From Phaeobacter sp. G2 (GTDB lineage: Bacteria > Pseudomonadota > Alphaproteobacteria > Rhodobacterales > Rhodobacteraceae): DNA of 64,000 nt. Shown here in pieces: positions 1 to 64,000 of this stretch. Location: the NCBI GenBank assembly GCA_025163595.1, contig CP104100.1, forward strand, positions 496,001-560,000. The letters are read 5' to 3'. A program made the position numbers and the translations under genes. Every line of letters starts with the position of its first letter. The first letter of the stretch is position 1. A model generated the notes under the pieces. It did not search any database. It was not told the DNA's origin and saw only the letters and a program-made list of their open reading frames with translations.

Positions 1-1
1 C

Positions 2-403
2 AGCGTCTGGGGCAAGCGGTTCCTGGGCGGGCAGCCGCCGCTAATGAATGCGCTGGGGATGGTGACTGGCAGCACCGTGCTGATGCTGCCTGTGGCCCTA
101 TACGTCGAGGGCGTGCCTCAGTTGGACCTGTCCGTTGAGGTCTGGGGCGCGGTGATCGGGGTTTCGGTGCTGTCGACGGCACTGGCCTATCTGATGTATT
201 TCGAGATCCTGCGCCGGGCGGGATCGGCCAATCTGATGTTGGTGACGCTGCTGATCCCGCCGGTGGCGGTCAGCCTGGGGGCCGGAGTTCTGGGGGAACA
301 AATCAGTCCCGAAGCTGTGCTTGGCTTTGGCATTATCGGGCTGGGGCTGATTGTCACCGATGGCCGCCTGCCCAGAAGGGTGCTGGGCAGGCGGCAGGCA
401 TGA
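2..403 (+). CDS. EamA/DMT-family permease, C-terminal part
   Basis: The reading frame is open from the first base of the window, so the true start lies upstream and only about the last 133 residues are visible. The protein is very hydrophobic, with about four membrane segments, including a typical last helix pair of the 10-TM drug/metabolite exporter family (residues rich in G, L, I, V, and an ALAYLMYFEIL stretch). It ends in a short basic cytoplasmic tail (RRVLGRRQ). Members of the family export amino acids, metabolites or drugs across the inner membrane; the substrate cannot be told from this fragment. It converges on maiA with only one base between the stop codons. Confidence 0.8.
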   Translation, partial: SVWGKRFLGGQPPLMNALGMVTGSTVLMLPVALYVEGVPQLDLSVEVWGAVIGVSVLSTALAYLMYFEILRRAGSANLMLVTLLIPPVAVSLGAGVLGEQISPEAVLGFGIIGLGLIVTDGRLPRRVLGRRQA

Positions 404-404
404 T

Positions 405-1046
405 CTAGCTGGCGGCGTGTACCGCATCGGGGTGGGCCCCGGCAAAGGCGGGATGCGCCGCGCAGGCAGCCTCGGCCGCCAGAATGCGCGGCATGTCGGA
501 AAAGTCTGCCCCCCAGCGCCGGGCATTGTAAAGCTGCGGCATCAGGCAGATATCGGCCAGGCCGGGCGTGGTGCCGGTGCAATAGGGGGTCTGTTCATAG
601 GCCCCTAACAGGGTCTCAAAGGCCTGCAGACCGGGGCGGATGAAATGCACCATCCAGTCAGCGGGCATGCCCGGGGCGCCACCTGACAGCTGGGTCGCGT
701 GTTTGGCCACCTGCAGGTTGCAGACCGGATGCAGATCCACCGCAATCGAATGTGCCAGCGCCTGGGCCTGCACCCGTGCGGCGGGGTCTTTGGGCAAGAG
801 GCCAAGATCACGCGTCTGATCCAGGTAGTCCAGAATGGCCAGCGACTGAGTCATCCGCAGACCGTCGATTTCCAGCACCGGAACAAAGCCCTGCGGGTTG
901 CGGGCCAGGTGTTCGGGGCTTTTGTGCTCCCCCTTGACCAGATCCACGGTGATCGACTGATAGTCGATGCCTGCAAGGTTCAGCGCAATGCGCAAACGGT
1001 AGCTGGCAGAGGAGCGCCAATAGTCGAAGAGAACGGTGTCGTGCAT
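405..1046 (-). CDS. maiA: Maleylacetoacetate isomerase (zeta-class GST)
   Basis: Glutathione-dependent isomerase converting maleylacetoacetate to fumarylacetoacetate, the step between HmgA and FahA in homogentisate breakdown. The N-terminal thioredoxin-like domain carries the zeta-class active-site serine region SSAS at residues 12-15, followed by YRLRIAL; residues 85-213 form the helical GST domain. Length (213) is normal. I chose ATG at 1046, which has AGGAA about nine bases upstream, over the GTG one codon earlier. It is the last gene of the minus-strand hmgA operon, 90 bases after the VOC gene, and context supports the isomerase role over a generic GST. Confidence 0.9.
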   Translation of the reverse strand: MHDTVLFDYWRSSASYRLRIALNLAGIDYQSITVDLVKGEHKSPEHLARNPQGFVPVLEIDGLRMTQSLAILDYLDQTRDLGLLPKDPAARVQAQALAHSIAVDLHPVCNLQVAKHATQLSGGAPGMPADWMVHFIRPGLQAFETLLGAYEQTPYCTGTTPGLADICLMPQLYNARRWGADFSDMPRILAAEAACAAHPAFAGAHPDAVHAAS

Positions 1047-1139
1047 CACTGATCTTTCCTGAAAAAGGGTCTAACAAGGGAAAATGGGCAGCCGAAGAGT
1101 TTCCGGTTGCCCATTGTAAGTCAATCTTTAGCTGGGCGC

Positions 1140-1682
1140 TCAGACGTCGTTCAGCTCTTTGGCATGCAGCCAGTCGGCGTGTTTGGGGGCTTTCTTGGTC
1201 TTGGACCATTCCTCCAGCATGTCCCATTTCACCGCGTCGAGTTTTGCCAGCAGCGCCTCTTCTTTGGGGTCTGGGCAGGCCAGTTCCACCCGATGACCAT
1301 TGGGATCAAAGAAGTAGATCGAGTGGAAGATCGAGTGATCGGTGACGCCCAGAACCTCAACGCCATTGGCTTCCAGATGGTCTTTGAATTCGATCAGGGT
1401 CTCGCGGTCCTTGACCTTGAAGGCGATGTGCTGAACCCAGATCGGCGTGTTGGGGTCGCGGCCCATTTCGGGTTTGGTGGGCAGCTCAAAAAACGCCAGC
1501 ACGTTGCCGTTGCCTGCATCCATGAAGATATGCATGTAGGGGTCGGGCTCGTGGGTGGAGGGCACGTGGTCCTCGGCGATGGCCAGCACAAAGTCCATCT
1601 TGAGCATCTGGTTGTACCACTCGACAGTCTGTTTGGCGTCTTTGCAGCGATAGGCGACGTGGTGGATTTGTTCGATTTTCAC
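1140..1682 (-). CDS. VOC (glyoxalase/dioxygenase fold) protein
   Basis: A 180-residue vicinal-oxygen-chelate protein made of two beta-alpha-beta3 modules. Candidate metal ligands in the family's usual spacing are His8, Glu66, His85 and Glu133 (in the RVELA motif). It starts at GTG: AGGAGG lies seven bases upstream and the GTGA overlaps the stop of the DUF2783 gene, so translation is coupled. Such proteins are ring-cleaving dioxygenases, isomerases or glyoxalases. Its place among homogentisate genes suggests it acts on an aromatic or ring-opened intermediate, but the substrate is not readable from the sequence. It is far too short to be 4-hydroxyphenylpyruvate dioxygenase. Confidence 0.85.
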   Translation of the reverse strand: MKIEQIHHVAYRCKDAKQTVEWYNQMLKMDFVLAIAEDHVPSTHEPDPYMHIFMDAGNGNVLAFFELPTKPEMGRDPNTPIWVQHIAFKVKDRETLIEFKDHLEANGVEVLGVTDHSIFHSIYFFDPNGHRVELACPDPKEEALLAKLDAVKWDMLEEWSKTKKAPKHADWLHAKELNDV

Positions 1683-1891
1683 GAGGGGTCCTCCTCTTTG
1701 GTGAGCGCGGCCGCAGCCAGCGCCTGTTTCAGGATCGCGCGGTCTCCGATGTGGTTGGCCAGCACCAACAGCAGACGGGCGTTGAATGCCTCGCTGTCGG
1801 CGGTGTCGCGCCCCTCATGGGCGGCCAGAAGATCTGCATAGAAATCATCGGCGCCGTTGATATTTGGGGTCAGGATCAGGGTATCAGACAT
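1679..1891 (-). CDS. Small DUF2783-like protein
   Basis: A 70-residue acidic helical protein that I match to the DUF2783 family, small proteins often encoded beside flavoprotein monooxygenases. No catalytic motif is visible; the central part (LLAAHEGR...ARLLLVLANHIGD) looks like two amphipathic helices. I chose ATG at 1891 because AAGGAG sits nine bases before it; the GTG at 1900 would touch that ribosome site directly. The coding region overlaps the VOC gene start by four bases and begins six bases after the upstream flavoprotein stop. The tight coupling suggests it is a partner or stabilising subunit of that flavoprotein, which is inference. Confidence 0.75.
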   Translation of the reverse strand: MSDTLILTPNINGADDFYADLLAAHEGRDTADSEAFNARLLLVLANHIGDRAILKQALAAAALTKEEDPS

Positions 1892-1896
1892 AGGGG

Positions 1897-3510
1897 TCAC
1901 TCCTTGCCCACCGCGCGGCGGATGGCGGCGCGGAACTGGTTGTCATCAAACGAGGGGCGGCGGGCGGCGACATGCTGATCCGGGCGGATCAGATAGACGC
2001 CGCTGTCATTATCGCCCAGATAGCGCTCTTTCAGGGCCAGGGTCTTGTCGTCCTTCACTGACAGCGCCAGACGTTTGACGGTAATGCCTGCCTCTTCGAT
2101 TTCATCGGGGGCATCGGCATCAATGGTTAGCAGAACAAAGTCATTGCCCAGTTTTGACAGCAGGAAGCCCTCCCCCAACGGCGCATCCGGGCATGCCGAT
2201 CCAGGGCGGCTGCGCGCAGGCCCATCCATCAGCGCATCGGCTGAGTTCAGCGTTGAGCCATCATAGGTGCAGGGCACTGACAGGCGGCCAGAATTCACCA
2301 GCGGGCGGGCAAATTCGTGGTGTTCGCTCAGATCCAGAACCGCGTCGCGCAGCAGGCGGGACATTTCCGATTTTGGCGTGATGAAATCGGTGGAGCGGCT
2401 GGAGTTGAGGATATTTTCCTCGGCCCCATGCACCCGCTCCTGGTCGTAGCTGTCGAGCAGGCTGTCGGGGGCTTTGCCCTCCATCACTAGTTTTAGCTTC
2501 CAGATCAGGTTGTCGGTGTCCTGCAGGCCAGAGTTGGCCCCACGGGCCCCAAAGGGCGAGACCTGATGCGCGGCGTCACCGGCAAACAACACGCGGCCAT
2601 GGCGGAACTGTTCCATCCGGCGGCACTGGAAGGTGTAGATCGAGACCCACTCCAGCTCAAACTCCACCTCTTCGCCCAGCATCGCCTTGAGGCGCGGAAT
2701 GACATTCTCGGGGCGTTTTTCCCGTTCTTTGTCGATGTCCCAGCCCAGCTGCAGATCAATGCGCCAGACGCCGTCGGGTTGCTTGTGCAGCAGCGCCGAC
2801 TGGCCTTTGTTGAAGGGCGGATCGAACCAGAACCAGCGCTCGGTGGGGAAATCGGCCTCCATCACCACATCGGCGATCAGGAAGTTGTCCTCAAAGACGC
2901 GTCCGACAAAATCCAGCCCCAGCATCCGGCGGGTGGGCGAGTTGGCACCGTCACAGGCGATCATCCAATCCGCTTCCAGGTTATAGGAGCCTTCGGGGGT
3001 GTCGACCTCCAGCGTCACATGATCGGGATGGGTACCGATTGCCGAGACCTTGTTGCGGCCGCGGATTTCGATCGGCGCACCCTGGGCCTGCAGCTCGCGC
3101 ACCCGGTCAACGAGATACTCTTCGAAATAATATTGCTGCAAATTGATGAAGGCCGGGCGTTTGTGGCCCTCCTCTGGCAGCAGGTCAAAATCATAGACCT
3201 GGCGGTCATCAAAGAAGACCTTGCCCTTGTTCCACAAAACCCCCTTATCGACCATCGGCTGGCCACAGCCGAGCCGGTCCAGGATCTCTAGCGGGCGTTT
3301 GGCAAAGCAGATGGCGCGGGAGCCAAAGCTTACCTTGTCATTCTCATCAAGGACCACCACCTCGATGCCTTCCTGCGCCAGTTCAATTGCTGCCGCCAGG
3401 CCAACGGGGCCGGCGCCAATCACCACCACTTTGCGGCGCACTGGCGCCCCGGCATCCTGATCCTCATGGCGGGCATAAGGATACATCGGGACTTCAAAGA
3501 TCTTGTTCAT
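1897..3510 (-). CDS. FAD-dependent aromatic hydroxylase (MhpA/PheA type)
   Basis: A 537-residue class A flavoprotein monooxygenase of the PheA/TfdB/MhpA group, which hydroxylates aromatic rings with NAD(P)H and oxygen. The FAD-binding GAGPVG is at residues 32-37, followed by the long Rossmann helix; the second FAD motif RVLFAGDAAHQVSP lies near residue 310, and a thioredoxin-like C-terminal domain follows. I start at ATG 3510 (GGGAGGAGACCAG upstream) rather than the in-frame codon nine residues earlier. It sits in the homogentisate operon directly before DUF2783 and VOC genes. The substrate is unknown; hydroxylation of a phenolic acid feeding or draining homogentisate is plausible. Confidence 0.88.
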   Translation of the reverse strand: MNKIFEVPMYPYARHEDQDAGAPVRRKVVVIGAGPVGLAAAIELAQEGIEVVVLDENDKVSFGSRAICFAKRPLEILDRLGCGQPMVDKGVLWNKGKVFFDDRQVYDFDLLPEEGHKRPAFINLQQYYFEEYLVDRVRELQAQGAPIEIRGRNKVSAIGTHPDHVTLEVDTPEGSYNLEADWMIACDGANSPTRRMLGLDFVGRVFEDNFLIADVVMEADFPTERWFWFDPPFNKGQSALLHKQPDGVWRIDLQLGWDIDKEREKRPENVIPRLKAMLGEEVEFELEWVSIYTFQCRRMEQFRHGRVLFAGDAAHQVSPFGARGANSGLQDTDNLIWKLKLVMEGKAPDSLLDSYDQERVHGAEENILNSSRSTDFITPKSEMSRLLRDAVLDLSEHHEFARPLVNSGRLSVPCTYDGSTLNSADALMDGPARSRPGSACPDAPLGEGFLLSKLGNDFVLLTIDADAPDEIEEAGITVKRLALSVKDDKTLALKERYLGDNDSGVYLIRPDQHVAARRPSFDDNQFRAAIRRAVGKE

Positions 3511-3699
3511 CTGGTCTCCTCCCAAAGGGGGTGCCAACCGGAGGATCTGATCGGCACAGCTTCTCTGTTTCCCGGCAGTGCAGTGCCGGGAGGATGTGAG
3601 TATCGTTTCACATGTTTTTGTTGGGCGGCACGATCTGGATCAAAGCGCCCGGAGTTCGTAATCGGACCGGCTTGGCCTGAGCTGCCAGTGGGTGCGATC

Positions 3700-3730
3700 T
3701 TGAAAGCCCCCGCTGTTTGGGGGCTTTCAA
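3700..3730 (-). terminator. Strong hairpin inside the homogentisate operon
   Basis: A perfect 12-base-pair inverted repeat (TTGAAAGCCCCC, seven-base loop, GGGGGCTTTCAA) lies ten bases after the MBL gene stop. There is no T-run on the minus strand, so it may be an attenuator or a processing/stability element that separates hmgA-fahA-MBL from the flavoprotein-DUF2783-VOC-maiA half, rather than a full stop. Confidence 0.5.
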
Positions 3731-3740
3731 AAGGTGGGGA

Positions 3741-4691
3741 TCAGCCTTGCAGTGCAGCCCACATTTCCAGATCGCGTTCGGCGGTCCAGATGCGAGGGGT
3801 ATCAATGCCACGGGCTTCGTCAAAGGCGCGGGCGACGTTGAAGGGCAGGCAATGCTCGTAGATTGCATAGTCCTTGAACTTGGGGTCACACTCGGCGCGC
3901 ACCGCATCCCAGGCCTCTTTCAGGGTGCCGTTGCGGGCCGCGACACGGGCGGCGGGGCGATAGGTGCTTTCGACAAAATCGCGGGTGTTTTCGATCGCCG
4001 CGTTGACCATTTCCTTGCCAACCAGCGCGTCGCCGCGACCGGGGGCAATGGCGTCCACGTCAAAGGCGGCGATATTGTCCAGGGTGTCCCCCCAGTCGCT
4101 GAAGTGACCGTCCCCGCAATAGCAGGCAGAGTGGTATTCAACGATGTCACCGGTGAACATCACGTTTTCATCCGGCACATGCACAACGATGTCACCCGCC
4201 GTATGGGCGCGGCCCAGATGCATCAGGTCGACGCGGCGGTTGCCCAGATAGACGGTCATGTCCTCGCTAAAGGTGGTGGTGGGGAAGGTCAGGCCGGGAA
4301 TGCTCTCGTGGCCTTCAAACAGGCGCGGGAAACGCTGGAATTCGCTGTCCCAGTCTTCCTGGCCCCGTTCCACCACCATGGCGCGGGCGGCGTCGCCCAT
4401 GATCACCTGACCAGCACCAAAGGCCGAGGCCCCCAGCACCCGCACAGCGTGATAATGGGTCAGCACCACATGGCTGATGGGTTTGTCGGTCACCGAGCGC
4501 ACGCATTCGATCACCTTGTTGGCCAGACGGGGTGTCGCCTGAGCCTCAATAATCATCACAGAGTCATCGCCGACGATAACACCAGAGTTGGGGTCGCCCT
4601 CGGCGGTGAAGGCATAGATATCCTTGCCCACTTCGCTAAAGGTGATTTTCTTTTCGCTCATGTCCCCTTGGGACGCAAATGCCTTGGCCAT
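3741..4691 (-). CDS. MBL-fold hydrolase-like protein with altered metal motif
   Basis: A 316-residue metallo-beta-lactamase-fold protein: beta strands up to residue 75, the metal loop THYHAVRV at 78-85, a later LGRAHTAGD and FTGDIVEY, which match the family's third His and bridging Asp positions. The canonical HxHxDH motif is broken: the Asp and last His are replaced by Val83 and Arg84, so the second metal site is probably lost. ATG 4691 has AAGGA seven bases upstream. It lies between fahA and the flavoprotein gene in the homogentisate operon. A thioesterase- or lactonase-like role is possible; no substrate can be assigned. Confidence 0.85.
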   Translation of the reverse strand: MAKAFASQGDMSEKKITFSEVGKDIYAFTAEGDPNSGVIVGDDSVMIIEAQATPRLANKVIECVRSVTDKPISHVVLTHYHAVRVLGASAFGAGQVIMGDAARAMVVERGQEDWDSEFQRFPRLFEGHESIPGLTFPTTTFSEDMTVYLGNRRVDLMHLGRAHTAGDIVVHVPDENVMFTGDIVEYHSACYCGDGHFSDWGDTLDNIAAFDVDAIAPGRGDALVGKEMVNAAIENTRDFVESTYRPAARVAARNGTLKEAWDAVRAECDPKFKDYAIYEHCLPFNVARAFDEARGIDTPRIWTAERDLEMWAALQG

Positions 4692-4712
4692 GTTATTATC
4701 CTTTTTCGGGTG

Positions 4713-4736
4713 CCAGAGGCTTCAAACCGCCTCTGG
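4713..4736 (-). terminator. Intergenic hairpin between fahA and the MBL gene
   Basis: An eight-base-pair stem (CCAGAGGC / GCCTCTGG) with an eight-base loop, located in the 68-base gap after the fahA stop. On the minus strand no T-run follows. It may protect or partially terminate the fahA transcript. Confidence 0.35.
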
Positions 4737-4759
4737 TAGAAATGTTTCGAACGACGGGG

Positions 4760-6022
4760 TTATTTGGCTGCGGGCCAGACCTTGGCGGGCAGGATCTTGC
4801 CGGTACAATCACCAAAGCCAATGGTGAAACCATCGCCACGGGCATTGCCGCGCAGGGTCAGGGTGTCGCCATCCTCGATAAAGCCACGGCTCTCGCCGGT
4901 CTCCAGGGTAAAGGGCTCACGCCCGGCCCAGCTCAACTCCATCAACGATCCATACTCAGACCGCTCCGCGCCGGAAATGGTGCCAGACCCCAACAGATCC
5001 CCGGTGTTCATCTCGCAGCCACCAATGGCATGATGGCACAGCTGCTCCGCTGCTGAGAAATACATCCGGTTGTAGTTGGTCTTGGAGATCGCCGTGGCCG
5101 TCGCCGCGCCTTCGGGCTGCATCAGCACCTCTAGCTCGATATCATACAAGCCATCCTTGCTGCCCTCCAGATAGGGCAGCAGCTCTTTCTCGCGGGCAGG
5201 GGTAGGGGCACGGAAGCTTTCCAGCGCCGCCGCGGTGACGATCCAGGGCGAAATCGAGGTGCCAAAGGCTTTGCCCTGGAACGGCCCCAGCGGCTGGTAT
5301 TCCCAGCCCTGAATGTCGCGGGCCGACCAGTCGTTCAGCAGCACATAGCCAAAGATCATCGCATCGGCTTCATCCACGGTGATGGGCTGGCCAAATTCGG
5401 ATCCGGTGCCAACAATGGCGCCCATTTCCAGCTCGATATCCAGACGTTTGCTGGGCCCAAAGGAGGGCATCTCAGCGTCCGGCGCCTTGGTTTGGCCATT
5501 GGGGCGATGAATTGGCGTGCCAGAAACCACAACAGAGGAGGCGCGGCCATTGTAGCCAATAGGAATATGCAGCCAGTTGGCAGGCAGATCCGGCGAGCCC
5601 CGCAGGATCGCCCCCATGTTTTTGGCGTGCTGCATGCCGGCATAAAAATCGGTATATTCTGCCACTGCCATGGGCATGTGCAGCTCGGCCTCTGCCTGGG
5701 CCGTCAACAGCGGCTCCAGCTTGGCTTGCTCAGCCGCGCCTTCGGCCAACAGCGCCGTCAGGCGTGCGCGCAGGGCGGCCCAAACGGCAGGCCCTTCTTC
5801 CATCATCTCGTTCCAGAAGGGCATTTCAAACAGCGGATAATCCGCCAGCTGCAACAGACCCGCCTCTTCGGCGGCCTGGCAGTCGAGGATCATATCACCA
5901 ATCGCCACACCACAGCGCGGATCGCTATCGGCGGTAGAGAAAACGCCATAGGGCAGGTTGTTCAGGGGAAAGGGATGCGCGGCGTCATTGGCCGAGCTCA
6001 CCCAGGATTTCAGAAGCGGCAT
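4760..6022 (-). CDS. fahA: Fumarylacetoacetase
   Basis: Hydrolyses fumarylacetoacetate to fumarate and acetoacetate, the last step of homogentisate catabolism. The 420-residue length fits the family. The catalytic region is DFYAGMQHAKNMGAILRG (Asp metal ligand and the active-site His), followed by the metal-binding LDIELEMG and NDWSARDIQGWEYQPLGPF segments. ATG 6022 was chosen because GGAGG lies five bases before it; seven in-frame residues upstream have no ribosome site. It follows hmgA by 132 bases on the same strand and precedes the MBL gene. Confidence 0.95.
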   Translation of the reverse strand: MPLLKSWVSSANDAAHPFPLNNLPYGVFSTADSDPRCGVAIGDMILDCQAAEEAGLLQLADYPLFEMPFWNEMMEEGPAVWAALRARLTALLAEGAAEQAKLEPLLTAQAEAELHMPMAVAEYTDFYAGMQHAKNMGAILRGSPDLPANWLHIPIGYNGRASSVVVSGTPIHRPNGQTKAPDAEMPSFGPSKRLDIELEMGAIVGTGSEFGQPITVDEADAMIFGYVLLNDWSARDIQGWEYQPLGPFQGKAFGTSISPWIVTAAALESFRAPTPAREKELLPYLEGSKDGLYDIELEVLMQPEGAATATAISKTNYNRMYFSAAEQLCHHAIGGCEMNTGDLLGSGTISGAERSEYGSLMELSWAGREPFTLETGESRGFIEDGDTLTLRGNARGDGFTIGFGDCTGKILPAKVWPAAK

Positions 6023-6090
6023 AAAGCCTCCAGTCGGTTGCAAGATCCGCAGATCTCATTTCATCTTTCCGGAAATACCTCCGGGGGTGA

Positions 6091-6128
6091 ATGGGCCCAA
6101 AGGGCCCAGAGGGGGGCAGCGCCCCCTT
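6091..6128 (-). terminator. Nested GC hairpins between hmgA and fahA
   Basis: Two adjacent hairpins fill part of the hmgA-fahA gap: GGGCCC-aaa-GGGCCC at about 6093-6107 and a G6/C5-rich stem at 6110-6128. A T-run (GTTTTT) follows on the plus strand only. Within a minus-strand operon this looks like an attenuation or mRNA-processing site; it could also be a family-wide palindromic intergenic repeat. Confidence 0.35.
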
Positions 6129-6154
6129 CTGTTTTTACTTGCTCTACCCGCAGC

Positions 6155-7510
6155 CTATTTCAAGCCGGGGGTGCCGTCGAATTTCTTCTCAATGTCACTC
6201 CAGCAATCGATGTAATCGTCCTGCAGCGGCGCTTCCTTGGCGGCAAAGGCGGTCAGATGCTGCGGAAAGCGGGTCTCAAACATGAAGGACATGGTGTTTT
6301 CCAGCTTCTCCGGCCCAAGGTTGGAGTTCGAGGCGCCTTCAAAGGCGTTCTTGTCCGGTCCGTGCGGGATCATCATATTGTGCAGCGACATGCCGCCGGG
6401 GACAAACCCCTTTGGCTTGGCGTCATACTGCCCGTAGATGTTGCCCATCAGCTCGGACATGATGTTCTTGTGATACCAGGGCGGACGGAAGGTGTTTTCA
6501 GCCACCATCCAGCGGTCGCGGAACAGGACAAAGTCGATATTGGCGGTTCCGGGCACCCCCGATGGCGCTGTCAGCACGGTAAAGATCGACGGATCCGGGT
6601 GATCAAACAGAATGGCGCCGACCGGGCAGTAGGTCCTTAGGTCATATTTATAGGGCGCATAGTTGCCGTGCCAGGCCACCACATCCAGCGGCGACTGGCC
6701 GATCTTGGTCTCATGGAACTGACCACACCATTTCACCGTCAGGGTCGAAGCTACCTCGCGGTCCTCATAGGCCGCCACCGGCGCTTTGAAATCTCGCGGA
6801 TTGGCCATGCAGTTGGCGCCAATGGGGCCACGGCCGGGCAGTTCAAATTTCTGACCGTAGTTTTCGCAGACAAAGCCACGGGCCGGGCCTTCCAGAACCT
6901 CGACCCGGTAGACCAGGCCTCGGGGAATGATGGCGATTTCCTGCGGTTCCAGATCAATAATGCCCAGCTCGGTGGCAAAGCGCAGACGGCCCTCCTGTGG
7001 CACCACCAAGAGCTCGGAATCGGCGGAAAAGAAATAGCTGTCGACCATGCTTTCGGTGACCAGATAGACATGGCTGGCCATGCCGACCTGGGTGTTCACA
7101 TCCCCGGCGGTGGTCATGGTCTTCATCCCGGTGAGCCAGGTCAGGGCCGCGCCATCATGGGCCACCGGGTCCCAGCGATACTGGCCCAGGCTGGCCACAT
7201 CAGGGTCCACATGCGGCGCCGATTTCCAGTAGGGCAGGTCGATTTTGCTGTAGCGATGCGAATGCTTCACCGAGGGACGGATACGATAGCACCAGGTGCG
7301 CTCGGGGGGATCGGCGGTAAAGGCGGTGCCTGACAGCTGCTCGCCATAAAGACCGTAGTTACATTTCTGCGGGCTGTTCATACCCTGTGGCATGGCACCG
7401 GGCAGGACCTCTGATTCAAAATCATTGCCAAAGCCGGGCATATAGCCTTCGTGCGGGCCGGCAAGAGAGGGGGCCTGGATCATCTGGTGGGGATCAGCAG
7501 CTTTGTTCAT
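6155..7510 (-). CDS. hmgA: Homogentisate 1,2-dioxygenase
   Basis: Non-haem iron ring-cleaving enzyme that opens homogentisate to maleylacetoacetate. The 451-residue protein has the family hallmark N-terminus ([12 protein letters not shown]) and the iron-ligand region [14 protein letters not shown] (His and Glu) followed about 30 residues later by [15 protein letters not shown] (third ligand His). I start at ATG 7510, preceded by AAGGAG; the frame stays open further upstream but would run into the divergent MarR gene start. First gene of the minus-strand operon that ends with maiA; its promoter must lie in the 70 bases shared with the MarR gene. Confidence 0.97.
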
Positions 7511-7542
7511 GTCGCGCGCTCCTTTTCTACTTGCGGAATTAA

Positions 7543-7560
7543 TAGTTGTTTTTGTAACTA
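7543..7560. promoter_or_regulatory. Candidate MarR operator between hmgA and marR
   Basis: TAGTT and AACTA half-sites flank an eight-base spacer, in the only AT-rich part of the 70-base gap between two divergent genes. MarR proteins usually bind such imperfect palindromes next to their own start, so this is the most likely site for auto-control and control of hmgA. No footprint can be inferred beyond position and symmetry. Confidence 0.4.
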
Positions 7561-7580
7561 ACAAGGGCAAGGAGAGCCCC

Positions 7581-8063
7581 ATGACTGAAAAAGATGATTT
7601 TTCGCTGCAAGATTTTCTGCCCTTTTTATTGAACCGGGCGGCAGAGGAATCTTCGCTGGCCTTTCAGGCCCATTACAAAAACCGCTATGGTATGCTGCGC
7701 AATGAATGGCGGGTGCTGTTTCATCTGGGCATCTTTGGGCAAATGACCGCCCGCGATATCGGTGAGCGGGCCAAGATCCATAAAACCAAGATCAGCCGAG
7801 CCGTGGCCAAGCTGGCGGAACGTCGATTCGTGTCCCGCAGCCGGGATGAAAAGGACCGCCGCTCGGAACATTTGCGGCTTACCCCGGCGGGCGAAGCAGC
7901 CTATCGTGATCTGCGCGCCGAAGCGCAAAGCTATGATGGGATGCTCGCGGAGCGTTTCACGCCAGAAGAGGTGGCACTGCTGCGGCGCATGTTGCGGCAG
8001 CTGGCTGGGATCGAGTATCCCCTGCCAAAAGATATGCCGCAAAGCCAGGCGCAGGGCGGGTAG
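7581..8063 (+). CDS. MarR-family regulator of the homogentisate operon
   Basis: A 160-residue winged-helix regulator. The segment from about residue 45 to 105 ([61 protein letters not shown]) shows the MarR helix-turn-helix and the basic wing with the DRR signature. ATG 7581 has AAGGAGAG seven bases upstream; an in-frame upstream start would overlap hmgA. It is divergent from hmgA, so control of homogentisate degradation, with a pathway aromatic as effector, is the natural inference. It is followed 20 bases later by the cyclase gene. Confidence 0.9.
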
Positions 8064-8083
8064 AGCTGATACAGAAAGGCCGG

Positions 8084-9340
8084 ATGGCAATGGAAGGCTT
8101 GGAGAGCAGGGCAGCGGCAGTAATTCCTTGGCTGATCGGCAAGGGGCTGCGCAGCAACAGTCGTCAGGATCTGCTCAACAGTTTTTGTGAGAAACTGGTG
8201 GAGCTGGGGGTGCCGCTGTGGCGGTTCCATCTGGCGCAGCGTGCCTATTACCCCAAATTCGGTGGCATTGGCTACAACTGGACCCGCATGGACGGCATCA
8301 GCCACGAACACTATGAGCGCCGTGAAACACCGCTGGAGGCCTGGTTGCAAAGCCCCTTCTATGTTCTGTTGGAACAGAACATGGAGGTTTTTCAATCGGA
8401 TCTGACAGGCGACGACCTGACCCGGTTTCCCTTGCTGCGGGATCTGAAAGATCAGGGCGGCACCGAGTATCTTGCCATGGCTTTGCGGTTTACTGAAGAC
8501 GAGCCCCCTTTTGATCCCAACAACCCGTCCGAGGGGGTGTTATGCTCCTGGACCTCTGATGGCGCTGAGGGGTTCTCGAGCGAGGACAAGGCCTTGATTC
8601 AGGCGCTCTACCCGGCGCTGGGGCTGGCGTTGAAATCCATGTCAAACCGCCAGATGGCCACGGATCTGTTGCAGACCTATCTGGGGCGAGACCCCGGACA
8701 GCGAGTGCTTTCTGGTGAATTCCAGCGTGGCTCTTCCACCGAGATTGACGCGGTGATTGGCCTGTTCGACCTCAAGGGCTTCACCAGCCTCGCGGGTGAG
8801 CTGCCGGGGCCCGAGCTGATCGAGATGCTGAACGATTACTTTGGCATCGCCGTGGCCGCCACCCATGGTCACGGGGGCAATATCCTCAAGTTTCTGGGCG
8901 ACGGTATGTTGGTGATGTTCAATCTGGGAAGTATCGAAAAGGACGCGCAGGCGGCCCTGGATGCTGCTGCAGAGCTGTGCCGCAATATCAGCCTGCGCAA
9001 TGAACAGCGTTTGGCGCTTGGCCTGCCAATCACCGATTGGACCCTTGCCCTGCACGCCGGAAAAATTCTCTATGGCAACATCGGCGCGGAAAACCGGCTG
9101 GATTTCACCGTGATTGGCCCGGCGGTCAATCAAACCGCGCGGATTGCCGACATGCATCGCTCGGTTGGGCAAAACATGATTTTTTCCTCGGTGGTCCAGC
9201 GTGCGGTCACGGCGGGCAAGCATGACATGGTGTCATTGGGGCGCTACATGCTGCGTGGCGTGGCTGATCCGCTAGAGCTGTTCACCGTTTACCGACCCAA
9301 CGGGGCAATGCCAAATCTCTCCCCCTATGTTGAGGATTGA
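8084..9340 (+). CDS. Class III adenylate/guanylate cyclase
   Basis: A 418-residue cyclase. The C-terminal catalytic domain (about 222-400) has the metal-binding aspartates Asp229 in FDLKGFT and Asp273 in FLGDGM, and the NRLDFTVIGPAVNQTARI segment, so both metal ligands and the transition-state region are present. The N-terminal 210 residues have no membrane segment and no sensor domain I can name; they may fold as a regulatory domain found in stand-alone rhizobial and roseobacter cyclases. It probably makes cAMP in the cytoplasm. It follows the MarR gene closely but has no evident link to homogentisate. Confidence 0.85.
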   Translation: MAMEGLESRAAAVIPWLIGKGLRSNSRQDLLNSFCEKLVELGVPLWRFHLAQRAYYPKFGGIGYNWTRMDGISHEHYERRETPLEAWLQSPFYVLLEQNMEVFQSDLTGDDLTRFPLLRDLKDQGGTEYLAMALRFTEDEPPFDPNNPSEGVLCSWTSDGAEGFSSEDKALIQALYPALGLALKSMSNRQMATDLLQTYLGRDPGQRVLSGEFQRGSSTEIDAVIGLFDLKGFTSLAGELPGPELIEMLNDYFGIAVAATHGHGGNILKFLGDGMLVMFNLGSIEKDAQAALDAAAELCRNISLRNEQRLALGLPITDWTLALHAGKILYGNIGAENRLDFTVIGPAVNQTARIADMHRSVGQNMIFSSVVQRAVTAGKHDMVSLGRYMLRGVADPLELFTVYRPNGAMPNLSPYVED

Positions 9341-9442
9341 TGGGGCCTGACACTAGAGCCGAAGGCCTTTGCAACTGAGGCCTTCAAAGTGGCATTTGTC
9401 TGTGCGGGCCATGGTGCCCCAGGCCCAGGCACAGCTAGGCCA

Positions 9443-9477
9443 GGCGGTTCTCCCGCGCGGGGAGCAACCGCCGTTTT
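9443..9477 (+). terminator. Rho-independent terminator after the cyclase gene
   Basis: GGCGGTT-CTCCC-gcgcg-GGGAG-c-AACCGCC forms a 12-base-pair stem with one bulge, followed by GTTTTG on the plus strand. It lies in the 152-base gap between the converging cyclase and mipZ genes. A weaker seven-base-pair hairpin (GAAGGCC/GGCCTTC) is found at 9361-9385. Confidence 0.7.
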
Positions 9478-9492
9478 GTTGGCTGGGCGTGT

Positions 9493-10302
9493 TTAAATGT
9501 CGATCTCGACGCCGGGCAGGTTCACGGCCTTCATCATGTCGCGCAATTCCTGGCGGGCAGCGATGTTGGAGATGTTCAGCTGCTTGATACCGATGTCCTT
9601 GAGGTCCAGCAGGGTCAGGCCGCGCGGGAACAGCTCGCGGAAAATCACTCGCTCGGAAAAACCTGGGGCAACGCGAAAGCCGATGCGTTTGGACAGCATG
9701 TTGATGGCGCGTTCCATCTTTTCCTTGTTGACCATGCGTTGGGTGCCGACGCGGTTGCGGATCACCACCCAGTCGATGGGTTTCAGCCCGGCCTGAGCGC
9801 GCAGCTGGCGGGCGTTCCATACCATTTCGGAATAGACGGACGGGCCGGTGATCTTTTCGCCCTTCTGGTCGGTATGGGCCAGCAGGTCAAAATCCACAAA
9901 GCTGTCGTTCAACGGTGTGATCAGGGTATCGGCCAGGGAATGCGCCACCTGGCTCAACCGAGTGTGCGAGCCGGGGCAGTCGATCAGGATGAAATCATTG
10001 TCCGGCTCCAGACTGGAGACCGCAGCAGACAGGCGATGATCATAGATGTTTTCGCCCGGTTGCAGACTCTCGGCGTCGATCTCGGGCAGCTCGTGCAATT
10101 CGACCAAGGGCAGATCCAGCGCTGCCTTCGCCATGAACTCTTTGCGGTTCTCAATATAGCGACCCAGGGAGCGCTGCCGCAGGTCGAGATCAAGCGCTGC
10201 CACCTTGTGGCCAAGCCGGGCCAGGGTTGTGGCCACATGGATCGAGACGGTGGATTTCCCTGCGCCGCCCTTTTCGTTGCCGACGACTATGATATGCGCC
10301 AT
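9493..10302 (-). CDS. mipZ: Division-plane positioning ATPase MipZ
   Basis: A 269-residue ParA/MinD-type ATPase with the deviant Walker A KGGAGKST at residues 11-18, the DLDLRQRSLGRYIENR loop characteristic of MipZ and a DCPG Walker-B-like motif near residue 108. In alphaproteobacteria MipZ forms a pole-to-midcell gradient through ParB and inhibits FtsZ, placing the Z-ring. Length and motifs fit MipZ better than plasmid ParA, and no parB or par site is adjacent. It has its own upstream region of about 185 bases and converges on the cyclase gene. Confidence 0.92.
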   Translation of the reverse strand: MAHIIVVGNEKGGAGKSTVSIHVATTLARLGHKVAALDLDLRQRSLGRYIENRKEFMAKAALDLPLVELHELPEIDAESLQPGENIYDHRLSAAVSSLEPDNDFILIDCPGSHTRLSQVAHSLADTLITPLNDSFVDFDLLAHTDQKGEKITGPSVYSEMVWNARQLRAQAGLKPIDWVVIRNRVGTQRMVNKEKMERAINMLSKRIGFRVAPGFSERVIFRELFPRGLTLLDLKDIGIKQLNISNIAARQELRDMMKAVNLPGVEIDI

Positions 10303-10486
10303 CTATTGGTCCCTTTGGTTCGCTGCGCTGCGCGCGCCTGTTGTGTTGTCCTGACTATAGAGCTGGGGCGAATCAATGGAAAGCATGCAAATTGCAGGAA
10401 AAGACCCTAGTTAGGCTCTGTATTGCTCTCATTTGACCGACCTCTGGCAGGCCCTGTTACAGATCTGCAAATTCCGAGGTGCCAAC

Positions 10487-10515
10487 AAAAAATGCCGCCC
10501 CCAAAAGGAGCGGCA
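10487..10515 (-). terminator. Terminator of the rplS-rpmE operon
   Basis: On the minus strand TGCCGC pairs with GCGGCA around a short loop and is followed by six T. It lies 27 bases after the rpmE stop. Confidence 0.8.
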
Positions 10516-10541
10516 TTTCGAAATCCAAAAGGGGACTAAGC

Positions 10542-10763
10542 TTAGAAGCCCAGGCCTTCGTATTTCTTTTTGAACTTGGAGACGCGGCCGCCGGCATCCA
10601 TCAGACGGGTGTTACCACCGGTCCAGGCAGGGTGCACTGTGGGGTCGATGTCCAGCGACATCTGGTCGCCTTCTTTGCCCCAGGTGGAGCGCATCTTCAG
10701 AACGGTGCCATCGGTCATTTTGACGTCGATGAAGTGGTAATCGGGGTGAATATCTTTTTTCAT
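10542..10763 (-). CDS. rpmE: 50S ribosomal protein L31
   Basis: A 73-residue L31 with the N-terminal signature [19 protein letters not shown] and the C-terminal basic [12 protein letters not shown]. It has no Cys, so it is a zinc-free form. GAGGAG precedes the ATG. It follows rplS by 11 bases and is followed by a terminator, so the two form a short ribosomal operon. Confidence 0.96.
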
Positions 10764-10774
10764 GATACCGCTCC

Positions 10775-11149
10775 TCAGGCCTTTTTGGCTTTGTAATGTG
10801 AATCTTCAGCGATCCGTGCGGACTTACCGCGCAGGGCACGCAGGTAGTACAGTTTGGCGCGACGAACGCGGCCACGACGCACAACGGTGATGCTGTCGAT
10901 GTTGGTGGAGTGCAGTGGGAACACACGTTCCACGCCTTCACCAAAAGAAATCTTGCGAACGGTGAAGGAACCCGCAATGCTCGCGCCGTTTTTACGGCTG
11001 ATGCATACGCCTTCGTAGTTCTGAACGCGCGAACGCGAACCTTCGGTTACTTTAAAGCCAACACGGATGGTGTCACCGGCTTTGAAGTCAGGGATGTCTT
11101 TCCCCAGGGCGGCAACTTGTTCCGCCTCCAGCTGTGCGATCAGGTCCAT
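10775..11149 (-). CDS. rplS: 50S ribosomal protein L19
   Basis: A 124-residue L19, located at the 30S-50S interface. The conserved block [27 protein letters not shown] and the basic [14 protein letters not shown] segment are present. GGAGAAG lies just before the ATG. In many bacteria rplS follows trmD directly; here an M20 peptidase gene and 331 bases intervene, so rplS-rpmE must have its own promoter. Confidence 0.97.
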
Positions 11150-11480
11150 CTGATCTTCTCCTATTTTGCTCGTGGTTTTCCACGACGTATTTGCGCGTCC
11201 TCAGAGCTCTTGGTCTTCACCGGGTCCCGCCTTTGCAGCCCGCCAGAGGTTAGATCGTCTGTTCATTTGAGTGTTGCGCCGGGGTGCTGCAGCAAAACCG
11301 AAGAAAGCTTCCGAGGCATTGTCCCAACGTCAAACAGCCCGCAACCGACTCAGCAATTACAGACTGAGGTTTCCTAGGCGGGTTGTCCTATTCGGTCAAG
11401 GGCAAACAGCCCATCATGCGTCCCATCGACGGACCTGGCGGCCAATAGGGAGACATTTGACTGCAGCTGATATCGACGGG
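11150..11480. other. Non-coding gap upstream of rplS
   Basis: This 331-base stretch contains no gene I can support. It must hold the rplS promoter and leader. The only clear structure is a perfect five-base-pair hairpin with a four-base loop (CGTGG/CCACG) at 11171-11184, in the presumed rplS 5' leader, which might play a part in ribosomal-protein autoregulation; that is speculative. Confidence 0.4.
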
Positions 11481-12938
11481 TTACTGCTTTTGCAGCAGCG
11501 CGCCAAAGAAGTTGATGCCGGTCTCCAGGTTCTCGATTGACAGGCGTTCATTGGTGCCATGAAAACGCGCCAGGTCAGAGCCTTCGATCTTGAACGGGTT
11601 GATCCGATAGGCGTCTTTGGCGGCTTTGCCGTAGTGGCGCGCGTCCGTTGCGGCAATGGTCAGGCCAGGGACAGTTGCCAAGGGCCCAAAGGCATCCAGA
11701 ATCGAGGTTTTGATATCCAAATAGCCCGTGGCCTGCGCGGAAGACACCGGCGAAGCCGGGTTGGCCAGGCTTTCGTCATAGCGAATTTCGATCTCCGGAT
11801 CGTCGATGGTTTGGCGCACATGTGCCACGATGTCAGCGACGGAATCGCGGGGATGGATGCGAAAGTTGATCTTGGCAGAGGCCTCGGCGGCCAGCACGTT
11901 GTCCTTGCTGGATCCTGTCAGCATGGTGGGCGCGGTGGTGCTGCGCAGCATCGCATCTGTGGTAGGAGAGCCCGCAAGGATGGTTTCCAGCAACGGCTTG
12001 AACAGCCAGCGATTGGCAAAGACCACCCGTTGTCCAAAAGAGAAATGACGTCCAAGGCCGTCAAAGAACTCCTCTGAAATGCCGGTCAGCCCGCCGGGGA
12101 CGGGATTGTCCTGCAGTCGGGTGATGGCCCTGGCGATGCGTCCCACGGCGGTGACGCGCGGCGGCATGGAGGAGTGCCCCCCGGCGGATTTAGCCACCAG
12201 CTCCAGGGTGACATAGCCTTTTTCCGACAGGTTGATGCTGGCCACTGGTTGGTCCAGGCCGGGGATGACCTTATCGAGCACAAAGGAGCCTTCATCCAGC
12301 ATCCAGTCCAGCTCGATGTCCTGCTCATTCAGGTGAACAGCGACGGCCATGGCGCCAAGCCCGCCGATCTCTTCATCGCCGCCAAAGCTGAAATAGACCG
12401 TGCGTTTGGGGGTGAAGCCATCGGCGATCATCTTTTCGGCTGCGGTGAGCATGGCGATGACGGCGCCTTTGTCATCCAAAGTGCCGCGCCCCCAGACAAA
12501 TTCGTCGTCAATCACGCCAGAAAAGGGCTCGTGCTCCCATAGATGATGGGAACCGGGGGCAATGGGCACGACGTCATAATGGCCGGCCAGCAGGATGGGC
12601 GCGAGGCTTGGATCGCTGCCTTGCCATTTGTACAGGGGAGTCTGCCGGGCCAGCACTTCGCGGCTCATGGTATTGTGCACCAGCGGGTAGCTGTCTTGCA
12701 GAAAGGTCAGAAAGGCGGCGAAATCCGGGTGCTTTAAATCGGTGGAAACGGTTCGGAACTTGACCGCTGCGGACAAATCTTTGGTTGCCTGCTCGATATC
12801 GGCCCCTAGCTCATAGGGGGTGCCGGAGTCGGCGGTTGCCTCTGGCGTATAGCGCAGGGTGTTGAAGATCAGCACCGCCAGCAGAACCACGACTACCAAT
12901 ACCAGTCCCGCCAAAAGGCGTAGCAATACGCGACCCAT
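11481..12938 (-). CDS. Membrane-anchored M20-family metallopeptidase
   Basis: A 485-residue M20 peptidase of the carboxypeptidase S / PM20D1 group. One N-terminal membrane segment (about residues 5-25, LLRLLAGLVLVVVVLLAVLIF) anchors it facing the periplasm. Zinc-site motifs are in order: AGHYDVVPI (first His and Asp), GRGTLDDKGA (bridging Asp), GGDEEIGG (catalytic and metal Glu), and a late His in ARFHGTNERLS. ATG 12938 with GGGGAGAG upstream is preferred over a start 18 residues earlier. It probably cleaves N-acyl amino acids or dipeptides. It separates trmD from rplS. Confidence 0.88.
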   Translation of the reverse strand: MGRVLLRLLAGLVLVVVVLLAVLIFNTLRYTPEATADSGTPYELGADIEQATKDLSAAVKFRTVSTDLKHPDFAAFLTFLQDSYPLVHNTMSREVLARQTPLYKWQGSDPSLAPILLAGHYDVVPIAPGSHHLWEHEPFSGVIDDEFVWGRGTLDDKGAVIAMLTAAEKMIADGFTPKRTVYFSFGGDEEIGGLGAMAVAVHLNEQDIELDWMLDEGSFVLDKVIPGLDQPVASINLSEKGYVTLELVAKSAGGHSSMPPRVTAVGRIARAITRLQDNPVPGGLTGISEEFFDGLGRHFSFGQRVVFANRWLFKPLLETILAGSPTTDAMLRSTTAPTMLTGSSKDNVLAAEASAKINFRIHPRDSVADIVAHVRQTIDDPEIEIRYDESLANPASPVSSAQATGYLDIKTSILDAFGPLATVPGLTIAATDARHYGKAAKDAYRINPFKIEGSDLARFHGTNERLSIENLETGINFFGALLQKQ

Positions 12939-13058
12939 CAATTCTCTCCCCGGTCCGGGCTGGGCGCTGGTTGTTGCAGGGCGCAGCCGCAATTACACTG
13001 TCAAATGATTACCCACATGATGCATGGAAGCGAGGTGCCTGTCGTGGTTGACTAGGCG

Positions 13059-13892
13059 TCACTTCTTTTTGCGCTTGGGCTTTTGCGGCGGTCTGCTGGC
13101 CTCATAGGCCTGCCACAGGTCGGGGCGGCGCGCCTGTGTGATCTGTTCCGCCATCTCTTGGCGCCACTCTGCCACCTTGCCGTGGTGGCCGGACATCAGC
13201 ACCTCGGGGATCTTGCGGCCCTGCCACTCTGCCGGGCGGGTATATTGCGGATGCTCCAGCAGGCCAGAGGAAAAGCTCTCTTCCTCGGTTGAGGCCTGAT
13301 TGCCCAGCACGCCGGGGATCAGCCGCACGGTGGCGTCAATCAGCGCCTGCGCTGCCAGCTCACCGCCGGTCATGACAAAATCCCCCAATGAGACTTCCTG
13401 AATGTTGTAGTGCTCCAAGACCCGCTCATCGACGCCTTCAAACCGGCCACAGAGCAGCGTAATGCCATCGCAGCGCGCCAGGTTCTGCATCATGGCCTGA
13501 TCCATCGGCTTGCCGCGCGGGGTGAGGTAGATCAGGGGCCAGTTTCCCCCCTGGGGTGCGGTGGTGTCCTGCATGGCCTGGTCTATGGCGTTGCCCAGCA
13601 CATCTGCCCGCAACACCATCCCGGCGCCGCCACCCGCTGGGGTGTCATCCACATTGCGGTGTTTGCCAACGCCAAATTCACGCAGATCTACAGTCTCCAG
13701 CTGCCACAGGCCTTCCTGCAGGGCCTTGCCCGTCAGGCTTTCGCCCAGCACGCCGGGAAAGGCGGTGGGAAACAGCGTCAGGATCTTTGCCTTCCAAACG
13801 CCGACCAGTTCGGGCGTTGGCGTCATCAGCTCACGCGGCTTCAGGCTCGGGCGGATGGCTTTGCGGCCGTGGGATTTGTTTGGAGTCGTCAT
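13059..13892 (-). CDS. trmD: tRNA (guanine37-N1)-methyltransferase
   Basis: SAM-dependent methylation of G37 next to the anticodon, which prevents frameshifting. The trefoil-knot SPOUT core shows LLCGRFEGVDERVLEHY and SLGDFVMTGGELAAQ, followed by the helical C-terminal domain with the substrate-binding NQASTEEESF region. From ATG 13892 it has 277 residues with a 30-residue N-terminal extension before the usual KILTLFP start; ATG 13826 is an alternative. Neither has a strong ribosome site. It is divergent from the phosphotransferase gene, 56 bases away, and so is not co-transcribed with rimM in the usual way. Confidence 0.93.
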   Translation of the reverse strand: MTTPNKSHGRKAIRPSLKPRELMTPTPELVGVWKAKILTLFPTAFPGVLGESLTGKALQEGLWQLETVDLREFGVGKHRNVDDTPAGGGAGMVLRADVLGNAIDQAMQDTTAPQGGNWPLIYLTPRGKPMDQAMMQNLARCDGITLLCGRFEGVDERVLEHYNIQEVSLGDFVMTGGELAAQALIDATVRLIPGVLGNQASTEEESFSSGLLEHPQYTRPAEWQGRKIPEVLMSGHHGKVAEWRQEMAEQITQARRPDLWQAYEASRPPQKPKRKKK

Positions 13893-13948
13893 AAAGTTGC
13901 TGTTTAGTGCACTCAGGTTTTTGCGCAATAGAAAGCATTGGTGTTTGG

Positions 13949-14989
13949 ATGAATTCAGAAATGCGGCCCAAGGTACAGAGCCTTGATCCCGATGCGGCCC
14001 TTGAGGAGGTTCAGGCGCGTGCTCAGACGCTTTGGCCCCGTGCCGCATCCGCTGCCGGTCTGGCCGAAGAAGGAGCTGTCTTTCGCAGGCTGGGGTCCAA
14101 CCGTTTGCTTGAGCATCGCCGCTGTGTTCTGGAGGTCAAGACAGCAGCTGGGCAGAGCTTTGTGCTGCGGGCTGATTTTGATACGGCGAACCCACGACCG
14201 TTGATCCGGCAACTGGAGCGGCAGAGGAAAGCCGCCCAAAGCCTGAAACCTGTGTCAGGCGTGTCTGCTCCGGGGTTGTTGTGGCAGGATCCGCAGCACC
14301 CCTATGCATTGATGGATTTTGTCCAGGGTGACACCGCCTACCGCACATTGGCTCTGACGGACTATGGCTTTGGGGCCAGAGACGAGGTCTTGCGCCGGAT
14401 CGGTAAGGCTGTGGCCGAGCTGCACCGGGTGTCGGATACTGGGCTAAGGCAGTTTTGGCCTAAACCGTTTCTGAAAATGGTCTCTGATCGGGCGCTAGCG
14501 GTGCGCGAAGGAAGGCTCTCGCTGCCCAAACCCAATAGCTTTCTGGGATTATGTGCGCATTTGCATCGGGCCGCCCGGTTGGCGCGGGGGAAGGAGTTCC
14601 GCAGCGCATTGGCGCATGGTGACTTGCATCTGCGCAATATTATCATGTCGGACAGGGAGGTGTCGTTTATTGATTTTCTCAATCATGGGGCTGTTTTTCC
14701 GCAGCGCGATATTGCCGATATCTGGCTGGCAAATTGCCCGGAGCACCTTGCCTCTGATGGCGACAGGCCTGGCTTCGGTTGCGTCGCTCAGGCAGATTGG
14801 GCAGCGTTTGAAGGGGGCTACGGAACCAAGCTGACGGATGACCCGGTATTCCGGTTCGTCTTTGCGTGGCGCCTGTTCCGGTTTTGGGTCAGCCTGGGGC
14901 GAAAGCTGCCGGAGTTGCAGCGGAGTTCATTGACGGTGGTATCAGTTGTCCGGGTTCTGGATGCATTGCGCGCTGAGGAAGCTGGCTGA
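13949..14989 (+). CDS. Aminoglycoside phosphotransferase-fold kinase
   Basis: A 346-residue protein of the APH/choline-kinase fold. The Brenner motif AHGDLHLRNI gives the catalytic base Asp225, and SFIDFLNHG gives the metal Asp242. Upstream are the kinase N-lobe with a lysine in VLEVKTA. Substrates in this fold include small alcohols, sugars and proteins; none can be named here. The start is uncertain (ATG 13949 or 13961, both with poor ribosome sites). It is inserted on the plus strand between trmD and rimM, opposite in orientation to the ribosomal and tRNA genes around it, and its 3' end almost touches rimM. Confidence 0.8.
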   Translation: MNSEMRPKVQSLDPDAALEEVQARAQTLWPRAASAAGLAEEGAVFRRLGSNRLLEHRRCVLEVKTAAGQSFVLRADFDTANPRPLIRQLERQRKAAQSLKPVSGVSAPGLLWQDPQHPYALMDFVQGDTAYRTLALTDYGFGARDEVLRRIGKAVAELHRVSDTGLRQFWPKPFLKMVSDRALAVREGRLSLPKPNSFLGLCAHLHRAARLARGKEFRSALAHGDLHLRNIIMSDREVSFIDFLNHGAVFPQRDIADIWLANCPEHLASDGDRPGFGCVAQADWAAFEGGYGTKLTDDPVFRFVFAWRLFRFWVSLGRKLPELQRSSLTVVSVVRVLDALRAEEAG

Positions 14990-14998
14990 CCTCTCGGT

Positions 14999-15514
14999 CT
15001 AAAACAAACCCTCTGGCGGATCTGCGATGATGCGTCCCTGTTCCAGGTCAACCGTGGGCACCGCCGCCAGGGTGAAGGGCAGGAATACGGTGCCTTTCAG
15101 GCCCTCGCCCATCAATTCCAGCAGATCGCTGGCGCCGTGGTTTTGCACTGATTTCACCGTGCCCAGCAATGCGCCGCCGGTGTCAAAGACTTCGACCCCG
15201 ATCAGGTCGGCGTGGTAATATTCGTCGCTGGGCAGGGTTGGCAGTTGATCGCGCGAGGTGAACAGGCGCAGGCCTTTCAGCGCGTCGGCCTGTTCTTTTG
15301 TCTCAACACCTGCGATGCGGCCGCAAAAGCCGCCCTTTACGGCGCGGGTCAGGGCAATGCTGTAGCTCTGGCTGCCGTCTTCATTGCTGAGCGGCGAGTA
15401 GGTTTCGATTTCTTCCGGCTGGGCGCAAAAGCTTTTCAGCCGCACTTCGCCGCGCACGCCATAAGATCCAGCAATGGCGCCGACGCAAATCAGATCACTT
15501 TGGGGGGCACTCAT
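14999..15514 (-). CDS. rimM: 16S rRNA processing protein RimM
   Basis: Assembly factor for the 30S subunit head that binds S19 and helps mature 16S rRNA. The 171-residue protein has the N-terminal beta-barrel ([19 protein letters not shown]) and the C-terminal PRC-barrel ([22 protein letters not shown]). ATG 15514 has GGAGAG ten bases upstream. A longer frame to 15631 exists but overlaps the small membrane protein gene and lacks a ribosome site. Confidence 0.95.
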
Positions 15515-15518
15515 GAGT

Positions 15519-15659
15519 TCACTCTCCGGCGCAGAACCCGGCGCGCATCCATTGGCCGCCAGATTGTGCGCATAGGTCCTTTTGATGGCTGCGCTCGAAT
15601 AGAATGCCCGAGGTAAAGGCGATCGCAACAAAAATTACAAGGCGGATCAAACGTCCCAT
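15519..15659 (-). CDS. 46-residue membrane-anchored small protein
   Basis: A short gene between bluB and rimM. It starts four bases after the bluB stop and its stop codon ends four bases before the rimM ATG, so it fits the gap exactly. The product begins [20 protein letters not shown]: two arginines, then one membrane helix (about 5-20), then a short polar tail with two Cys (LCAQSGGQW and GFCAGE) that would face the periplasm. The two cysteines could form a disulfide. I know no function. The rimM ribosome site lies inside its last codons, which suggests coupled translation. Confidence 0.6.
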
Positions 15660-15663
15660 CGCT

Positions 15664-16299
15664 TTACCGTGTCTCGATCGACAACGCGTTCTGCCGGTTT
15701 TCCCAGCCCTGGCGTTCCAGTTCGGGGCTGTCGTGCAGCTCTTCGGGCAGGCCGATGCAGAAATATCCGATCAATTTCCAGCTCGTCGGCACCTGCAAAT
15801 CACGGTTGAGCTGATCCGGGTCCAGCACCGAGACCCAGCCCAGTCCCAGCCCTTCGGCGCGCAGGGCAAGCCAGAACAGGGTGATGGCGGTGACCACCGA
15901 ATAGCGGCGCATTTCAGGCATGGTGCCAGCGCCCAGCCCATGACCCTGCACGGTGTCATCATCGCAGTAAATCGCCAGTTGCACCGGGGCTTCGCGCATG
16001 CCTGACAGTTTCAGGCCTGCATAGCGATTGGCGCGCGCACCGGAATAGCCGGCCAGAGCCTCTGCATTGGCGGTTTCAAAATTCTTCAGGGCGGCCTCAC
16101 GGGCGGCATCGCTTTCGATACGCAGGAGGCGCCAGGGTTCGCTCAACCCCACCGAGGGGGCCAGCTGGATGGCGTTGAGGCAGCGCGCCAGCACTGCCTC
16201 ATCCACCGGATCCCTGCGGAAGCGGCGCACGTCGCGCCGCATCTGCATCAACAGATCAAGCTGGGTGCGGAACGCCGCGGGGAAAGCACCTTCCGGCAT
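15664..16299 (-). CDS. bluB: 5,6-dimethylbenzimidazole synthase
   Basis: Flavin-destroying nitroreductase-fold enzyme that converts FMNH2 and oxygen to 5,6-dimethylbenzimidazole, the lower ligand of vitamin B12. The 211-residue protein has RRDVRRFRRDPV near the start, the APSVGLSEPWR loop and the LGLGWVSVLDPD segment typical of BluB rather than general nitroreductases, and a C-terminal ERQGWENRQ. ATG 16299 follows GAGGGGG; a GTG start 14 residues earlier (16341) is possible and would begin four bases after rpsP. No other cobalamin biosynthesis gene is adjacent. Confidence 0.88.
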   Translation of the reverse strand: MPEGAFPAAFRTQLDLLMQMRRDVRRFRRDPVDEAVLARCLNAIQLAPSVGLSEPWRLLRIESDAAREAALKNFETANAEALAGYSGARANRYAGLKLSGMREAPVQLAIYCDDDTVQGHGLGAGTMPEMRRYSVVTAITLFWLALRAEGLGLGWVSVLDPDQLNRDLQVPTSWKLIGYFCIGLPEELHDSPELERQGWENRQNALSIETR

Positions 16300-16345
16300 A
16301 TCCCCCTCGGACCCCGAAAGGGGCAGGTCCCGCGACCCCACTGTC

Positions 16346-16705
16346 TTATTCCGCGTCTGCGGCTGGCTCGGCGGCCTTGGCGGCTTTCTGTTCAGCGCGC
16401 TCCTGGGCTTTCTTGCCAGGGGTACCCTTTTTGGGGTTGGAGCGGTCGGCCTTTTCGCGCACGCCAGCAGCTTCGAGCATACGGGCGATACGGTCGGTAA
16501 CCTGGGCGCCCTGGCCGAGCCAGTACTGAACGCGTTCCATGTCCATTTTCACGCGCTCTTCGCTGTCTTTTGGCAGCAGCGGGTTATAGGTGCCGAGCTT
16601 TTCAACAAAACGGCCGTCACGTGGCATGCGGCTGTCAGCAGCCACGATGCGGTAGAAGGGGCGTTTTTTCGAGCCGCCACGGGCCAGACGAAGTTTGATA
16701 GCCAT
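16346..16705 (-). CDS. rpsP: 30S ribosomal protein S16
   Basis: A 119-residue S16 with the conserved start [21 protein letters not shown] and the LGTYNPLL segment. The last 35 residues are an Ala/Lys/Glu-rich extension typical of alphaproteobacterial S16. AAAGGAG precedes the ATG. It follows chorismate mutase by 40 bases and leads into bluB, the small membrane protein and rimM. Confidence 0.97.
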
Positions 16706-16745
16706 TGGGTAGTCTCCTTTGATGGCGTTGACAGGGATTGCCCTG

Positions 16746-17072
16746 TTATTCCTGGTGTTTCTTGTGGTGTCTGATGACTTCCTGAATGATGAAATTCAGG
16801 AAAGCCTTGGCAAAATCGGGGTCCAGGTTGGCCCGTTTCGCCAAATCTTCGAGCCGTGCAATCTGCGCGGCCTCTCGGGTGGGATCCGAGGGCGGCAGCG
16901 CATGTTCAGCTTTCAGCTGACCCACGGCCTGTGTGTGTTTGAACCGCTCGCCCAAGGTGTAGACGAGGATCGCATCAAGCCGGTCGATGCTTTCGCGGTG
17001 CCCTTGCAGGATTTCGGCGGCGCGGGCCACGTCGTCCTGCATGTGCTCGGCTGGGGTGATGTGATCAGTCAA
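16746..17072 (-). CDS. Chorismate mutase (AroQ type)
   Basis: Converts chorismate to prephenate for tyrosine and phenylalanine synthesis. The 108-residue protein is all-helical: the first helix carries [20 protein letters not shown] (Arg and Asp active-site positions) and the next has [11 protein letters not shown] (catalytic Lys), matching the AroQ family. I place the start at TTG 17072, which overlaps the stop of the upstream acetyltransferase gene and has AAGGA about eight bases before it; ATG 17042 is the alternative. It is the last gene after three acetyltransferases and ends 40 bases before rpsP. Confidence 0.88.
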
Positions 17073-17670
17073 GAGCCCATCCTTTTGGTTTGAACAGCGG
17101 GTCAGCGTAGTGGCTGATTTCCATCTCGATACCATGGGCAATCTGGCTGCCCTTCAGCGCCGCAGGGGCCGGGTGGCGATAGACCGCATCGTTGCCATCA
17201 ATGGTTGCCGCATCGTGATCTTTCACCGCGCCAAGCCGTTCTGCCAGGCGGATGGAGTCGAGGTTCTTGGGGTCGAGATAGCTGACAGCGGTTTCCCAGC
17301 CCTGGGTTTCGTAGAAATAGGCGCGGGCGGCATTGGTGGCCTCCAGCGCATAGCCGCGCCCTGCGGCGTCGGGCCAGATGATCCAGGCGATTTCCCGTTC
17401 TGGCCAGCCCGCAGGCATCCAGCCGCCGGCCATGCCGTAGGTTTCATCCGTGACCTTGTCGTGGATCATCCACATGCCAAAGCCGTGAATCTGCCAATGG
17501 CCGATTTCAGCGGCATAGAGCATCCAGGCCTCATAGGCATTCAAAGGCCCGCCCATGAACCGCGCCCGATAAGAGGAGAAGGTCGCCTCAAAATCGGGGT
17601 AATCCTCGGCCTCGGGGCCGCGCAGTACCAGGCGTTTGGTTTCAAGAACCGGGATGTTCTGGCGGCTCAT
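17065..17670 (-). CDS. GNAT acetyltransferase (RimJ/RimL type), copy 3
   Basis: A 201-residue acetyltransferase with the N-terminal ETKRLVLRGPEAEDYPDFEATF start of the RimJ/RimL group and the acetyl-CoA loop near WPDAAGRGYALEATNAARAYFYE. It overlaps the previous acetyltransferase by four bases (ATGA) and chorismate mutase by the TTGA junction. The family acetylates N-termini of ribosomal proteins or small amines; the substrate is unknown. It is 35-45 per cent similar by eye to its two neighbours, so a local duplication is likely. Confidence 0.85.
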   Translation of the reverse strand: MSRQNIPVLETKRLVLRGPEAEDYPDFEATFSSYRARFMGGPLNAYEAWMLYAAEIGHWQIHGFGMWMIHDKVTDETYGMAGGWMPAGWPEREIAWIIWPDAAGRGYALEATNAARAYFYETQGWETAVSYLDPKNLDSIRLAERLGAVKDHDAATIDGNDAVYRHPAPAALKGSQIAHGIEMEISHYADPLFKPKGWALD

Positions 17671-18194
17671 GCTGCGGCCTCCAGAGTGGGGTGCCGCCAG
17701 ATCTGACAGGGCTTGCCCAGCAGCGCAGCGTCAGATTCAAAACGTGCGCCCAAGCGTTCCGCAAGTGCAATAGAGCGATTGTTGTGCGGCGCAATATAGC
17801 TGATCACACCGTTCAGGCCCTGTTGATGCGCACCGTAGTTGCGGGCAGCGGTCGCGGCTTCAAAACCGTACCCCTTACCCTCGGCCTCTTCAAACAGGGT
17901 CCAGCCCAACTCTGGCTCAGACCAGGCAGGGGCAAAGATCAGACCGGTCCAGCCGATGAAGCGCCCAGAGGCTTTTTCGACGATATGCCACAGCCCGTAG
18001 CCATTGAGCACCCAATGCCCCAGGCGGGAAACCAGCGAGGTATAGCTGCCCATGGCATCGCGCGGACCGCCAACAATATGGCTGCGCTCTGTCTCAAAGA
18101 AAGCCGCCATTGGTTTCAGATCATCCAGGTGCGGCGCGCGCAGGGTCAGGCGCGCGGTCTCAAGGACCGGGATGGGCAGGCTCATTGCGGTCAT
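17667..18194 (-). CDS. GNAT acetyltransferase (RimJ/RimL type), copy 2
   Basis: A 175-residue paralogue: PVLETARLTLRAPHLDDLKPMAAFFE at the start, GLIFAPAWSEPELGWTLFEEAEGKGYGFEAATAARNYG with the acetyl-CoA pyrophosphate-binding loop, and a C-terminal AERLGARFESDA. The ATG overlaps the stop of copy 1 and its own stop overlaps copy 3, so the three are translated in a coupled series. Substrate unknown. Confidence 0.85.
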   Translation of the reverse strand: MTAMSLPIPVLETARLTLRAPHLDDLKPMAAFFETERSHIVGGPRDAMGSYTSLVSRLGHWVLNGYGLWHIVEKASGRFIGWTGLIFAPAWSEPELGWTLFEEAEGKGYGFEAATAARNYGAHQQGLNGVISYIAPHNNRSIALAERLGARFESDAALLGKPCQIWRHPTLEAAA

Positions 18195-18733
18195 GCGTAG
18201 CCCTCCATGCCGCCAGCGGCCAGATCATCGGGGCTCATGTGGCGCCAGACCTCCAGCGCGCCCAGGCGCACATGGGCAAAGTCACCATCGCGGGTTGCAC
18301 CCAGGCGCTGCGCCACCGCGCGCGAGCCGTGATTTTCAGGCGCGACCAGGCTGATCGCGGTTGTCCAGCCCAGGGTCTCATAGGCATAGGTGCGGGCGGC
18401 GGTGGCGGCCTCGGTGGCGTAGCCCTTGCCGCCAAATCCTTCAAACAGGTCCCAGCCGATTTCCGGCTCGGGCCAGCCTTCGGGGTTCCACAAGCCGATG
18501 ATGCCCGCCGGTTTGCCGCTGTCCTTTTCCTCTAGCGTCCAGCGACCATAGCCCCGCAATTGCCAGTGACCGATTTCCAGCGCCAGATGACGCCAGACCT
18601 TGTCCGGCTCCATCTGACCACCGACAAAATCGGCGCGGGGCGAGGCATAGAAGGCGCAGAGCGGCTCAAAATCGCTCAACGCAGGCTGGCGCAGCATCAG
18701 GCGCTGAGTTTCTATGGTGGGAACCTGGATCAT
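18191..18733 (-). CDS. GNAT acetyltransferase (RimJ/RimL type), copy 1
   Basis: A 180-residue paralogue beginning MIQVPTIETQRLMLRQPALSD, with GWDLFEGFGGKGYATEAATAARTYAYE as the acetyl-CoA binding segment. The start at 18733 is one base after the ffh stop codon; a longer frame reaches into ffh but has no support. The ribosome site is weak (AAAGAAATAAC), as expected if it relies on coupling to ffh. It heads a four-gene overlapping series ending in chorismate mutase. Confidence 0.83.
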   Translation of the reverse strand: MIQVPTIETQRLMLRQPALSDFEPLCAFYASPRADFVGGQMEPDKVWRHLALEIGHWQLRGYGRWTLEEKDSGKPAGIIGLWNPEGWPEPEIGWDLFEGFGGKGYATEAATAARTYAYETLGWTTAISLVAPENHGSRAVAQRLGATRDGDFAHVRLGALEVWRHMSPDDLAAGGMEGYA

Positions 18734-18734
18734 G

Positions 18735-20264
18735 TTATTTCTTTTTACCAAAGCCAGAAAGACCGCCGGGCAGACCCATGCCGCCCATGCCACCAAGACC
18801 GGGCAGACCGCCGGGCATACCCTTGCCGCCGCCCATGGCTTTGGCCGCTGCTTCCAGCGCTTTGGGGTCCATCTGGCTGGGATCCATACCCGCCATGTCG
18901 CCCATACCGCCGCCTTTGCCGAGCATGCCCTTCATGGCCTGCTTCAGCATCTTGCCTTTGCCCATCTTGCCCATCTTCTTCATCATGTCCGACATCTGCC
19001 GGTGCATTTTCAGAAGCTTGTTCAGGTCAGAGACCTGCATACCCGCGCCGGCCACGATACGCTTTTTGCGGCTGGCCTGCAGTAGGCCGGGATTGGCGCG
19101 CTCTTTCTTGGTCATCGACTGGATCATGGCGATCTGGCGTTTGATGACCTTGTCGTCCATGCCGGCGTCCTGCACCTGCTTGGCCATTTTGCCCATGCCG
19201 GGCATCATCGACATCATGCCTTCCATGCCGCCCATCTGCTGCATCTGTTCCAGCTGCATTTTCAGGTCATTCATATTGAAATGACCCTTCATCATGCGCT
19301 TCATCATGCGCTCGGCCTGTTCGGCCTCGATGGTTTCCTGCGCCTTTTCAACCAGGGCAACAATGTCGCCCATGCCCAGGATACGGCCTGCGACGCGCTC
19401 TGGCTCGAAGGTCTCGATGGCGTCCATCTTTTCGCCCAGACCGACAAAGCGGATCGGCTTGCCGGTCACCGCGCGCATCGACAGGGCGGCACCGCCACGG
19501 CCGTCGCCATCCATCCGGGTCAGCACCACGCCGGAGATGCCGATCTTGGCGTCAAATTCTTCAGCCACTTCAACCGCGACCTGACCCGTCAGACCATCGA
19601 CCACCAGCAGGGTCTCACGGGGGGAGACCACCGCCGCGACATCCTCGACTTCCTGCATCAGGACTTCGTCGATCTGCAAGCGACCGGCGGTGTCCAGCAT
19701 GTAGACGTCATAGCCCCCCAGCGCGGCCTGCTGTTTGGCGCGCTTGGCGATATCAACGGGTTTCTGGCCGGCGACGATCGGCAGGGTGTCGACGCCAATT
19801 TGGGCGCCCAGAACTGCCAGCTGATCCATCGCAGCCGGGCGATAGACATCGAGCGAGGCCATCAGCACCCGCTTGCCTTCTTTGTCCTTCAGCCGCTTGG
19901 CCAGTTTACCGGTGGTGGTGGTTTTACCAGAGCCCTGCAGACCGACCATCAGGATCGGCGCAGGCGGGTTGTCCACCTTGAGCGTGCCGAGATCTTCGTC
20001 GCCGCGCAGCACGTCAACCAGTGCATCATGCACGATTTTGACGACCTGCTGGCCGGGGGTGACCGATTTGGTCACCGACTGTCCGGTGGCCTGGTCCTGA
20101 ACCTTTTTGACAAAATCACGTGCCACCGGCAGCGAGACATCGGCCTCTAGCAGGGCAACGCGGACTTCGCGCAGGGCGGTTTTGACATCTTCCTCGGACA
20201 GGGCGCCCTGTTTGGTCAGCCGGTCAAAGACCCCGGAAAGCCGTTCGGATAGATTTTCAAACAT
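18735..20264 (-). CDS. ffh: Signal recognition particle GTPase Ffh
   Basis: Binds 4.5S RNA and signal peptides and, with FtsY, targets membrane proteins to SecYEG. The 509-residue protein has the N domain, the G domain with GLQGSGKTTTTGKLAK near residue 107, DTAGRLQ and TRMDGDGRGGAAL, and the methionine-rich M domain (MMKRMMKGHFNMNDLKMQLEQMQQMGG onwards) ending in a Gly/Met/Leu-rich tail. No 4.5S RNA gene is seen nearby. It starts the minus-strand series of GNAT genes, chorismate mutase and rpsP. Confidence 0.98.
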   Translation of the reverse strand: MFENLSERLSGVFDRLTKQGALSEEDVKTALREVRVALLEADVSLPVARDFVKKVQDQATGQSVTKSVTPGQQVVKIVHDALVDVLRGDEDLGTLKVDNPPAPILMVGLQGSGKTTTTGKLAKRLKDKEGKRVLMASLDVYRPAAMDQLAVLGAQIGVDTLPIVAGQKPVDIAKRAKQQAALGGYDVYMLDTAGRLQIDEVLMQEVEDVAAVVSPRETLLVVDGLTGQVAVEVAEEFDAKIGISGVVLTRMDGDGRGGAALSMRAVTGKPIRFVGLGEKMDAIETFEPERVAGRILGMGDIVALVEKAQETIEAEQAERMMKRMMKGHFNMNDLKMQLEQMQQMGGMEGMMSMMPGMGKMAKQVQDAGMDDKVIKRQIAMIQSMTKKERANPGLLQASRKKRIVAGAGMQVSDLNKLLKMHRQMSDMMKKMGKMGKGKMLKQAMKGMLGKGGGMGDMAGMDPSQMDPKALEAAAKAMGGGKGMPGGLPGLGGMGGMGLPGGLSGFGKKK

Positions 20265-20533
20265 GGCTTACGGCCTCCTTTGCCGACTTCAAAACCAGAC
20301 AGCCCCTATGTAGTGAGCGGGATGCCCATGCGCAAATGCCCTTCAGGTCGAATGCCGGCTTGTGAGAGCAATCCAAACAGAATTGCCCCCACGGGCGTAA
20401 CACGCTGGTGGAGGGCGATCCCCGACACGTCAGGGACCGGAAGACATAGATGCTTCCGGATATGGGCCCTGCGTTACGTGGATTGGCTGACAGAGTCAAG
20501 CGATGACAGGGTTTGGCCAAGGTCCAGCCTGTT

Positions 20534-21046
20534 TCAGATCACGGTTTTTGCCGGCAGCCAGCGGTTCACGGCCCTGGCAATCCGGTCGGATCCTGCCCCG
20601 TTGGTATAGGCCGCAACAATCGGGATGCGGGTTTTGCTGCCGGGGGCCGCAGGCTCTGCCGTTAGAACCAGCGTCGGGCGATACAGGGTTGAACTGCGCC
20701 CATCCCGAAGCGTGGTGGTCTGTTCTATTTCCACATGGGACAGCTGATCCAGTGGGTGATCCTCGCTGCTGTAGCCAAAAACCGACTGGCGGCGAATAAA
20801 AATCCTGCCGGCGACGCGGTCAAAAATGATCTGCACGCGTCGCACAAAGGCGCAAAAAGCCACTATGCCGATGCCGCCGCCCAGGCTGCCAAACAAGACG
20901 CCAAACCAGAGATCACCCTGTTCGCCGCTGGCAACGAGAAGACCTGCGCCGATGAAGACCAGGATAAACAAGATGAGCATGATGCCGATCAGCCAGGGCG
21001 TATTTGCGATGATCAGCTGCTCTGGGGTGTCTCGCGTGATTCGCAT
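20534..21046 (-). CDS. Two-helix membrane protein, unknown function
   Basis: A 170-residue protein not matched to a named family. Two membrane helices (about 18-38, WLIGIMLILFILVFIGAGLLV, and 47-67, WFGVLFGSLGGGIGIVAFCAFV) are followed by a beta-rich C-terminal domain with a PH-like look (RVAGRIFIRRQSVFG...LDQLSHVEIEQTT...TLVLTAEPA). AGGATATAACT precedes the ATG. It stands alone, divergent from the EF-G-like gene, with a 269-base gap to ffh that holds only a seven-base-pair hairpin at 20437-20459. Confidence 0.75.
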   Translation of the reverse strand: MRITRDTPEQLIIANTPWLIGIMLILFILVFIGAGLLVASGEQGDLWFGVLFGSLGGGIGIVAFCAFVRRVQIIFDRVAGRIFIRRQSVFGYSSEDHPLDQLSHVEIEQTTTLRDGRSSTLYRPTLVLTAEPAAPGSKTRIPIVAAYTNGAGSDRIARAVNRWLPAKTVI

Positions 21047-21280
21047 AGTTATATCCTAGTGAAATTAGCACGCCTGAGAAGGTCAGCTGCCGACCACGGC
21101 TTGACTCAAACAGTGAGAGGCTCGCAACATCGGGACTATAGGTGCCTCATCGGCTTAACGGATCTGAGCGATCCATCGGGCGCCGTGAGGCAGCAACAGC
21201 ATCAGGTAACACAGGCGAACGGGGCAAGCGTTCGTGCGGCCAACCGGGCAGCCATCTGGCTGAGGGAAGGACCAAGAGGG

Positions 21281-22492
21281 ATGCGTGTATTCACGATACT
21301 GGGGCCATCGCAATCTGGCAAAACGACCCTGACAAGGGCGCGGCTGGGCAAACTCGGGGAGGGGGTGGCGGATGTGGTGGCGGTCGGCTGTATGGCCGAT
21401 CAGGCCAAACATCTTGATAAAGCCGTCTTGCTGCGTGCCCTGGACGCAGGCCTGGGGGATGGCAATCCGGTGGGGGGGCGCACTCTCGCCGCGTTGGGCG
21501 GGCTAGACACTGGCGCCTCGCGCAGCGGTCTGCAGTCCGGCGATATCGGTCAGGCGATAAAATCCGACCATCCGAACCTCGGCTACTGTTATTCTGCTGA
21601 TGGCAGTGCCGGGCTGCCCGGCTGGGCACAGCCGCCGCCGTCGACCTACCGGCGCTTGGTTGTTCCGGTGCAACAAGGCGACGAGGCGCGGCTCTCGGCG
21701 GCGTTGGACCGTCTGGTGGGGATCGACCCGGCTGTGAAGCTGGAACAGGACCCGATTTCCGGGCGCGCCCTGTTGCATCTGCAGGGGCCGTTGCATCTGC
21801 GCAGGGTGCTGGCCACGCTGGAAAGGGAGTTTGGCGTCGAAGCCATTGGCGAGCAGGTGCCGCCGGCCTTTTGTGAAACCCTCAGAAAACCGATTGAGCT
21901 GCGCTACCGTCACCGCAAGCAGTCCGGCGGGGCGGGGCAGTTTGCCGATGTTCTGATCGAAATGCGCCCGCTGCCCCGGGGCAGCGGTTTTCAGTTTCAC
22001 GACAGGATCAAGGGCGGAGCGGTGCCAAAGGCCTATATTCCCTCGGTTGAGGCCGGGGTGCGCGAAGCCCTGCGGGAAGGCTACAACAGCCACCCGGTGG
22101 TGGATGCCGCGGTGGTCTTGAAAGATGGCAAGCACCACGCCGTGGACAGCTCTGATTTTGCTTTTCGCACGGCGGCCAGAAATGCGGTGCGGAGCGCTTT
22201 GGATCAGGCCGATCTGGTGCTATTGCAACCCATTATGAAGGTGGCCATTCATGTGCCTTCGGTGTTTTCAGGCCGGGTGATCCCGGTGATTAGCAACCGG
22301 AAGGGACAGGTTCTGGGCTTTGCTGCAGAAGACGGCAAAGCGGGTTGGGTTGTTCTGGAGGCCCTGATTCCGCTGGTCGCACAGGATGGCCTGTGTCACA
22401 GCTTGGCCAGCGCCAGCCGCGGCACCGGCTGGTTTGAGACTGCGTTTGACCACTATGAGGAGGTCAGACAAGACGAACTCGCAGCGGTTTGA
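21281..22492 (+). CDS. EF-G-like protein lacking most of its GTPase domain
   Basis: A 403-residue elongation-factor-G paralogue. It opens with a P-loop (LGPSQSGKTTL, about residues 6-16) but the switch regions, DxxG and NKxD motifs are absent; by residue 25-35 the sequence is already that of domain II (AVGCMADQAKHLDKAVLLRAL). Domains III-V are complete: domain IV has HRHRKQSGGAGQFADV, PKAYIPSVEAG and DGKHHAVDSSDFAFR, and domain V ends with ASRGTGWF and DHYEEVRQ. A full EF-G has about 650-700 residues, so roughly 250-300 are missing in frame. It may be a recent in-frame deletion (pseudogene) or a GTP-independent ribosome-binding protein. Confidence 0.8.
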   Translation: MRVFTILGPSQSGKTTLTRARLGKLGEGVADVVAVGCMADQAKHLDKAVLLRALDAGLGDGNPVGGRTLAALGGLDTGASRSGLQSGDIGQAIKSDHPNLGYCYSADGSAGLPGWAQPPPSTYRRLVVPVQQGDEARLSAALDRLVGIDPAVKLEQDPISGRALLHLQGPLHLRRVLATLEREFGVEAIGEQVPPAFCETLRKPIELRYRHRKQSGGAGQFADVLIEMRPLPRGSGFQFHDRIKGGAVPKAYIPSVEAGVREALREGYNSHPVVDAAVVLKDGKHHAVDSSDFAFRTAARNAVRSALDQADLVLLQPIMKVAIHVPSVFSGRVIPVISNRKGQVLGFAAEDGKAGWVVLEALIPLVAQDGLCHSLASASRGTGWFETAFDHYEEVRQDELAAV

Positions 22493-22547
22493 GGGCTCGG
22501 CTGACCACCTGCCGCACCTACCTGCTCCCCTAACTGGCTGCCCAGCT

Positions 22548-22627
22548 GTGTGTCCGCCTGACAGGGGGCCGGCCTGCCTGTGTGCCGGCCTGCCTGTGTG
22601 CTCGCCTGCCAGTGTGCTCGCCTACCT
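22548..22627. repeat. Five tandem 16-base repeats
   Basis: Five consecutive 16-base units with consensus close to GTGTGCTCGCCTGCCT, at 22548, 22564, 22580, 22596 and 22612; the middle three differ at only two to four positions each. A decayed sixth unit follows. They fill the 263-base gap between the EF-G-like gene and the YbaK-type gene. Unit length and lack of spacers exclude CRISPR; a slippage-prone minisatellite is the best description. Confidence 0.7.
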
Positions 22628-22755
22628 GAGTGACTGTGTGCCTGAGCGGCTGTGGCGCAGTTTTGTCTCCAGAGGGCGCATCGTCTCTTGCGTCTTTGGG
22701 TTTTTTTGCGTGATCTGAAGGCGACGTAAAATACCGCTTTTGGGAGACTTGATTC

Positions 22756-23283
22756 ATGGATGCAGCCGCCGCTCAACAGGACGCCTTGCCGGTCAGCTCA
22801 GATGCGCTGTTGGCACAGCTTGATGCATGGGATTTGCCCTATACCCTGTTTACCCATGTGCCGCTGCGGACCGTGGAGGAAGCCAAGCAGGTTGAAGCAG
22901 AGATGCAGCAGCCCGGCGTCAGCAGCCTGAAGATCAAGAACCTCTATCTGCGGGATCGCAAGAAGCGTAATTACCTCATTTCTGTCGAACAGGACCGCGA
23001 GATCGACCTCAAGGCGCTGGGGAAGGAGATTGGTGCCGCAGGCCTGAGCTTTGGCTCTGCTGATCGCCTGATGCAGAACCTGGGCATTCGCCCGGGCGCA
23101 GTGAGCCCACTGGCAATGATCACCGGTGTTGCGCAGGGGGTGACCTTTTATATGGATGCAGCGGTGCAGGAGGTGGATGTGATCAATATGCACCCGCTGG
23201 TGAATGATCGCACCGTGGTGATGGCACGGGAGGATTTTCTTGCCTTTCTCGCTCGCATCGGGTGTGAGCCCCACTGGATCTGA
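22756..23283 (+). CDS. Prolyl-tRNA editing protein (YbaK/ProX type)
   Basis: A 175-residue single-domain protein of the YbaK/ProRS-INS superfamily that hydrolyses mischarged tRNA, usually Ala-tRNA(Pro). The conserved Lys lies in SSLKIKNLYLRDRKKRNYL, and the GIRPGAVSPLAM and NMHPLVND segments match the substrate pocket of the PrdX/ProXp-ala group. Start ATG 22756 has GGGAGA ten bases upstream. It stands alone and converges on the racemase gene. Confidence 0.88.
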   Translation: MDAAAAQQDALPVSSDALLAQLDAWDLPYTLFTHVPLRTVEEAKQVEAEMQQPGVSSLKIKNLYLRDRKKRNYLISVEQDREIDLKALGKEIGAAGLSFGSADRLMQNLGIRPGAVSPLAMITGVAQGVTFYMDAAVQEVDVINMHPLVNDRTVVMAREDFLAFLARIGCEPHWI

Positions 23284-23292
23284 CGCGCGCCC

Positions 23293-24054
23293 CTAGGCAT
23301 TTTGGGGTTCCCCCAATGCCAGCTCCAGCGCTGCTGCGACATGGGCTGCGGAGGGATTGATAAACAAGACCCCGGCGGCCTCAAAACAGGGCTCATCAAT
23401 ATGGTCCGGGAAGGCCAGCGGCAGTTCGGTACAGGCAAGGATCACCGCCTCCCCGGCGTTGGCGTGTTTCTGGCAAAACCGCAGCAGCCGTGCCTGCGCC
23501 TCTGGCGAGGCGCCGCCGTGAAAGTCTTCGTCGATCATCGACTGGGCTTCGGCGATCTCCGCTGTGGGCAGCGTTGGATTGGCCTGAATTCCATAGGGGG
23601 CCAAAACCTCGGCGTAGTTGCGGGCCTGCATGGTGACCGCAGTGCCGATCACCAGGGCAGAGGCGGCCTTGGTTTTGGCAACCGCCTGTGCGGTTGCATC
23701 AAAAATGGACAGCACCGGCATCTCTACCCCCTGGCGGATGGCGTGTAGGCGCGCATGGGGCGTGTTGCTGGCGATCACCGCAAAATCACATCCGGCCGCT
23801 TGCAGCACCAGCAGGCCATTGCGAAACACCGCATCAAAGGCGGCCCAGCTGGCCTCATCCTCGGGGCGCCCGCGCAGGCTGCGGGTCTCGGCTTGATTGA
23901 CCGATTCTATGGTGATCTTTGGGCAGGGGAGCGGGCCGTTGTGGGACTCTGCGCCAGTCTCGATTTGCCGCTGCCAGCTGCCCGCGCAAATACCGCGATA
24001 GTAGTCCAGGGTTGAGGCCCAGCCGACGCCGCCGAGAATACCGATTTTCTTCAT
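23293..24054 (-). CDS. Aspartate/glutamate racemase-family protein
   Basis: A 253-residue racemase of the Asp/Glu/hydantoin superfamily starting MKKIGILGGVGWASTLDYYR. The two active-site positions fall in FAVIASNTPHARL and VILACTELPLAF: the second catalytic Cys is present, but the first is Ser. Variants with Thr or Ser at the first site are known in the broad-specificity YgeA-like branch, so the enzyme may be a slow racemase or act on another substrate. The start 24054 has only a weak ribosome site; 29 in-frame upstream residues lack typical features. Confidence 0.82.
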   Translation of the reverse strand: MKKIGILGGVGWASTLDYYRGICAGSWQRQIETGAESHNGPLPCPKITIESVNQAETRSLRGRPEDEASWAAFDAVFRNGLLVLQAAGCDFAVIASNTPHARLHAIRQGVEMPVLSIFDATAQAVAKTKAASALVIGTAVTMQARNYAEVLAPYGIQANPTLPTAEIAEAQSMIDEDFHGGASPEAQARLLRFCQKHANAGEAVILACTELPLAFPDHIDEPCFEAAGVLFINPSAAHVAAALELALGEPQNA

Positions 24055-24090
24055 ATCTGCTGCGCCCTGTCTTGCGTTCCCGTCCGGGTA

Positions 24091-24122
24091 GCATGGTGCA
24101 ACAGATTGGCATGGTGCAACAG
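24091..24122. repeat. 14-base direct repeat
   Basis: GCATGGTGCAACAG occurs at 24091-24104 and again at 24109-24122, an 18-base period, directly upstream of the racemase start. It could be a regulator half-site pair or a simple duplication. Confidence 0.5.
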
Positions 24123-24132
24123 GGGCGTTGAA

Positions 24133-24159
24133 CAAAAGCACCTCCCCCCGGGGGGGAGG
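24133..24159 (-). terminator. Terminator of azoR
   Basis: A perfect nine-base-pair GC stem (CCTCCCCCC / GGGGGGAGG) with a one-base centre, followed on the minus strand by TGCTTTTGTT, 40 bases past the azoR stop. Its loop of one base means the innermost pairs open in practice. Confidence 0.65.
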
Positions 24160-24199
24160 CGGTGTTCAGGTTTGGTTTGCCAAATTTAGCGGGCAAAGC

Positions 24200-24781
24200 T
24201 TAGGCGGCAAGCGCCTCGATTGCGGACTTGGCGCGTTGCATTGAACCTTCCTCATCCATAGACAGCTGATCTGCGGCGACCAGTTCAACATCGGTGATGC
24301 CGATAAAGCCAAGCACATGGCGCAGGTAGGTGGTGGCAAAATCGATATCCGATCCGGCCTGCGTCCCGCCAGAGGCCACCGCGATGATGGCGCGTTTGCC
24401 CTCCAGCAGACCAACGGGGCCGGTTTCGGTGTAATTGAAGGTTACCCCAACGCGGGCAACCAGATCAATCCAGGCCTTCAGCGTCGAGGGCACTGAGAAA
24501 TTGTAGATCGGCGTGCCGATGACAATGGTATCGGCCTGTTTCAGCTCGGCAATCAGCGCGTCAGACTGCGCAAGAAGCGCCTTCTGCTCATCGCTGCGTT
24601 GGTCCGCAGGGGTGAAGTTGGCACCGACCCAGGCCTCGTCGAGCAGCGGCAGTGGGGTCGCCAGATCCCGACGGATGACAGTTTCAGGTGCCAGCCGCCC
24701 GGTGATCTCGGCGCTCAGCGAGCGGGTGACGGAGTTCTCGGCGCGGGCGGAGGAGTCGATATGCAGAACTGTGGAGGTCAT
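24200..24781 (-). CDS. azoR: FMN-dependent NADH-azoreductase
   Basis: A 193-residue flavodoxin-fold NAD(P)H:quinone/azo oxidoreductase of the AzoR/AcpD family. The FMN phosphate loop is HIDSSARAENSVTRSLS near residue 7, followed by PIYNFSVPSTLKAWID (isoalloxazine contact) and GTQAGSDIDFATTYLRHVLGFIGI. ATG 24781 follows AGGAATTC. Such enzymes reduce quinones in two-electron steps and protect against electrophile stress. It is divergent from the LysR gene at 24934, which is likely its regulator. Confidence 0.92.
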   Translation of the reverse strand: MTSTVLHIDSSARAENSVTRSLSAEITGRLAPETVIRRDLATPLPLLDEAWVGANFTPADQRSDEQKALLAQSDALIAELKQADTIVIGTPIYNFSVPSTLKAWIDLVARVGVTFNYTETGPVGLLEGKRAIIAVASGGTQAGSDIDFATTYLRHVLGFIGITDVELVAADQLSMDEEGSMQRAKSAIEALAA

Positions 24782-24933
24782 GATCTGAATTCCTATTTTT
24801 TGTTTCGTCTGCATCACACATGGGTTATAGCAAAAATGAACTCAATCGCCGTGTCGGCACAGGTTTTGTGCAAATTTGCGGTGGGGCTTGAGGGGCAGAT
24901 TTCACAAAGCGGATTTGAAGCAAGGACAGTGTG

Positions 24934-25812
24934 ATGGAGAATTGGGACGAAGTTCGCACCGCCTATCAGGTGGCCCGCATGGGGACTGTCAGTGGCGCCG
25001 CCGAGGTTCTGGGGGTGCATCATGCGACGGTGATCCGCCATATTGATGCAATTGAAACACGCCTGGGGGTGAAGCTGTTCCAGCGTCATGCCCGTGGCTA
25101 TACGCCAACGGAATCCGGTCAGGACCTGTTGCGGGTGGCGCAGGCCACAGATGACCAGTTCAGCCAGTTGGTTGGCCGGTTGAAAGGCCAGGGGGAAGAG
25201 GTCTCAGGCGAATTGGTGGTGACCTCACTGTCGTCGATGTCGCATCTACTGGTGCCAGTGCTGACCGAGTTCCAGCAGATGCATCCGGGCCTGGTTATTC
25301 GCTACCTCACCGGTGAGCGCCTGTTCAGGCTGGAGTACGGCGAGGCCCATGTGGCGCTGCGGGCAGGCAATGCACCGGATCAGCCGGACAATGTGGTGCA
25401 GCCCTTTCTCAAGCAGAAGATCGGTCTGTTTGCCTCCCAAGGCTATGTAGACCAGCACGGCATGCTGAAAGGTGTCGATGACCTGAAGAACCATCAGTTT
25501 GTTGGCACCGACAATCCAGACAGCCGCGCACCTTTCAACAAATGGCTGCGCGAACACACCACGGAAGAGACAATTATCTTCCGCTGCTCCGACGGTGTGG
25601 CAATGCAAGAGGCGGTTATGGCAGGGGCCGGCATTGGCTTTATGTCGATGTGGGAGGCCTCGCGCCGCCCGGCTTTGGTCAAGATGATGGATCCTCAGGC
25701 CGATTGGGAAGGCAGTCTTTGGTTGGTGACCCATGTGGACCTGCACCGCACCAACAAGGTGCAGAGTTTCCTCAGCTTTTTGAAAGAGCGCGCCAAGGCC
25801 TGGCAGCAATGA
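24934..25812 (+). CDS. LysR-family regulator
   Basis: A 292-residue regulator with the N-terminal winged helix (VARMGTVSGAAEVLGVHHATVIRHIDAIETRLGVKLFQR, about 11-50) and the substrate-binding-protein-like effector domain from residue 90. Start ATG 24934 has AAGGA eight bases upstream. The 152-base region shared with the divergent azoR gene is the expected binding site. The stop overlaps the next gene start (ATGA), so it may also drive the EamA permease as an operon. Confidence 0.92.
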   Translation: MENWDEVRTAYQVARMGTVSGAAEVLGVHHATVIRHIDAIETRLGVKLFQRHARGYTPTESGQDLLRVAQATDDQFSQLVGRLKGQGEEVSGELVVTSLSSMSHLLVPVLTEFQQMHPGLVIRYLTGERLFRLEYGEAHVALRAGNAPDQPDNVVQPFLKQKIGLFASQGYVDQHGMLKGVDDLKNHQFVGTDNPDSRAPFNKWLREHTTEETIIFRCSDGVAMQEAVMAGAGIGFMSMWEASRRPALVKMMDPQADWEGSLWLVTHVDLHRTNKVQSFLSFLKERAKAWQQ

Positions 25813-26714
25813 GCCCGGTTCAGCGCGCCCATGGCGCCATGCTGCTGTTTTCGATTCTGGTGGCGGGATCGTTTTCGCTGGGGGTTTTGATCGCCAATGA
25901 TATCGCGCCGATGGCGCTGAATGCGGTGCGTTTTGGCATCGCGGCGGTGGTGATTGGCGCGGTCGCCGGGCTAAGCGGCAAACTGCGACGGCATCATTTT
26001 CGGGCGCCCTGGCGCTATCTGGTAATGGGGGCGCTGTTTGCCAGCTACTTTGTGCTGATGTTTTATGGCTTGCAGACGGCAGATCCGGTCAGCGCCTCGG
26101 CGGTCTTTACCCTGACCCCGGTGCTCAGCGGGGTCTTTGGCTATCTGCTGCTGCGCCAGATTACCACGCCGCGCATGGCGCTGGCCTTGGGCATCGGCGC
26201 GGCGGGGGCGCTTTGGGTGATCTTCCGGGCCGACCTGGCGGCGCTGCGGGCCTTTGATATTGGCCGCGGAGAGATGATCTATTTTGTCGGCTGTGTTGCC
26301 CATGCGATCTATACGCCGGTGGTGCGTAAACTGAACCGGGGTGAGCCGGCGATTGCCTTTACCTTTGGCACCCTGATTGCCGGGGCACTGGTATTGCTGG
26401 TCGTTGGCTGGGGGGACATCCGCGCGACCCAGTGGAACGCCCTGCCGATGCTGGTTTGGGTTGGAATTTTTTATGTGGCGATATTTGCCAGCGCTGTCAC
26501 CTTTGTGTTGCTGCAGTTTGCCAGCCTTCACCTGCCTGCGGCCAAGGTCATGGCCTATACCTATCTGACTCCCAGTTGGGTGATTGTCTGGCAGGTCGCG
26601 CTGGGCAACCCGGCCCCAAGCGGGCTGATTCTGGTGGGGATTGCGCTGACGGTGGTGGCCCTGGTGTTGTTGCTCGAAGATGCGGCCAAGCCCGCGCGCC
26701 CTGTCAAAGCCTGA
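25809..26714 (+). CDS. EamA/DMT-family permease
   Basis: A 301-residue permease with ten predicted membrane helices in two EamA repeats (first about 10-140, second 150-290); the second opens with GEMIYFVGCVAHAIYTPVVRKLNRG. Start is fixed by the ATGA overlap with the LysR stop; longer in-frame sequence upstream belongs to the LysR gene in another frame. Export of a metabolite, possibly the LysR effector, is plausible but unproven. It converges on the ArsR gene with ten bases between stops. Confidence 0.9.
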   Translation: MSPVQRAHGAMLLFSILVAGSFSLGVLIANDIAPMALNAVRFGIAAVVIGAVAGLSGKLRRHHFRAPWRYLVMGALFASYFVLMFYGLQTADPVSASAVFTLTPVLSGVFGYLLLRQITTPRMALALGIGAAGALWVIFRADLAALRAFDIGRGEMIYFVGCVAHAIYTPVVRKLNRGEPAIAFTFGTLIAGALVLLVVGWGDIRATQWNALPMLVWVGIFYVAIFASAVTFVLLQFASLHLPAAKVMAYTYLTPSWVIVWQVALGNPAPSGLILVGIALTVVALVLLLEDAAKPARPVKA

Positions 26715-26724
26715 GCAGACTTGC

Positions 26725-27093
26725 TCAGATTTCGCTGTTCTGAATAGCCGGGGCCTGAGCGACTGGGGGCTGGTCGTCCAACTCGCTGGCCAGGAAGCGT
26801 TCAAACGCGTCCAGGTGCACCGGTTCAAACTGGCCAAACCCCTGCATCCAGACCGAAGCCGCCCGCATGGCGTCGGGCTGTAGTTTGCACCATTTCACCC
26901 GCCCGCGCTTTTCCTGCGCGATAAGACCCGCGCGGCTCAGGATGGTGAGGTGTTTGGAAATTGCCGCCAGCGACATCTCAAAAGGGTCCGCCACATCCGT
27001 TACGGCCATATCATCCTCCAACAACATGGTGAGGATCGCCCGACGGGTCGGGTCGGCCAGGGCGGCAAAGACGGTATCAAGTTCACTGGACAT
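26725..27093 (-). CDS. ArsR-family regulator
   Basis: A 122-residue winged-helix repressor: FAALADPTRRAILTMLLEDDMAVTDVADPFEMSLAAISKHLTILSRAGLI forms the DNA-binding part. It lacks the CxC metal site of ArsR/SmtB metal sensors, so it belongs to the non-metal group often linked to SRPBCC or transport genes. The ATG at 27093 is taken as start; upstream in-frame codons lie in the promoter. A six-base-pair palindrome 75 bases upstream is a candidate operator. Confidence 0.85.
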   Translation of the reverse strand: MSSELDTVFAALADPTRRAILTMLLEDDMAVTDVADPFEMSLAAISKHLTILSRAGLIAQEKRGRVKWCKLQPDAMRAASVWMQGFGQFEPVHLDAFERFLASELDDQPPVAQAPAIQNSEI

Positions 27094-27167
27094 ACCGCGC
27101 ACATTAGGCGCCTGTTTCGTTAAAGGAAAGCCGCGCTTGGTTTGCCAAAAGCAGGGTGAAACCAAAA

Positions 27168-27183
27168 TCAACCTTTTGGTTGA
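27168..27183. promoter_or_regulatory. Candidate ArsR operator
   Basis: TCAACC and GGTTGA flank TTTT, extending on each side as AA/T-rich sequence (AATCAACC...GGTTGAAT). It lies between the ArsR gene and the divergent F0 operon, where an autoregulatory operator is expected. Confidence 0.4.
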
Positions 27184-27308
27184 ATATGCCAATTCGCGGC
27201 TTCAGGGCGAAAGACGCCAAGTGACAGAAGCGCGCAGGGTAGGTGATTTTTGAAAAAAATATTTAATATCAAATACATACAGTATTTCTGGGGCTGTGGA
27301 CTCTGCAA

Positions 27309-27337
27309 TTGACTCTGTGGCCCCAGCGCCTTAGCAC
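27309..27337 (+). promoter_or_regulatory. Possible promoter of the F0 ATP synthase operon
   Basis: TTGACT and TAGCAC are 17 bases apart, 23 bases before the atpI start. The -10 box is poor. An AT-rich tract at 27246-27290 upstream could act as UP element. Position and spacing are the only support. Confidence 0.3.
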
Positions 27338-27359
27338 CTCACATAGAAATCGCGTGAGG

Positions 27360-27704
27360 ATGGCGCCTGTGACAGATGATGACCAAAAGCAGCGCATGGC
27401 GCAGCTGGAGGCCAAACTGGCAGCGGCGCGTAAGGCCCAAGAGCCCAAGCCGCGCGCGGATGAACACTACTCTCTGGCCAATCAGGCCTGGCGGATGGTG
27501 ATAGAATTGGTGGTCGGTCTCGGGATCGGCTTTGGCATCGGATTTGGGTTGGATCACCTTTTTGGGACCCTGCCTATCTTTATGGTGCTGTTTATACTGC
27601 TGGGACTTGTCGCAGGGGTGAAGGTGATGCTTCGCACCGCGCAGGAGATCCAGGAACAGAAACTGGCCGAACAGGCCGATGAAAATGCAAAGGCTCAGGA
27701 CTGA
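27360..27704 (+). CDS. atpI: ATP synthase assembly protein AtpI
   Basis: A 114-residue small membrane protein: a charged helical N-terminus (QRMAQLEAKLAAARKA) and two membrane helices (VIELVVGLGIGFGIGFGLDHLFG and IFMVLFILLGLVAGVKVMLR), typical of AtpI/AtpZ proteins that help c-ring assembly or Mg2+ supply. Start at ATG 27360; GTG 27369 is possible. It is the first gene of the F0 operon, 38 bases before atpB. Confidence 0.88.
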   Translation: MAPVTDDDQKQRMAQLEAKLAAARKAQEPKPRADEHYSLANQAWRMVIELVVGLGIGFGIGFGLDHLFGTLPIFMVLFILLGLVAGVKVMLRTAQEIQEQKLAEQADENAKAQD

Positions 27705-27742
27705 TCGCGTGATCAACACCTGACGACAGGAGAAGCGGAACG

Positions 27743-28543
27743 ATGGGCAAGCTGTTCTTTTACGTAGCATTGGCACTGGTAGTGGTGTCTGGCGTGCTTT
27801 TTGCACCTGAGCACGCGGCTCTGGCGATCCACCCGATGGATCAGTTCAACGTCGCCTCGCTCACTGGTGGCGCAGTAAACACCTTCGCAATTACCAATGT
27901 CACCCTCTGGCTTGCCCTGGCGGTTGTCTGCGTCTTCTTGCTGATGGTTGTTGGCTCTTCGCGCCGCGCCATCGTGCCTGGCCGCGCCCAGTCGGTTGCG
28001 GAACTGACCTATGGGTTCATCTACAAAATGGTTGAAGACGTGGCGGGCAAAGATGGCGTCAAGTTCTTCCCCTATATCATGACCCTGTTCATGTTCATCC
28101 TCATGGCCAACTTCTTGGGCCTGATCCCGATGTCCTTTACCACCACCTCGCATATCGCTGTTACCGCGATCCTGGCGGGTCTGGTGTTCTTTACCGTCAC
28201 CATCGTTGGCTTTGTCAAAAATGGCGCCGGTTTCCTTGGTCTCTTCTGGGTATCCAGCGCGCCTCTGGCCCTGCGCCCCATCCTGGCCATCATCGAACTC
28301 ATTTCCTACTTTGTACGCCCCGTGAGCCACAGCATTCGTCTGGCTGGCAACGTCATGGCGGGCCACGCGGTTCTGAAGGTTTTTGCAGGTTTTGCGGGCG
28401 CTCTGGGCCTGTTCAGCTTCCTGCCGATCTTTGCCATCACCGCAGTCTACGCTCTCGAAGTTCTGGTGGCCTTTATCCAGGCCTATGTCTTTACCATCCT
28501 GACCTGTGTGTATCTGAAAGATGCCCTGCATCCGAGCCACTAA
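27743..28543 (+). CDS. atpB: ATP synthase F0 subunit a
   Basis: The proton-channel stator subunit. A 266-residue membrane protein with six or so helices. The essential arginine lies in [17 protein letters not shown] near residue 195, and the final helix has [27 protein letters not shown] precedes the ATG. F1 genes are not in this window, in line with the split F0/F1 operons of Rhodobacterales. Confidence 0.97.
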
Positions 28544-28629
28544 GGTCTAGATCCAACAAGTTACCGGATGATCCGTTCCTGGGTCATTCGGGTCCCAAAT
28601 CACCACATTCCATCGTAAGGAGAATACCC

Positions 28630-28866
28630 ATGGAAGGCGATATCGCACAACTCGGTCAGTTCATCGGCGCAGGCCTGGCAGCAATCGGTTCCGGCGCAGC
28701 CGCAATCGGTGTTGGCCACGTAGCCGGCAACTTCCTGGCAGGCGCACTGCGCAACCCATCGGCAGCCGCCGGCCAGACAGCTACTCTCTTCATCGGCATC
28801 GCCTTTGCAGAAGCCCTGGGCATCTTCTCGTTCCTGGTTGCTCTGCTGCTGATGTTCGCAGTCTAA
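28630..28866 (+). CDS. atpE: ATP synthase F0 subunit c
   Basis: The 78-residue rotor-ring subunit: two helices with a polar loop ALRNP at 39-43 and the proton-carrying Glu61 in [11 protein letters not shown]. The glycine-rich first helix ([13 protein letters not shown]) is typical. TAAGGAG lies before the ATG. Confidence 0.97.
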
Positions 28867-28953
28867 GACCTTAGGACACTTTATCCTTACGGTCGGGCGG
28901 TAGGCCCAATGGCCCACCGCCCGATGTAACGGCAAGTTCCCTAGGAGGACGAC

Positions 28954-29502
28954 ATGGCATCTAATACGCAAGACGCAGCTCACGGCGCCGCCGAGGCCGC
29001 GCACGGCTCTGCTCCGGGCATGCCGCAGCTGGATTTCTCGACCTTCGGGAACCAGATCTTCTGGCTGGCAATCGCGCTGGTCGCGATCTATCTCATTTTG
29101 TCGCGTGTCGCGCTGCCCCGCATTGCTGCGGTTCTGGCAGAGCGTCAGGGGACCATCACCAACGACCTTGCTGCGGCTGAAGATCTGAAAGCCAAGGCAG
29201 TTGAGGCCGAAGACGCTTATAACAAGGCCCTGGCAGACGCCCGCGCTGAGGCACAGCGTATCGCCGCCGAAACACGCGCCGAAATCCAGGTTGGCCTGGA
29301 CGAAGCGATTGCCAAGGCGGACGAACAGATTGCAGCCAAAGCGGCTGAGTCTGAAAAAGCCATTGGCGAGATCAAAGCTGGCGCGCTGGAAAGCGTGAAA
29401 GTTGTGGCCGCCGACACCGCCGAAGCTCTGGTAACAGCGCTGGGTGGCAAAGCAGATGCAAAAGCAGTCGCGACAGCGGTTGCCGACCGGATGAAAGGTT
29501 AA
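28954..29502 (+). CDS. atpX: ATP synthase F0 subunit b'
   Basis: A 182-residue peripheral-stalk subunit. One membrane helix (about 33-52, [20 protein letters not shown]) is followed by a long Ala/Glu/Lys coiled coil. Photosynthetic bacteria, chloroplasts and many alphaproteobacteria carry paired b and b' subunits; the His-, Gly- and Ala-rich N-terminal tail before the helix marks this as b'. TAGGAGG precedes the ATG; the next gene starts five bases after its stop. Confidence 0.93.
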
Positions 29503-29506
29503 GGAC

Positions 29507-30067
29507 ATGCGCACAGTTCTGGCAATTGCCCTCACCCTTGGGGCCACCAGCCCGGCGTTTGCCGCCTCTGGTCCCTTCCTGTCGATGAGCAACACCAACT
29601 TTGTTGTTCTGCTCGGCTTTCTTCTGTTTGTTGGCATTCTTCTGTTTGTCAAAGTGCCTAGCCTGCTGGGTGGCCAATTGGACGCCCGCGCCGAAGGTAT
29701 CCAGAAGGAACTGAACGAAGCCCGCGCCCTGCGGGAAGAAGCTCAGACCATTCTGGCCTCCTACGAGCGCAAGCAGCAGGAAGTTCAGGCACAGGCCGAT
29801 CGTATCGTGGCTGCGGCCCGTGAGGATGCGGCGGCTGCTGCCGAAGAGGCCAAGGCGGATCTGGAAACTTCCATCGCCCGCCGTCTTGTGGCTGCAGAAG
29901 AGCAGATCGCATCTGCCGAAGCTTCGGCAGTGAAAGAAGTACGCGATCAGGCGATCTCCATCGCTGTTGCTGCTGCCGATCAAGTGATCGCCAAGCAGAT
30001 GACAGCGACTGAGGCAAACAAACTGATCGATGCGGCGATCACCGACGTCAACGACAAGCTGCACTAA
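29507..30067 (+). CDS. atpF: ATP synthase F0 subunit b
   Basis: A 186-residue stalk subunit with a cleavable-looking N-terminus ([16 protein letters not shown]), a membrane helix ([21 protein letters not shown]) and a long coiled coil rich in Ala, Glu and Arg. It pairs with b' to form the stator. Last gene of the operon, followed by a strong terminator. Confidence 0.95.
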
Positions 30068-30098
30068 ATCACAACGATCACTGTATCTGAGTGTTCAA

Positions 30099-30126
30099 AA
30101 CCCGGCCCTTGTGGCCGGGTTTTTTT
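30099..30126 (+). terminator. Terminator of the F0 operon
   Basis: AACCCGGCC and GGCCGGGTT form a nine-base-pair stem with a five-base loop, followed by seven T. It lies 32 bases after the atpF stop. Confidence 0.92.
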
Positions 30127-30292
30127 GTCTTTGCTTTTGTTCCAGGCCGCATTCGCGCGGTTCGAAGGGGGATACCTGCGCGTGACGCCGCGCCAGCCAA
30201 TGCACACGCACCCCATATCCGCTGGCGGGCGGTCCGACTGGAAGTGATGCAACGGGCAGGGGTTTTTCCGGTGGCACAGACTGGGTGCTGAG

Positions 30293-30312
30293 GTCGTCAG
30301 ATGTCGTCAGAT
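30293..30312. repeat. Ten-base tandem duplication
   Basis: GTCGTCAGAT occurs twice in a row and a third partial copy (GTCTGC) follows. No function is evident. It lies in the 280-base non-coding gap between the F0 terminator and zinT, which otherwise holds only the inverted repeat at 30338-30374. Confidence 0.4.
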
Positions 30313-30337
30313 GTCTGCTTTGACGCTATCTTATCAA

Positions 30338-30374
30338 CATTCTACATAGCGGCCAAAGTCCGCTATGTAGAATG
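30338..30374. repeat. Perfect 15-base inverted repeat
   Basis: CATTCTACATAGCGG and its exact complement flank a seven-base loop, 33 bases past the zinT stop. The stem is long and free of mismatches, but no T-run follows on either strand. It may end or stabilise the zinT transcript, or be a small mobile palindromic element. Confidence 0.6.
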
Positions 30375-30406
30375 CGTGCATTTTTCCTGTTCAGGAATGC
30401 ACCAAG

Positions 30407-31072
30407 TTAGTGGGCCATCATTTCAGATGCGATCTCTGCACCGCTCAACACGGCTGGGAAATATGTTGGCCAGTTGGTGACTTCTGTCAGCAACTCAGCG
30501 CGGTCATTACCCCAGTAAAGATGGTAGTGGTCGGCCTTGGTTGGTGCAATCTTGTGGTCGCTGAACTGAATGAACCGAGGCGCGGCCGCGTCGCCGCCGG
30601 ATTTTTCAAAAATGAAGCGCACACCCTGATTGCCGGATTTGTAGGTCAGGATTTCATATCCGTCTTCGGCGTACTGCCCCTGCACAGGTTGGCCGTCCCG
30701 GAAAAAAGTCACGCTGGGGCCGTCGATCAGGATACGCTCCACATCTGTTTTGTAGCCGACCTCGTAGTAGGCACGGTACTCCTCAGCGGATTTTTCTCCA
30801 TGTTCAGCTTTGTGTTCCATCACTGCATCCAAAGTGCCGTCTTGCAGGAGCGGGTAAAGCGACTGCCAGTCGCCACCCCAGTCAGACAGGTTGCGGGCTT
30901 TAACCGCAGCGGCGTCGACCAGGGATGGCCCCTCTTCCTTATGTGAGTGTGTATGGGTATGGGTGTGAGTGGTGGCGGAATTTTCCGCTGTTTGCGCCAT
31001 TACCTGCGCCGAACTAACGATCAGCGCGCCAAGCGCAATGACGCCAACGCGTTTGAGGATTGTCTGTTTCAT
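30407..31072 (-). CDS. zinT: Periplasmic zinc/cadmium-binding protein ZinT
   Basis: A 221-residue zinc chaperone that helps ZnuA scavenge zinc in the periplasm. A signal peptide (residues 1-26, ending VMAQ) is followed by a His-rich metal-gathering stretch with five alternating HT/HS pairs (about 35-44) and the ZinT domain: LSDWGGDWQSLYP, the EYRAYYEVGYKTD segment, FIQFSDHKIAPTKADHYHLYWG (cluster of metal His) and a C-terminal WPTYFP. A perfect 30-base palindrome of Zur type lies 27 bases upstream of the start. No znuABC gene is in the window. Confidence 0.93.
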   Translation of the reverse strand: MKQTILKRVGVIALGALIVSSAQVMAQTAENSATTHTHTHTHSHKEEGPSLVDAAAVKARNLSDWGGDWQSLYPLLQDGTLDAVMEHKAEHGEKSAEEYRAYYEVGYKTDVERILIDGPSVTFFRDGQPVQGQYAEDGYEILTYKSGNQGVRFIFEKSGGDAAAPRFIQFSDHKIAPTKADHYHLYWGNDRAELLTEVTNWPTYFPAVLSGAEIASEMMAH

Positions 31073-31098
31073 GTGAAGCTTCCTGCCTTTGCTATGAT

Positions 31099-31128
31099 GG
31101 ATTTGTTATGATATATCATAACAAATCC
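31099..31128. promoter_or_regulatory. Perfect 30-base palindrome, probable Zur operator
   Basis: The sequence from 31099 to 31128 is its own exact reverse complement, centred on GATATATC with GTTATG/CATAAC half-sites, which resembles the GTTATA-type half-sites of Zur boxes. It lies directly upstream of zinT, where Zur repression under zinc sufficiency is expected. The match is by symmetry and known style of Zur boxes, not by a matrix search. Confidence 0.75.
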
Positions 31129-31411
31129 AGTCAGTATCTCTCCCTGATTAATTTGGCAAGACGCACTGCCCCTAACCGCAAGGTTTAAGCGGAGTCCGCA
31201 CAGAACAAGTGAAAGCGATCAGTGACCTGGCAAGAGCAAATGAAAGCTCTGCCCCGCGTAGTCGACAAGCATGATTTACAGAAAGGCCAGAGCCGCATTG
31301 GGTTCTATCGTGAGGAAACCAGAATTTACCTAATGAGCGGTGCCAATGGGGGGACAGGGCTGCATTTGCGGTGCCTTCCTTCCCATTGGCCGCCTGTGAT
31401 AGGCCGCGCCA
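31129..31411. other. Non-coding gap between zinT and the PHP gene
   Basis: Beyond the Zur palindrome, this 283-base stretch holds no gene I can support. A plus-strand frame opens with GTG at 31222 but soon runs antisense through the PHP gene and has no recognisable product. Confidence 0.4.
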
Positions 31412-32332
31412 TCACAAGCGAAAGGGATTGGTCCAGGCGCGTTTGCCTGCAGCGTCCACCACTGTTACCCGCAGCCAGGGCGAATTGCGGAACCGGTGTA
31501 GAGGGATCTGGCCGCGGGTCATTGAGGCACCATGGATGGCAGTCGCCGCCTGGCCGTGGCCTTGCAGGATCATCGTTGACGCGGCGGTGCTTTCGATCTC
31601 GATTGTGTCGCTGGTGAGTGTCACATTGCGAATTTCTGGCCCTTGCGAGCTGTAGAAATCGCCTTGTTTCAGGGCTTGCAGCAGAAGCTCAGGATCGTTG
31701 GCCTCTGCCTTGACCATGACCCAACCGCCAAAATGGTCTGGTTCAGTGAAATGGGCGTCATCGGTGGCGATAAGCGTCATATCACGGCCTTCTGACAGCA
31801 ACAGGTCGAGCACATGCCCGCCACCCTCGCGGTCGCAACCGATGGCACAGCCGTGATTATAGATCTCGACCGCATGCGCCGCTTCGATTGAACGCGCATC
31901 AGCAAGAGTCAGGCCGGACCAGTGCGGATGGGCGATGGCGACAAATGCGCCGGCGTCCCGGGCGCGCGCCGCAAGCTCCGGGCCTGTTTCCTGATCGTCC
32001 ACCGGATGAAAGCCCGGAGCGTTGGGCGCTGCAAACCCTTCGGGCAGGCCAACCGCAAGGATGTGCCACAGTTCACCGTTTCCCATGGCGCCGGAATGCA
32101 GCTCCGCCCCGAGAAGCGTGGTGAACCTGTCGTCGCGAAATGGTTTTGTATCCGCAAGGGGATAGTCATAGGCGCCGATGAAATGATCTGTCAGCGCCAG
32201 GAAATCATAGCCTTCGGCCTTGTACCGGCGGCACACTTCTGCGGGCTCAAGGCAGCCGTCCGACAGGGTCGAGTGGGTGTGCAGATTGCCTCGCCAGAAA
32301 CGGCCGGGAGTTGAAAATGCTGACAAGACCAT
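31412..32332 (-). CDS. PHP-domain phosphoesterase-like protein
   Basis: A 306-residue PHP protein. Metal-binding motifs are in order: NLHTHSTLSDG (residues 16-26), LTDHF near 47, GAELHSG, AIAHPHWSG and, last, ATDDAHF. These match the tri-nuclear site of PHP phosphoesterases. It lacks polymerase or HisK-specific elements; predicted to hydrolyse a phosphoester in the cytoplasm. GGGGGAAA precedes the ATG. The C-terminal 70 residues form a beta-rich extra domain. It is divergent from the TPR protein gene. Confidence 0.85.
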   Translation of the reverse strand: MVLSAFSTPGRFWRGNLHTHSTLSDGCLEPAEVCRRYKAEGYDFLALTDHFIGAYDYPLADTKPFRDDRFTTLLGAELHSGAMGNGELWHILAVGLPEGFAAPNAPGFHPVDDQETGPELAARARDAGAFVAIAHPHWSGLTLADARSIEAAHAVEIYNHGCAIGCDREGGGHVLDLLLSEGRDMTLIATDDAHFTEPDHFGGWVMVKAEANDPELLLQALKQGDFYSSQGPEIRNVTLTSDTIEIESTAASTMILQGHGQAATAIHGASMTRGQIPLHRFRNSPWLRVTVVDAAGKRAWTNPFRL

Positions 32333-32426
32333 TGTGATTTCCCCCTAGAAATTCTGATGCCTGAATAGGCGCTCCGGGAAACGGATTTGTGACAAATCTG
32401 TTGCGGAATCGGGATAGGGTGGCGCC

Positions 32427-32975
32427 ATGAAACTGGACCGACTTCAGCGCGCCCTTCAGACCGGAAACTGGGGGCAGGCCGCAGATATACTTGCCCCTTT
32501 GGTGGCGGGTGCTGATCCGCATCCATCAATGATGTACAACTACGGCAAGGTCCTGATCGAACTTGGCCGGATGGCGCAGGCGCAGGCGATGTTGCGGCGC
32601 ACGGTTCAGGTCATGCCGCAGCATTCGGCCGCCTGGTTTGAACTTGGCCGCGCGGCGCTGAGTGCGGAAGATTTCGAGACCGGGTTTGAGGCCTTTAGCC
32701 GCGCGCTGGTTCTTGAACCCACAGACACCGATGCGCGGCGCAATCTGGGACGGGTTGGGGTGCGATTGGGGCGGTTTGGCGCGGCGCAGGCGGCTTGGAG
32801 CGCGCTGCGTGGCGATCCCGAGGCGGACCTGGCCCTGTACCGGATAGCGGCGGAGACCGGCGCGGCCAATACGTCGGATCTGCGGCGAGACCTGCTGGAC
32901 AACCACCCGGACAAGGCGGCGGTGATCCGCACCTTGGTGCGTGTGTCAAAGGGCTCGGTACCACTGAGCCTGTAG
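32427..32975 (+). CDS. TPR-repeat protein
   Basis: A 182-residue soluble protein with about three TPR units: MMYNYGKVLIELGRMAQAQAML near 36-57, AAWFELGRAALSAEDFETGFEAF near 71-93 and ARRNLGRVGVRLGRFGAAQAAW near 105-126. No signal peptide or catalytic domain. TPR domains mediate protein contacts; the partner is not apparent. It stands alone between the PHP gene and the end of the ABC transporter operon. Confidence 0.8.
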   Translation: MKLDRLQRALQTGNWGQAADILAPLVAGADPHPSMMYNYGKVLIELGRMAQAQAMLRRTVQVMPQHSAAWFELGRAALSAEDFETGFEAFSRALVLEPTDTDARRNLGRVGVRLGRFGAAQAAWSALRGDPEADLALYRIAAETGAANTSDLRRDLLDNHPDKAAVIRTLVRVSKGSVPLSL

Positions 32976-33086
32976 GGGCAGCACCTAGGCCATTGGCGTC
33001 TGTTTCGGCGGGTTAAACACGCGATACAACTGTTGCGATTTGTCTGGCTGCACTACGATCACATGGCAAAATGACCTGCGTGCCCC

Positions 33087-33794
33087 CTAACCGGGGCGGT
33101 GCCGCTGCCGGAAGCTCTTGCGATACACGCCGCGTTCCTGGCCCAGTGCATGCTGAACCTCACGGTTGCGGGCGATTTCGTTCTCCGTCATGTCACCAAC
33201 ATCCAGCGCAGGCACCTCGCGCTGGATTGCAAAGACCTGTGCGACAGGTGTTCCTTTGGCCAGTGTGCCTTCGAATTTGGGGTCGGTCCAAAGCGCTGGG
33301 AAATGGACGTAGCCGTCTTTGAACAGATCACAGTCAACAACACCGGATAGCGCCCGGAAGGGCAGGTCTTCCCGGTTTAGCGGATGGGTGAACAGCAGCG
33401 ACCAGCCCGGTGGCGTCTCGAGTGTCCAGAAGTTGATGAACTTTACCACCGCATTGCTGGCCAACTTGAACGGGGCGCCACTGGCCTGTTCCGGCACATG
33501 CAGCCCAACCGGCGCGCGCGAAATCAGCGCATCCTGTAGGATCGGCGGATCCCAATCCCAGGCGATCTCACCGTTGCTGATGTGCAGATCCGTGGCCAGC
33601 GGGATGATGACACCGGACGACAGCGCATCAATAATGGGCGGGCAGTGCTTCAGTGTACGCACCACTTCGCCGCCAAGACTGGGGGCCGCAACCTCCGAGG
33701 GCATGGATTTCAGCCAGTCGGGCAGGGTCTGGGCCGCTGGCACCGGTTCGGGCAAAAGCGGGCGCAGTTTTGGATGACAGCGGGCGCGGATCAC
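33087..33794 (-). CDS. DUF6065-like protein at the end of an ABC operon
   Basis: A 235-residue protein starting at GTG 33794, whose GTGA overlaps the stop of the upstream permease gene. Family-like blocks are HCPPIIDALSSGVIIPLATD, ISRAPVGLHVPEQASGAPF, FWTLETPPGWSLLFTHPLNR and SGVVDCDLFKDGYVHFPALWTDP, which I recall from DUF6065 proteins; no biochemical role is known to me. There is no signal peptide or membrane segment. Position as last gene after four transporter genes suggests it acts on, or binds, the imported compound. Confidence 0.72.
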   Translation of the reverse strand: MIRARCHPKLRPLLPEPVPAAQTLPDWLKSMPSEVAAPSLGGEVVRTLKHCPPIIDALSSGVIIPLATDLHISNGEIAWDWDPPILQDALISRAPVGLHVPEQASGAPFKLASNAVVKFINFWTLETPPGWSLLFTHPLNREDLPFRALSGVVDCDLFKDGYVHFPALWTDPKFEGTLAKGTPVAQVFAIQREVPALDVGDMTENEIARNREVQHALGQERGVYRKSFRQRHRPG

Positions 33795-34678
33795 TTTTGC
33801 GCCTCGCGCCGGGACATAAACGCATGGGCGGTGGCCGCCAGAACGGTCAACGCGATGATGATCGTGCCGACGGCGTTGATCACAGGAGGGTGGCCATTGG
33901 GATTGCGCGCCATCGCTCCAATTTCGGTGGCAAAGGTACAGGACCCGCCCTTGGCGAACATGGTGGTGTTGTAATTCTCGATACTGGCCATAAAGCCGAT
34001 CACCGCCGCCGAGACCAGCGCCGGGAACAGGTAGGGCAAGGTCAGACGGCGAAACACCCGGAAGGGCGAAGCGCCGAGATCCAGCGCGGCCTCTTCCAGT
34101 TCGATCGGCTGACGTTGCAGGCGCGCCATCAGGATCAGCATCGGGTAGCCGGCGACAAATGTGGTCTGCGCCATGATGATGGTAAAAAGCCCGGCATTCA
34201 CGCCCAAGCGGCCCCAAAAGACCAGCGCCGACAGCCCCAGCACGATGCCTGGTGCCAGCATCGGCGACAGCAGGATCCACCACAGCACTCCGTTGGCACG
34301 CGAACGCCAGCGGGTCAGCAGCACGGCCCCGGACAAGCCAAGGATCAGCGACAGAGGCACCACAAAGGCCGCCACATAGAGCGAATTTCCAAAACAGCCG
34401 ACAAAACGGTCGCGATCCAGTGCCCGCAACACCGGGTCGGCGCGCATCTCGGCCTCGGACATCCAGAAATAGGCATACCACTTGCCGGTGAAGCCTTCCC
34501 ACTGGGTGACCGAGGGGGGCGAGGTATCGTTGAAGGAGGACAGCACCATGAGCAGGAGCGGCGCGAACATGAAGGCGAGGAACGCCCAGGTATAGGCGTT
34601 CAGCAGGCCAGTAGAGCTAATCCCAAAGCGCACCGGGGTGGTTGGCGGCACAGCCGGGGTCTGAGTCAAATCGGTCAT
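33791..34678 (-). CDS. ABC permease, PotC type
   Basis: A 295-residue inner-membrane permease with six helices and the EAA loop that contacts the ATPase (ELEEAALDLGASPFRVFRRLTLPYL, around residues 165-190). ATG 34678 overlaps the stop of the upstream permease (ATGA). It pairs with the PotB-type permease to form the channel of a polyamine/opine-type importer. Confidence 0.9.
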   Translation of the reverse strand: MTDLTQTPAVPPTTPVRFGISSTGLLNAYTWAFLAFMFAPLLLMVLSSFNDTSPPSVTQWEGFTGKWYAYFWMSEAEMRADPVLRALDRDRFVGCFGNSLYVAAFVVPLSLILGLSGAVLLTRWRSRANGVLWWILLSPMLAPGIVLGLSALVFWGRLGVNAGLFTIIMAQTTFVAGYPMLILMARLQRQPIELEEAALDLGASPFRVFRRLTLPYLFPALVSAAVIGFMASIENYNTTMFAKGGSCTFATEIGAMARNPNGHPPVINAVGTIIIALTVLAATAHAFMSRREAQK

Positions 34679-36099
34679 TGCACCCTCGCGAAATCTTTGA
34701 GCCGCGTACGCATGAGCCACATGAACAGGCCCACAAGCACGAAACAAACCATGGTATAGGCAAAGCTGTAGGCCGCCCCGACATTCGAGTTCTCGGATTC
34801 AAAGAACTTATTGTAGATCGTCTGGCTGAACCATTCGGCCTGTAGCCCGCGACTGATGATGCGGGGCACGGAAAAGGCCCCGGCCGATAACATGAAGGTG
34901 GCAATTGCTCCCACAGCGATGCCGGGCTTGGAATGGGGGATGATGATCCGCCAGTGGACGCGCCAGGTCGAGGCTCCCAGATCCTTGGCGGCCTCGATCT
35001 GATTGCGGTCCAGCGTATTCATCACGTTGTAGATCGGGAACACCATGAACAGCACATAGGTGTAGACGATCACTACAAAGACGGTGCCAGGAAAGCGTTT
35101 GAACTGGATCGGGTCGTCGACAACATGCAGCCACTGCAACACCCCGTTGAGCAGCCCGTTGTTGTCGATGATCACAGTCCAGGCATAGATCCGCATCAGC
35201 TCGACAATGGCATAGGGAATGACAAGGCCAAGAAACAGCCATACGGCCCGTTCCGGCGTGGTGGCCAGGGCCACTTTGTAGGCCATCGGATAGCACAGCA
35301 GTAAGGCCAGCGCGGTGGCGGCAATCGCAAAGCTGAGCGTGCGCGCCAGAGTGATGAGGCCGATGCGTTCGTAGACTTTGCCGTCGCGTTCAAAGCGCAG
35401 GCCGATCAGGCCGATCAGCTTTTTGGACAGCTTGGCATCTTCGATGGTCTTTTGCGTCTCCGACAGGGGGATCATCCGGGCCTGTGTCAGCCAGCCAAAA
35501 TTGGCCAGGGTGTAGGGGGTGGCGCGGGCTTCACGGGCCTTGAGATCGACAAACAGCGCTTTCGCCCGTTCGGAGATTTTTTCTGCGGTTGCGATTTGTT
35601 TTTCAACGGTGCCGGCATCCGAGACAGCCATCACTGGCAGGCCATATAGCGTATCTAGATACTGCGATGGCTCCCCGCTCGCCCGCACAAGAGATTTATG
35701 TGTATTGGCCCTGTCGCATTGCAGGATATAGGGTCGCGTTGCCTGGGCAGGGGTTTGGCCTGTTGCCGAGGGTACGGCCATACCGGAGGAAGACGGAACA
35801 GCCATGCCGGAGGCTGATGGAACAGCCATGCCGGAGGCCGATGGAATTCCCATCCCGCCTGCGGAGGCTGCTTCGGCATCGGGCTGCATTTCATAGGTTT
35901 TCAGCACCGAGATACAGGTCTGGGCGTCGCGTGACAGGCTCAGCGCCACCGAACTATCAAGCCCGCGTTTGGGCGCGGTGATGGCACGTTCCAGCATGGT
36001 CAGCTGCGGCAGGATGATCAGGATCAATCCCCAGACCAGCACCGCACCAAAGAAGAAGGCGGAGAGAGCGGCCCCATAGCCTTTCAGCAAACCCTTCAT
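34675..36099 (-). CDS. ABC permease, PotB type, with long periplasmic insert
   Basis: A 474-residue permease, far longer than the usual 280-310. TM1 (about 10-34) is followed by some 190 residues before the core permease begins (ERIGLITLARTLSFAIAATALALL, near 230). The insert is Ala/Ser/Pro/Gly-rich, contains two Cys and four eight-residue repeats of GMAVPSAS type near 78-110, and should lie in the periplasm. The core has the EAA loop EAAKDLGASTWRVHWRIIIPHSKP. Starts within the stop of the ATPase gene. Confidence 0.88.
   Translation of the reverse strand: MKGLLKGYGAALSAFFFGAVLVWGLILIILPQLTMLERAITAPKRGLDSSVALSLSRDAQTCISVLKTYEMQPDAEAASAGGMGIPSASGMAVPSASGMAVPSSSGMAVPSATGQTPAQATRPYILQCDRANTHKSLVRASGEPSQYLDTLYGLPVMAVSDAGTVEKQIATAEKISERAKALFVDLKAREARATPYTLANFGWLTQARMIPLSETQKTIEDAKLSKKLIGLIGLRFERDGKVYERIGLITLARTLSFAIAATALALLLCYPMAYKVALATTPERAVWLFLGLVIPYAIVELMRIYAWTVIIDNNGLLNGVLQWLHVVDDPIQFKRFPGTVFVVIVYTYVLFMVFPIYNVMNTLDRNQIEAAKDLGASTWRVHWRIIIPHSKPGIAVGAIATFMLSAGAFSVPRIISRGLQAEWFSQTIYNKFFESENSNVGAAYSFAYTMVCFVLVGLFMWLMRTRLKDFARVQ
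35771..35866. repeat. Four 24-base in-frame repeats in the PotB-type gene
   Basis: Four 24-base units at 35771, 35795, 35819 and 35843; the two central ones are identical except for one base, the outer two are diverged. They encode the eight-residue repeats in the periplasmic insert of the permease. Copy number is likely to vary between strains. Confidence 0.8.
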
Positions 36100-37196
36100 T
36101 GCGCGGCCAGCTCTTGCCCGGTGCGCGCAAGGGGGCCAGAGGGTAAGATCACGGCACTCTCGGCGCGGAACCCGATTTTGGTATCACCTTCCGTGGGCAC
36201 ATGGACCTGTCCGTCGTTGGTGATGTGCACCGCCAGTTCAGTGCCCTGGGCATCAAAAAACAGATTGAGAAAGGCGCCCTCCAGATCGCGGCGTTGCATC
36301 CGGGCCAATAGCTGGTTTTCCCCATGGCCCAGCAGCATCGCTTCGGGTCGAACGAACAGCATCGCCTCGGCTCCGGGGGCAAGGTCGCGCGGGTTGCGGG
36401 CGCGGAACCGGCCCATCGGAGTTTCTATGTCCGCCATGCCCTCGCTGGCCGCCATTACCCGCCCCTCCAGGCGGTTGGCTTCGCCCACGAAGGAGGCCGT
36501 GAACGCGGTTTGCGGGGCCGAATAGATCTCGTCGCCGGTGCCAACCTGTTCGATCCGGCCTTCGTTCATCACGGCAATCCTGTCGGACATTGTCAGGGCC
36601 TCACCCTGGTCGTGGGTGATGTAGATGAAGGTCACACCGGTCTGTTTCTGGATGGCCCGCAACTCGGCCCGCATGTGCTGACGCAGCTTCAAATCCAAAG
36701 CCGACAGCGGCTCATCCAGCAGCAACACAGCGGGTTCTACGGCCAGTGCCCTGGCAATTGCCACCCGCTGGCGTTGACCGCCCGACAGCTCTCCCGGTTT
36801 CTTCTCCGCCTGATCGCCCAGAGCGACCAGATCAAGCAGCTTTTGCGCTTGGGCGCGGCGGTCGCGTTTGGACAAGCCGCGGGATTCCAGACCAAAGGCC
36901 ACGTTCTCCCACACTGGCATCAGCGGAAACAGTGCGAGGTTCTGAAAGATCAGCGCGGTTGGACGTGTGTTCGGGCCGATCCCGGCCATGTTCTGCCCGC
37001 CGATCCGCACTTCCCCCTCGGAAGGCTCAATAAACCCGGAGACGGCGCGCAAAATCGTCGTCTTGCCACAGCCCGACGGCCCGAGGATCGAAAAAAACTC
37101 ACCCGCCTGAATGGTCAGGTTGGTGGGCTGCACCGCCCTGAACCCATTGGGATAGGTGATCGACATATTGTCGAGTGTGACGTCCTTGCCGCGCAT
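36096..37196 (-). CDS. ABC ATP-binding protein, PotA type
   Basis: A 366-residue importer ATPase. Walker A GPSGCGKTT is near residue 40, signature LSGGQRQRVAIARAL near 138, Walker B VLLLDEPLSALD near 160 and switch His in YITHDQ near 193. The C-terminal third is a TOBE regulatory domain (from about 285). It energises the two permeases downstream, with which it overlaps. It follows the substrate-binding protein gene by 75 bases. Confidence 0.95.
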   Translation of the reverse strand: MRGKDVTLDNMSITYPNGFRAVQPTNLTIQAGEFFSILGPSGCGKTTILRAVSGFIEPSEGEVRIGGQNMAGIGPNTRPTALIFQNLALFPLMPVWENVAFGLESRGLSKRDRRAQAQKLLDLVALGDQAEKKPGELSGGQRQRVAIARALAVEPAVLLLDEPLSALDLKLRQHMRAELRAIQKQTGVTFIYITHDQGEALTMSDRIAVMNEGRIEQVGTGDEIYSAPQTAFTASFVGEANRLEGRVMAASEGMADIETPMGRFRARNPRDLAPGAEAMLFVRPEAMLLGHGENQLLARMQRRDLEGAFLNLFFDAQGTELAVHITNDGQVHVPTEGDTKIGFRAESAVILPSGPLARTGQELAAQ

Positions 37197-37271
37197 GATT
37201 GCCCCCGGAAAAAAGAGTGGGAGAGGCGCGGACGCCTCCCCCCAAGTTGTTTCGAAAACCCACCCTGCCGA

Positions 37272-38393
37272 TCAGGCGTTGGTGATGATTTCCACAAACT
37301 CGTTGCGGATTGGGGCAAAGAAAGGCGTATCCGCCTGCCACCACCACATGTTGCCCAGAACGTCCGCAGTGTAGACGTCGTTGAACTGGCGCTTGAAGTT
37401 CTCGGAGGCATGGTCTGCCGCCCCCATCACAGCCGAGTTGTAGCCCGTGTTGTTGGCGAACATGCCACCCACTTCTGGCTGCAGCATGAAGTTCATGAAG
37501 GCCACAGCCTGTTCGGGGTTCATCGCCTGTTTCAGCATGCCGAAGCTGTCGAGCCAGGTGATGATGCCTTCTTTTGGCGCGCGGTAGACAAAGTTCTCGT
37601 CTTCGCGGTTCAGCAGCAGGCCAGTGGTGTCCCAGGTCTGGCCGATGACGCAGCCCGCGTCCTTGAAGGCGGCGGTGGCTTCGGTTGCATTGTTCCAGAA
37701 GGCGCCAAAGTTGCCTTTGCGTTCGATGATCCAGCCAGCAATAGCGCCCCAAACCCGGCGTGCATCCTCTTCGGATTTGTAAACGTCAAGCATGCGGTTG
37801 GACGGAACTTCGCCAATGGCATCAAGGTAGAGGCCGGTGCCCATGATGACCGACTTTTGACGGAAGGCCGCAGCGCCTTTGGCCTCGGGACGCCACAGGT
37901 CCCCAAAGCTGAGATCGGCATCCGAGATGTCGAGCTTGCCACGGTTCAGGGTCAAACCTTCGGTGCCCCAGTCGAATGGCAACAGGACTTGTTTGCCGGC
38001 CTGCATGCCGCCCAAGCTGGCGCTGTCGCGCAGGAACGACGGGATCACGTTGTCGATTTTCACGTCGGCGGGGACTTCTGCGAAGAAACTGTCGCCGTTG
38101 TCGTCGATATAGCCCGATGCGTTGGTGATCGACGGGAAGACGATGTCAAACCCCTTGCCGCCATTGGCGCGGATGGTCGACTCGGCTTCGTCATTCGAGC
38201 CGAATGTGGTCAATTCCAGTTTGATGCCGGTGTCGGCTTCGAATTTTTCTCTGATATTGGGCTGGATATAGTCCTGCCAGGCCAGCACCTTGACGCTGCC
38301 CGAAGAGGCAAGCGCATCGGTGGCGCGCAGGACCAGCGGCGCCGCAACAGCGGCGGCCCCCAACTTAATCGCGGAACGGCGAGTCGTTTTCAT
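37272..38393 (-). CDS. Polyamine-type ABC substrate-binding protein
   Basis: A 373-residue periplasmic binding protein of the PotD/PotF class. The N-terminus TTRRSAIKLGAAAVAAPLVL has a twin-arginine motif, ending at ALAS near residue 30. The mature part begins VKVLAWQDYIQPNIREKFEADTG, typical for spermidine/putrescine and related binding proteins. GAGGGTG precedes the ATG. First gene of a five-gene operon; ligand could be a polyamine, an opine or another cationic compound. Confidence 0.9.
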   Translation of the reverse strand: MKTTRRSAIKLGAAAVAAPLVLRATDALASSGSVKVLAWQDYIQPNIREKFEADTGIKLELTTFGSNDEAESTIRANGGKGFDIVFPSITNASGYIDDNGDSFFAEVPADVKIDNVIPSFLRDSASLGGMQAGKQVLLPFDWGTEGLTLNRGKLDISDADLSFGDLWRPEAKGAAAFRQKSVIMGTGLYLDAIGEVPSNRMLDVYKSEEDARRVWGAIAGWIIERKGNFGAFWNNATEATAAFKDAGCVIGQTWDTTGLLLNREDENFVYRAPKEGIITWLDSFGMLKQAMNPEQAVAFMNFMLQPEVGGMFANNTGYNSAVMGAADHASENFKRQFNDVYTADVLGNMWWWQADTPFFAPIRNEFVEIITNA

Positions 38394-38679
38394 AAAAGCA
38401 CCCTCATGTCATATATTTCACCCGGCGCGGGCTCTGCGCGTCGCTACCGTGCGAGTGAAACAGCCCGGTGACGCTTTTGTTGCATTCCTGTGATCCTGAT
38501 GGCGCCGCAGCTGATCACCGCCGCACGCCATGGAGAAATGGTCCGGGTGCGCCCCCCCCAGAACGCAGTTGCAGGGTCCAAGAGCCGCCCTCGGCTTTGC
38601 GCCAATGGGGGCGGTGCAAAGGCCCGTTTCCAGGTCATTGCGGGCCGATCTTCTGCCGGTTTGAAGAGGGAGGAAGAAA
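38394..38679. other. Non-coding region with a wobble hairpin
   Basis: This 286-base stretch carries the promoter of the ABC operon on the minus strand and, on the plus strand, the leader of the truncated gene at 38680. A nine-base-pair hairpin with one G-T pair (CTTTGCGCC / GGTGCAAAG) lies at 38595-38621. Nothing else is supported. Confidence 0.4.
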
Positions 38680-38798
38680 TGAAAACCAAGTTTGCTGCGG
38701 CCATCGCCGCAAGTGCTGTTCTGTGTTCAACGGTCACGGAGGCTTCGGCCGATACTCTTCGGTTTGCCCATGGCCAAGCGCAGTCTCGATCCGGATAA
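38680..38798 (+). pseudogene. 5' stub of a periplasmic binding protein gene
   Basis: GGAGGAAGAA followed by ATG begins a 39-codon frame: a clear signal peptide (MKTKFAAAIAASAVLCSTV to ASA near residue 24) and the first mature residues DTLRFAHGQAQ, the usual start of an extracytoplasmic solute-binding protein. Then it runs into a stop and unrelated sequence. The perfect ribosome site shows it was a true gene start; the rest has been deleted. Confidence 0.65.
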
Positions 38799-38819
38799 GC
38801 AGAGGCGAGGCGGCTCCGG

Positions 38820-39116
38820 TCATGTGGACACTCCCAGATCACACGCATTGAGAGCAGCAATCAGAGCCGCCCCACGGTCGTTGACCAGAAAACCCTCGCC
38901 CATCTGCGTCATCGCGTAACCGATGGCGAGCTCACGGGAGGGGTCGCAAAAGGCAAAGCTGCCGCCGGCGCCGACATGGCCAAAAGCCTGGTCTGGGATC
39001 AGGAAGCTGTCGCCGCGTGCCGGCCTTTCAGCGCTGCTGCGATTGTCCATTCGATGCATGAAGCCGCTACCGAACCGCGTCGGCTGCAGCAACATGCCAT
39101 CGCAATGGGTAGCTGA
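38820..39116 (-). pseudogene. 3' fragment of a beta-lactamase-fold serine hydrolase
   Basis: Minus-strand frame ending at 38820 encodes MLLQPTRFGSGFMHRMDNR, then GDSFLIPDQAFGHVGAGGSFAFCDP and ELAIGYAMTQMGEG, which is the C-terminal third of esterase/beta-lactamase-family (PF00144 type) hydrolases, including the HVGAGGS motif that replaces KTG. The catalytic SxxK and YxN motifs lie in the missing N-terminal part. The upstream boundary meets the Baeyer-Villiger monooxygenase fragment somewhere in 39116-39175. Confidence 0.7.
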
Positions 39117-40232
39117 TGTGGTCCGGGTAAAGCGATCGCAGGTGTCCTGGGTGAGGCCAAGGCGGGGGCAGAGACCTTTGCTGGCGTCGCGACCCACACG
39201 GCTCAATGGCCCGAGGATCTGGATGTCACGGGCAAGCGTGTCGCTTTGGTGGGCAATGGCGCCTCGGGCATGCAGGTCGCCCCGGCCATTATCGACAAGG
39301 TCGAAAAGCTGACGGTTTTTGCCCGCTCCAAGCAATGGGCCGCGCCGTTTCCGCAGTTTCAGAAAAAGGTGCCTGATCCGGTGCGCTATCTCTTGATGAC
39401 GGTGCCGCTGTATCAGCAGTGGTATCGCATCCGGCAATTCTGGACATTCAATGACCGTATCCATGAATCGCTGCAGAAGGATCCGACCTGGCCCGAACCT
39501 GACAAGGCCTTGAACGCAACAAATGACCGACACCGTCAGATCTTTACCGCGTATGTGAAGGCAGAGTTGGGGGACCGTCAGGATCTTCTGCAGGAGATGC
39601 TTCCCGATTTCCCGCCCTACGGTAAGCGCATCCTTTTGGACAATGGCTGGTACCGGACCCTGACCAAGCCAAACGCCGAGCTGGTGCCCGCGCGGCTGTC
39701 GCGGATCGAGGGCAGCACGCTGATCGCAGCAGACGGGTCAACCTCAGAGGCGGATGTTTTGGTTTATGCCACGGGCTTTAAGGCGGCTGAGATACAGTCC
39801 TCCTATGAGATCATCGGACAGGGCGGCCAGCATCTGAAGGACGCCTGGGAGACGGACAATCCCTCGGCCTATATCGGCTCGATGGTGCCGGGATTTCCGA
39901 ACTTTCTCACCATCCTTGGGCCGAATGCCGGGCTGAGACATGGCGGCAGCATGATTAAGGCAATCGAGCTGCAAACCTCGTTCATTTTGTCGATCATCAG
40001 CCGGATGTTCGAGCGGAAAGCGCAGACCGTCGCGGTGACCGTGCAGGCCCATGAAAGCTACAATGCTCGTATCGACGCGGCACATAACAAAATGGTCTGG
40101 ACCCATCAGGGCACCGAAAACGGGTATCGCAACAGTCGCGGGCGGGTGGTGGCGATTTCGCCCTGGCGCAACGATTACTTCTGGTCGCTGACCCGGGATG
40201 CCGATCCGGAGGCTTTCACATTCGAAACCTGA
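39117..40232 (+). pseudogene. Baeyer-Villiger monooxygenase, N-terminally truncated
   Basis: About 370 residues of a type I Baeyer-Villiger flavoprotein. The fingerprint FAGVATHTAQWP (FxGxxxHxxxWP) is at 39177-39212, the NADP-binding GNGASG follows near 39252, and the rest reaches the family C-terminus. The N-terminal FAD-binding GxGxxG domain of about 150 residues is absent, and the frame begins just after a stop at 39114. Without FAD binding it cannot be active. These enzymes turn ketones into esters or lactones. Confidence 0.85.
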
Positions 40233-40319
40233 TCCGCAGGTTTGGCCGGAATGGTTTTGACCTTGGGGCATTGTCTGAGCTATCGGCGGACCCAATACTG
40301 AAAATAGTAGGATGTTCGC

Positions 40320-40983
40320 ATGACCCTGGATACCGCTGATGACGACACCCGCGAACGCATCAAACGCGCGGCGATCCGGTTGTTTGCGCGGCAGGGTATT
40401 GATGGCGTGTCGGTGCGGGCGATCCTCACGGCGGCCGACGTCAAGAACTCGGCGGGCATCCATTACTATTTTCGCACCAAGGACGTCCTGATTGGAGAGC
40501 TGGTATCGGATGCTTTGACACGGACGCGGCGCAGCTCTTGATGCTCTTGATGCGCTTGAGGCCTCGGGGGCGCCGATTTCCGTACGCGACGTTGTTAATC
40601 TGATCTGCAAGGTGGAAACCACGGAAACCAACGATCCCGAAGCGCGGACCGATTTGCCCATCGGGTTTGGTCATATGCGGTTCATCTCGGTGATGCAGCT
40701 GAACCACCGCGACAAGTTCACCCAGGCGGTTGAGGCCGAAGGGGACGACAGTTTTGAACGCTGCATCGCGCATATCGCCAAGGCCTTGACCGAGGTGCCG
40801 CGCGCGGTGCTGAACCAGCGTATCGTCTTTTTCCATCAGTTCGCGCAGGCCTCTTTGTCGGCGCGCGAGGCGGCTTTTGTGCAGACAAAAGATGGCGGCA
40901 AGCTGTGGAGCGATCCGAACGCGCTGGAAAATCTAATTGATAGCCTCACGGCAGGCCTGATTTGCCCTGGCCACCTGGCCTGA
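40320..40983 (+). pseudogene. TetR-family regulator with a frameshift
   Basis: The first 73 codons give a clear TetR DNA-binding domain (IRLFARQGIDGVSVRAILTAADVKNSAGIHYYF...DVLIGEL). The frame then stops at 40539, while the +1 frame continues with AALDALDALEASGAPISVRDVVNLI and a full effector domain to 40983. One or two bases gained or lost near 40525-40535 would restore a protein of about 220 residues. It may be a real mutation or a base-call error. It probably controlled the adjacent monooxygenase gene. Confidence 0.8.
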
Positions 40984-41010
40984 GCGGGTTTTGATCCGGC
41001 CAAAACAGGA

Positions 41011-41039
41011 AACGCCGCCACGGACAGGGCGGCGTTTTT
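41011..41039 (+). terminator. Terminator after the tetR remnant
   Basis: AACGCCGCC and GGCGGCGTT form a nine-base-pair stem with a loop of about eight bases, then five T. It can also serve the minus-strand fragment ending at 41069, which has TTT after the stem. Confidence 0.8.
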
Positions 41040-41068
41040 CGTGGCTTGGGTTTGGCGTTAGGCTGGGA

Positions 41069-41265
41069 TCAGCGGGCCAGTTCGAGGATCTGCATCACAC
41101 CAGAGGGTTCGCTGATCTGGCGCGGATTGGTTTTGCCCCAGATGTCATCCATGGTGTATTCCGCGATCTTTTGCAGCTGTTCGGCTTTCACACCTACAGC
41201 CGTCAGGCTGCGCGGCATGCCAAGGTCCGCGATGAACTGATCGACCTGCTTGGAGGCTGCGGTGA
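41069..41265 (-). pseudogene. 3' fragment of an iron-type alcohol dehydrogenase gene
   Basis: Minus-strand frame encoding QVDQFIADLGMPRSLTAVGV, AEYTMDDIWGKTNPRQISE and VMQILELAR, which matches the last 60-65 residues of group III (Fe-dependent) alcohol dehydrogenases or maleylacetate reductases. All nucleotide- and metal-binding parts are missing. Similarity ends near 41265. Confidence 0.65.
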
Positions 41266-41287
41266 GGGTTCTGCCCGCTGATGGCAT

Positions 41288-41535
41288 TACATCCGATTAA
41301 AATAGAGTGGCTATTTTACGCAGACCTGCCGCTGCAGCCAAAAACTGGTTAGACTGAACAAGCTGGGTGAATGAGCCGTGACCCCAGGGCTGTTGCGACA
41401 ACGGTAAGCCTTTTCAAAGCCTGCGATCCCATTTGGATTTACCATATAGGACACGCGACGTCGGGCGGACATGGCCTGTTGAGCACAGGCCATGTCAGGC
41501 AGAAATACGCGATATTTCCCCGTTGTAGAGCCTAT
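41288..41535. other. Non-coding region with two palindromes
   Basis: No gene is supported in these 248 bases. Two perfect inverted repeats occur: TAAAATAG-agtgg-CTATTTTA at 41298-41318 and GACATGGCCTGT-tgagc-ACAGGCCATGTC at 41468-41496. The second lies 40 bases beyond the Crp/Fnr gene stop and may end its transcript; the first has the look of an operator. The region joins the decayed island to the copper cluster. Confidence 0.5.
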
Positions 41536-42252
41536 TCAGGCAGCACGAAGTATCGGTGAAGTACAGGAGCGTTCCAGCAACGCTTTACTGTCAAGAACGC
41601 GGACCTGGCTCGGCTTTGGGAGGCTGATCACGCCGACCTTTTCCAGGGCGCGGACCTGGCGAGAAACGGTTTCCAGCGTCAGGCTGGACATCTCACCAAG
41701 TTCGGCTCTGGTCACTGGTAAGTCCATTTCTTCTGGCGTACCCTGACGCATATGAAACCAGGCCAGAATGGAGGCCACGCGTTCTGCTGCGGTCTTACGC
41801 CCGAGCAGCAGCTGCCAGCGGTGCGCGTCTTCGATCTGGTCCTGCAATACACCAAACAGGTTGAGTTGCAGGCGTGGGATTTCTCTGCTGAGATCCGCAA
41901 ACCCCTCGTGGTCGCAGGTCAGCAGACGGGTGTCTCCGATGGCGCTGAGACGTCCGCCTTTTTGGCGCGGGCCAAGTGGCGAAAGCGCCTCACCGGCAAA
42001 GGTCAGGGCAAACAAGCGCGTGCCACCCTGTGGCACCGATACGTCTTCGCGCAGGGCGCCTTTCAGCACCAACCCGATGGGCAGCGGTTCTGCTCTGTCG
42101 CGCAGCAGCACCTCCCCATCGGCGAGACAGTCTTCCTCGAACCGGTTCCAAACCCGGCTCATTTCATCGGCGTTCAGCCCCCGCAGGAGTGCAGGGCAAG
42201 TGTTGTTTGGACGGAGGGAGGCCTCTGCCCAGTCGTGGTTCATCGCGTTCAT
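41536..42252 (-). CDS. Crp/Fnr-family regulator without an Fe-S motif
   Basis: A 238-residue regulator: cNMP-binding-like beta roll (about 20-140), dimer helix, and C-terminal helix-turn-helix (LPVTRAELGEMSSLTLETVSRQVRALEKVGVI, near 180-212) with the E-SR recognition pattern of the Fnr branch. Only scattered Cys (near 19 and 41) are in the sensor part, so no [4Fe-4S] cluster of Fnr type; it may be a DNR/NnrR-like or haem/redox sensor. AAGGA precedes ATG 42252. It follows the copper genes by 58 bases on the same strand. Confidence 0.85.
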   Translation of the reverse strand: MNAMNHDWAEASLRPNNTCPALLRGLNADEMSRVWNRFEEDCLADGEVLLRDRAEPLPIGLVLKGALREDVSVPQGGTRLFALTFAGEALSPLGPRQKGGRLSAIGDTRLLTCDHEGFADLSREIPRLQLNLFGVLQDQIEDAHRWQLLLGRKTAAERVASILAWFHMRQGTPEEMDLPVTRAELGEMSSLTLETVSRQVRALEKVGVISLPKPSQVRVLDSKALLERSCTSPILRAA

Positions 42253-42310
42253 CTTGAACGTCCTTGTCGTGAAAGGGTGGACAAGGGGCAGGTCGCCCCC
42301 GGCGAAAGGG

Positions 42311-42703
42311 TCAAGCCGGGAGGGGAGGTGCGCGTGTTCGATGACGTCTGGGAGAATGGGAAGAGGTCGGCAGGGGTGCGGCGCTGCGCAGCGTCGTCGT
42401 TGCGATCAACCGCAAGCGGATCCATTCCCCGACGTAGGGCGGGGCATCGGTGCCTGCAACGCTGACCTGAACGCAGGACGCATCGTGGTGAGACGCGGGA
42501 GCGTCATGGCTGGGCGTGGTGTCTTCAACAGGGATGATATCGCCTGTGTCAGTCAGCCAAACCTCTTGCTTGCCTGCGCTCGTGCACAGAACCAGCCGCA
42601 GACCCTGGGGGCCAGATGCACGCATAAACCCGTCCGGCACGGTGGCCGACCCGATCAGCGCCAGCAAAAGCAGCGCGCGTGTTATGAGGCCCGGGAGGAA
42701 CAA
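42311..42703 (-). CDS. DUF2946-like small exported protein
   Basis: A protein of about 130 residues. A hydrophobic start (LITRALLLLALIGSATV) acts as signal or anchor; then GLRLVLCTSAGKQEVWLTDTGD and a His/Asp-rich stretch (SHDAPASHHDASC) suggest metal contact. This resembles the DUF2946 group of small proteins near copper genes. The first possible start is TTG 42703, four bases past the PCuAC stop, with no good ribosome site, so the true start is unsure. Last gene of the copper operon before the regulator. Confidence 0.6.
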   Translation of the reverse strand: MFLPGLITRALLLLALIGSATVPDGFMRASGPQGLRLVLCTSAGKQEVWLTDTGDIIPVEDTTPSHDAPASHHDASCVQVSVAGTDAPPYVGEWIRLRLIATTTLRSAAPLPTSSHSPRRHRTRAPPLPA

Positions 42704-42706
42704 GGA

Positions 42707-43174
42707 CTAGTGGCCCGAATGGTCCATCTGGGAATGATCCGCCCCGTCGGCCGGGTCGACCATGAATTCCACCTCGACCTCGCCAGCCTTGCGGAAAATC
42801 AGCGTGGCCGGGATCATGTCGCCCTCTTTTGCGGTGCCCGTCAGCCCCATGAACATCACATGCATCCCGCCCGGTTCCAGGTTGACGACGTCACCTGGCG
42901 CAAGGGGAACACCGATCAGCGGCCGCATCTTGGCGATCCCGTCCTCAAAAATTGTGGTGTGCAAGGTTGTCGAGGCCGCAAAGGGCGAGCGCACACCAAG
43001 AAGCTCTTCGGGGGTCTCACCTTCGTTTGAGATGGTGATATACCCCGCAGCCGACTTGGCCGTGGCGTTGGGCGCCGGGATCGACGGGTGGATGATATGC
43101 AAATCGCCAGTCATTTGGTCGTGGGCCACAGCGGGCGCAGCCAGCAGCATAAGGGCAAGTATCGCGCGTTTCAT
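42707..43174 (-). CDS. Periplasmic copper chaperone PCuAC
   Basis: A 155-residue periplasmic copper(I)-binding protein that delivers copper to cytochrome oxidase assembly. Signal peptide 1-18 (ending AVAHD). The metal motif H(M)X10MX21HXM is exact: His72, Met83, His105, Met107. The tail adds a second possible site (ADHSQMDHSGH). AGGAGACAG precedes the ATG. It sits nine bases after the MbnH gene. Confidence 0.95.
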   Translation of the reverse strand: MKRAILALMLLAAPAVAHDQMTGDLHIIHPSIPAPNATAKSAAGYITISNEGETPEELLGVRSPFAASTTLHTTIFEDGIAKMRPLIGVPLAPGDVVNLEPGGMHVMFMGLTGTAKEGDMIPATLIFRKAGEVEVEFMVDPADGADHSQMDHSGH

Positions 43175-43183
43175 TTCTGTCTC

Positions 43184-44311
43184 CTAGGGTTGGGCCCGTT
43201 TGAGGCGGGCGGGATGATCTTTTGGCCACGGGTCGGCGTGATCCGGGTTCGTCAGTAAGCGCTTGTCGGTGAGGCTTTCGAGAAAGGCGATGAGATCGGC
43301 AATTTCCGCTTCGGTGGCGGTGAACCCCACGATCATGCCGTCCTGATTGCTGTGGCCTTCGCGGCCACCCTTGGCGTAATGGGCCAGCACGCCGCGCAGA
43401 TCAGGGATTGATCCGTCATGCATGTAGGGCGCTGTCACGGCCACATTGCGCAGGGATGGGGTGCGGAACAAACCGGCGTCGCCCGGCTCTGCGGTGAATT
43501 CGATCCGGCCCGGCGCACTGACGGGGTAGTCAGCGTATAGCCCGGTGTTATGAAAGCCGGTCTCCACCCAGGGGCTGCCCTCGCGTTTGAAATTGTCGGT
43601 GAACAACACGCCCTGATGACAGTGATAGCATTCGAACCGGTGGTCAAAGAACAGCTGCTCACCCCGTTTGGCGGCATCCGAAAGCGCATCCAGTTCGCCG
43701 CCGTATTTGAAACGGTCATAGGCACTGTCAAAGGACATCAGGCTGCGCTGAAAGGCCCCCAGCGCGCGGGTCACTGTGAACAGCTCTGGCCTGGGCTGCT
43801 GCGGGAATGCCTGTGCAAAAGCCTGCGCGTAATATGGATCCTCGGCCAGCGTCGCAAAGATACGCGCCTCCTGTCCGGTTGCGCCCATTTCATCGGGTGC
43901 TTCGCCAAACAAAGGCACAAGCGCTTGAAACTCGAGCGAGGTCATATGCGGGTTGGCCCAGGAATTCACCGGCAGGTAGGCCACGTTTGCAAGGCTGGGC
44001 GCGTTCAGCTTGCCATGGGTGCCGTGGATGCCCACAGCCACCTGGCGCCCATCCGTAAAAGCACGGCCCTGGTCGTGGCACGAGGCGCAGGCCACAGTAC
44101 CATCGCCGGACAGGCGGGCATCGTAGAACAGATGGCGGCCAAGCTCGACCTTGGCGGCGCTCATGGGGTTGTCTTCTGGTACGGAGGGGCGCGGCATCCA
44201 GTCCGGCAGGGGCCAGTCATAGGCCTCTGCCGCATCCAGGGCGAAACCCGCCCCGGATAGTAAACCTGACAGGATCACGCTCACCGCCGCACTACGCGCG
44301 GCGCTACGCAT
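43184..44311 (-). CDS. mbnH: Di-haem MauG-like enzyme, MbnH family
   Basis: A 375-residue periplasmic di-haem protein related to cytochrome c peroxidase and MauG. Signal peptide about 1-24. Haem-binding CASCH is near residue 75 and CYHCH near 228. It is paired with an MbnP-type protein; in the studied MbnH/MbnP pair MbnH oxidises a Trp of MbnP to kynurenine to create a copper site. Start: ATG 44311, in a TGATG overlap with the mbnP stop, or the GTG just before. Confidence 0.88.
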   Translation of the reverse strand: MRSAARSAAVSVILSGLLSGAGFALDAAEAYDWPLPDWMPRPSVPEDNPMSAAKVELGRHLFYDARLSGDGTVACASCHDQGRAFTDGRQVAVGIHGTHGKLNAPSLANVAYLPVNSWANPHMTSLEFQALVPLFGEAPDEMGATGQEARIFATLAEDPYYAQAFAQAFPQQPRPELFTVTRALGAFQRSLMSFDSAYDRFKYGGELDALSDAAKRGEQLFFDHRFECYHCHQGVLFTDNFKREGSPWVETGFHNTGLYADYPVSAPGRIEFTAEPGDAGLFRTPSLRNVAVTAPYMHDGSIPDLRGVLAHYAKGGREGHSNQDGMIVGFTATEAEIADLIAFLESLTDKRLLTNPDHADPWPKDHPARLKRAQP

Positions 44312-45150
44312 CACCGAACCGCGATCAACTGCTGTTCACCCGCTGCGATGTCTTTAAACGGCAAGCCAAGCTTGGTCATGACCGTATCGCAGTCGGGATC
44401 GTTCAGGAAGGACATGCAGCCGGGCGAAGTCTGGGGCGTGTTGGAGCGCATGTCAGCCTCTGCAACCACTGGCGCCGGATCGATGACCAGCGTTTGTTTC
44501 GCCGGATCAAACCCATCAAAGCTGACCGCCATCAGGTTGGGGTTCTTGCAGGGGGCGGCGGGGGCGTCTGTCTTGCCACCGGATTTGCACATGGTCGAGC
44601 CAAGGTGCAGGAACCAGCCTTTTGGCCCGCTTGCTGCTTTGTCTGTCGGCACCATATCGATACGCACGAACTTGTAGCCGCCGCGCCAGTTCCAGAACAT
44701 CGAGGTCAGGTTGAGCGGCGTGGGGGCGGTGGTGGGGTCGCCGTGGTTCATCTCAAACGGCACACCGACGTTGAAAGCCACACCAGTATAGCTGCCCTCA
44801 GCAGCAGTGCCAGCCAGCTGGGTGTTCAGGGGCGCGGTGCCATTGGCGCAAGCGGCACTGCCATCTTCAAAATCCAGCAGGGCGACGCCGTCATGCTGAA
44901 AGGCGCTTTCGGTCAAAGTCACAGGGTTGCGTGTGCCGTCAGCCGCGATCATCGCCACATCGCTGACATAGAGGCGGAAATCCGTGCCGCGCACCGCAGC
45001 ACCCGTGCTTCCGATGTCGGTGAAGGTCGCGTCGCAGGCAAAGGGGTGCCCGCCGATTTCGGCGGCAAAATTGATCTTAACGTCCTGATCTGCAAAGGCA
45101 GCGGTCGCGGGAAGCAGGGCGGCAAGGGCCGCTTGAAGAGCGAGTTTCAT
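44311..45150 (-). CDS. mbnP: MbnP-family copper-binding partner protein
   Basis: A 279-residue exported protein of the metallo-mystery-pair (four-Cys motif) family. Signal peptide 1-20. Key residues: Cys39, Cys101, Cys188, Cys201, Cys245 and Cys254, and the family hallmark MFWNWRGGYKFVRID with Trp153 and Trp155, one of which is expected to be converted to kynurenine by MbnH. His35, His86, His136 and His182 are candidate metal ligands. GGAGACTT precedes the ATG. The stop overlaps the mbnH start. Confidence 0.88.
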   Translation of the reverse strand: MKLALQAALAALLPATAAFADQDVKINFAAEIGGHPFACDATFTDIGSTGAAVRGTDFRLYVSDVAMIAADGTRNPVTLTESAFQHDGVALLDFEDGSAACANGTAPLNTQLAGTAAEGSYTGVAFNVGVPFEMNHGDPTTAPTPLNLTSMFWNWRGGYKFVRIDMVPTDKAASGPKGWFLHLGSTMCKSGGKTDAPAAPCKNPNLMAVSFDGFDPAKQTLVIDPAPVVAEADMRSNTPQTSPGCMSFLNDPDCDTVMTKLGLPFKDIAAGEQQLIAVR

Positions 45151-45213
45151 GGAAGTCTCCAGAGGTCTGATCCGGCGCGCGGGCCGGGTGTTTCACAAAT
45201 AGATTCGCAAAGT

Positions 45214-45573
45214 TCAGACGATAGGAGGCGCACGCGCCGGACGGGTCGCCTCGGCGGAGAGGGTTTCCAGAACGTGGGATTGTGGCACCCAGTGGGGCGG
45301 GGAGAAGGACAGTTCGGCAACGGAGGCAACCAGCGGCGGCTCTGGCAGAGCCATGGCCGCCTGCAAGCGGCAGGCTTCACACTCCTGCGTGGCGCCCGGG
45401 TCATCCGAGCCACCACAGATCGAAGCGGCGTCAATGCCAAAGAGCGCCGCATAGTCCAGCACTGCTTGGTCTGTTTGCGATGGCGCACGATGTGCAAATC
45501 CGGTGGTTGCCAAAGCAACGGTCAGCAGCACGACCAGCGCGCGCAGAGGGAATATGATTTGCCAAATCTTCAT
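45214..45573 (-). CDS. DUF2946-like small exported protein, first gene of the copper operon
   Basis: A 119-residue protein with an N-terminal hydrophobic signal (IIFPLRALVVLLTVALATTGFAH), then a short domain with ICGGSDDPG and ECEACRLQAA, giving three Cys that could bind copper or form a disulfide, and a Pro-rich tail. It resembles the other small protein of the cluster (42311-42703) in layout. ATG 45573 is taken as start; a GTG two codons earlier is possible. It lies 63 bases before mbnP. Confidence 0.65.
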   Translation of the reverse strand: MKIWQIIFPLRALVVLLTVALATTGFAHRAPSQTDQAVLDYAALFGIDAASICGGSDDPGATQECEACRLQAAMALPEPPLVASVAELSFSPPHWVPQSHVLETLSAEATRPARAPPIV

Positions 45574-45918
45574 CGCCACAGCTGGCTAGCACACACTGCC
45601 GGATCCGCAAGCGTTCATAGGGTCGCATCCCCTGTGGTCCAGCGCGATGTTCCTTTGCAGCCTGTTTGTCTGCAATCAGCAGGGCGGCCCCATGGTTGAT
45701 ATTTGGACCGGCGCGCTCTTGGTTGCCCTTTGTTCGCAACATCAGAGCGCTGTTTGATTAGAAAAACTCTTGGGTGCCGGTGTTGAAAGTGGACCACACA
45801 TCAAGTTCGCTACCGTTCTCTTGGGGTTCCCAGTCGCCCAAGCAACCTGTTTCGGTTCATGGTCCATTCCGCAGGTCGTTTCTGAAGCAGGCGTTTCGCC
45901 TGGTATGCGGCCTGACCT
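45574..45918. other. Gap between the nitrate and copper operons
   Basis: No gene is supported. It must hold the terminator of the nitrate operon and the promoter of the copper operon. A perfect hairpin CAGGCG-ttt-CGCCTG is at 45889-45903, just after the cobA stop, but lacks a T-run. No Fnr-type TTGAT-N4-ATCAA box was found. Confidence 0.45.
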
Positions 45919-46896
45919 TTAGCCTCGCTGTGGGGAGTTAACTTCTGTCGCGGACTGGGGCCAAGTCAGGAACATGATCGCCGGATTTGAGATCCCAGAG
46001 GTTTCGATTGTCTCGAGCAGGGTCGAGGCGCGACACTTGGCGATTACCTGATCACTTTGCTGGGCACGGGAAACGATGTCGATGGAGACCTGTTTTTCCA
46101 GACCGGCCTCAATCAGGGCCTTGGCGGTATTTGCGGCGGCCCCAACCCCCATGTAGATCGCCATACGGGTTCCAGGTTGCAGCTGGGCAATCCAATTGGC
46201 ATTGCCCGCATCCTTTGCTGTCTGGCCGGTGGCCAGAACCAGGGTGTCACAGGTGCCGCGTTCTGTCAGGAACCCACCCAATGCAGCTGAGGCTGCGCTG
46301 GCTGCGGTGACACCGGGGATGATTTCATAGGGAATATCTGCCGCATCCAGGGCATCAATCTCTTCGGCCCCCCGGGCAAAGACGCCAGGGTCGCCGCACT
46401 TCAACCGCACGACCCGTTGCCCCTGACCGGCAATGGCCACCAGCGCCTGCGAGATCTTTTCTTGTGGCCAGTGGTGGCAGCCTGGGGCCTTGCCCACATA
46501 AATGCGTTTTGCATTTGCAGGGGCCAAATCCAGCACTTCGGGGTCAATCAAGCGGTCAAAAAAGATCACATCGGCCTCTTGCAGGCGCTGTGCCCCGCGC
46601 AGGGTGATCAGATCCTTGCAACCGGGGCCGGCGCCAACCAGCGCCACTGACCCCACCTGCTGATTTCTGGGAATGGATCTGTCAGTGGCGTGCCACAGCC
46701 CGGATGCCATCTGGCGTAATTGGCGCAAGCTCGCGCTCCTGCGGGCGAGGACAGAAAGCTCCACAACAGCAGGTGTAGACTCTGCCAGACGCGCGGCAAA
46801 CCGTCGAAGCCCCCGCAGGGGGGCTGCTGATCTAGGGGTTTCGGCTCCAGCAAGGGAACGACCTGTCAGGGGCTGCAAAAGGGGGAAGGTCTTCAT
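45919..46896 (-). CDS. cobA: Uroporphyrinogen-III C-methyltransferase
   Basis: SAM-dependent methylation of uroporphyrinogen III to precorrin-2, needed for the siroheme of nitrite reductase. The core (about 83-315) has VALVGAGPGCKDLITLRG, VRLKCGDPGVFARGAEE and PYEIIPGVTAASAASAALG, diagnostic for SUMT. The first 80 residues are an extension (ARRSASLRQLRQMASGLW) not part of the usual SUMT; it does not show a precorrin dehydrogenase Rossmann motif. Last gene of the nitrate operon, overlapping the TrpD-like gene. Confidence 0.92.
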   Translation of the reverse strand: MKTFPLLQPLTGRSLAGAETPRSAAPLRGLRRFAARLAESTPAVVELSVLARRSASLRQLRQMASGLWHATDRSIPRNQQVGSVALVGAGPGCKDLITLRGAQRLQEADVIFFDRLIDPEVLDLAPANAKRIYVGKAPGCHHWPQEKISQALVAIAGQGQRVVRLKCGDPGVFARGAEEIDALDAADIPYEIIPGVTAASAASAALGGFLTERGTCDTLVLATGQTAKDAGNANWIAQLQPGTRMAIYMGVGAAANTAKALIEAGLEKQVSIDIVSRAQQSDQVIAKCRASTLLETIETSGISNPAIMFLTWPQSATEVNSPQRG

Positions 46897-47849
46897 TGGG
46901 TTCTCCGGTCCTGGTTATGGCGATTGTCCCAAAGCTCGGTTGCCAGGGCCGTGCAATGCGTGATCGAGCGTTCAGCCTGAACGGTCCAAAGCGCCAAAGC
47001 TGCGGTGCCGATCACTGTGGCGCTGGCAAATGGATCGTCCTGGGCACCGCGCCAGAGCGCCGCAATCTCGATGGGGTGATCGGGCTCATGCAGGCGCCGT
47101 GTGTCCGACAAGAGCGCTGAGGCCTGGGTGTTGATCTCGGTGCCGTTTTGCAGGCCAAAGATGGCGGTGTCCTTCGCCGGATGGCGTTCAAACTCACCGC
47201 CGCCACCTTTGATCACAGTGAGGTTTCGATCCCCCAGCAAAGCGGCTGCACGCGATTGCAGGCCGCGATATGAGGGATGAAAAACCCCCTGCACCGAGGC
47301 CCGCGCCCCATGTGGGTTCCACATGCGCAGCACCGTGTTGATACAGCTCCTGAGCCCCAGGGTGTCGCGCAGTTTCAACAGCCTAAAGGCCATGGGGTTG
47401 AGAGTTTCCAATGGGTTGTAGGACAAGCCGTTGCCGATGAGATCGGCTGCCTGGAGCGCGCCGCGCAGATCAGCTGCAGTACCCTGATGGGAATTCCAGC
47501 CATGCAGAGCGACCCTGTAACCCGCCTGTGCGACCAGTTTGGCAGCCAGTGCAAACAGCGGAGCGCCGCGTGTACGCCCCGCCGCATAGCAGGGCCAATC
47601 AAGGTCAACCCTGTCGCCAATGCCGCTGGGGCCAGCTGGCGTCGCGGCGCGCAAGGCGGCGGTAAAGCCGGCAATTTCTGCATCGGTCTCCCCGCGCAAC
47701 CGCAGCACCATCAACAGGGCTCCCTGCGCCTCTGGGGCGGCGTCACCTGTCAGCATCAGGGTCATGGCTTCCTGCGCTTCGCCTTGGGTCAGCGGGCGGG
47801 CACGGCCCTTGCCTTGCGCAACAATGCGGACAAAAGGCGCGAGTGTCAT
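46893..47849 (-). CDS. TrpD-like glycosyltransferase-family protein
   Basis: A 318-residue member of the anthranilate phosphoribosyltransferase superfamily: N-terminal helical domain (PLTQGEAQEAMTLMLTGDAAPEAQGALLMVLRLRGET) and an alpha/beta domain with GLSYNPLETLNPM and TVIKGGGGEFERHP. The canonical GTGGD loop of TrpD is changed to LDWPCYAAGRTRG, so it is not a true TrpD but closer to YbiB-type TrpD2 proteins, which bind nucleic acid. ATG 47849 overlaps the nasA stop and its stop overlaps cobA, so it belongs to the nitrate operon. Role there unknown. Confidence 0.82.
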   Translation of the reverse strand: MTLAPFVRIVAQGKGRARPLTQGEAQEAMTLMLTGDAAPEAQGALLMVLRLRGETDAEIAGFTAALRAATPAGPSGIGDRVDLDWPCYAAGRTRGAPLFALAAKLVAQAGYRVALHGWNSHQGTAADLRGALQAADLIGNGLSYNPLETLNPMAFRLLKLRDTLGLRSCINTVLRMWNPHGARASVQGVFHPSYRGLQSRAAALLGDRNLTVIKGGGGEFERHPAKDTAIFGLQNGTEINTQASALLSDTRRLHEPDHPIEIAALWRGAQDDPFASATVIGTAALALWTVQAERSITHCTALATELWDNRHNQDRRTQ

Positions 47850-50437
47850 TCCGCCGCCATCCCTATGTGATGCTGCGCGATAAGACTGGCGAGCTCTGGC
47901 TTGCAGGAGCCGCAACTTGTCCCGGCACAGGTGGCTGCACCCAGGCTTTCTACAGTGGTGGCACCAGCGGTGATGGCGGTACGCAACGTATTGATCCCGA
48001 CATTGAGACAGGCGCAGACTGTGGCGCCAGGGTCGGGTTGATCTGCGCCACTGCGGCCCGCCAGCGCCTGTAGCGGCGGGGTGGTGGTTCCAATCAGCGA
48101 GACTGCAAAGCTGCGCGCCAATGATACCGGTTCTGGACTGGCAAAGAACAGACCAACAAGCCTGTCGCCCTGATAAAAGGCAAGCCGGGTCAGGCGTTGG
48201 TTTAGATCGGTCAGTTCGGTGATCTGGCAGTTGTCCAGCCCCAGCAGGTCAGCTGCAAACTCTTGCCAGTTCTCTGGCGTTTTGGTTCCGGCGTATTCGC
48301 CCTGCCAGCCCGTCAGCGAACGGGCGACAGCGCCATAGGCTCCAGCGGCTTGCAACGGGGACAGCGCGGCGGCAAAGCCAAACCAGGCGGCATTGAACTT
48401 TTGGGCGGCAACCGGGATGTATTTGGAGGCGGGTTGCCCAGAGACCGGGTCAACCACCGGTGCGGTCAGGGTGTTGATACAGCCAGAGGTACTTTGTTGG
48501 CGGGTCCAGTGCATGGGGGCAAACAACTGGCCTGGGGCGCTGCGATCGGTGATCAGGGCGCGCAGAACCGCCTGGCCGTACCGGTTACGCAGGGCAAGGA
48601 GATCGCCAGCCGACAGACCCAGGGAAGTTGCGTCCACCGGGTGGATTTCCACATAGGGTTCCGCCAGATGCGCGCCCAGGCGCGGGGCTTTGCCGCTGCG
48701 GCTCATGGTGTGCCACTGGTCCCGGTTGCGTCCGGTATTCAGCGTAAATGCGTCGCGCTGGATGGGCGCGGGGGCAGTGACCGGAAGCATCCGGGCCTTG
48801 CCGTTGCCATGAAAAAAGCCGCCATCGGCGAAAAATCGTGTCCCGTTCTGCGGCCATTGGGTTGGCAGCAGCTTGGCGTAGTCCACATCGGCAAAAATGC
48901 TGAGATCCAGGTCGCGGTGAAAATCCTGAGTTGCACCGGACAGGGCGACATATTCGGCAAAAACCTCTGCCGGGGCGGAAAAATCAAAAGACTCTGCCCA
49001 GCCCATGCGGGCGGCAAGATCGCAGATGATCTTCCAATCCGGGCGGCTGGCGCCGGGGGCCGGGAGAAAGGCGCGCTGGCGCGAGATCCGGCGTTCTGAA
49101 TTGGTCACGGTGCCGTCCTTTTCGCCCCACCCCGTGGCAGGCAGCAGCACATCGGCCAAATCACCAGTATCTGTGCGCGCCATGATGTCAGACACCGCCA
49201 CAAAGGGCACCTTGGCAATCGCGGCGGCCACGCCATCGGCATCCGGCAGGCTTACCGCCGGGTTCGTCGACATCACCCAAAGCGCCTTGATCTTGCCATC
49301 GGCGCAGGCCTGAAACAGATCAACGGCCTTTAGGCCCGGCTGGGTGCAGATGGTCGGGCTTTGCCAGAAACCCTGAACGCTGGCGCGGTGATCCGGGTTC
49401 TCGATATCCAGATGATTGGCCAGCATATTGGACAATCCGCCAACCTCGCGCCCGCCCATGGCATTGGGCTGGCCAGTCACCGAAAACGGGCCGCAGCCCG
49501 GCTTGCCGATGCGTCCGGTGGCAAGGTGGCAATTTAGAATCGCGTTGACTTTGTCGGTGCCGCATTTGGACTGATTGACGCCCTGGGAATAGACCGTCAC
49601 CACCTTTTCTGTACCAGCCCAAAGCTGGTAGAACTGCGCCAGTTCTGCCTCGGTGAGCCCGCTTTCCAGTGGATCCCCCAGACGTGCCTGGGTGATCGCG
49701 GGGCGGCGACCGGTGACGTGCTTTTTCAGGTAATCATCGTCAAGCTGCCCAGTGTCGGCCAGATGCGCCAGCAATCCGTTAAACAGCGCCGTATCGCCAT
49801 CTGGGACAATCCGCAGGTGGTGATCCGCCAGATCCGTGGTCGCGGTTTTGCGCGGGTCGATGTTGACCACTTTCATGTTCGGATTTGTGGTTTTGGCTGC
49901 GGCAATGCGCTGGTGCAGCACCGGATGGCACCAGGCCAGGTTCGATCCCACCAGCACGATCAGATCGGCCTCTTCCAGATCGGCATAGGTGCCGGGCACG
50001 GTGTCGCTGCCAAAGGCGCGTTTGTGCCCGGCCACAGAGGAGGCCATGCAGAGCCGCGAATTGGTGTCGATATTGGCGGAACCGATAAAGCCCTTCATCA
50101 GTTTGTTGGCGACATAGTAGTCTTCGGTCAGCAGCTGCCCGGAGATGTAAAAGGCGACGCTATCCGGTCCGTGGTCACGAATGGCAGTACTGAACGTCTC
50201 TGCCATTAAACCGAGCGTCTCATCCCAACTGGCCTCCTGGCCGTTGATCTGCGGTGCCAACAGGCGCCCCGCCAGATCAATGGTTTGCCCCAGGGCCGCC
50301 CCTTTGGAGCACAGCCGCCCGTAGTTGGCGGGATGGTCAGGATCGCCCTTGATGGAGCCATCTGCGCCCGCAAGCAGACCACAGCCGACGCCGCAATAGG
50401 GACAGGTGGTGCGTGTCAAGGTCTGGGGCGCGCTCAT
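47846..50437 (-). CDS. nasA: Assimilatory nitrate reductase catalytic subunit
   Basis: An 863-residue molybdopterin enzyme reducing nitrate to nitrite in the cytoplasm. The [4Fe-4S] motif is CPYCGVGCG at 12-20 plus Cys43 (RLCSKGAA), followed by the three molybdopterin-binding domains (for example SNLAWCHPVLHQRI, NCHLATGRIGKPGCGPFSVTGQPNAMGGREVGG). The last 60 residues are a BFD-like [2Fe-2S] domain (CACLNVGINTLR, CAGTSCGSCKPEL), a second electron entry. Overlaps nirD by the ATGA junction. Confidence 0.95.
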   Translation of the reverse strand: MSAPQTLTRTTCPYCGVGCGLLAGADGSIKGDPDHPANYGRLCSKGAALGQTIDLAGRLLAPQINGQEASWDETLGLMAETFSTAIRDHGPDSVAFYISGQLLTEDYYVANKLMKGFIGSANIDTNSRLCMASSVAGHKRAFGSDTVPGTYADLEEADLIVLVGSNLAWCHPVLHQRIAAAKTTNPNMKVVNIDPRKTATTDLADHHLRIVPDGDTALFNGLLAHLADTGQLDDDYLKKHVTGRRPAITQARLGDPLESGLTEAELAQFYQLWAGTEKVVTVYSQGVNQSKCGTDKVNAILNCHLATGRIGKPGCGPFSVTGQPNAMGGREVGGLSNMLANHLDIENPDHRASVQGFWQSPTICTQPGLKAVDLFQACADGKIKALWVMSTNPAVSLPDADGVAAAIAKVPFVAVSDIMARTDTGDLADVLLPATGWGEKDGTVTNSERRISRQRAFLPAPGASRPDWKIICDLAARMGWAESFDFSAPAEVFAEYVALSGATQDFHRDLDLSIFADVDYAKLLPTQWPQNGTRFFADGGFFHGNGKARMLPVTAPAPIQRDAFTLNTGRNRDQWHTMSRSGKAPRLGAHLAEPYVEIHPVDATSLGLSAGDLLALRNRYGQAVLRALITDRSAPGQLFAPMHWTRQQSTSGCINTLTAPVVDPVSGQPASKYIPVAAQKFNAAWFGFAAALSPLQAAGAYGAVARSLTGWQGEYAGTKTPENWQEFAADLLGLDNCQITELTDLNQRLTRLAFYQGDRLVGLFFASPEPVSLARSFAVSLIGTTTPPLQALAGRSGADQPDPGATVCACLNVGINTLRTAITAGATTVESLGAATCAGTSCGSCKPELASLIAQHHIGMAAE

Positions 50438-50769
50438 GCGACGGCTCTTTGTTGCAGGAAATCGGCGTCCAGCAGGATGCGGCCCTCACTGACCTTGGCC
50501 GGGTAGGTTGCAACCTTACCCTCGTCAGCGCCCTGGGCTTGCCCCGTTTCCAGGGAAATAACCCAGTTGTGCAGGGGGCAGGTCACCGCCTTGCCGTGCA
50601 CAATGCCATCGGCCAGCGGGCCGTTTTTGTGGGGGCAGGCATTGTCGAGCGCAAAGACCTCATCCACGGCGGTGCGAAACACTGCGACGCAGCCATGTCG
50701 GGTTTTGATCAGCCGGGCGCCGCGCTGGGGCACGGCCTCAAGGGCGGCGATATCAATCCAGGTGCTCAT
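50434..50769 (-). CDS. nirD: Nitrite reductase small subunit
   Basis: A 111-residue Rieske-fold subunit of NADH nitrite reductase. Unlike the cluster-less enterobacterial NirD, both ligand pairs are present: Cys45-x-His47 (ACPHKNGPL) and Cys64-x-x-His67 (TCPLHNWV), so it should hold a [2Fe-2S] cluster. Overlaps both nirB and nasA by four bases, which indicates strict co-translation. Confidence 0.93.
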   Translation of the reverse strand: MSTWIDIAALEAVPQRGARLIKTRHGCVAVFRTAVDEVFALDNACPHKNGPLADGIVHGKAVTCPLHNWVISLETGQAQGADEGKVATYPAKVSEGRILLDADFLQQRAVA

Positions 50770-53192
50770 TCGGCGGCCTCCAGGGTGAGAGTGGCGAGGG
50801 GCTCGTAGGGGGCTGGCTTGGCCACATGCTGAGCCCAGGGATCCTTGCGGTAGATGGTTTGGGACAGGTCGAACCTGGCCACCAGCGCCGCGCGGGTGGC
50901 CAGGTCACCGATCTGCGCCTGGATCCACTCAAGACCCACTTTGTCCATCCATTTGTAGATGCGATCCAGATATTTGGCGTTCTCGCGGTAGCTCTGCGTG
51001 ACGGCCTTGACCACATCCATGACCTCTTCTTCGGTTGCCACCTGACATAGTAGTGATGTTTCGCGCACATCCATGCCGGCAGCGCCGCCGATGCTGATCT
51101 GATAGCCACTGTCGACGCAGACAATGCCAATGTCTTTGCAGGTGGCCTCGGCGCAGTTGCGCGGGCAACCAGAGACACCGAGTTTCAGCTTATGCGGCGT
51201 CCAGGAGCCCCAAAGCGCCTTTTCCAGCTGGATGCCCAGGCCAGTGCTGTCCTGGGTGCCAAAGCGGCAATGATCAGTGCCAACGCAGGTTTTCACCGTG
51301 CGCAGCCCCTTGGAATAGGCATGGCCCGAGACCATTCCCGCCTGGTTCAGATCATCCCAGATCGCGGGCAGGTCTTCGTTTTTGACCCCCAAGAGATCAA
51401 TGCGCTGCCCGCCGGTGACCTTGACCGTGGGCACCGCGTATTTATCTGCCGCATCGGCAATGGCACGCAGCTCATCCGGGGTGGTGATCCCCCCCCACAT
51501 GCGCGGTACCACGCTAAAGGTGCCGTCTTTCTGGATATTGGCGTGTTTGCGTTCGTTGACAAACCGCGATTGGGGATCGTCCTCGTAGTCCAGCGGCCAG
51601 TCGGCCAGCAGGTAGAAGTTCAGCGCTGGGCGGCAGGTATGACAGCCGCAGGGGGTTTTCCAATTGCAGGCCTGCCAGACCGCAGGCAGGGATTTCAACT
51701 CCTGGGCTTTGATCATGCGCCGCAGATCTTCGTGGGTCATATCGGTGCAGCCACAGACGGGCTGCGCCGTTGGCAGGACAAAATCATCCCCCAGAGTGAC
51801 CGCAAGTACCTGCTCCACCAGCCCGGTGCAGGTCCCGCAAGAGGCCGAGGCCTTGGTCTGGCTGCGCAGGGCTGCGATATCTGTGGCCCCGGCGGCGATG
51901 GCATCTTCGATCTGACCTTTGCAAATGCCGTTGCAGCCACAGATTTCCGCGTCACGCGGTAAGGCTGCAACGGCTGAGAGCGGGTCCGAGGGGGCGCCTC
52001 CCTGATAGGCGGGGCCAAAGATCACCGTGTCGCGCATATCCGAGATATCGGTCTTGTCGCGGATCAGGCCAAAGAACCAGTTGCCATCTGCGGTGTCGCC
52101 ATACATCACCGCGCCGATGATGCAGTCGTCTTCGATCACCAGACGGCGGTAGACGCCCCGGGCGGGATCACGGAAAACGATGTCTTCGCGCCCTTCACCT
52201 TCGGCAAAATCGCCGGCGCTGAACAGATCGCAGCCGGTGACTTTCAGCTTGGTCGACAGTTCCTTGGGGGTGAAAACGGCGGGTTCATCCATCAGGCTAT
52301 TGGCCAGAACCTTGGCCTGATCATACAGCGGCGCCACCAGACCAAAAAGCTGACCGTCAAATTCAACACATTCGCCAACCGCAAAAATATCCGGGTCCGA
52401 GGTCTGCAGCTGGGCGCCCACCTCGATACCGCGCGCGACCTCCAGCCCGGCGTCGGTGGCCAGACGGGTTTCGGGGCGGATGCCCACGGCCATGACCACC
52501 AGATCAGCTTCAAGTTTCTCATCCCCTTCCAGCAGCACAGCTTCGACCTTGTCGGTGCCCAGGATCGCGGTGGTGGAGGCACGGCATTTCACCGTGATAC
52601 CGCGTTTTTCCAGATCGCGGCGCAGCAGAAACCCTGCGGCCTCATCCAACTGGCGCTCCATCAGGTGGCCCATCAGGTGCAACACGGTCACATCCATGCC
52701 GCGTTCCGCCAGACCGGCTGCGGCCTCTAGCCCCAGCAGCCCGCCACCGATGACCACGGCCTTGCCGCCTGATTTTGAGGCTTCGATCATGGCATTGGTA
52801 TCATCCAGATCGCGGTAGGTGATGACGCCGGGCAGATCCTTGCCCTGTACCGGAATGATAAAGGGCGCCGAGCCGGTGGCGATCAGCAGCTTGTCATAGG
52901 AGGTCGTGCCCTTGCTGCTGGTCACGGTTTTGGCGGCGCGGTCAATGGCGGTGACATGGGTACCAAAGTGGCAGGTCACAGCGTTGGTCGCGTACCAGTC
53001 CGCGTCATGGGTGACGATATCCTCATAGGTTTTGTCACCCGACAGCACTGGCGACAGCATGATGCGATTGTAGTTGCCGCGCTCCTCGGCGTTGAACAGG
53101 GTGACCTCAAAATCAGCCTCTGCATCGAAAAGATGTTCCAACACGCGGCCAGATGCCATGCCCGCACCGATAACAACAAGTTTCTGTGTCAT
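50766..53192 (-). CDS. nirB: NADH-dependent nitrite reductase large subunit
   Basis: Reduces nitrite to ammonium with NADH. 808 residues: an N-terminal FAD/NAD module (GAGMASGRVLEHL, later GGGLLGLEAAAGLAERG), a BFD-like [2Fe-2S] pair of segments (CGCNGICKGQIEDAI and CGTCTGLVEQVL; CGCTDMTHEDL), and the C-terminal sulfite/nitrite reductase half with TCVGTDHCRFGTQDS and GVSGCPRNCAEATCKDIG, the [4Fe-4S]-siroheme ligands. Three bases separate it from the nrtCD gene stop. Confidence 0.96.
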   Translation of the reverse strand: MTQKLVVIGAGMASGRVLEHLFDAEADFEVTLFNAEERGNYNRIMLSPVLSGDKTYEDIVTHDADWYATNAVTCHFGTHVTAIDRAAKTVTSSKGTTSYDKLLIATGSAPFIIPVQGKDLPGVITYRDLDDTNAMIEASKSGGKAVVIGGGLLGLEAAAGLAERGMDVTVLHLMGHLMERQLDEAAGFLLRRDLEKRGITVKCRASTTAILGTDKVEAVLLEGDEKLEADLVVMAVGIRPETRLATDAGLEVARGIEVGAQLQTSDPDIFAVGECVEFDGQLFGLVAPLYDQAKVLANSLMDEPAVFTPKELSTKLKVTGCDLFSAGDFAEGEGREDIVFRDPARGVYRRLVIEDDCIIGAVMYGDTADGNWFFGLIRDKTDISDMRDTVIFGPAYQGGAPSDPLSAVAALPRDAEICGCNGICKGQIEDAIAAGATDIAALRSQTKASASCGTCTGLVEQVLAVTLGDDFVLPTAQPVCGCTDMTHEDLRRMIKAQELKSLPAVWQACNWKTPCGCHTCRPALNFYLLADWPLDYEDDPQSRFVNERKHANIQKDGTFSVVPRMWGGITTPDELRAIADAADKYAVPTVKVTGGQRIDLLGVKNEDLPAIWDDLNQAGMVSGHAYSKGLRTVKTCVGTDHCRFGTQDSTGLGIQLEKALWGSWTPHKLKLGVSGCPRNCAEATCKDIGIVCVDSGYQISIGGAAGMDVRETSLLCQVATEEEVMDVVKAVTQSYRENAKYLDRIYKWMDKVGLEWIQAQIGDLATRAALVARFDLSQTIYRKDPWAQHVAKPAPYEPLATLTLEAAE

Positions 53193-53195
53193 GTC

Positions 53196-54872
53196 TTACT
53201 CCGCCGCAATATGTGTGGGTTTCGGTTTGGGTTTGGCGCCGTGCTCGTATTCTTCCAAAAAGTCGAGAACCTCGGCCCGGTAGCTGTAGTAATCAGGATG
53301 TTCCAGCAGCGCCTTACGGCTGCGGGGGCGCGGCAGTTTCACATCGGTGATCTTGCCGATCGTGGCCTGGGGGCCATTGGTCATCATCACCACCCGGTCG
53401 GCCAGCAGAATTGCCTCATCCACATCATGGGTGACGCAGATCGCGGTTACTTTGGTCCGCGACCAGACCTCCATCAGCACCTCTTGCAGCTCCCAGCGGG
53501 TCAGGCTGTCGAGCATGCCAAAGGGTTCATCCAGCAGCAGCAGTTTGGGGGACAGGGCAAAGGCCCGGGCGATGCCAACCCGCTGGCGCATGCCGTTGGA
53601 CAGGCCTGAGGCTTGCTTGTCCATGCTGTCAGCCAGACCAACCCGTTCGAGATAGTATTCCACCACATCCTGGCGCTCCGCCTGGCTGGCACTGGGATAG
53701 ACCCTATCTACGCCAATAGAGACGTTTTCTTTGGCGGTGAGCCAGGGAAACAGATTGGGCGATTGAAACACCACTGCGCGTTCTGGATTGGCGCCTTCGA
53801 TGTGTTTGCCATCCAGCCGGATGCCGCCCTTGGAGATCGGGTTAAGCCCCGCCGCCATGGTCAAAACCGTGGATTTACCGCAGCCCGAATGGCCGATCAG
53901 ACTGATGAATTCGCCCTTCTTCACCTTGAGGTCAAAATCCTCCACCACAGTCAGCGGTCCCTTGGGGGTTGGGTAGACTTTGTGCAGTTGGGAGAAGACC
54001 AGATAGCGCTCTTCCAGCATGGTTTTTTGCGCTTTGGACAGGGCGGCAGGAACACTATGGATGGGGGTTGCATCGGGCAGTTGCCGGGTTTCTTCAATCT
54101 TTGCGGCGATGCCCACATCCATCAGGTATTTGGTGACCTGGGCGCGCAGGGCTTTGAACATCTCGTCGTCATTCATGGCACCACGATCACGGGGGCGCGG
54201 AATGTTGACGGTGACCGGATCGGCCAGGGTGCCATCCGGGTTCAGCGGGATGATCCGGTCGGCCAGCAGGATGGCTTCGTCGACGTCATTGGTGATCAGG
54301 ATGCAGGTCTTTTTCTCCTGCTCCCAGATATCCAGGATCTCATCCGCCAGATTGGCGCGGGTCAGCGCGTCCAGCGCACTTAACGGTTCATCCAGCAGCA
54401 GCATTTCCGGGTTCATTGCCAGGGCGCGGGCCACCGAAACCCGTTGGCGCATGCCGCCGGACAGCTCGGCCGGGCGGCGGGCGATGGCATGGGACAGGCC
54501 AACCATGGCGACGTAGTGGTCGATCTTGGCCTGACGTTCAGAGGCCGACAGCTTGGGGAAGACAGCATCCACCGCCAGGCCGATATTGCCACCCACCGTG
54601 AGCCAGGGCATCAGCGAGTAGCTTTGGAACACCAGCCCGCGTTCGGGACCGGGGGCGGTGATGGGCGCGCCTTTGAAGGTGACGCGGCCGTTATCGGGCA
54701 TCTCCAGACCTGCAACCAGGTTCATCAGGGTGGATTTCCCGGTGCCGGAAAACCCGAGGATGGCGACAAACTCGCCCTCACTGACGTCGAGGTTGATGTC
54801 TTTCAACACTTCGACGCGATCAGTTCCTTGGCCAAAGCCTTTGGAAACGTTTTCGAACTTGAGAATACTCAT
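53196..54872 (-). CDS. Nitrate ABC ATP-binding protein with two ATPase domains
   Basis: A 558-residue protein with two complete ABC domains. First: GFSGTGKST near 39, LSGGMRQRVSVARAL near 135, LLLDEPLSALD near 155. Second: GHSGCGKST near 330, LSNGMRQRVGIARAF near 425 (LSGG changed to LSNG), LLLDEPFGMLD near 447. They are joined by a linker of about 60 residues. It replaces separate NrtC and NrtD and lacks the C-terminal NrtA-like sensor of cyanobacterial NrtC. ATG 54872 is preferred over a start three codons earlier. Confidence 0.93.
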   Translation of the reverse strand: MSILKFENVSKGFGQGTDRVEVLKDINLDVSEGEFVAILGFSGTGKSTLMNLVAGLEMPDNGRVTFKGAPITAPGPERGLVFQSYSLMPWLTVGGNIGLAVDAVFPKLSASERQAKIDHYVAMVGLSHAIARRPAELSGGMRQRVSVARALAMNPEMLLLDEPLSALDALTRANLADEILDIWEQEKKTCILITNDVDEAILLADRIIPLNPDGTLADPVTVNIPRPRDRGAMNDDEMFKALRAQVTKYLMDVGIAAKIEETRQLPDATPIHSVPAALSKAQKTMLEERYLVFSQLHKVYPTPKGPLTVVEDFDLKVKKGEFISLIGHSGCGKSTVLTMAAGLNPISKGGIRLDGKHIEGANPERAVVFQSPNLFPWLTAKENVSIGVDRVYPSASQAERQDVVEYYLERVGLADSMDKQASGLSNGMRQRVGIARAFALSPKLLLLDEPFGMLDSLTRWELQEVLMEVWSRTKVTAICVTHDVDEAILLADRVVMMTNGPQATIGKITDVKLPRPRSRKALLEHPDYYSYRAEVLDFLEEYEHGAKPKPKPTHIAAE

Positions 54873-54877
54873 GGATC

Positions 54878-55951
54878 TCACCGGTTTTCTGTAAAGGTGA
54901 ACATGGACTGCAGCGCAAACATGACGCGATCGAGCAGGAAGCCGATGATGCCGATGGTAAAGACAGCGACCATGATCTTGGCCAGCGATTGCGACGAGCC
55001 GTTCTGGAATTCATCCCAGACAAATTTGCCAAGGCCGGGGTTCTGCGCCAGCATTTCAGCGGCGATCAGCACCATCCAACCCACACCCAAAGACAGGCGC
55101 AGCCCGGTGAAGATCAGCGGCAGCGCCGAGGGCAGTACCAGCTTGGTGATCTTGGCATAGGTGCTCATTTTCAGCACTTTGGAAACGCTGATCAGGTCCT
55201 TGTCGATGGAGGCCACCCCAAGGGCAGTGTTGATCAGGGTGGGCCAGAGCGAACAGAGCGTCACGGTGATCGCCGAAACCAGGAAGGATTTTGAAAACAT
55301 ACCGTCATTGGTGGCGTAGACGGCAGAGACCACCATGGTGACAATCGGCAGCCAGGCCAGCGGGCTGACGGGTTTAAAAATCTGGATGATCGGGTTGATG
55401 GCGGCATTGGCGGTGGGCGACAGCCCGGCCATGATCCCTAGGGGAATGGCAATCACCGACCCGATCAGAAAGCCAAAAAACACGGTTTTGATCGAGGTCC
55501 AGATCTGCTGGTAATAGGTGGGTTTGCCGGTATAGCTTCGCTGGCGCACCTTGTCGGATTTCCCCGCAGCGATCAGTTTGGCGTTGCGGGCATCCTGGCG
55601 GTCATAAAAGGCCTCGGCCTTTTCGCCTTCGCGCAGGGCATCCGCATGCAGGTTGCCGACCTGTTCCCAGACCTGTGCCGGGCCGGGAATAGCGCCAAGC
55701 GAGGTTTGCACCTTAGGGGCCAGGGTAGCCCAGGCGCCGATAAAGATGGCAATGGCCAGCAGCGGAACCCCCAGCAGGCGCCAGATCTCGGTGATCTGCG
55801 CCCGCGGGTTGTCCCCGGCGGCGGCTTTCAGAACCGGTGTCAGCCAGGCGAGCCCCAGCACTTGGAACCAGGCGTCTGCCTTGTTGATCCGCGTAAAAAG
55901 GCGGGCGCGGCGGGCTTCTGCGGCGAGTGTATCTGGGTCAATGGCGGTCAT
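54878..55951 (-). CDS. nrtB: Nitrate ABC transporter permease
   Basis: A 357-residue permease of the NrtB/SsuC group. One membrane helix near 60-80 and five more after residue 150; EAA loop-like [27 protein letters not shown] near 265-290. Between helix one and two is a long hydrophilic loop ([41 protein letters not shown]). ATG 55951 is used; a TTG 11 codons earlier is a weaker option. It sits between nrtA and the fused ATPase gene. Confidence 0.92.
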
Positions 55952-56026
55952 AACAGGGGGCCTATGATCTGGAGGAATGTGCAAAAGAGAGGCCCGCCGC
56001 AGCGCGTGGTGCAGCGGGCTGTGGCG

Positions 56027-57394
56027 TTAATCCAGGATTTCGGATCCTGAGACTGTCTGGCTGCCTTTGAGCCCGATCGGCAGGCTTTCGAGATAGGCAT
56101 TGGGCGTGCGCCCGTCGTAGGCAATGCCGTCGATGATATCTGCTGCCGGGGTCGGTGCTTTGAAGCCATCGCTGTCCCAGGGGAAATCGGCCTCATTGGC
56201 CAGGTCTTCATCCACCAACATGCGGGCGGCCTGCAGATAGATGTCGGGGCGGTAGACAGATTTAGCGGTGTCAAAGAACCACTCATCGGTCTTTGCTTCG
56301 GCGATCTGACCCCAGCGGCGCATCTGGCTCAGGTACCAGATTGCATCGGAATAGAAGGGGTAGGTGGCGTTGTAGCGGAAGAAGACGTTGAAATCGGGGA
56401 CCTCGCGGATGTCGCCTTCTTCATATTCAAAGGTGCCCGTCATCGAATTGGCGATAACGGCCGCGTCTGCACCCACATATTCGGATCGCGACAGAATATC
56501 GACCGCTGCGGGGCGGTTGGCGTTATTGTCTGCGTCCAGCCAGATCGCGGCGCGGATCAGGGCCTTGGTCAGGGCGATGGTGGTATTGGGGTTTTCTGCG
56601 GCGAACTCCGCCGAGATGCCAAAGACCTTTTCAGGGTTGTTCTTCCACAGCTCATAATCGGTGATCACGGGCACACCGATCCCCTTGAACACGGCCTGCT
56701 GGTTCCAGGGTTCACCAACGCAGTAGCCAAAGATGGTGCCGGCTTCCATGGTGGAGGGCATCTGCGGCGGCGGGGTGACGCTGAGGAAAACATCGGCGCC
56801 AATCTGGCCGCTGACGTCTTCGGGAGAGTAGAAGCCGGGCTCCAAGCCACCGGCGGCAAGCCAGTAACGCAGCTCGTAGTTATGGGTGGAAACCGGGAAC
56901 ACCATGCCCATCTTGAAGGGCACGCCCTGGTCTTTGTAGTCTTCCACAACGGGCGCAAGGGCGCTGGCGCTGATCGGATGCTGTGGGCGACCATCCTCCA
57001 TCAGCGGAATATGCGGTTTCATCTGCTCCCAAATTTCGTTGGAAACGGTGATGCCGTTGCCGTTGAGATCCATGGAGAAAGGCGTGATAATATGGGCTTG
57101 GGTGCCATATCCGATGGTTGCCGCCAGCGGTTGGCCTGCCAGCATATGGGCCCCGTCCAGCTGTCCGTCGATCACCCCGTCGAGAAGGACCTTCCAGTTC
57201 GCCTGCGCTTCCAGCGTGACAAACAGGCCTTCATCTTCAAAGTAGCCGTTTTCATAGGCCACGGCCAAAGGTGCCATATCGGTGAGTTTGATAAACCCAA
57301 GCGTCAGTTCGTCTTTTTCGAGATCCAGAATATCAGCCATAACGGGACTGGCGCAAAAAGCTGTCGACGCGAGTAGCCATTTTAATGTGTTCAT
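56027..57394 (-). CDS. nrtA: Nitrate-binding periplasmic protein
   Basis: A 455-residue NrtA/CmpA-type binding protein. Signal peptide 1-20 ([14 protein letters not shown]). Ligand-pocket segments: [45 protein letters not shown] and [26 protein letters not shown] precedes ATG 57394; in-frame codons further upstream belong to the leader RNA. First structural gene after the attenuator leader. Confidence 0.93.
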
Positions 57395-57410
57395 TGTTTT
57401 GGTCCCTGTC

Positions 57411-57445
57411 AAAAACGCAAAAAACCGCACGACTGATACATGCGG
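57411..57445 (-). terminator. Leader terminator upstream of nrtA
   Basis: On the minus strand CCGCATG and CGTGCGG (one G-U pair) form a seven-base-pair stem with a seven-base loop, followed by TTTTTT-GCG-TTTTT. It stands only 17 bases before the nrtA start and after the two hexaloop hairpins, so it is well placed to be the target of NasT antitermination. Confidence 0.8.
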
Positions 57446-57490
57446 GAGGAGGTGCATGCACAATCGAGCGGCTTTGCTCTTGAATTTTTT

Positions 57491-57529
57491 AGCTGGCAAC
57501 GTTGTCAGCCGGTACAGGCATCGTTGCCT
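57491..57529 (-). ncRNA. ANTAR-type two-hairpin leader motif
   Basis: On the minus strand there are two hairpins five bases apart. First (57516-57529): AGGC-[AACGAU]-GCCU. Second (57491-57510): GCUGaC-[AACGUU]-GcCAGC with one internal mismatch. Both have a six-base loop with A at position 1 and G at position 4, the recognised signature of RNA sites bound by ANTAR-domain antiterminators. The terminator at 57411-57445 follows. NasT, encoded just upstream, is the predicted ligand. Confidence 0.8.
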
Positions 57530-57627
57530 TGGGATTGATCATGATGCTTCAGACCAATTTTTGCCATCCTATGGTTTGGTGAAGAGTGCGATTTTTTCTG
57601 CAATGCAGCATTTGCCTATTAATCGGG

Positions 57628-58806
57628 CTAATTTGATCCGGCAAAGTCGAAAATTGCGCCGTTAAAAAAGCGATCCGGGGCTGGAATCACCTGCTCCTGG
57701 GAGGATGGGAGAGGTGTTGCATTTGGGTTTTTGTCTTCGCTATGAGCAGGAGGTTGGGCCACATCCTCGCCAAACGCTGTCAGGGCTTCACGATAGATGT
57801 CGCTGCGAAAACAGGCCTGGGCAATCCGGCGTGACTCAGTTTCATCAAGGTGATGCCAGCGCGATAATACATCCGCGATCCAGTGGGCCTGGCGACGCCA
57901 TGGGAAATTGGCGGATCCTTTGTGAAAACTCATAAACTGATCTGTTTGTTTGGGCCGTTGTCCATGTTTGGTGATGAACCTACCACTGAGCGCCGGATCA
58001 ATTGCCTGGTCAGGGAGATCCAAATGCTGGCTTCGCGTCAGAATTTCGACAGCGAGTGGCGTGTTTTCCGGTTGGTCCAGCCAACAAGCAGCCTTGTAGA
58101 TGGCCCGGATCATTGCACGGCAGAGGGCAGGATGTTCAGAAGCCCATTTGCGTTGCACCCCCAGCACCTTTTCCGGCGAGAACCCCCAGAGCTTAGCGCC
58201 GGGCAGTATCAGCGTTGCATTGCTTTGCTGCACGGCGACAGATCCCCAGGGCTCACCCACACAAAACATATCCAATGTGCCCCCGCGCACGGCATCGGCC
58301 ATTTTGGGCGGAGGAACGGTCACGATCTCTATGCGATCGGCAGCGAAGCCTGTAGCTTGCGACAGCCAGGCCTCCAGCAACATACGGTGCATGGAAAACG
58401 GAAAGGGCACACCAATGCGAAGCCGCTTGGAGCTTGCCGAAAAAATCGCCTCTGCGCTGCCCAGAGGATCGTCGAAGGTGTTGGTCCATCCTGTTTGCTG
58501 CATCTCGCGATCCAAAGCATCGGAGACACCTATTATGGTGCCGTTGACGGACAGCACCATCAGAACATCGATATCGCAGGCGAAGCCACCCAAACCCAAT
58601 GACATTGCAACCGGCATGGGCGACAGCATATGCGCAAAATCAAGCTGCCCAAACGCCAGCATATCCCGCAGAGCCGACCACGAGGGTTGTTTGACCAAGG
58701 TGAGATCAAGCCCCTCCTGGGCGGCGAATTTCAGCTCTTTGGCAACAACCAGCGGCGCACAATCCACAAGCGGAAGATAACCGCAGCGTACTTCTGTCAT
58801 CTTCAT
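57628..58806 (-). CDS. nasS: Cytoplasmic nitrate sensor NasS
   Basis: A 392-residue NrtA-like protein with no signal peptide, so it stays in the cytoplasm. It keeps the nitrate-binding fold (CGYLPLVDCAPLVVAKELKFAAQEGL, LDFAHMLSPMPVAMSLGLGG, MFCVGEPWGSVAV). In Paracoccus and Azotobacter, NasS holds NasT inactive and releases it on binding nitrate or nitrite. Starts in an ATGA overlap with nasT. The C-terminal 40 residues are polar and probably disordered. Confidence 0.92.
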   Translation of the reverse strand: MKMTEVRCGYLPLVDCAPLVVAKELKFAAQEGLDLTLVKQPSWSALRDMLAFGQLDFAHMLSPMPVAMSLGLGGFACDIDVLMVLSVNGTIIGVSDALDREMQQTGWTNTFDDPLGSAEAIFSASSKRLRIGVPFPFSMHRMLLEAWLSQATGFAADRIEIVTVPPPKMADAVRGGTLDMFCVGEPWGSVAVQQSNATLILPGAKLWGFSPEKVLGVQRKWASEHPALCRAMIRAIYKAACWLDQPENTPLAVEILTRSQHLDLPDQAIDPALSGRFITKHGQRPKQTDQFMSFHKGSANFPWRRQAHWIADVLSRWHHLDETESRRIAQACFRSDIYREALTAFGEDVAQPPAHSEDKNPNATPLPSSQEQVIPAPDRFFNGAIFDFAGSN

Positions 58807-59387
58807 CTCAAAAGCTCCGCCGCCGTCACGAGAGAGGTCGCGACATCAATGACTTTGCGGCCCTGGCCCATCGCTGTTTTTCGCAGCAGCACATAGGCCT
58901 CTTCCTCGGAAATATTGCGCGCCTGGATGAGCAAGCCCTTGGCGCGCTCGATCATCTTGCGATCCGACAGCGCCTGTTTTGCGGCGTCCAATTCCGTCTG
59001 CATTTTTGCAATCATCCGAAACCGGGCAATTGCCGTTTCAAGCACTGGTTTGATACGGTCCTTTTGCAAACCATTTACCACATAGGCACTTAATCCGGCC
59101 GAGATCGCCGCCTGGGTCATTTTTTCATCCGAATGATCCACAAACATGGCAACTGGCCGGTTGCGTGCGTTGGAGACAAGGCTGAGGTGTTCAAGCGTAT
59201 CGCGATCTGGGTCGGCGAGGTCGATCAAGATAATGTCGGGGTCGTGCTGCTGCACTGCGTGTTCAAGTGCGGTGGGGGACGAAATGACGGTTACGTCGGT
59301 CCAGCCGCCCTCCTTGAGAGCGCCAATAATTTCATGCGCTGTGGTTTTGTCCCGCTCGACCACAAGTATGGTTAGATCCGTCTGCAT
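58803..59387 (-). CDS. nasT: ANTAR-domain antiterminator NasT
   Basis: A 194-residue response-regulator-like RNA-binding protein. The receiver domain (about 5-120) has Asp56 in IILIDLADPD; the ANTAR domain (about 130-190) shows QALSDRKMIERAKGLLIQARNISEEEAYVLLRKTAM with the conserved three-helix pattern. It is expected to bind the hexaloop hairpins in the nrtA leader and block the terminator. First gene of the cluster. Confidence 0.93.
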   Translation of the reverse strand: MQTDLTILVVERDKTTAHEIIGALKEGGWTDVTVISSPTALEHAVQQHDPDIILIDLADPDRDTLEHLSLVSNARNRPVAMFVDHSDEKMTQAAISAGLSAYVVNGLQKDRIKPVLETAIARFRMIAKMQTELDAAKQALSDRKMIERAKGLLIQARNISEEEAYVLLRKTAMGQGRKVIDVATSLVTAAELLR

Positions 59388-59623
59388 ATGAGCTGGATAG
59401 TGACCATCGCCACCTAAAGACCAGCCACAAAGGGACGTATTGGGCTGGGCTTAGAATAGTGCCTGTCAGGTGGGCAGTTGGCCACAAGGGTGCGCAAAAA
59501 ACAGGCGCTTTGAAAGCGAGGCGCAGCCCTGTCCAGTAGCCCTGTCCACCTGGGCGCATCAATGGCCAAATGCGTCGATGAAAGGCTGTGTTCGCGGGAC
59601 GTGCCCGTTGGCTCATGACAAAA

Positions 59624-60694
59624 TCAGTCCAGGCCCTGCGCAAAGAATGCCGTCACCTCATCAAGGATCAGATCATGCATCGCCGCCCGGTGGGCGCCGC
59701 CATCTTCGCAGATAACTTCGTCTCCCGGCAGTTCCTTGGCCAGAATTTCGTAGCCAGCTGGTTTGCACAGATTGAAGAAATCAAAATGGCTCAACCTGGC
59801 TGGCTCAATGTACCGAAAGCTCCCTGAGGGCAGCGCCTTGATCAGCGCGCGGGACTCGATATCCAGCGTCAAACCAGAGTTCATAATCGGGGCGCCGAAT
59901 ACCAGCAACGGCCTGTCAATCCTGGTCAGGCTTGCGTCCGAAAAGCTCTGGGTTCCGCCGAGATCAAAGACAGCAAATGCGCGAATTCGCTTGTCCGCCA
60001 GATCGGCCTGCATCCGCACTCGATCTTTGGGTGTTTGTGCGATCTGCCAATCCGCAAAGATGCCGCAGGCCAACTCGCTTGGCATTGTTTCACAGAACCG
60101 TTCAAGGCGCTCTGCGTCGTAGCGGGCCCCGGCCAGCGCCAGCGCGGTAAAACCACCAAGTGAATGCCCCGCCATAAAGACCTGATCAGGATCGACCTGC
60201 ACCGGCAATGTCCCCGGCAAAACCGCAAAATCTATCAGTCGGGTGATGTCGCCCGGGCGCTGCCAAAGCGCCCGCCGCTGGTCCGTGTCGCGTTGCCAGG
60301 TTGATGTTCCCGGATGATCAACTGCGGCGACAACAAAGCCTCTGCGGGCCATCTCTGCCGCGAGCCAAGCCTGGTTTCGCGCGTTGCCGAACATGCCATG
60401 GGACAGCACAATCAACGGAAAGGCGCCCGGTGCCGCCTTTGCATCCCGGATGACCTGGGCGCCGACCCAAACCGCGCTCTTGAAATCCGGCTGCGTCGGC
60501 TCTGCTGAGTCGGTCGGATACCAAATCAGCCCTTCGAGCTCCCGGTCGCTGCGCTCGTCTAGGACAACGAGAGTGCTTAATCCGGCCTCATAAGTATGGG
60601 CGGCGACTGGAGCAGTCTCTTGTGCTTGCACGGTCACAGCCGTGAGGCCAAGGGCCAGAAGGGTTAGAAGGGTCAGTGAACAGGTGCGTTTCAT
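59624..60694 (-). CDS. Exported alpha/beta hydrolase
   Basis: A 356-residue secreted hydrolase with signal peptide 1-24 (LTLLALGLTAVTVQAQ). The nucleophile elbow is GHSLGG near residue 175, the oxyanion segment LSHGMFGNARNQAWLA near 97, and a final His in SHFDFF near 305. Layout resembles PAF-acetylhydrolase-like or dienelactone-hydrolase-like esterases. Substrate unknown. It is divergent from the AraC-type regulator gene, 145 bases apart. Confidence 0.85.
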   Translation of the reverse strand: MKRTCSLTLLTLLALGLTAVTVQAQETAPVAAHTYEAGLSTLVVLDERSDRELEGLIWYPTDSAEPTQPDFKSAVWVGAQVIRDAKAAPGAFPLIVLSHGMFGNARNQAWLAAEMARRGFVVAAVDHPGTSTWQRDTDQRRALWQRPGDITRLIDFAVLPGTLPVQVDPDQVFMAGHSLGGFTALALAGARYDAERLERFCETMPSELACGIFADWQIAQTPKDRVRMQADLADKRIRAFAVFDLGGTQSFSDASLTRIDRPLLVFGAPIMNSGLTLDIESRALIKALPSGSFRYIEPARLSHFDFFNLCKPAGYEILAKELPGDEVICEDGGAHRAAMHDLILDEVTAFFAQGLD

Positions 60695-60839
60695 GGGTGG
60701 CGTCCTTTTATTTGCAACACAGGTAGCCTATGAGGAACTGCGATCACCCGGCGTCCTGAAACGCGATCAAGGACGGCACATCGTGGTTCTGTTTTGCGAT
60801 CCGGGACGCAGCGGGACTGGGCTAGCCCAAAGGAGGCCT

Positions 60840-61913
60840 ATGGTGCTGCACATCGCTATTCTTGCGGCGACAATGTCACTCAGTGCGGTGATGAGCCTTT
60901 TCCTGGCCCGCATTGCCGTGGCGGGGCGCTACGGTGCCTCCTCGGCGGCGCTCAGTGTCTTTTTTGGGCTCACAACACTCTCTGCGGGCCTTCTTCTGGC
61001 AACGCTTCTTTGGCCGGACACGTCACTGCGACAATGGCGCGCTGTTCTTGGCGCCGCGGCTCTGCCCACGCTGTATTTGCATTTTGCCTTCGGTTCCGCC
61101 CCCGACCGTCGTCCGGGTGCGGCAGAAATTTTTCACCTAGCCCCGATGGTGGCTGTCGCTGCGTGCCTTCTGCTCAACGCATTCTGGGTAATTGACCCGA
61201 TTTTGCTCGTCACTTATGGCGGCTATCTCTGGGCCTTGGTGCGTCTGCATGGTCGCGGCGCACAGCATTTTTGTGGTCTCGGCCCCGAGGTGGCAACGAC
61301 GCTTCTCTGGTTGCGCATCGTGATTGGGGTGCTTTGCGCCAGCTTGGCGCTTGAGGTGGCAATCTTTTCCGAACTGCTTTGGGGTGGGGCAATCGAGACG
61401 TCGCGGCCTCTCCTGCTCTCCACGATGCTCTTCTTCGGCCTCGTTTCTTATGCCTTGCTTGGGGCAATGGGGCGTCCTTCTCTTTTTGAGCATGTCTATG
61501 GCCTAGTGGTTGATCGGGCGACGCTGCCGACGGAGACAGAAGATAGCGTGACCGCCGAGCCTGCCGACTATGCGCTTCTCCAGCGCATCAATGCCTTCCT
61601 CGAAGACCCCGCGATCCTGGCAGACGATCGCTTGACGCTCAGCCGCTTGAGCAAACGGCTGGGCGTCCCCGCGCGCGCGGTCAGCGTTGCCGTGAACAGG
61701 ATTACCGGGCAGAGTTTTTCTGATTTGCTCAACGACAGAAGGATCGCTCTGGCCACACGCCTCATGGAGGAAGATCCGGACTGTTCGCTGTTGGATGTCA
61801 TGTACGCCGCAGGATTTGGATCAAAATCCAACTTCTATACGCAGTTCAAGCGGCGCACAGGTATGACGCCGGCAGCCTTTCGGACGCAACTCTGTGCGGG
61901 GCAGGGGGCGTGA
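60840..61913 (+). CDS. Membrane-bound AraC-type regulator
   Basis: A 357-residue protein with seven predicted membrane helices in the first 225 residues and a cytoplasmic AraC/XylS DNA-binding domain at the end (LTLSRLSKRLGVPARAVSVAVNRITGQSFSDLLNDRRI, then LDVMYAAGFGSKSNFYTQFKRRTGMTPAAFR). AGGAGG precedes ATG 60840; a longer frame to 60642 overlaps the hydrolase start and is rejected. Transmembrane AraC proteins sense signals at the membrane and act directly on DNA; the divergent hydrolase gene is the obvious target. Confidence 0.88.
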   Translation: MVLHIAILAATMSLSAVMSLFLARIAVAGRYGASSAALSVFFGLTTLSAGLLLATLLWPDTSLRQWRAVLGAAALPTLYLHFAFGSAPDRRPGAAEIFHLAPMVAVAACLLLNAFWVIDPILLVTYGGYLWALVRLHGRGAQHFCGLGPEVATTLLWLRIVIGVLCASLALEVAIFSELLWGGAIETSRPLLLSTMLFFGLVSYALLGAMGRPSLFEHVYGLVVDRATLPTETEDSVTAEPADYALLQRINAFLEDPAILADDRLTLSRLSKRLGVPARAVSVAVNRITGQSFSDLLNDRRIALATRLMEEDPDCSLLDVMYAAGFGSKSNFYTQFKRRTGMTPAAFRTQLCAGQGA

Positions 61914-62008
61914 CATCTGCTCTCTGACAATCGCAGCCCAGCAAAGCCCCCTGAAACTTCGGATACCCGGACAAGACCGGATGAGATCCAGGGCTTAGGG
62001 CGCCTGTA

Positions 62009-62674
62009 TTAGGGGGCCAGCATTCTGGTGTAGGCGATTTGGTAATGGGCTGCGGCTTCTAAATTCTGCACGGCTAAGGCTGAATGGATATTGGTGACAT
62101 GGGCGTCAAGATTTTCACAAGCAGCACTGCACCATTCGGTGTCTTTTGCCAGACTGTGCAGCTGATGGCGCGTGGTTCGGCCGTAGTAGCTCTTGCCGCT
62201 GTCCCGCAGGGCGGCGTTTTCGGTGATTTCTACAAAGGCATCAAATGCCTCCATATCAAGCTGTGCAAAGCCGACCATGTTTGGTTTTTCTTTCAACTCA
62301 GCACAACGCTCATTCAAGGCTTCAAAGCGCAATGAGGCTGCGTCCAGTTCGGTCGTCGGATCAATTTCAACAATCGCGCGTTCCAGTGTGGCACGCACAA
62401 CAAAGTTTTGCGCAAGTGAGGCGGCGTTCAGCGTCGTCACAAAGGTCCCAACACCCTGGCGCGATGTGATGAGCTCTTCGCGCTCTAACCAGGCCAAAAC
62501 GCGACGCAAAGGCGTGCGGCTACAGGCGAATTCCTTTGCCAGATCCGTTTCCGACAGGCGCATTCCTGGTGGGTAGTGCAGGGTGCAAATGCGATGCCGA
62601 AGAGTATCGTACATGATGCTCAATCGGTCTTGAACACCCTCGGCAGCCTCAAGTGCTTTGACCAGCTTATTCAT
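62009..62674 (-). CDS. GntR-family (FadR/FCD) regulator
   Basis: A 221-residue regulator. Residues 15-85 form the winged helix (LRHRICTLHYPPGMRLSETDLAKEFACSRTPLRRVLAWLEREELI); the rest is an all-helical FCD ligand domain with metal-binding-type His/Asp positions (ATLERAIVEID and LDAHVTNIHSALA). AGGGCTGGGC precedes the ATG. It follows ectC by 86 bases on the same strand, so it may be co-transcribed with the ectoine genes and control them or ectoine use. Confidence 0.87.
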   Translation of the reverse strand: MNKLVKALEAAEGVQDRLSIMYDTLRHRICTLHYPPGMRLSETDLAKEFACSRTPLRRVLAWLEREELITSRQGVGTFVTTLNAASLAQNFVVRATLERAIVEIDPTTELDAASLRFEALNERCAELKEKPNMVGFAQLDMEAFDAFVEITENAALRDSGKSYYGRTTRHQLHSLAKDTEWCSAACENLDAHVTNIHSALAVQNLEAAAHYQIAYTRMLAP

Positions 62675-62760
62675 GCCCAGCCCTCTGGCGATGGTTCGCC
62701 TGTTGCCACGTGGCGGGGGCAGGGGGTGCAAAAAACACCCTCTGCCCCACTTGTGATAGG

Positions 62761-63159
62761 TTAGGCGGTTTCAAGCTCTAAGGCGTAGGATCCGTCTTCT
62801 TGGTGCGTTTCATTACCGGTTACGGGCGGATTGAAACAGCAGGCCATAACCAGTTCTTCGTCAGCAACAAGCGTATGGCGGTCGTGTTTGTCCAAAGCAT
62901 ACATAACGCCCGGGCGGATCATGTGGGTTTCACCTGTCGCAAGATCAGTGATCGATCCGGTTCCCTGCATGCAATAGACACTCTCAAAGTGGTTTTTGTA
63001 CTCAAAAGTGTGTTCGGACCCGGCCTCGAGAAAGGTGATATGGAACGAGAAGCCCATTTTGTCTTCTGCCAGAAGCATGCGCACGCTGCTCCATTTGGCA
63101 TCAGATACCACGCGATCACGTTCGCTTTTGACGATCTCGTTAAAATCCCGTACAATCAT
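62761..63159 (-). CDS. ectC: Ectoine synthase
   Basis: A 132-residue cupin that closes N-gamma-acetyldiaminobutyrate to the osmolyte ectoine. It begins [10 protein letters not shown], and has [25 protein letters not shown], the iron-binding cupin block, and [24 protein letters not shown]. Start 63159 is four bases after the ectB stop. Ectoine protects against salt stress, in line with a marine or saline habitat. Confidence 0.96.
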
Positions 63160-63163
63160 GTAC

Positions 63164-64000
63164 TTACTCCGCTGCAAATTTATGGCCGCCGATCACATCC
63201 TGTGCGGCGTTGATGAGAATAGAAAGCCCGCGCTGAAGCATGCTGTCCGTCGTTGTCAGCGGTGCAAGGATCTTGACCACCTGATCTTCGGAGCCCGAGG
63301 TCTCAATAATGAGGCCCTGCTCAAATGCTCTGGCGCAGATTTTGCCGGCCAGATCGCCGCATCCCACGTCCACGCCTTGCATCATGCCACGGCCCTTCAG
63401 GCGCGCCTCTGGAACCATCGCCGCGAGGGATTGCAAGCCCTGGGAAATGATGTTGGAGCGCCGCAAAATATCCTGCTGCAAACTGTCGTCAGACCAAAAT
63501 TTCTCAATGGCAACAGTCGCAGTCACAAAGGCATGGGTATTGCCCCGAAAGGTCCCATTGTGCTCTGCCGGCCCCATGATGTCATGTTCTGGCTTCACCA
63601 GCACCAAACCCATCGGCAACCCAAAGCCGGAGATCGATTTGGCCAGGGTCACGATGTCGGGGCTAATGCCGGCTTCTTCAAAGGAAAAGAAGCTACCGGT
63701 GCGTCCACAGCCCGCCTGAATGTCATCGATGATCAACAGCGCGCCGGCCTCCTGCGCCAGCTCCGCTACCCGCTTTAACCAGCTTGTGCTGGCTGCATTC
63801 AGCCCGCCTTCACCTTGAACGGTTTCCAGCAAAATGGCGGCAGGCGCATCCATGCCTGAAGACCGATCCCTGAGCATGGCTTCGAGAAAATCTGTGGTGT
63901 CACAGGATTGACCTAAATACCCATCGTACGGCATCCGCGTCACATTGTTTAGCGTCACACCCGCGCCACCTCGATGGTAGCTGTTGCCGGTTGCGGCCAG
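63164..64000 (-). CDS. ectB: Diaminobutyrate--2-oxoglutarate transaminase, partial
   Basis: The visible 278 residues are the C-terminal two thirds of EctB, which makes 2,4-diaminobutyrate from aspartate semialdehyde. The frame is open to the window edge ([14 protein letters not shown]), so the start lies beyond. PLP-binding features: [21 protein letters not shown] with the cofactor Asp, and [16 protein letters not shown] with the Schiff-base Lys. ectC follows four bases later. Confidence 0.95.

Follow-up and report, generated by a model that had tools for sequence, protein, structure and literature searches.

The window, a stretch of 64,000 nucleotides from Phaeobacter sp. G2, carries a set of genes and intergenic junctions on its reverse strand, listed here from the upstream end.

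45214..45579, reverse strand: sp1, a putative leader of CruR/CutF type, 121 aa, recognised by its motifs and a 16-row alignment
45151..45213, reverse strand: sp1-mbnP junction of 63 nt, predicted fold -28.7 kcal/mol, z -1.8
44311..45150, reverse strand: MbnP gene, 279 aa; TIGR04052 with 286.8 bits against a cut-off of 140; PDB 7l6g with E 5.8e-45
43184..44314, reverse strand: MbnH gene, MauG-like di-haem protein, 376 aa; TIGR04039 with 397 bits against a cut-off of 362.85; PDB 6e1c with E 5e-93
42707..43174, reverse strand: PCuAC copper chaperone gene, 155 aa; PF04314 with 104.6 bits, and motif
42311..42703, reverse strand: sp2, a putative DUF2946-like leader, 130 aa; PF11162 with 22.6 bits; alignment of five
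42253..42310, reverse strand: sp2-crp junction of 58 nt, predicted fold -34.3 kcal/mol, z -3.4
41536..42252, reverse strand: Crp/Fnr-family regulator gene, 238 aa; PF13545 (HTH_Crp_2) with 50.7 bits; five orthologs aligned

Both MbnP and MbnH exceed the curated cut-offs of the families that define the MbnP-MbnH "metallo-mystery pair" (TIGR04052/TIGR04039), and their reading frames overlap by 4 nt. MbnP has six cysteines (residues 39, 101, 188, 201, 245, and 254) and the sequence FWNWRGGYKF starting at residue 152; the WxW motif within it (Trp153/Trp155) as well as His136 and His182 were invariant in 15 of 15 aligned sequences. MbnH contains two CXXCH motifs, at 76 and 229. These data bear out an earlier note on this DNA, which had recognised a MauG-like di-haem enzyme overlapping a six-cysteine partner with the FWNWRGGYKF hallmark. 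Its claims of an exact PCuAC motif (H-X10-M-X21-H-X-M, starting at residue 72) and of a Crp/Fnr gene after the set were equally confirmed, the former additionally by the PF04314 score and the latter by the HTH_Crp_2 match. The Crp/Fnr gene is a member of the set although it lies beyond the coordinates which that note gave.

The pair had further been proposed to occur without methanobactin biosynthesis and in connection with PCuAC. A search of the genome for MbnC yielded no match up to E 10. The two PF05114 (MNIO) proteins of the genome reached only about 54 bits against MbnB, for which the cut-off is 325, but 351.7 and 373.6 bits against the bufferin maturase BufB, and were assigned to the bufferin maturases and rejected as MbnB. 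The combination of MbnB and MbnC that marks a methanobactin cluster was thus not found in the genome, and the proposal holds as far as the search for these two proteins reaches. Such an arrangement is not new, since the conservation of MbnPH far beyond methanobactin producers was described in 2013 (PMC3621798, accessible part). The pair in Phaeobacter differs in that the missing MbnC match and the lack of an MbnB-type MNIO above the cut-off coincide with a link to PCuAC and to putative arrest leaders.

The first of these, sp1 (alternative start: ATG at 45573), is located 63 nt 5' of mbnP on the same strand and is the first gene of the copper-gene set. Its N-terminus resembles a signal peptide (judged by eye) and is followed by Cys55, a CXXC motif (residues 67/70) with the sequence CEAC, 45 residues, RAPP (116-119), two residues, and the stop codon; the distance between CEAC and RAPP matches the 45 (+/-1-2) residues characteristic of CruR/DUF2946 proteins. 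The three cysteines, Arg116, and Pro118-119 were invariant in the alignment, and all 16 aligned homologs, which had been picked for that ending, terminate in RAPP or RGPP only. One homolog outside the alignment (L013) has TGPP at this place and RAPP just ahead of it. The second small protein, sp2, carries RAPP at residues 124-127 and two cysteines in all (Cys40 and Cys77), with CVQV in the place of CXXC. A C-terminal RAPP end occurs in both small proteins and in only these 2 of the 363 window ORFs of at least 60 aa. The earlier note had described both as flanking "DUF2946-like" proteins. Both are present, but the PF11162 (DUF2946) profile matched only the downstream one, with a score just below its gathering threshold of 23.7 bits, and had no match to sp1 up to E 1. 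The term thus applies to sp1 by motif only, and sp1 appears to be CruR-like in its working while standing beyond the Pfam family as modelled.

The motifs of the two small proteins are those of copper-sensing leaders described in 2022-2023. According to the accessible parts of the respective reports, CruR (bp2923) of Bordetella pertussis is a copper-responsive upstream ORF of the DUF2946 family, CruR operons include MbnPH-like and PcuAC genes, DUF2946 genes are "systematically" the first in operons (PMC9426467, Fig. 7 legend for the latter), and, in vitro, ribosomes translating CruR arrest when the third RAPP codon is in the P site and the fourth in the A site (PMC12992588). CruR and sp1 share a small exported protein, CXXC, 45 residues, a C-terminal RAPP, and the first position in a copper operon. 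As far as those parts show, the present locus differs from CruR operons by its junction, which is 63 nt long and in which the leader tail pairs with the SD region, and by a second leader inside the operon and in front of a Crp/Fnr gene. In the portion available of PMC9973294, CutF of Rhodobacter capsulatus is a cotranslationally exported copper sensor with a proline-rich end, for which 5,334 CutF-like proteins are listed. It resembles the system described here in that a stem-loop covers the SD of the gene that follows, and differs by its CXXXC motif, by a stall that copper enhances, and by its target, which is a multicopper oxidase; neither Crp nor MbnP is mentioned in the main text. ApdA/ApdP and the small RAPP/RGPP proteins, as presented in sections of PMC10951233 and PMC12992588, likewise are small exported proteins with a C-terminal RAPP, encoded ahead of the gene that is regulated; the genes served by ApdA/ApdP function in protein localization, whereas the cysteine motif found here points to copper.

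The distribution of such leaders was determined for 29 distinct MbnP loci, mostly from Rhodobacteraceae, which are not a random sample (22 stem from a close-relative search, including two Granulosicoccus and three Polyangia/Myxococcales loci, and two, L040 and L044, share one genome). A leader with CXXC and R[AG]PP is situated at most 100 nt from mbnP in 17 of them; two more have such a leader within 1.5 kb and three an RGPP leader without CXXC, so that a RAPP/RGPP leader lies at most 1.5 kb upstream in 22 of these nearest loci. In the remaining seven the script detected no leader, but one (L036) has a leader split by a frameshift. Among 19 loci scanned in a phylum-wide draw, three (L045, L046, and L048) contained an ORF that resembles a leader and terminates in R[AG]PP; excluding L046, a Rhodobacteraceae locus already among the 29, leaves 2 of 18. 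The link between leader and MbnP is therefore mainly a trait of the Rhodobacteraceae. The sp2 profile matched 38 genomes, of which 30 were examined at the locus level and eight left out; with a script that favoured frames ending in PP, 29/30 loci keep R[AG]PP and 24/30 lack CXXC. Many of these leaders precede copper genes, and neighbours assigned by pattern were PepSY_TM-like proteins (14/30) and substrate-binding proteins (3/30). Two genomes without an MbnP match have kept the leaders, one (G052) as sp1-sp2-crp and the other (G262) as sp1-pcuAC-sp2-crp-SBP.

These findings bear on the suggestion of the earlier note that the small proteins are undescribed partners of the pair. They look exported, bear Cys and His, and adjoin mbnP and mbnH, as would be expected of periplasmic copper ligands or chaperones of MbnP/MbnH. 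This is nevertheless highly improbable and was rejected, since what is conserved is the C-terminal RAPP/RGPP (in the 16 sp1 homologs picked for it and in nearly all sp2-profile loci), homologs head other copper genes, and close homologs persist in the two genomes without MbnPH; moreover, CutF and CruR were reported as undetected in cells or proteomes in the parts of the literature available. Most likely, both small proteins serve as copper sensors within the operon and act on the gene behind each of them through ribosome stalling, with stalling and copper binding presumed.

The sp1-mbnP junction offers a candidate mechanism. In the predicted fold, UCAGAC (45170-45165) is the partner of GUCUGA (45219-45214, the last codon of sp1 and its stop), and the mbnP SD GGAG (45160-45157) is bound by CUCC of the Pro-Pro codons. 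The duplex amounts to -15.4 kcal/mol, with 4/4 SD bases paired to the sp1 tail as in CutF-type masking, both computed on the identical junction of L002, the near-identical record through which the junction sequences of the window entered the comparative set. This set was derived from 60 leaders that passed the script filter, 58 of them with a downstream frame, and comprised 43 junctions with gaps of 20-115 nt after removal of the duplicate L001; a recognised SD 4-mer was present in 35. Start codons were chosen by the script, and some are surely wrong (e.g., in L007). Across the 43 junctions, which share ancestry and hence are not independent, duplexes between a tail and its own SD region averaged -12.72 versus -9.21 +/- 0.39 kcal/mol for permuted tails (0/5000; z -9.1). 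MbnP leaders alone gave z -5.3 (n = 16), and for four control regions z lay between -0.3 and +2.1. When tails were compared on the SD region of the window's sp1-mbnP junction, its own sp1 tail came out at rank 0.33 only, and fold scores reached only z -1.8 for the window and -1.0 for the L004 junction.

A switch by SD opening is weakly supported by the modelling. With the tail masked, the predicted opening across 35 junctions averaged 0.104, and 0.059 when tails were swapped (p 0.015); it was +0.04 for the sp1-mbnP junction of L002 and negative in 8/35, lowest in L006 (-0.70) and L017 (-0.30). Opening on stalling thus would be small and mixed, and the idea of a strong switch was dropped. The SD core is paired in 29/35 junctions, compared with 26.0 +/- 2.1 for swapped tails (568/5000 reach as many). 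Pairing of the Pro-Pro codons with the SD was not enriched (13/35 junctions versus 15.9), which rules out the notion, taken from a few folds, that these codons are a family-wide anti-SD. The weak modelled opening, together with a motif spacing equal to that of CruR, would agree with sp1 acting in the manner of Bordetella CruR, by Rho-dependent termination and without SD masking. We consider this doubtful, given that the junction measures 63 nt here as against 162 bp in Bordetella (in the accessible part of the source) and that Rho termination has no need of the strong family-wide co-adaptation of tail and SD region.

At the second junction, the crp SD is enclosed in the predicted fold by a hairpin of CCUUGUC (42286-42280) and GACAAGG (42268-42262), which recurred in 5/5 distinct leader-Crp junctions folded. 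Co-adaptation of tail and SD was not detected in these junctions (z -0.3, n = 5), nor was CutF-type tail pairing. An sp2-type leader precedes the Crp/Fnr gene in 5/8 close loci. The Crp/Fnr protein has the recognition helix ETVSRQ, which we take to be FNR-like, and a conserved N-terminal cysteine cluster is absent from the five aligned orthologs. It is conceivable, if unlikely, that sp2 is a decayed leader that has lost copper sensing and merely happens to lie before crp: the second cysteine of CXXC is missing, and on the crp SD region its tail does not outperform other tails (rank 0.86). All five sp2 homologs in the alignment have RAPP and Cys40, however, and the changed cysteine arrangement appears to be a stable variant in its own right because most sp2-profile loci lack CXXC while nearly all keep R[AG]PP, many of them before copper genes. 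We thus regard sp2 as a second, altered leader that may control the Crp/Fnr gene behind it; this control and the targets of the regulator are postulated.

Gene families, motifs, the exact CruR spacing, conservation, retention of the leaders without MbnPH, and family-wide complementarity of tail and SD region are findings of the analysis. The locus probably represents a copper-acquisition/assembly operon with the order sp1-mbnP-mbnH-pcuAC-sp2-crp, presumably carried on one transcript and governed by two arrest leaders. In the proposed mechanism, sp1 would be translated and exported. At low copper the ribosome would stall at RAPP and hold the 3' end of the sp1 mRNA, which blocks its pairing over the mbnP SD region and allows MbnP, MbnH, and PCuAC to be made. 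At high copper, binding of the metal to CXXC of the nascent chain would relieve the stall, the sp1 end would re-pair over the SD, and the operon would fall silent. MbnH would convert a Trp of MbnP, presumably to kynurenine, to form the MbnP copper site, and MbnP/PCuAC would deliver copper to cuproenzymes.

That the operon is on at low copper is assumed by analogy to CruR; the sign does not follow from homology, because the copper response of CutF runs the other way. With a CutF-like sign copper would enhance the arrest and, in excess, turn the operon on, MbnP and PCuAC then being periplasmic sinks for tolerance. The CutF host is a related alphaproteobacterium whose SD stem-loop and short junction recur here, and the pairing of the sp1 tail with the SD resembles CutF. 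This sign still seems improbable: sp1 has the CXXC and exact 45-residue spacing of CruR instead of CXXXC, neighbours of the leader family are often of acquisition type (the PepSY_TM-like and substrate-binding proteins mentioned above), and the operon of CruR itself peaks at copper limitation (PMC13038864, accessible part). We tentatively suggest, with less than even confidence, a two-tier circuit in which a CXXC leader gates the acquisition operon and an in-operon leader with another metal-site signature gates a dedicated Crp/Fnr protein, relaying nascent-chain metal sensing to transcription; many Rhodobacteraceae leaders might share an RNA switch in which the stall codons supply the strand that masks the next ribosome-binding region.

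We know of no clear role of MbnP/MbnH outside methanobactin makers so far. The leader in 22/29 nearest loci ties MbnPH to copper homeostasis, at least in Rhodobacteraceae, and predicts when they are made. Through the leader-Crp/Fnr unit, ribosome stalling might be passed on to a programme of transcription, and the co-adaptation of tail and SD region offers a mechanism that can be tested directly in a large leader family. CruR in front of MbnPH is already in print, as the accessible parts of the literature show; new are two unlike leaders in one operon, the leader-Crp/Fnr unit, and the tail-SD co-adaptation.

Predicted promoters and terminators between 41200 and 46000 were near chance expectation (2 versus 1.1 and 5 versus 4.4, respectively), and Rfam gave no credible match in 41000-46500. 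Loose FNR-type boxes numbered 81 in the window versus 60 expected (0/100 shuffles reached 81), and were spread over its length; a comparison of eight regions preceding sp1 revealed no conserved box (the sp1 start being a guess in L098), and such a box was rejected as the Crp target. Two more RAPP leaders are encoded in the same genome, one heading a PCuAC gene and the other a siderophore/B12-type ABC importer.

Table. Genes of the proposed copper operon, listed in gene order.
45579..45214, minus strand, sp1, small exported-looking protein, first
45150..44311, minus strand, mbnP, second, 63 nt after sp1
44314..43184, minus strand, mbnH, third, gap to mbnP -4 nt
43174..42707, minus strand, pcuAC, fourth, 9 nt after mbnH
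42703..42311, minus strand, sp2, small exported-looking protein, fifth, 3 nt after pcuAC
42252..41536, minus strand, Crp/Fnr gene, sixth, 58 nt after sp2

The family assignments of MbnP, MbnH, and PCuAC are firm at the sequence level, and comparison with a structure database matched solved relatives of these proteins (7l6g, 6e1c, and several PCuAC chains). MbnP is encoded once in the window's own assembly and is 97% identical to its counterpart in the closest record, an uncultured Pseudophaeobacter genome bin. It had no match in the sole same-genus genome of the family draw, and was present in 12 of 394 family-draw and 20 of 398 phylum-draw genomes (own genome included in each count). Downstream of the Crp/Fnr gene (38500-41300), gene fragments were recognized by eye: a flavin-monooxygenase-like frame split into 38923..39312 and 39246..40232, and a small stretch similar to the C-terminus of an alcohol dehydrogenase (41287..41069). 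Marivita and EhC02 carry an ABC-importer gene there instead.

Both sp1 and sp2 have a RAPP ending, and no other of the 363 window ORFs with 60 aa or more carries R-[AG]-P-P with up to 8 residues after it. In sp1, the CXXC motif is followed after 45 residues by RAPP, a signature and spacing shared with the Bordetella pertussis leader peptide CruR, whose nascent chain, according to the available passages of PMC9426467, senses copper via CXXC and arrests at RAPP. This arrest has been reproduced in vitro, with RAPP codons three and four in the P and A sites (passages of PMC12992588). Cys55, CXXC, Arg116, and Pro118-119 were kept in all 16 aligned sp1 homologs, which were chosen for carrying the ending, and position 117 was Ala or Gly only; locus L013, left out of the alignment, has TGPP in place of the ending and RAPP just ahead. 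The sp2 protein is a DUF2946 relative with two widely spaced cysteines and no CXXC, and RAPP and Cys40 were kept in all five aligned sequences (window's included). A profile built from these five matched 38 of 394 family genomes. The R[AG]PP ending was present at 29 of the 30 profile loci read, the remaining one having RDPP, and CXXC occurred in six; the next gene was PepSY_TM-like in 14 and encoded a substrate-binding protein in three (sequence pattern), and others precede PCuAC, YcnI/CopC-type, TonB-receptor-like, or Crp/Fnr genes (by eye).

Further RAPP leaders were observed. A third in the own genome (L102:6157..5783, G000:C1:2234000-2244000; CDWC) heads substrate-binding protein, permease, and ATPase genes of siderophore/B12 type, which may form an importer for copper or a chalkophore. 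A fourth (L103:5090..4632, G000:C1:3348000-3357000; CPDC) precedes a second PCuAC gene. At L042 a RAPP leader lies ahead of a frame of 455 codons, and at L109 one lies ahead of a distant Crp/Fnr gene.

The set of 29 distinct MbnP loci comprised 22 from named genome contigs (the window represented by the near-identical record L002) and seven from other genomes. A leader with CXXC and R[AG]PP ended at most 100 nt from mbnP in 17 of them and lay within 1.5 kb in two more; three had an RGPP leader without CXXC, and a script detected none in seven (L010, L012, L018, L021, L022, L023, L036), of which L012 carries two leaders farther away (over 2.9 kb upstream) and L036 a frameshift-split one. Among 18 more loci from the phylum draw, two had a leader-like ORF with the R[AG]PP ending. 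In Yoonia vestfoldensis (L019:5947-7168) the MbnH homolog is visible only as two short fragments and MbnP is seemingly shortened internally, and the leader carries CXXC and RGPP.

The earlier note regarded the small flanking proteins as undescribed partners of MbnP and MbnH, a reading made unlikely by genomes in which the leaders outlast the structural genes. Genome G052 has sp1-sp2-crp, with mbnP, mbnH, and pcuAC absent from the 10 kb read, and G262 has sp1-pcuAC-sp2-crp followed by a substrate-binding protein gene, without MbnPH; MbnP was unmatched genome-wide in both. Neighbors also vary: in Marivita and EhC02 (L004; L005/L099) the full gene order leads on to the gene of a periplasmic binding protein (identified by Pfam in L004 and by phmmer in both) and to permease and ATPase frames (by eye), in Roseobacter GAI101 (L017) that binding-protein gene lies 168 nt after sp2, and in Marivivens (L003) a PepSY_TM gene comes next. 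Persistence of the leaders where mbnP, mbnH, or pcuAC are missing, beside differing neighbors, fits cis-acting leaders and not partner proteins. The tandem arrest leaders ahead of crp in G052 (L097:3232-4935) constitute a natural test case.

In the predicted fold of the window's sp1-mbnP junction, CUCC (Pro-Pro codons) and GUCUGA (last codon and stop) of the sp1 tail pair with UCAGAC...GGAG of the mbnP Shine-Dalgarno (SD) region. Fold z-scores, covering six junctions in all, were -1.8 for this junction, -4.1 for L003, -2.7 for L017, -1.0 for L004, -3.3 for L015, and -3.4 for sp2-crp. Co-adaptation was assessed by duplex energy between each leader tail and its own downstream SD region versus swapped tails. 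Leader tails are complementary to their own SD regions: at 43 junctions own tails gave -12.72 versus -9.21 +/- 0.39 after permutation, with -14.46 versus -10.55 for MbnP leaders alone (n = 16) and -11.69 versus -8.71 for the others (n = 27), each with 0 of 5000 permutations. No such signal was seen for the gene's first 25 nt (z -0.2), the stretch at +60 (z +2.1), or leader segments lying 30 or 60 nt farther upstream (z 0.0 and -0.3). Yet among 35 junctions the SD core was paired no more commonly than with swapped tails (29 versus 26.0), Pro-Pro-codon pairing was not enriched (13 versus 15.9), and predicted SD opening by a stalled ribosome was modest (0.104 versus 0.059, p 0.015; negative in 8 of 35), so that an RNA switch at the junction is only suggested.

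The two published systems differ in sign: copper relieves CruR arrest, turning the operon off (passages of PMC9426467), and enhances arrest in Rhodobacter capsulatus CutF, turning it on (passages of PMC9973294). The junction of sp1 is CutF-like, whereas motif and spacing are those of the sensor CruR, and the variant here would combine a CruR-type sensor with a CutF-type output. By analogy, the sp1 operon is probably on at low copper rather than following the CutF sign, since it has the CruR motif and spacing and acquisition-type neighbors.

Homologs close to sp2 (scoring about 100 bits or higher, or included in the five-sequence alignment) occur at eight distinct loci. Five of these continue with a Crp/Fnr gene (window/L002, L004, L005, L067, L068), two with the binding-protein gene (L017, L069), and L003 with a PepSY_TM gene. 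The closest Crp/Fnr orthologs (>240 bits) were found in 3 of 384 genomes drawn, own included, and sp2 precedes every one. The next match (G039, 34% identical) lies 126 nt after a different CXXC/RAPP leader, and the other five matches at E 1e-20 had no leader within the stretch read. In five folded sp2-crp junctions the SD lies within a hairpin (CCUUGUC/GACAAGG), and tail-SD co-adaptation was absent (z -0.3). The regulator retains an FNR-like recognition helix; the ortholog alignment revealed no N-terminal cysteine cluster, and comparison of upstream regions no conserved FNR box ahead of sp1.

CruR homologs ahead of MbnPH-like genes have already been published (passages of PMC9426467). Intergenic RNA pairing after cutF-like genes is partly covered, because PMC9973294, in the passages available, examined 'putative intergenic RNA motifs' downstream of these genes; the same passages mention NosR/NirR regulators, and 'Crp' occurs 0 times in its main text. 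The literature passages searched mention no Crp/Fnr target, two-leader operon, or tail-SD statistical test.

The earlier description of a cluster without a visible methanobactin gene was borne out as far as the genome was checked, for MbnB and MbnC. Its two PF05114 proteins belong with the bufferin maturases, scoring 351.7 and 373.6 bits against a cut-off of 310, and reached about 54 bits to MbnB (cut-off 325) in the genome profile search, and MbnC had no genome match up to E 10. The genes adjoining them are HvfC-like yet under the HvfC cut-off (45.8 and 49.7 versus 142). Two bufferin-type clusters (L104:2919-5292 and L105:3597-5281) are present in this genome, each with an MNIO BufB and a weakly HvfC-like protein, and one adds a 203-aa protein weakly similar to BufA2 (16.2 bits, cut-off 60).
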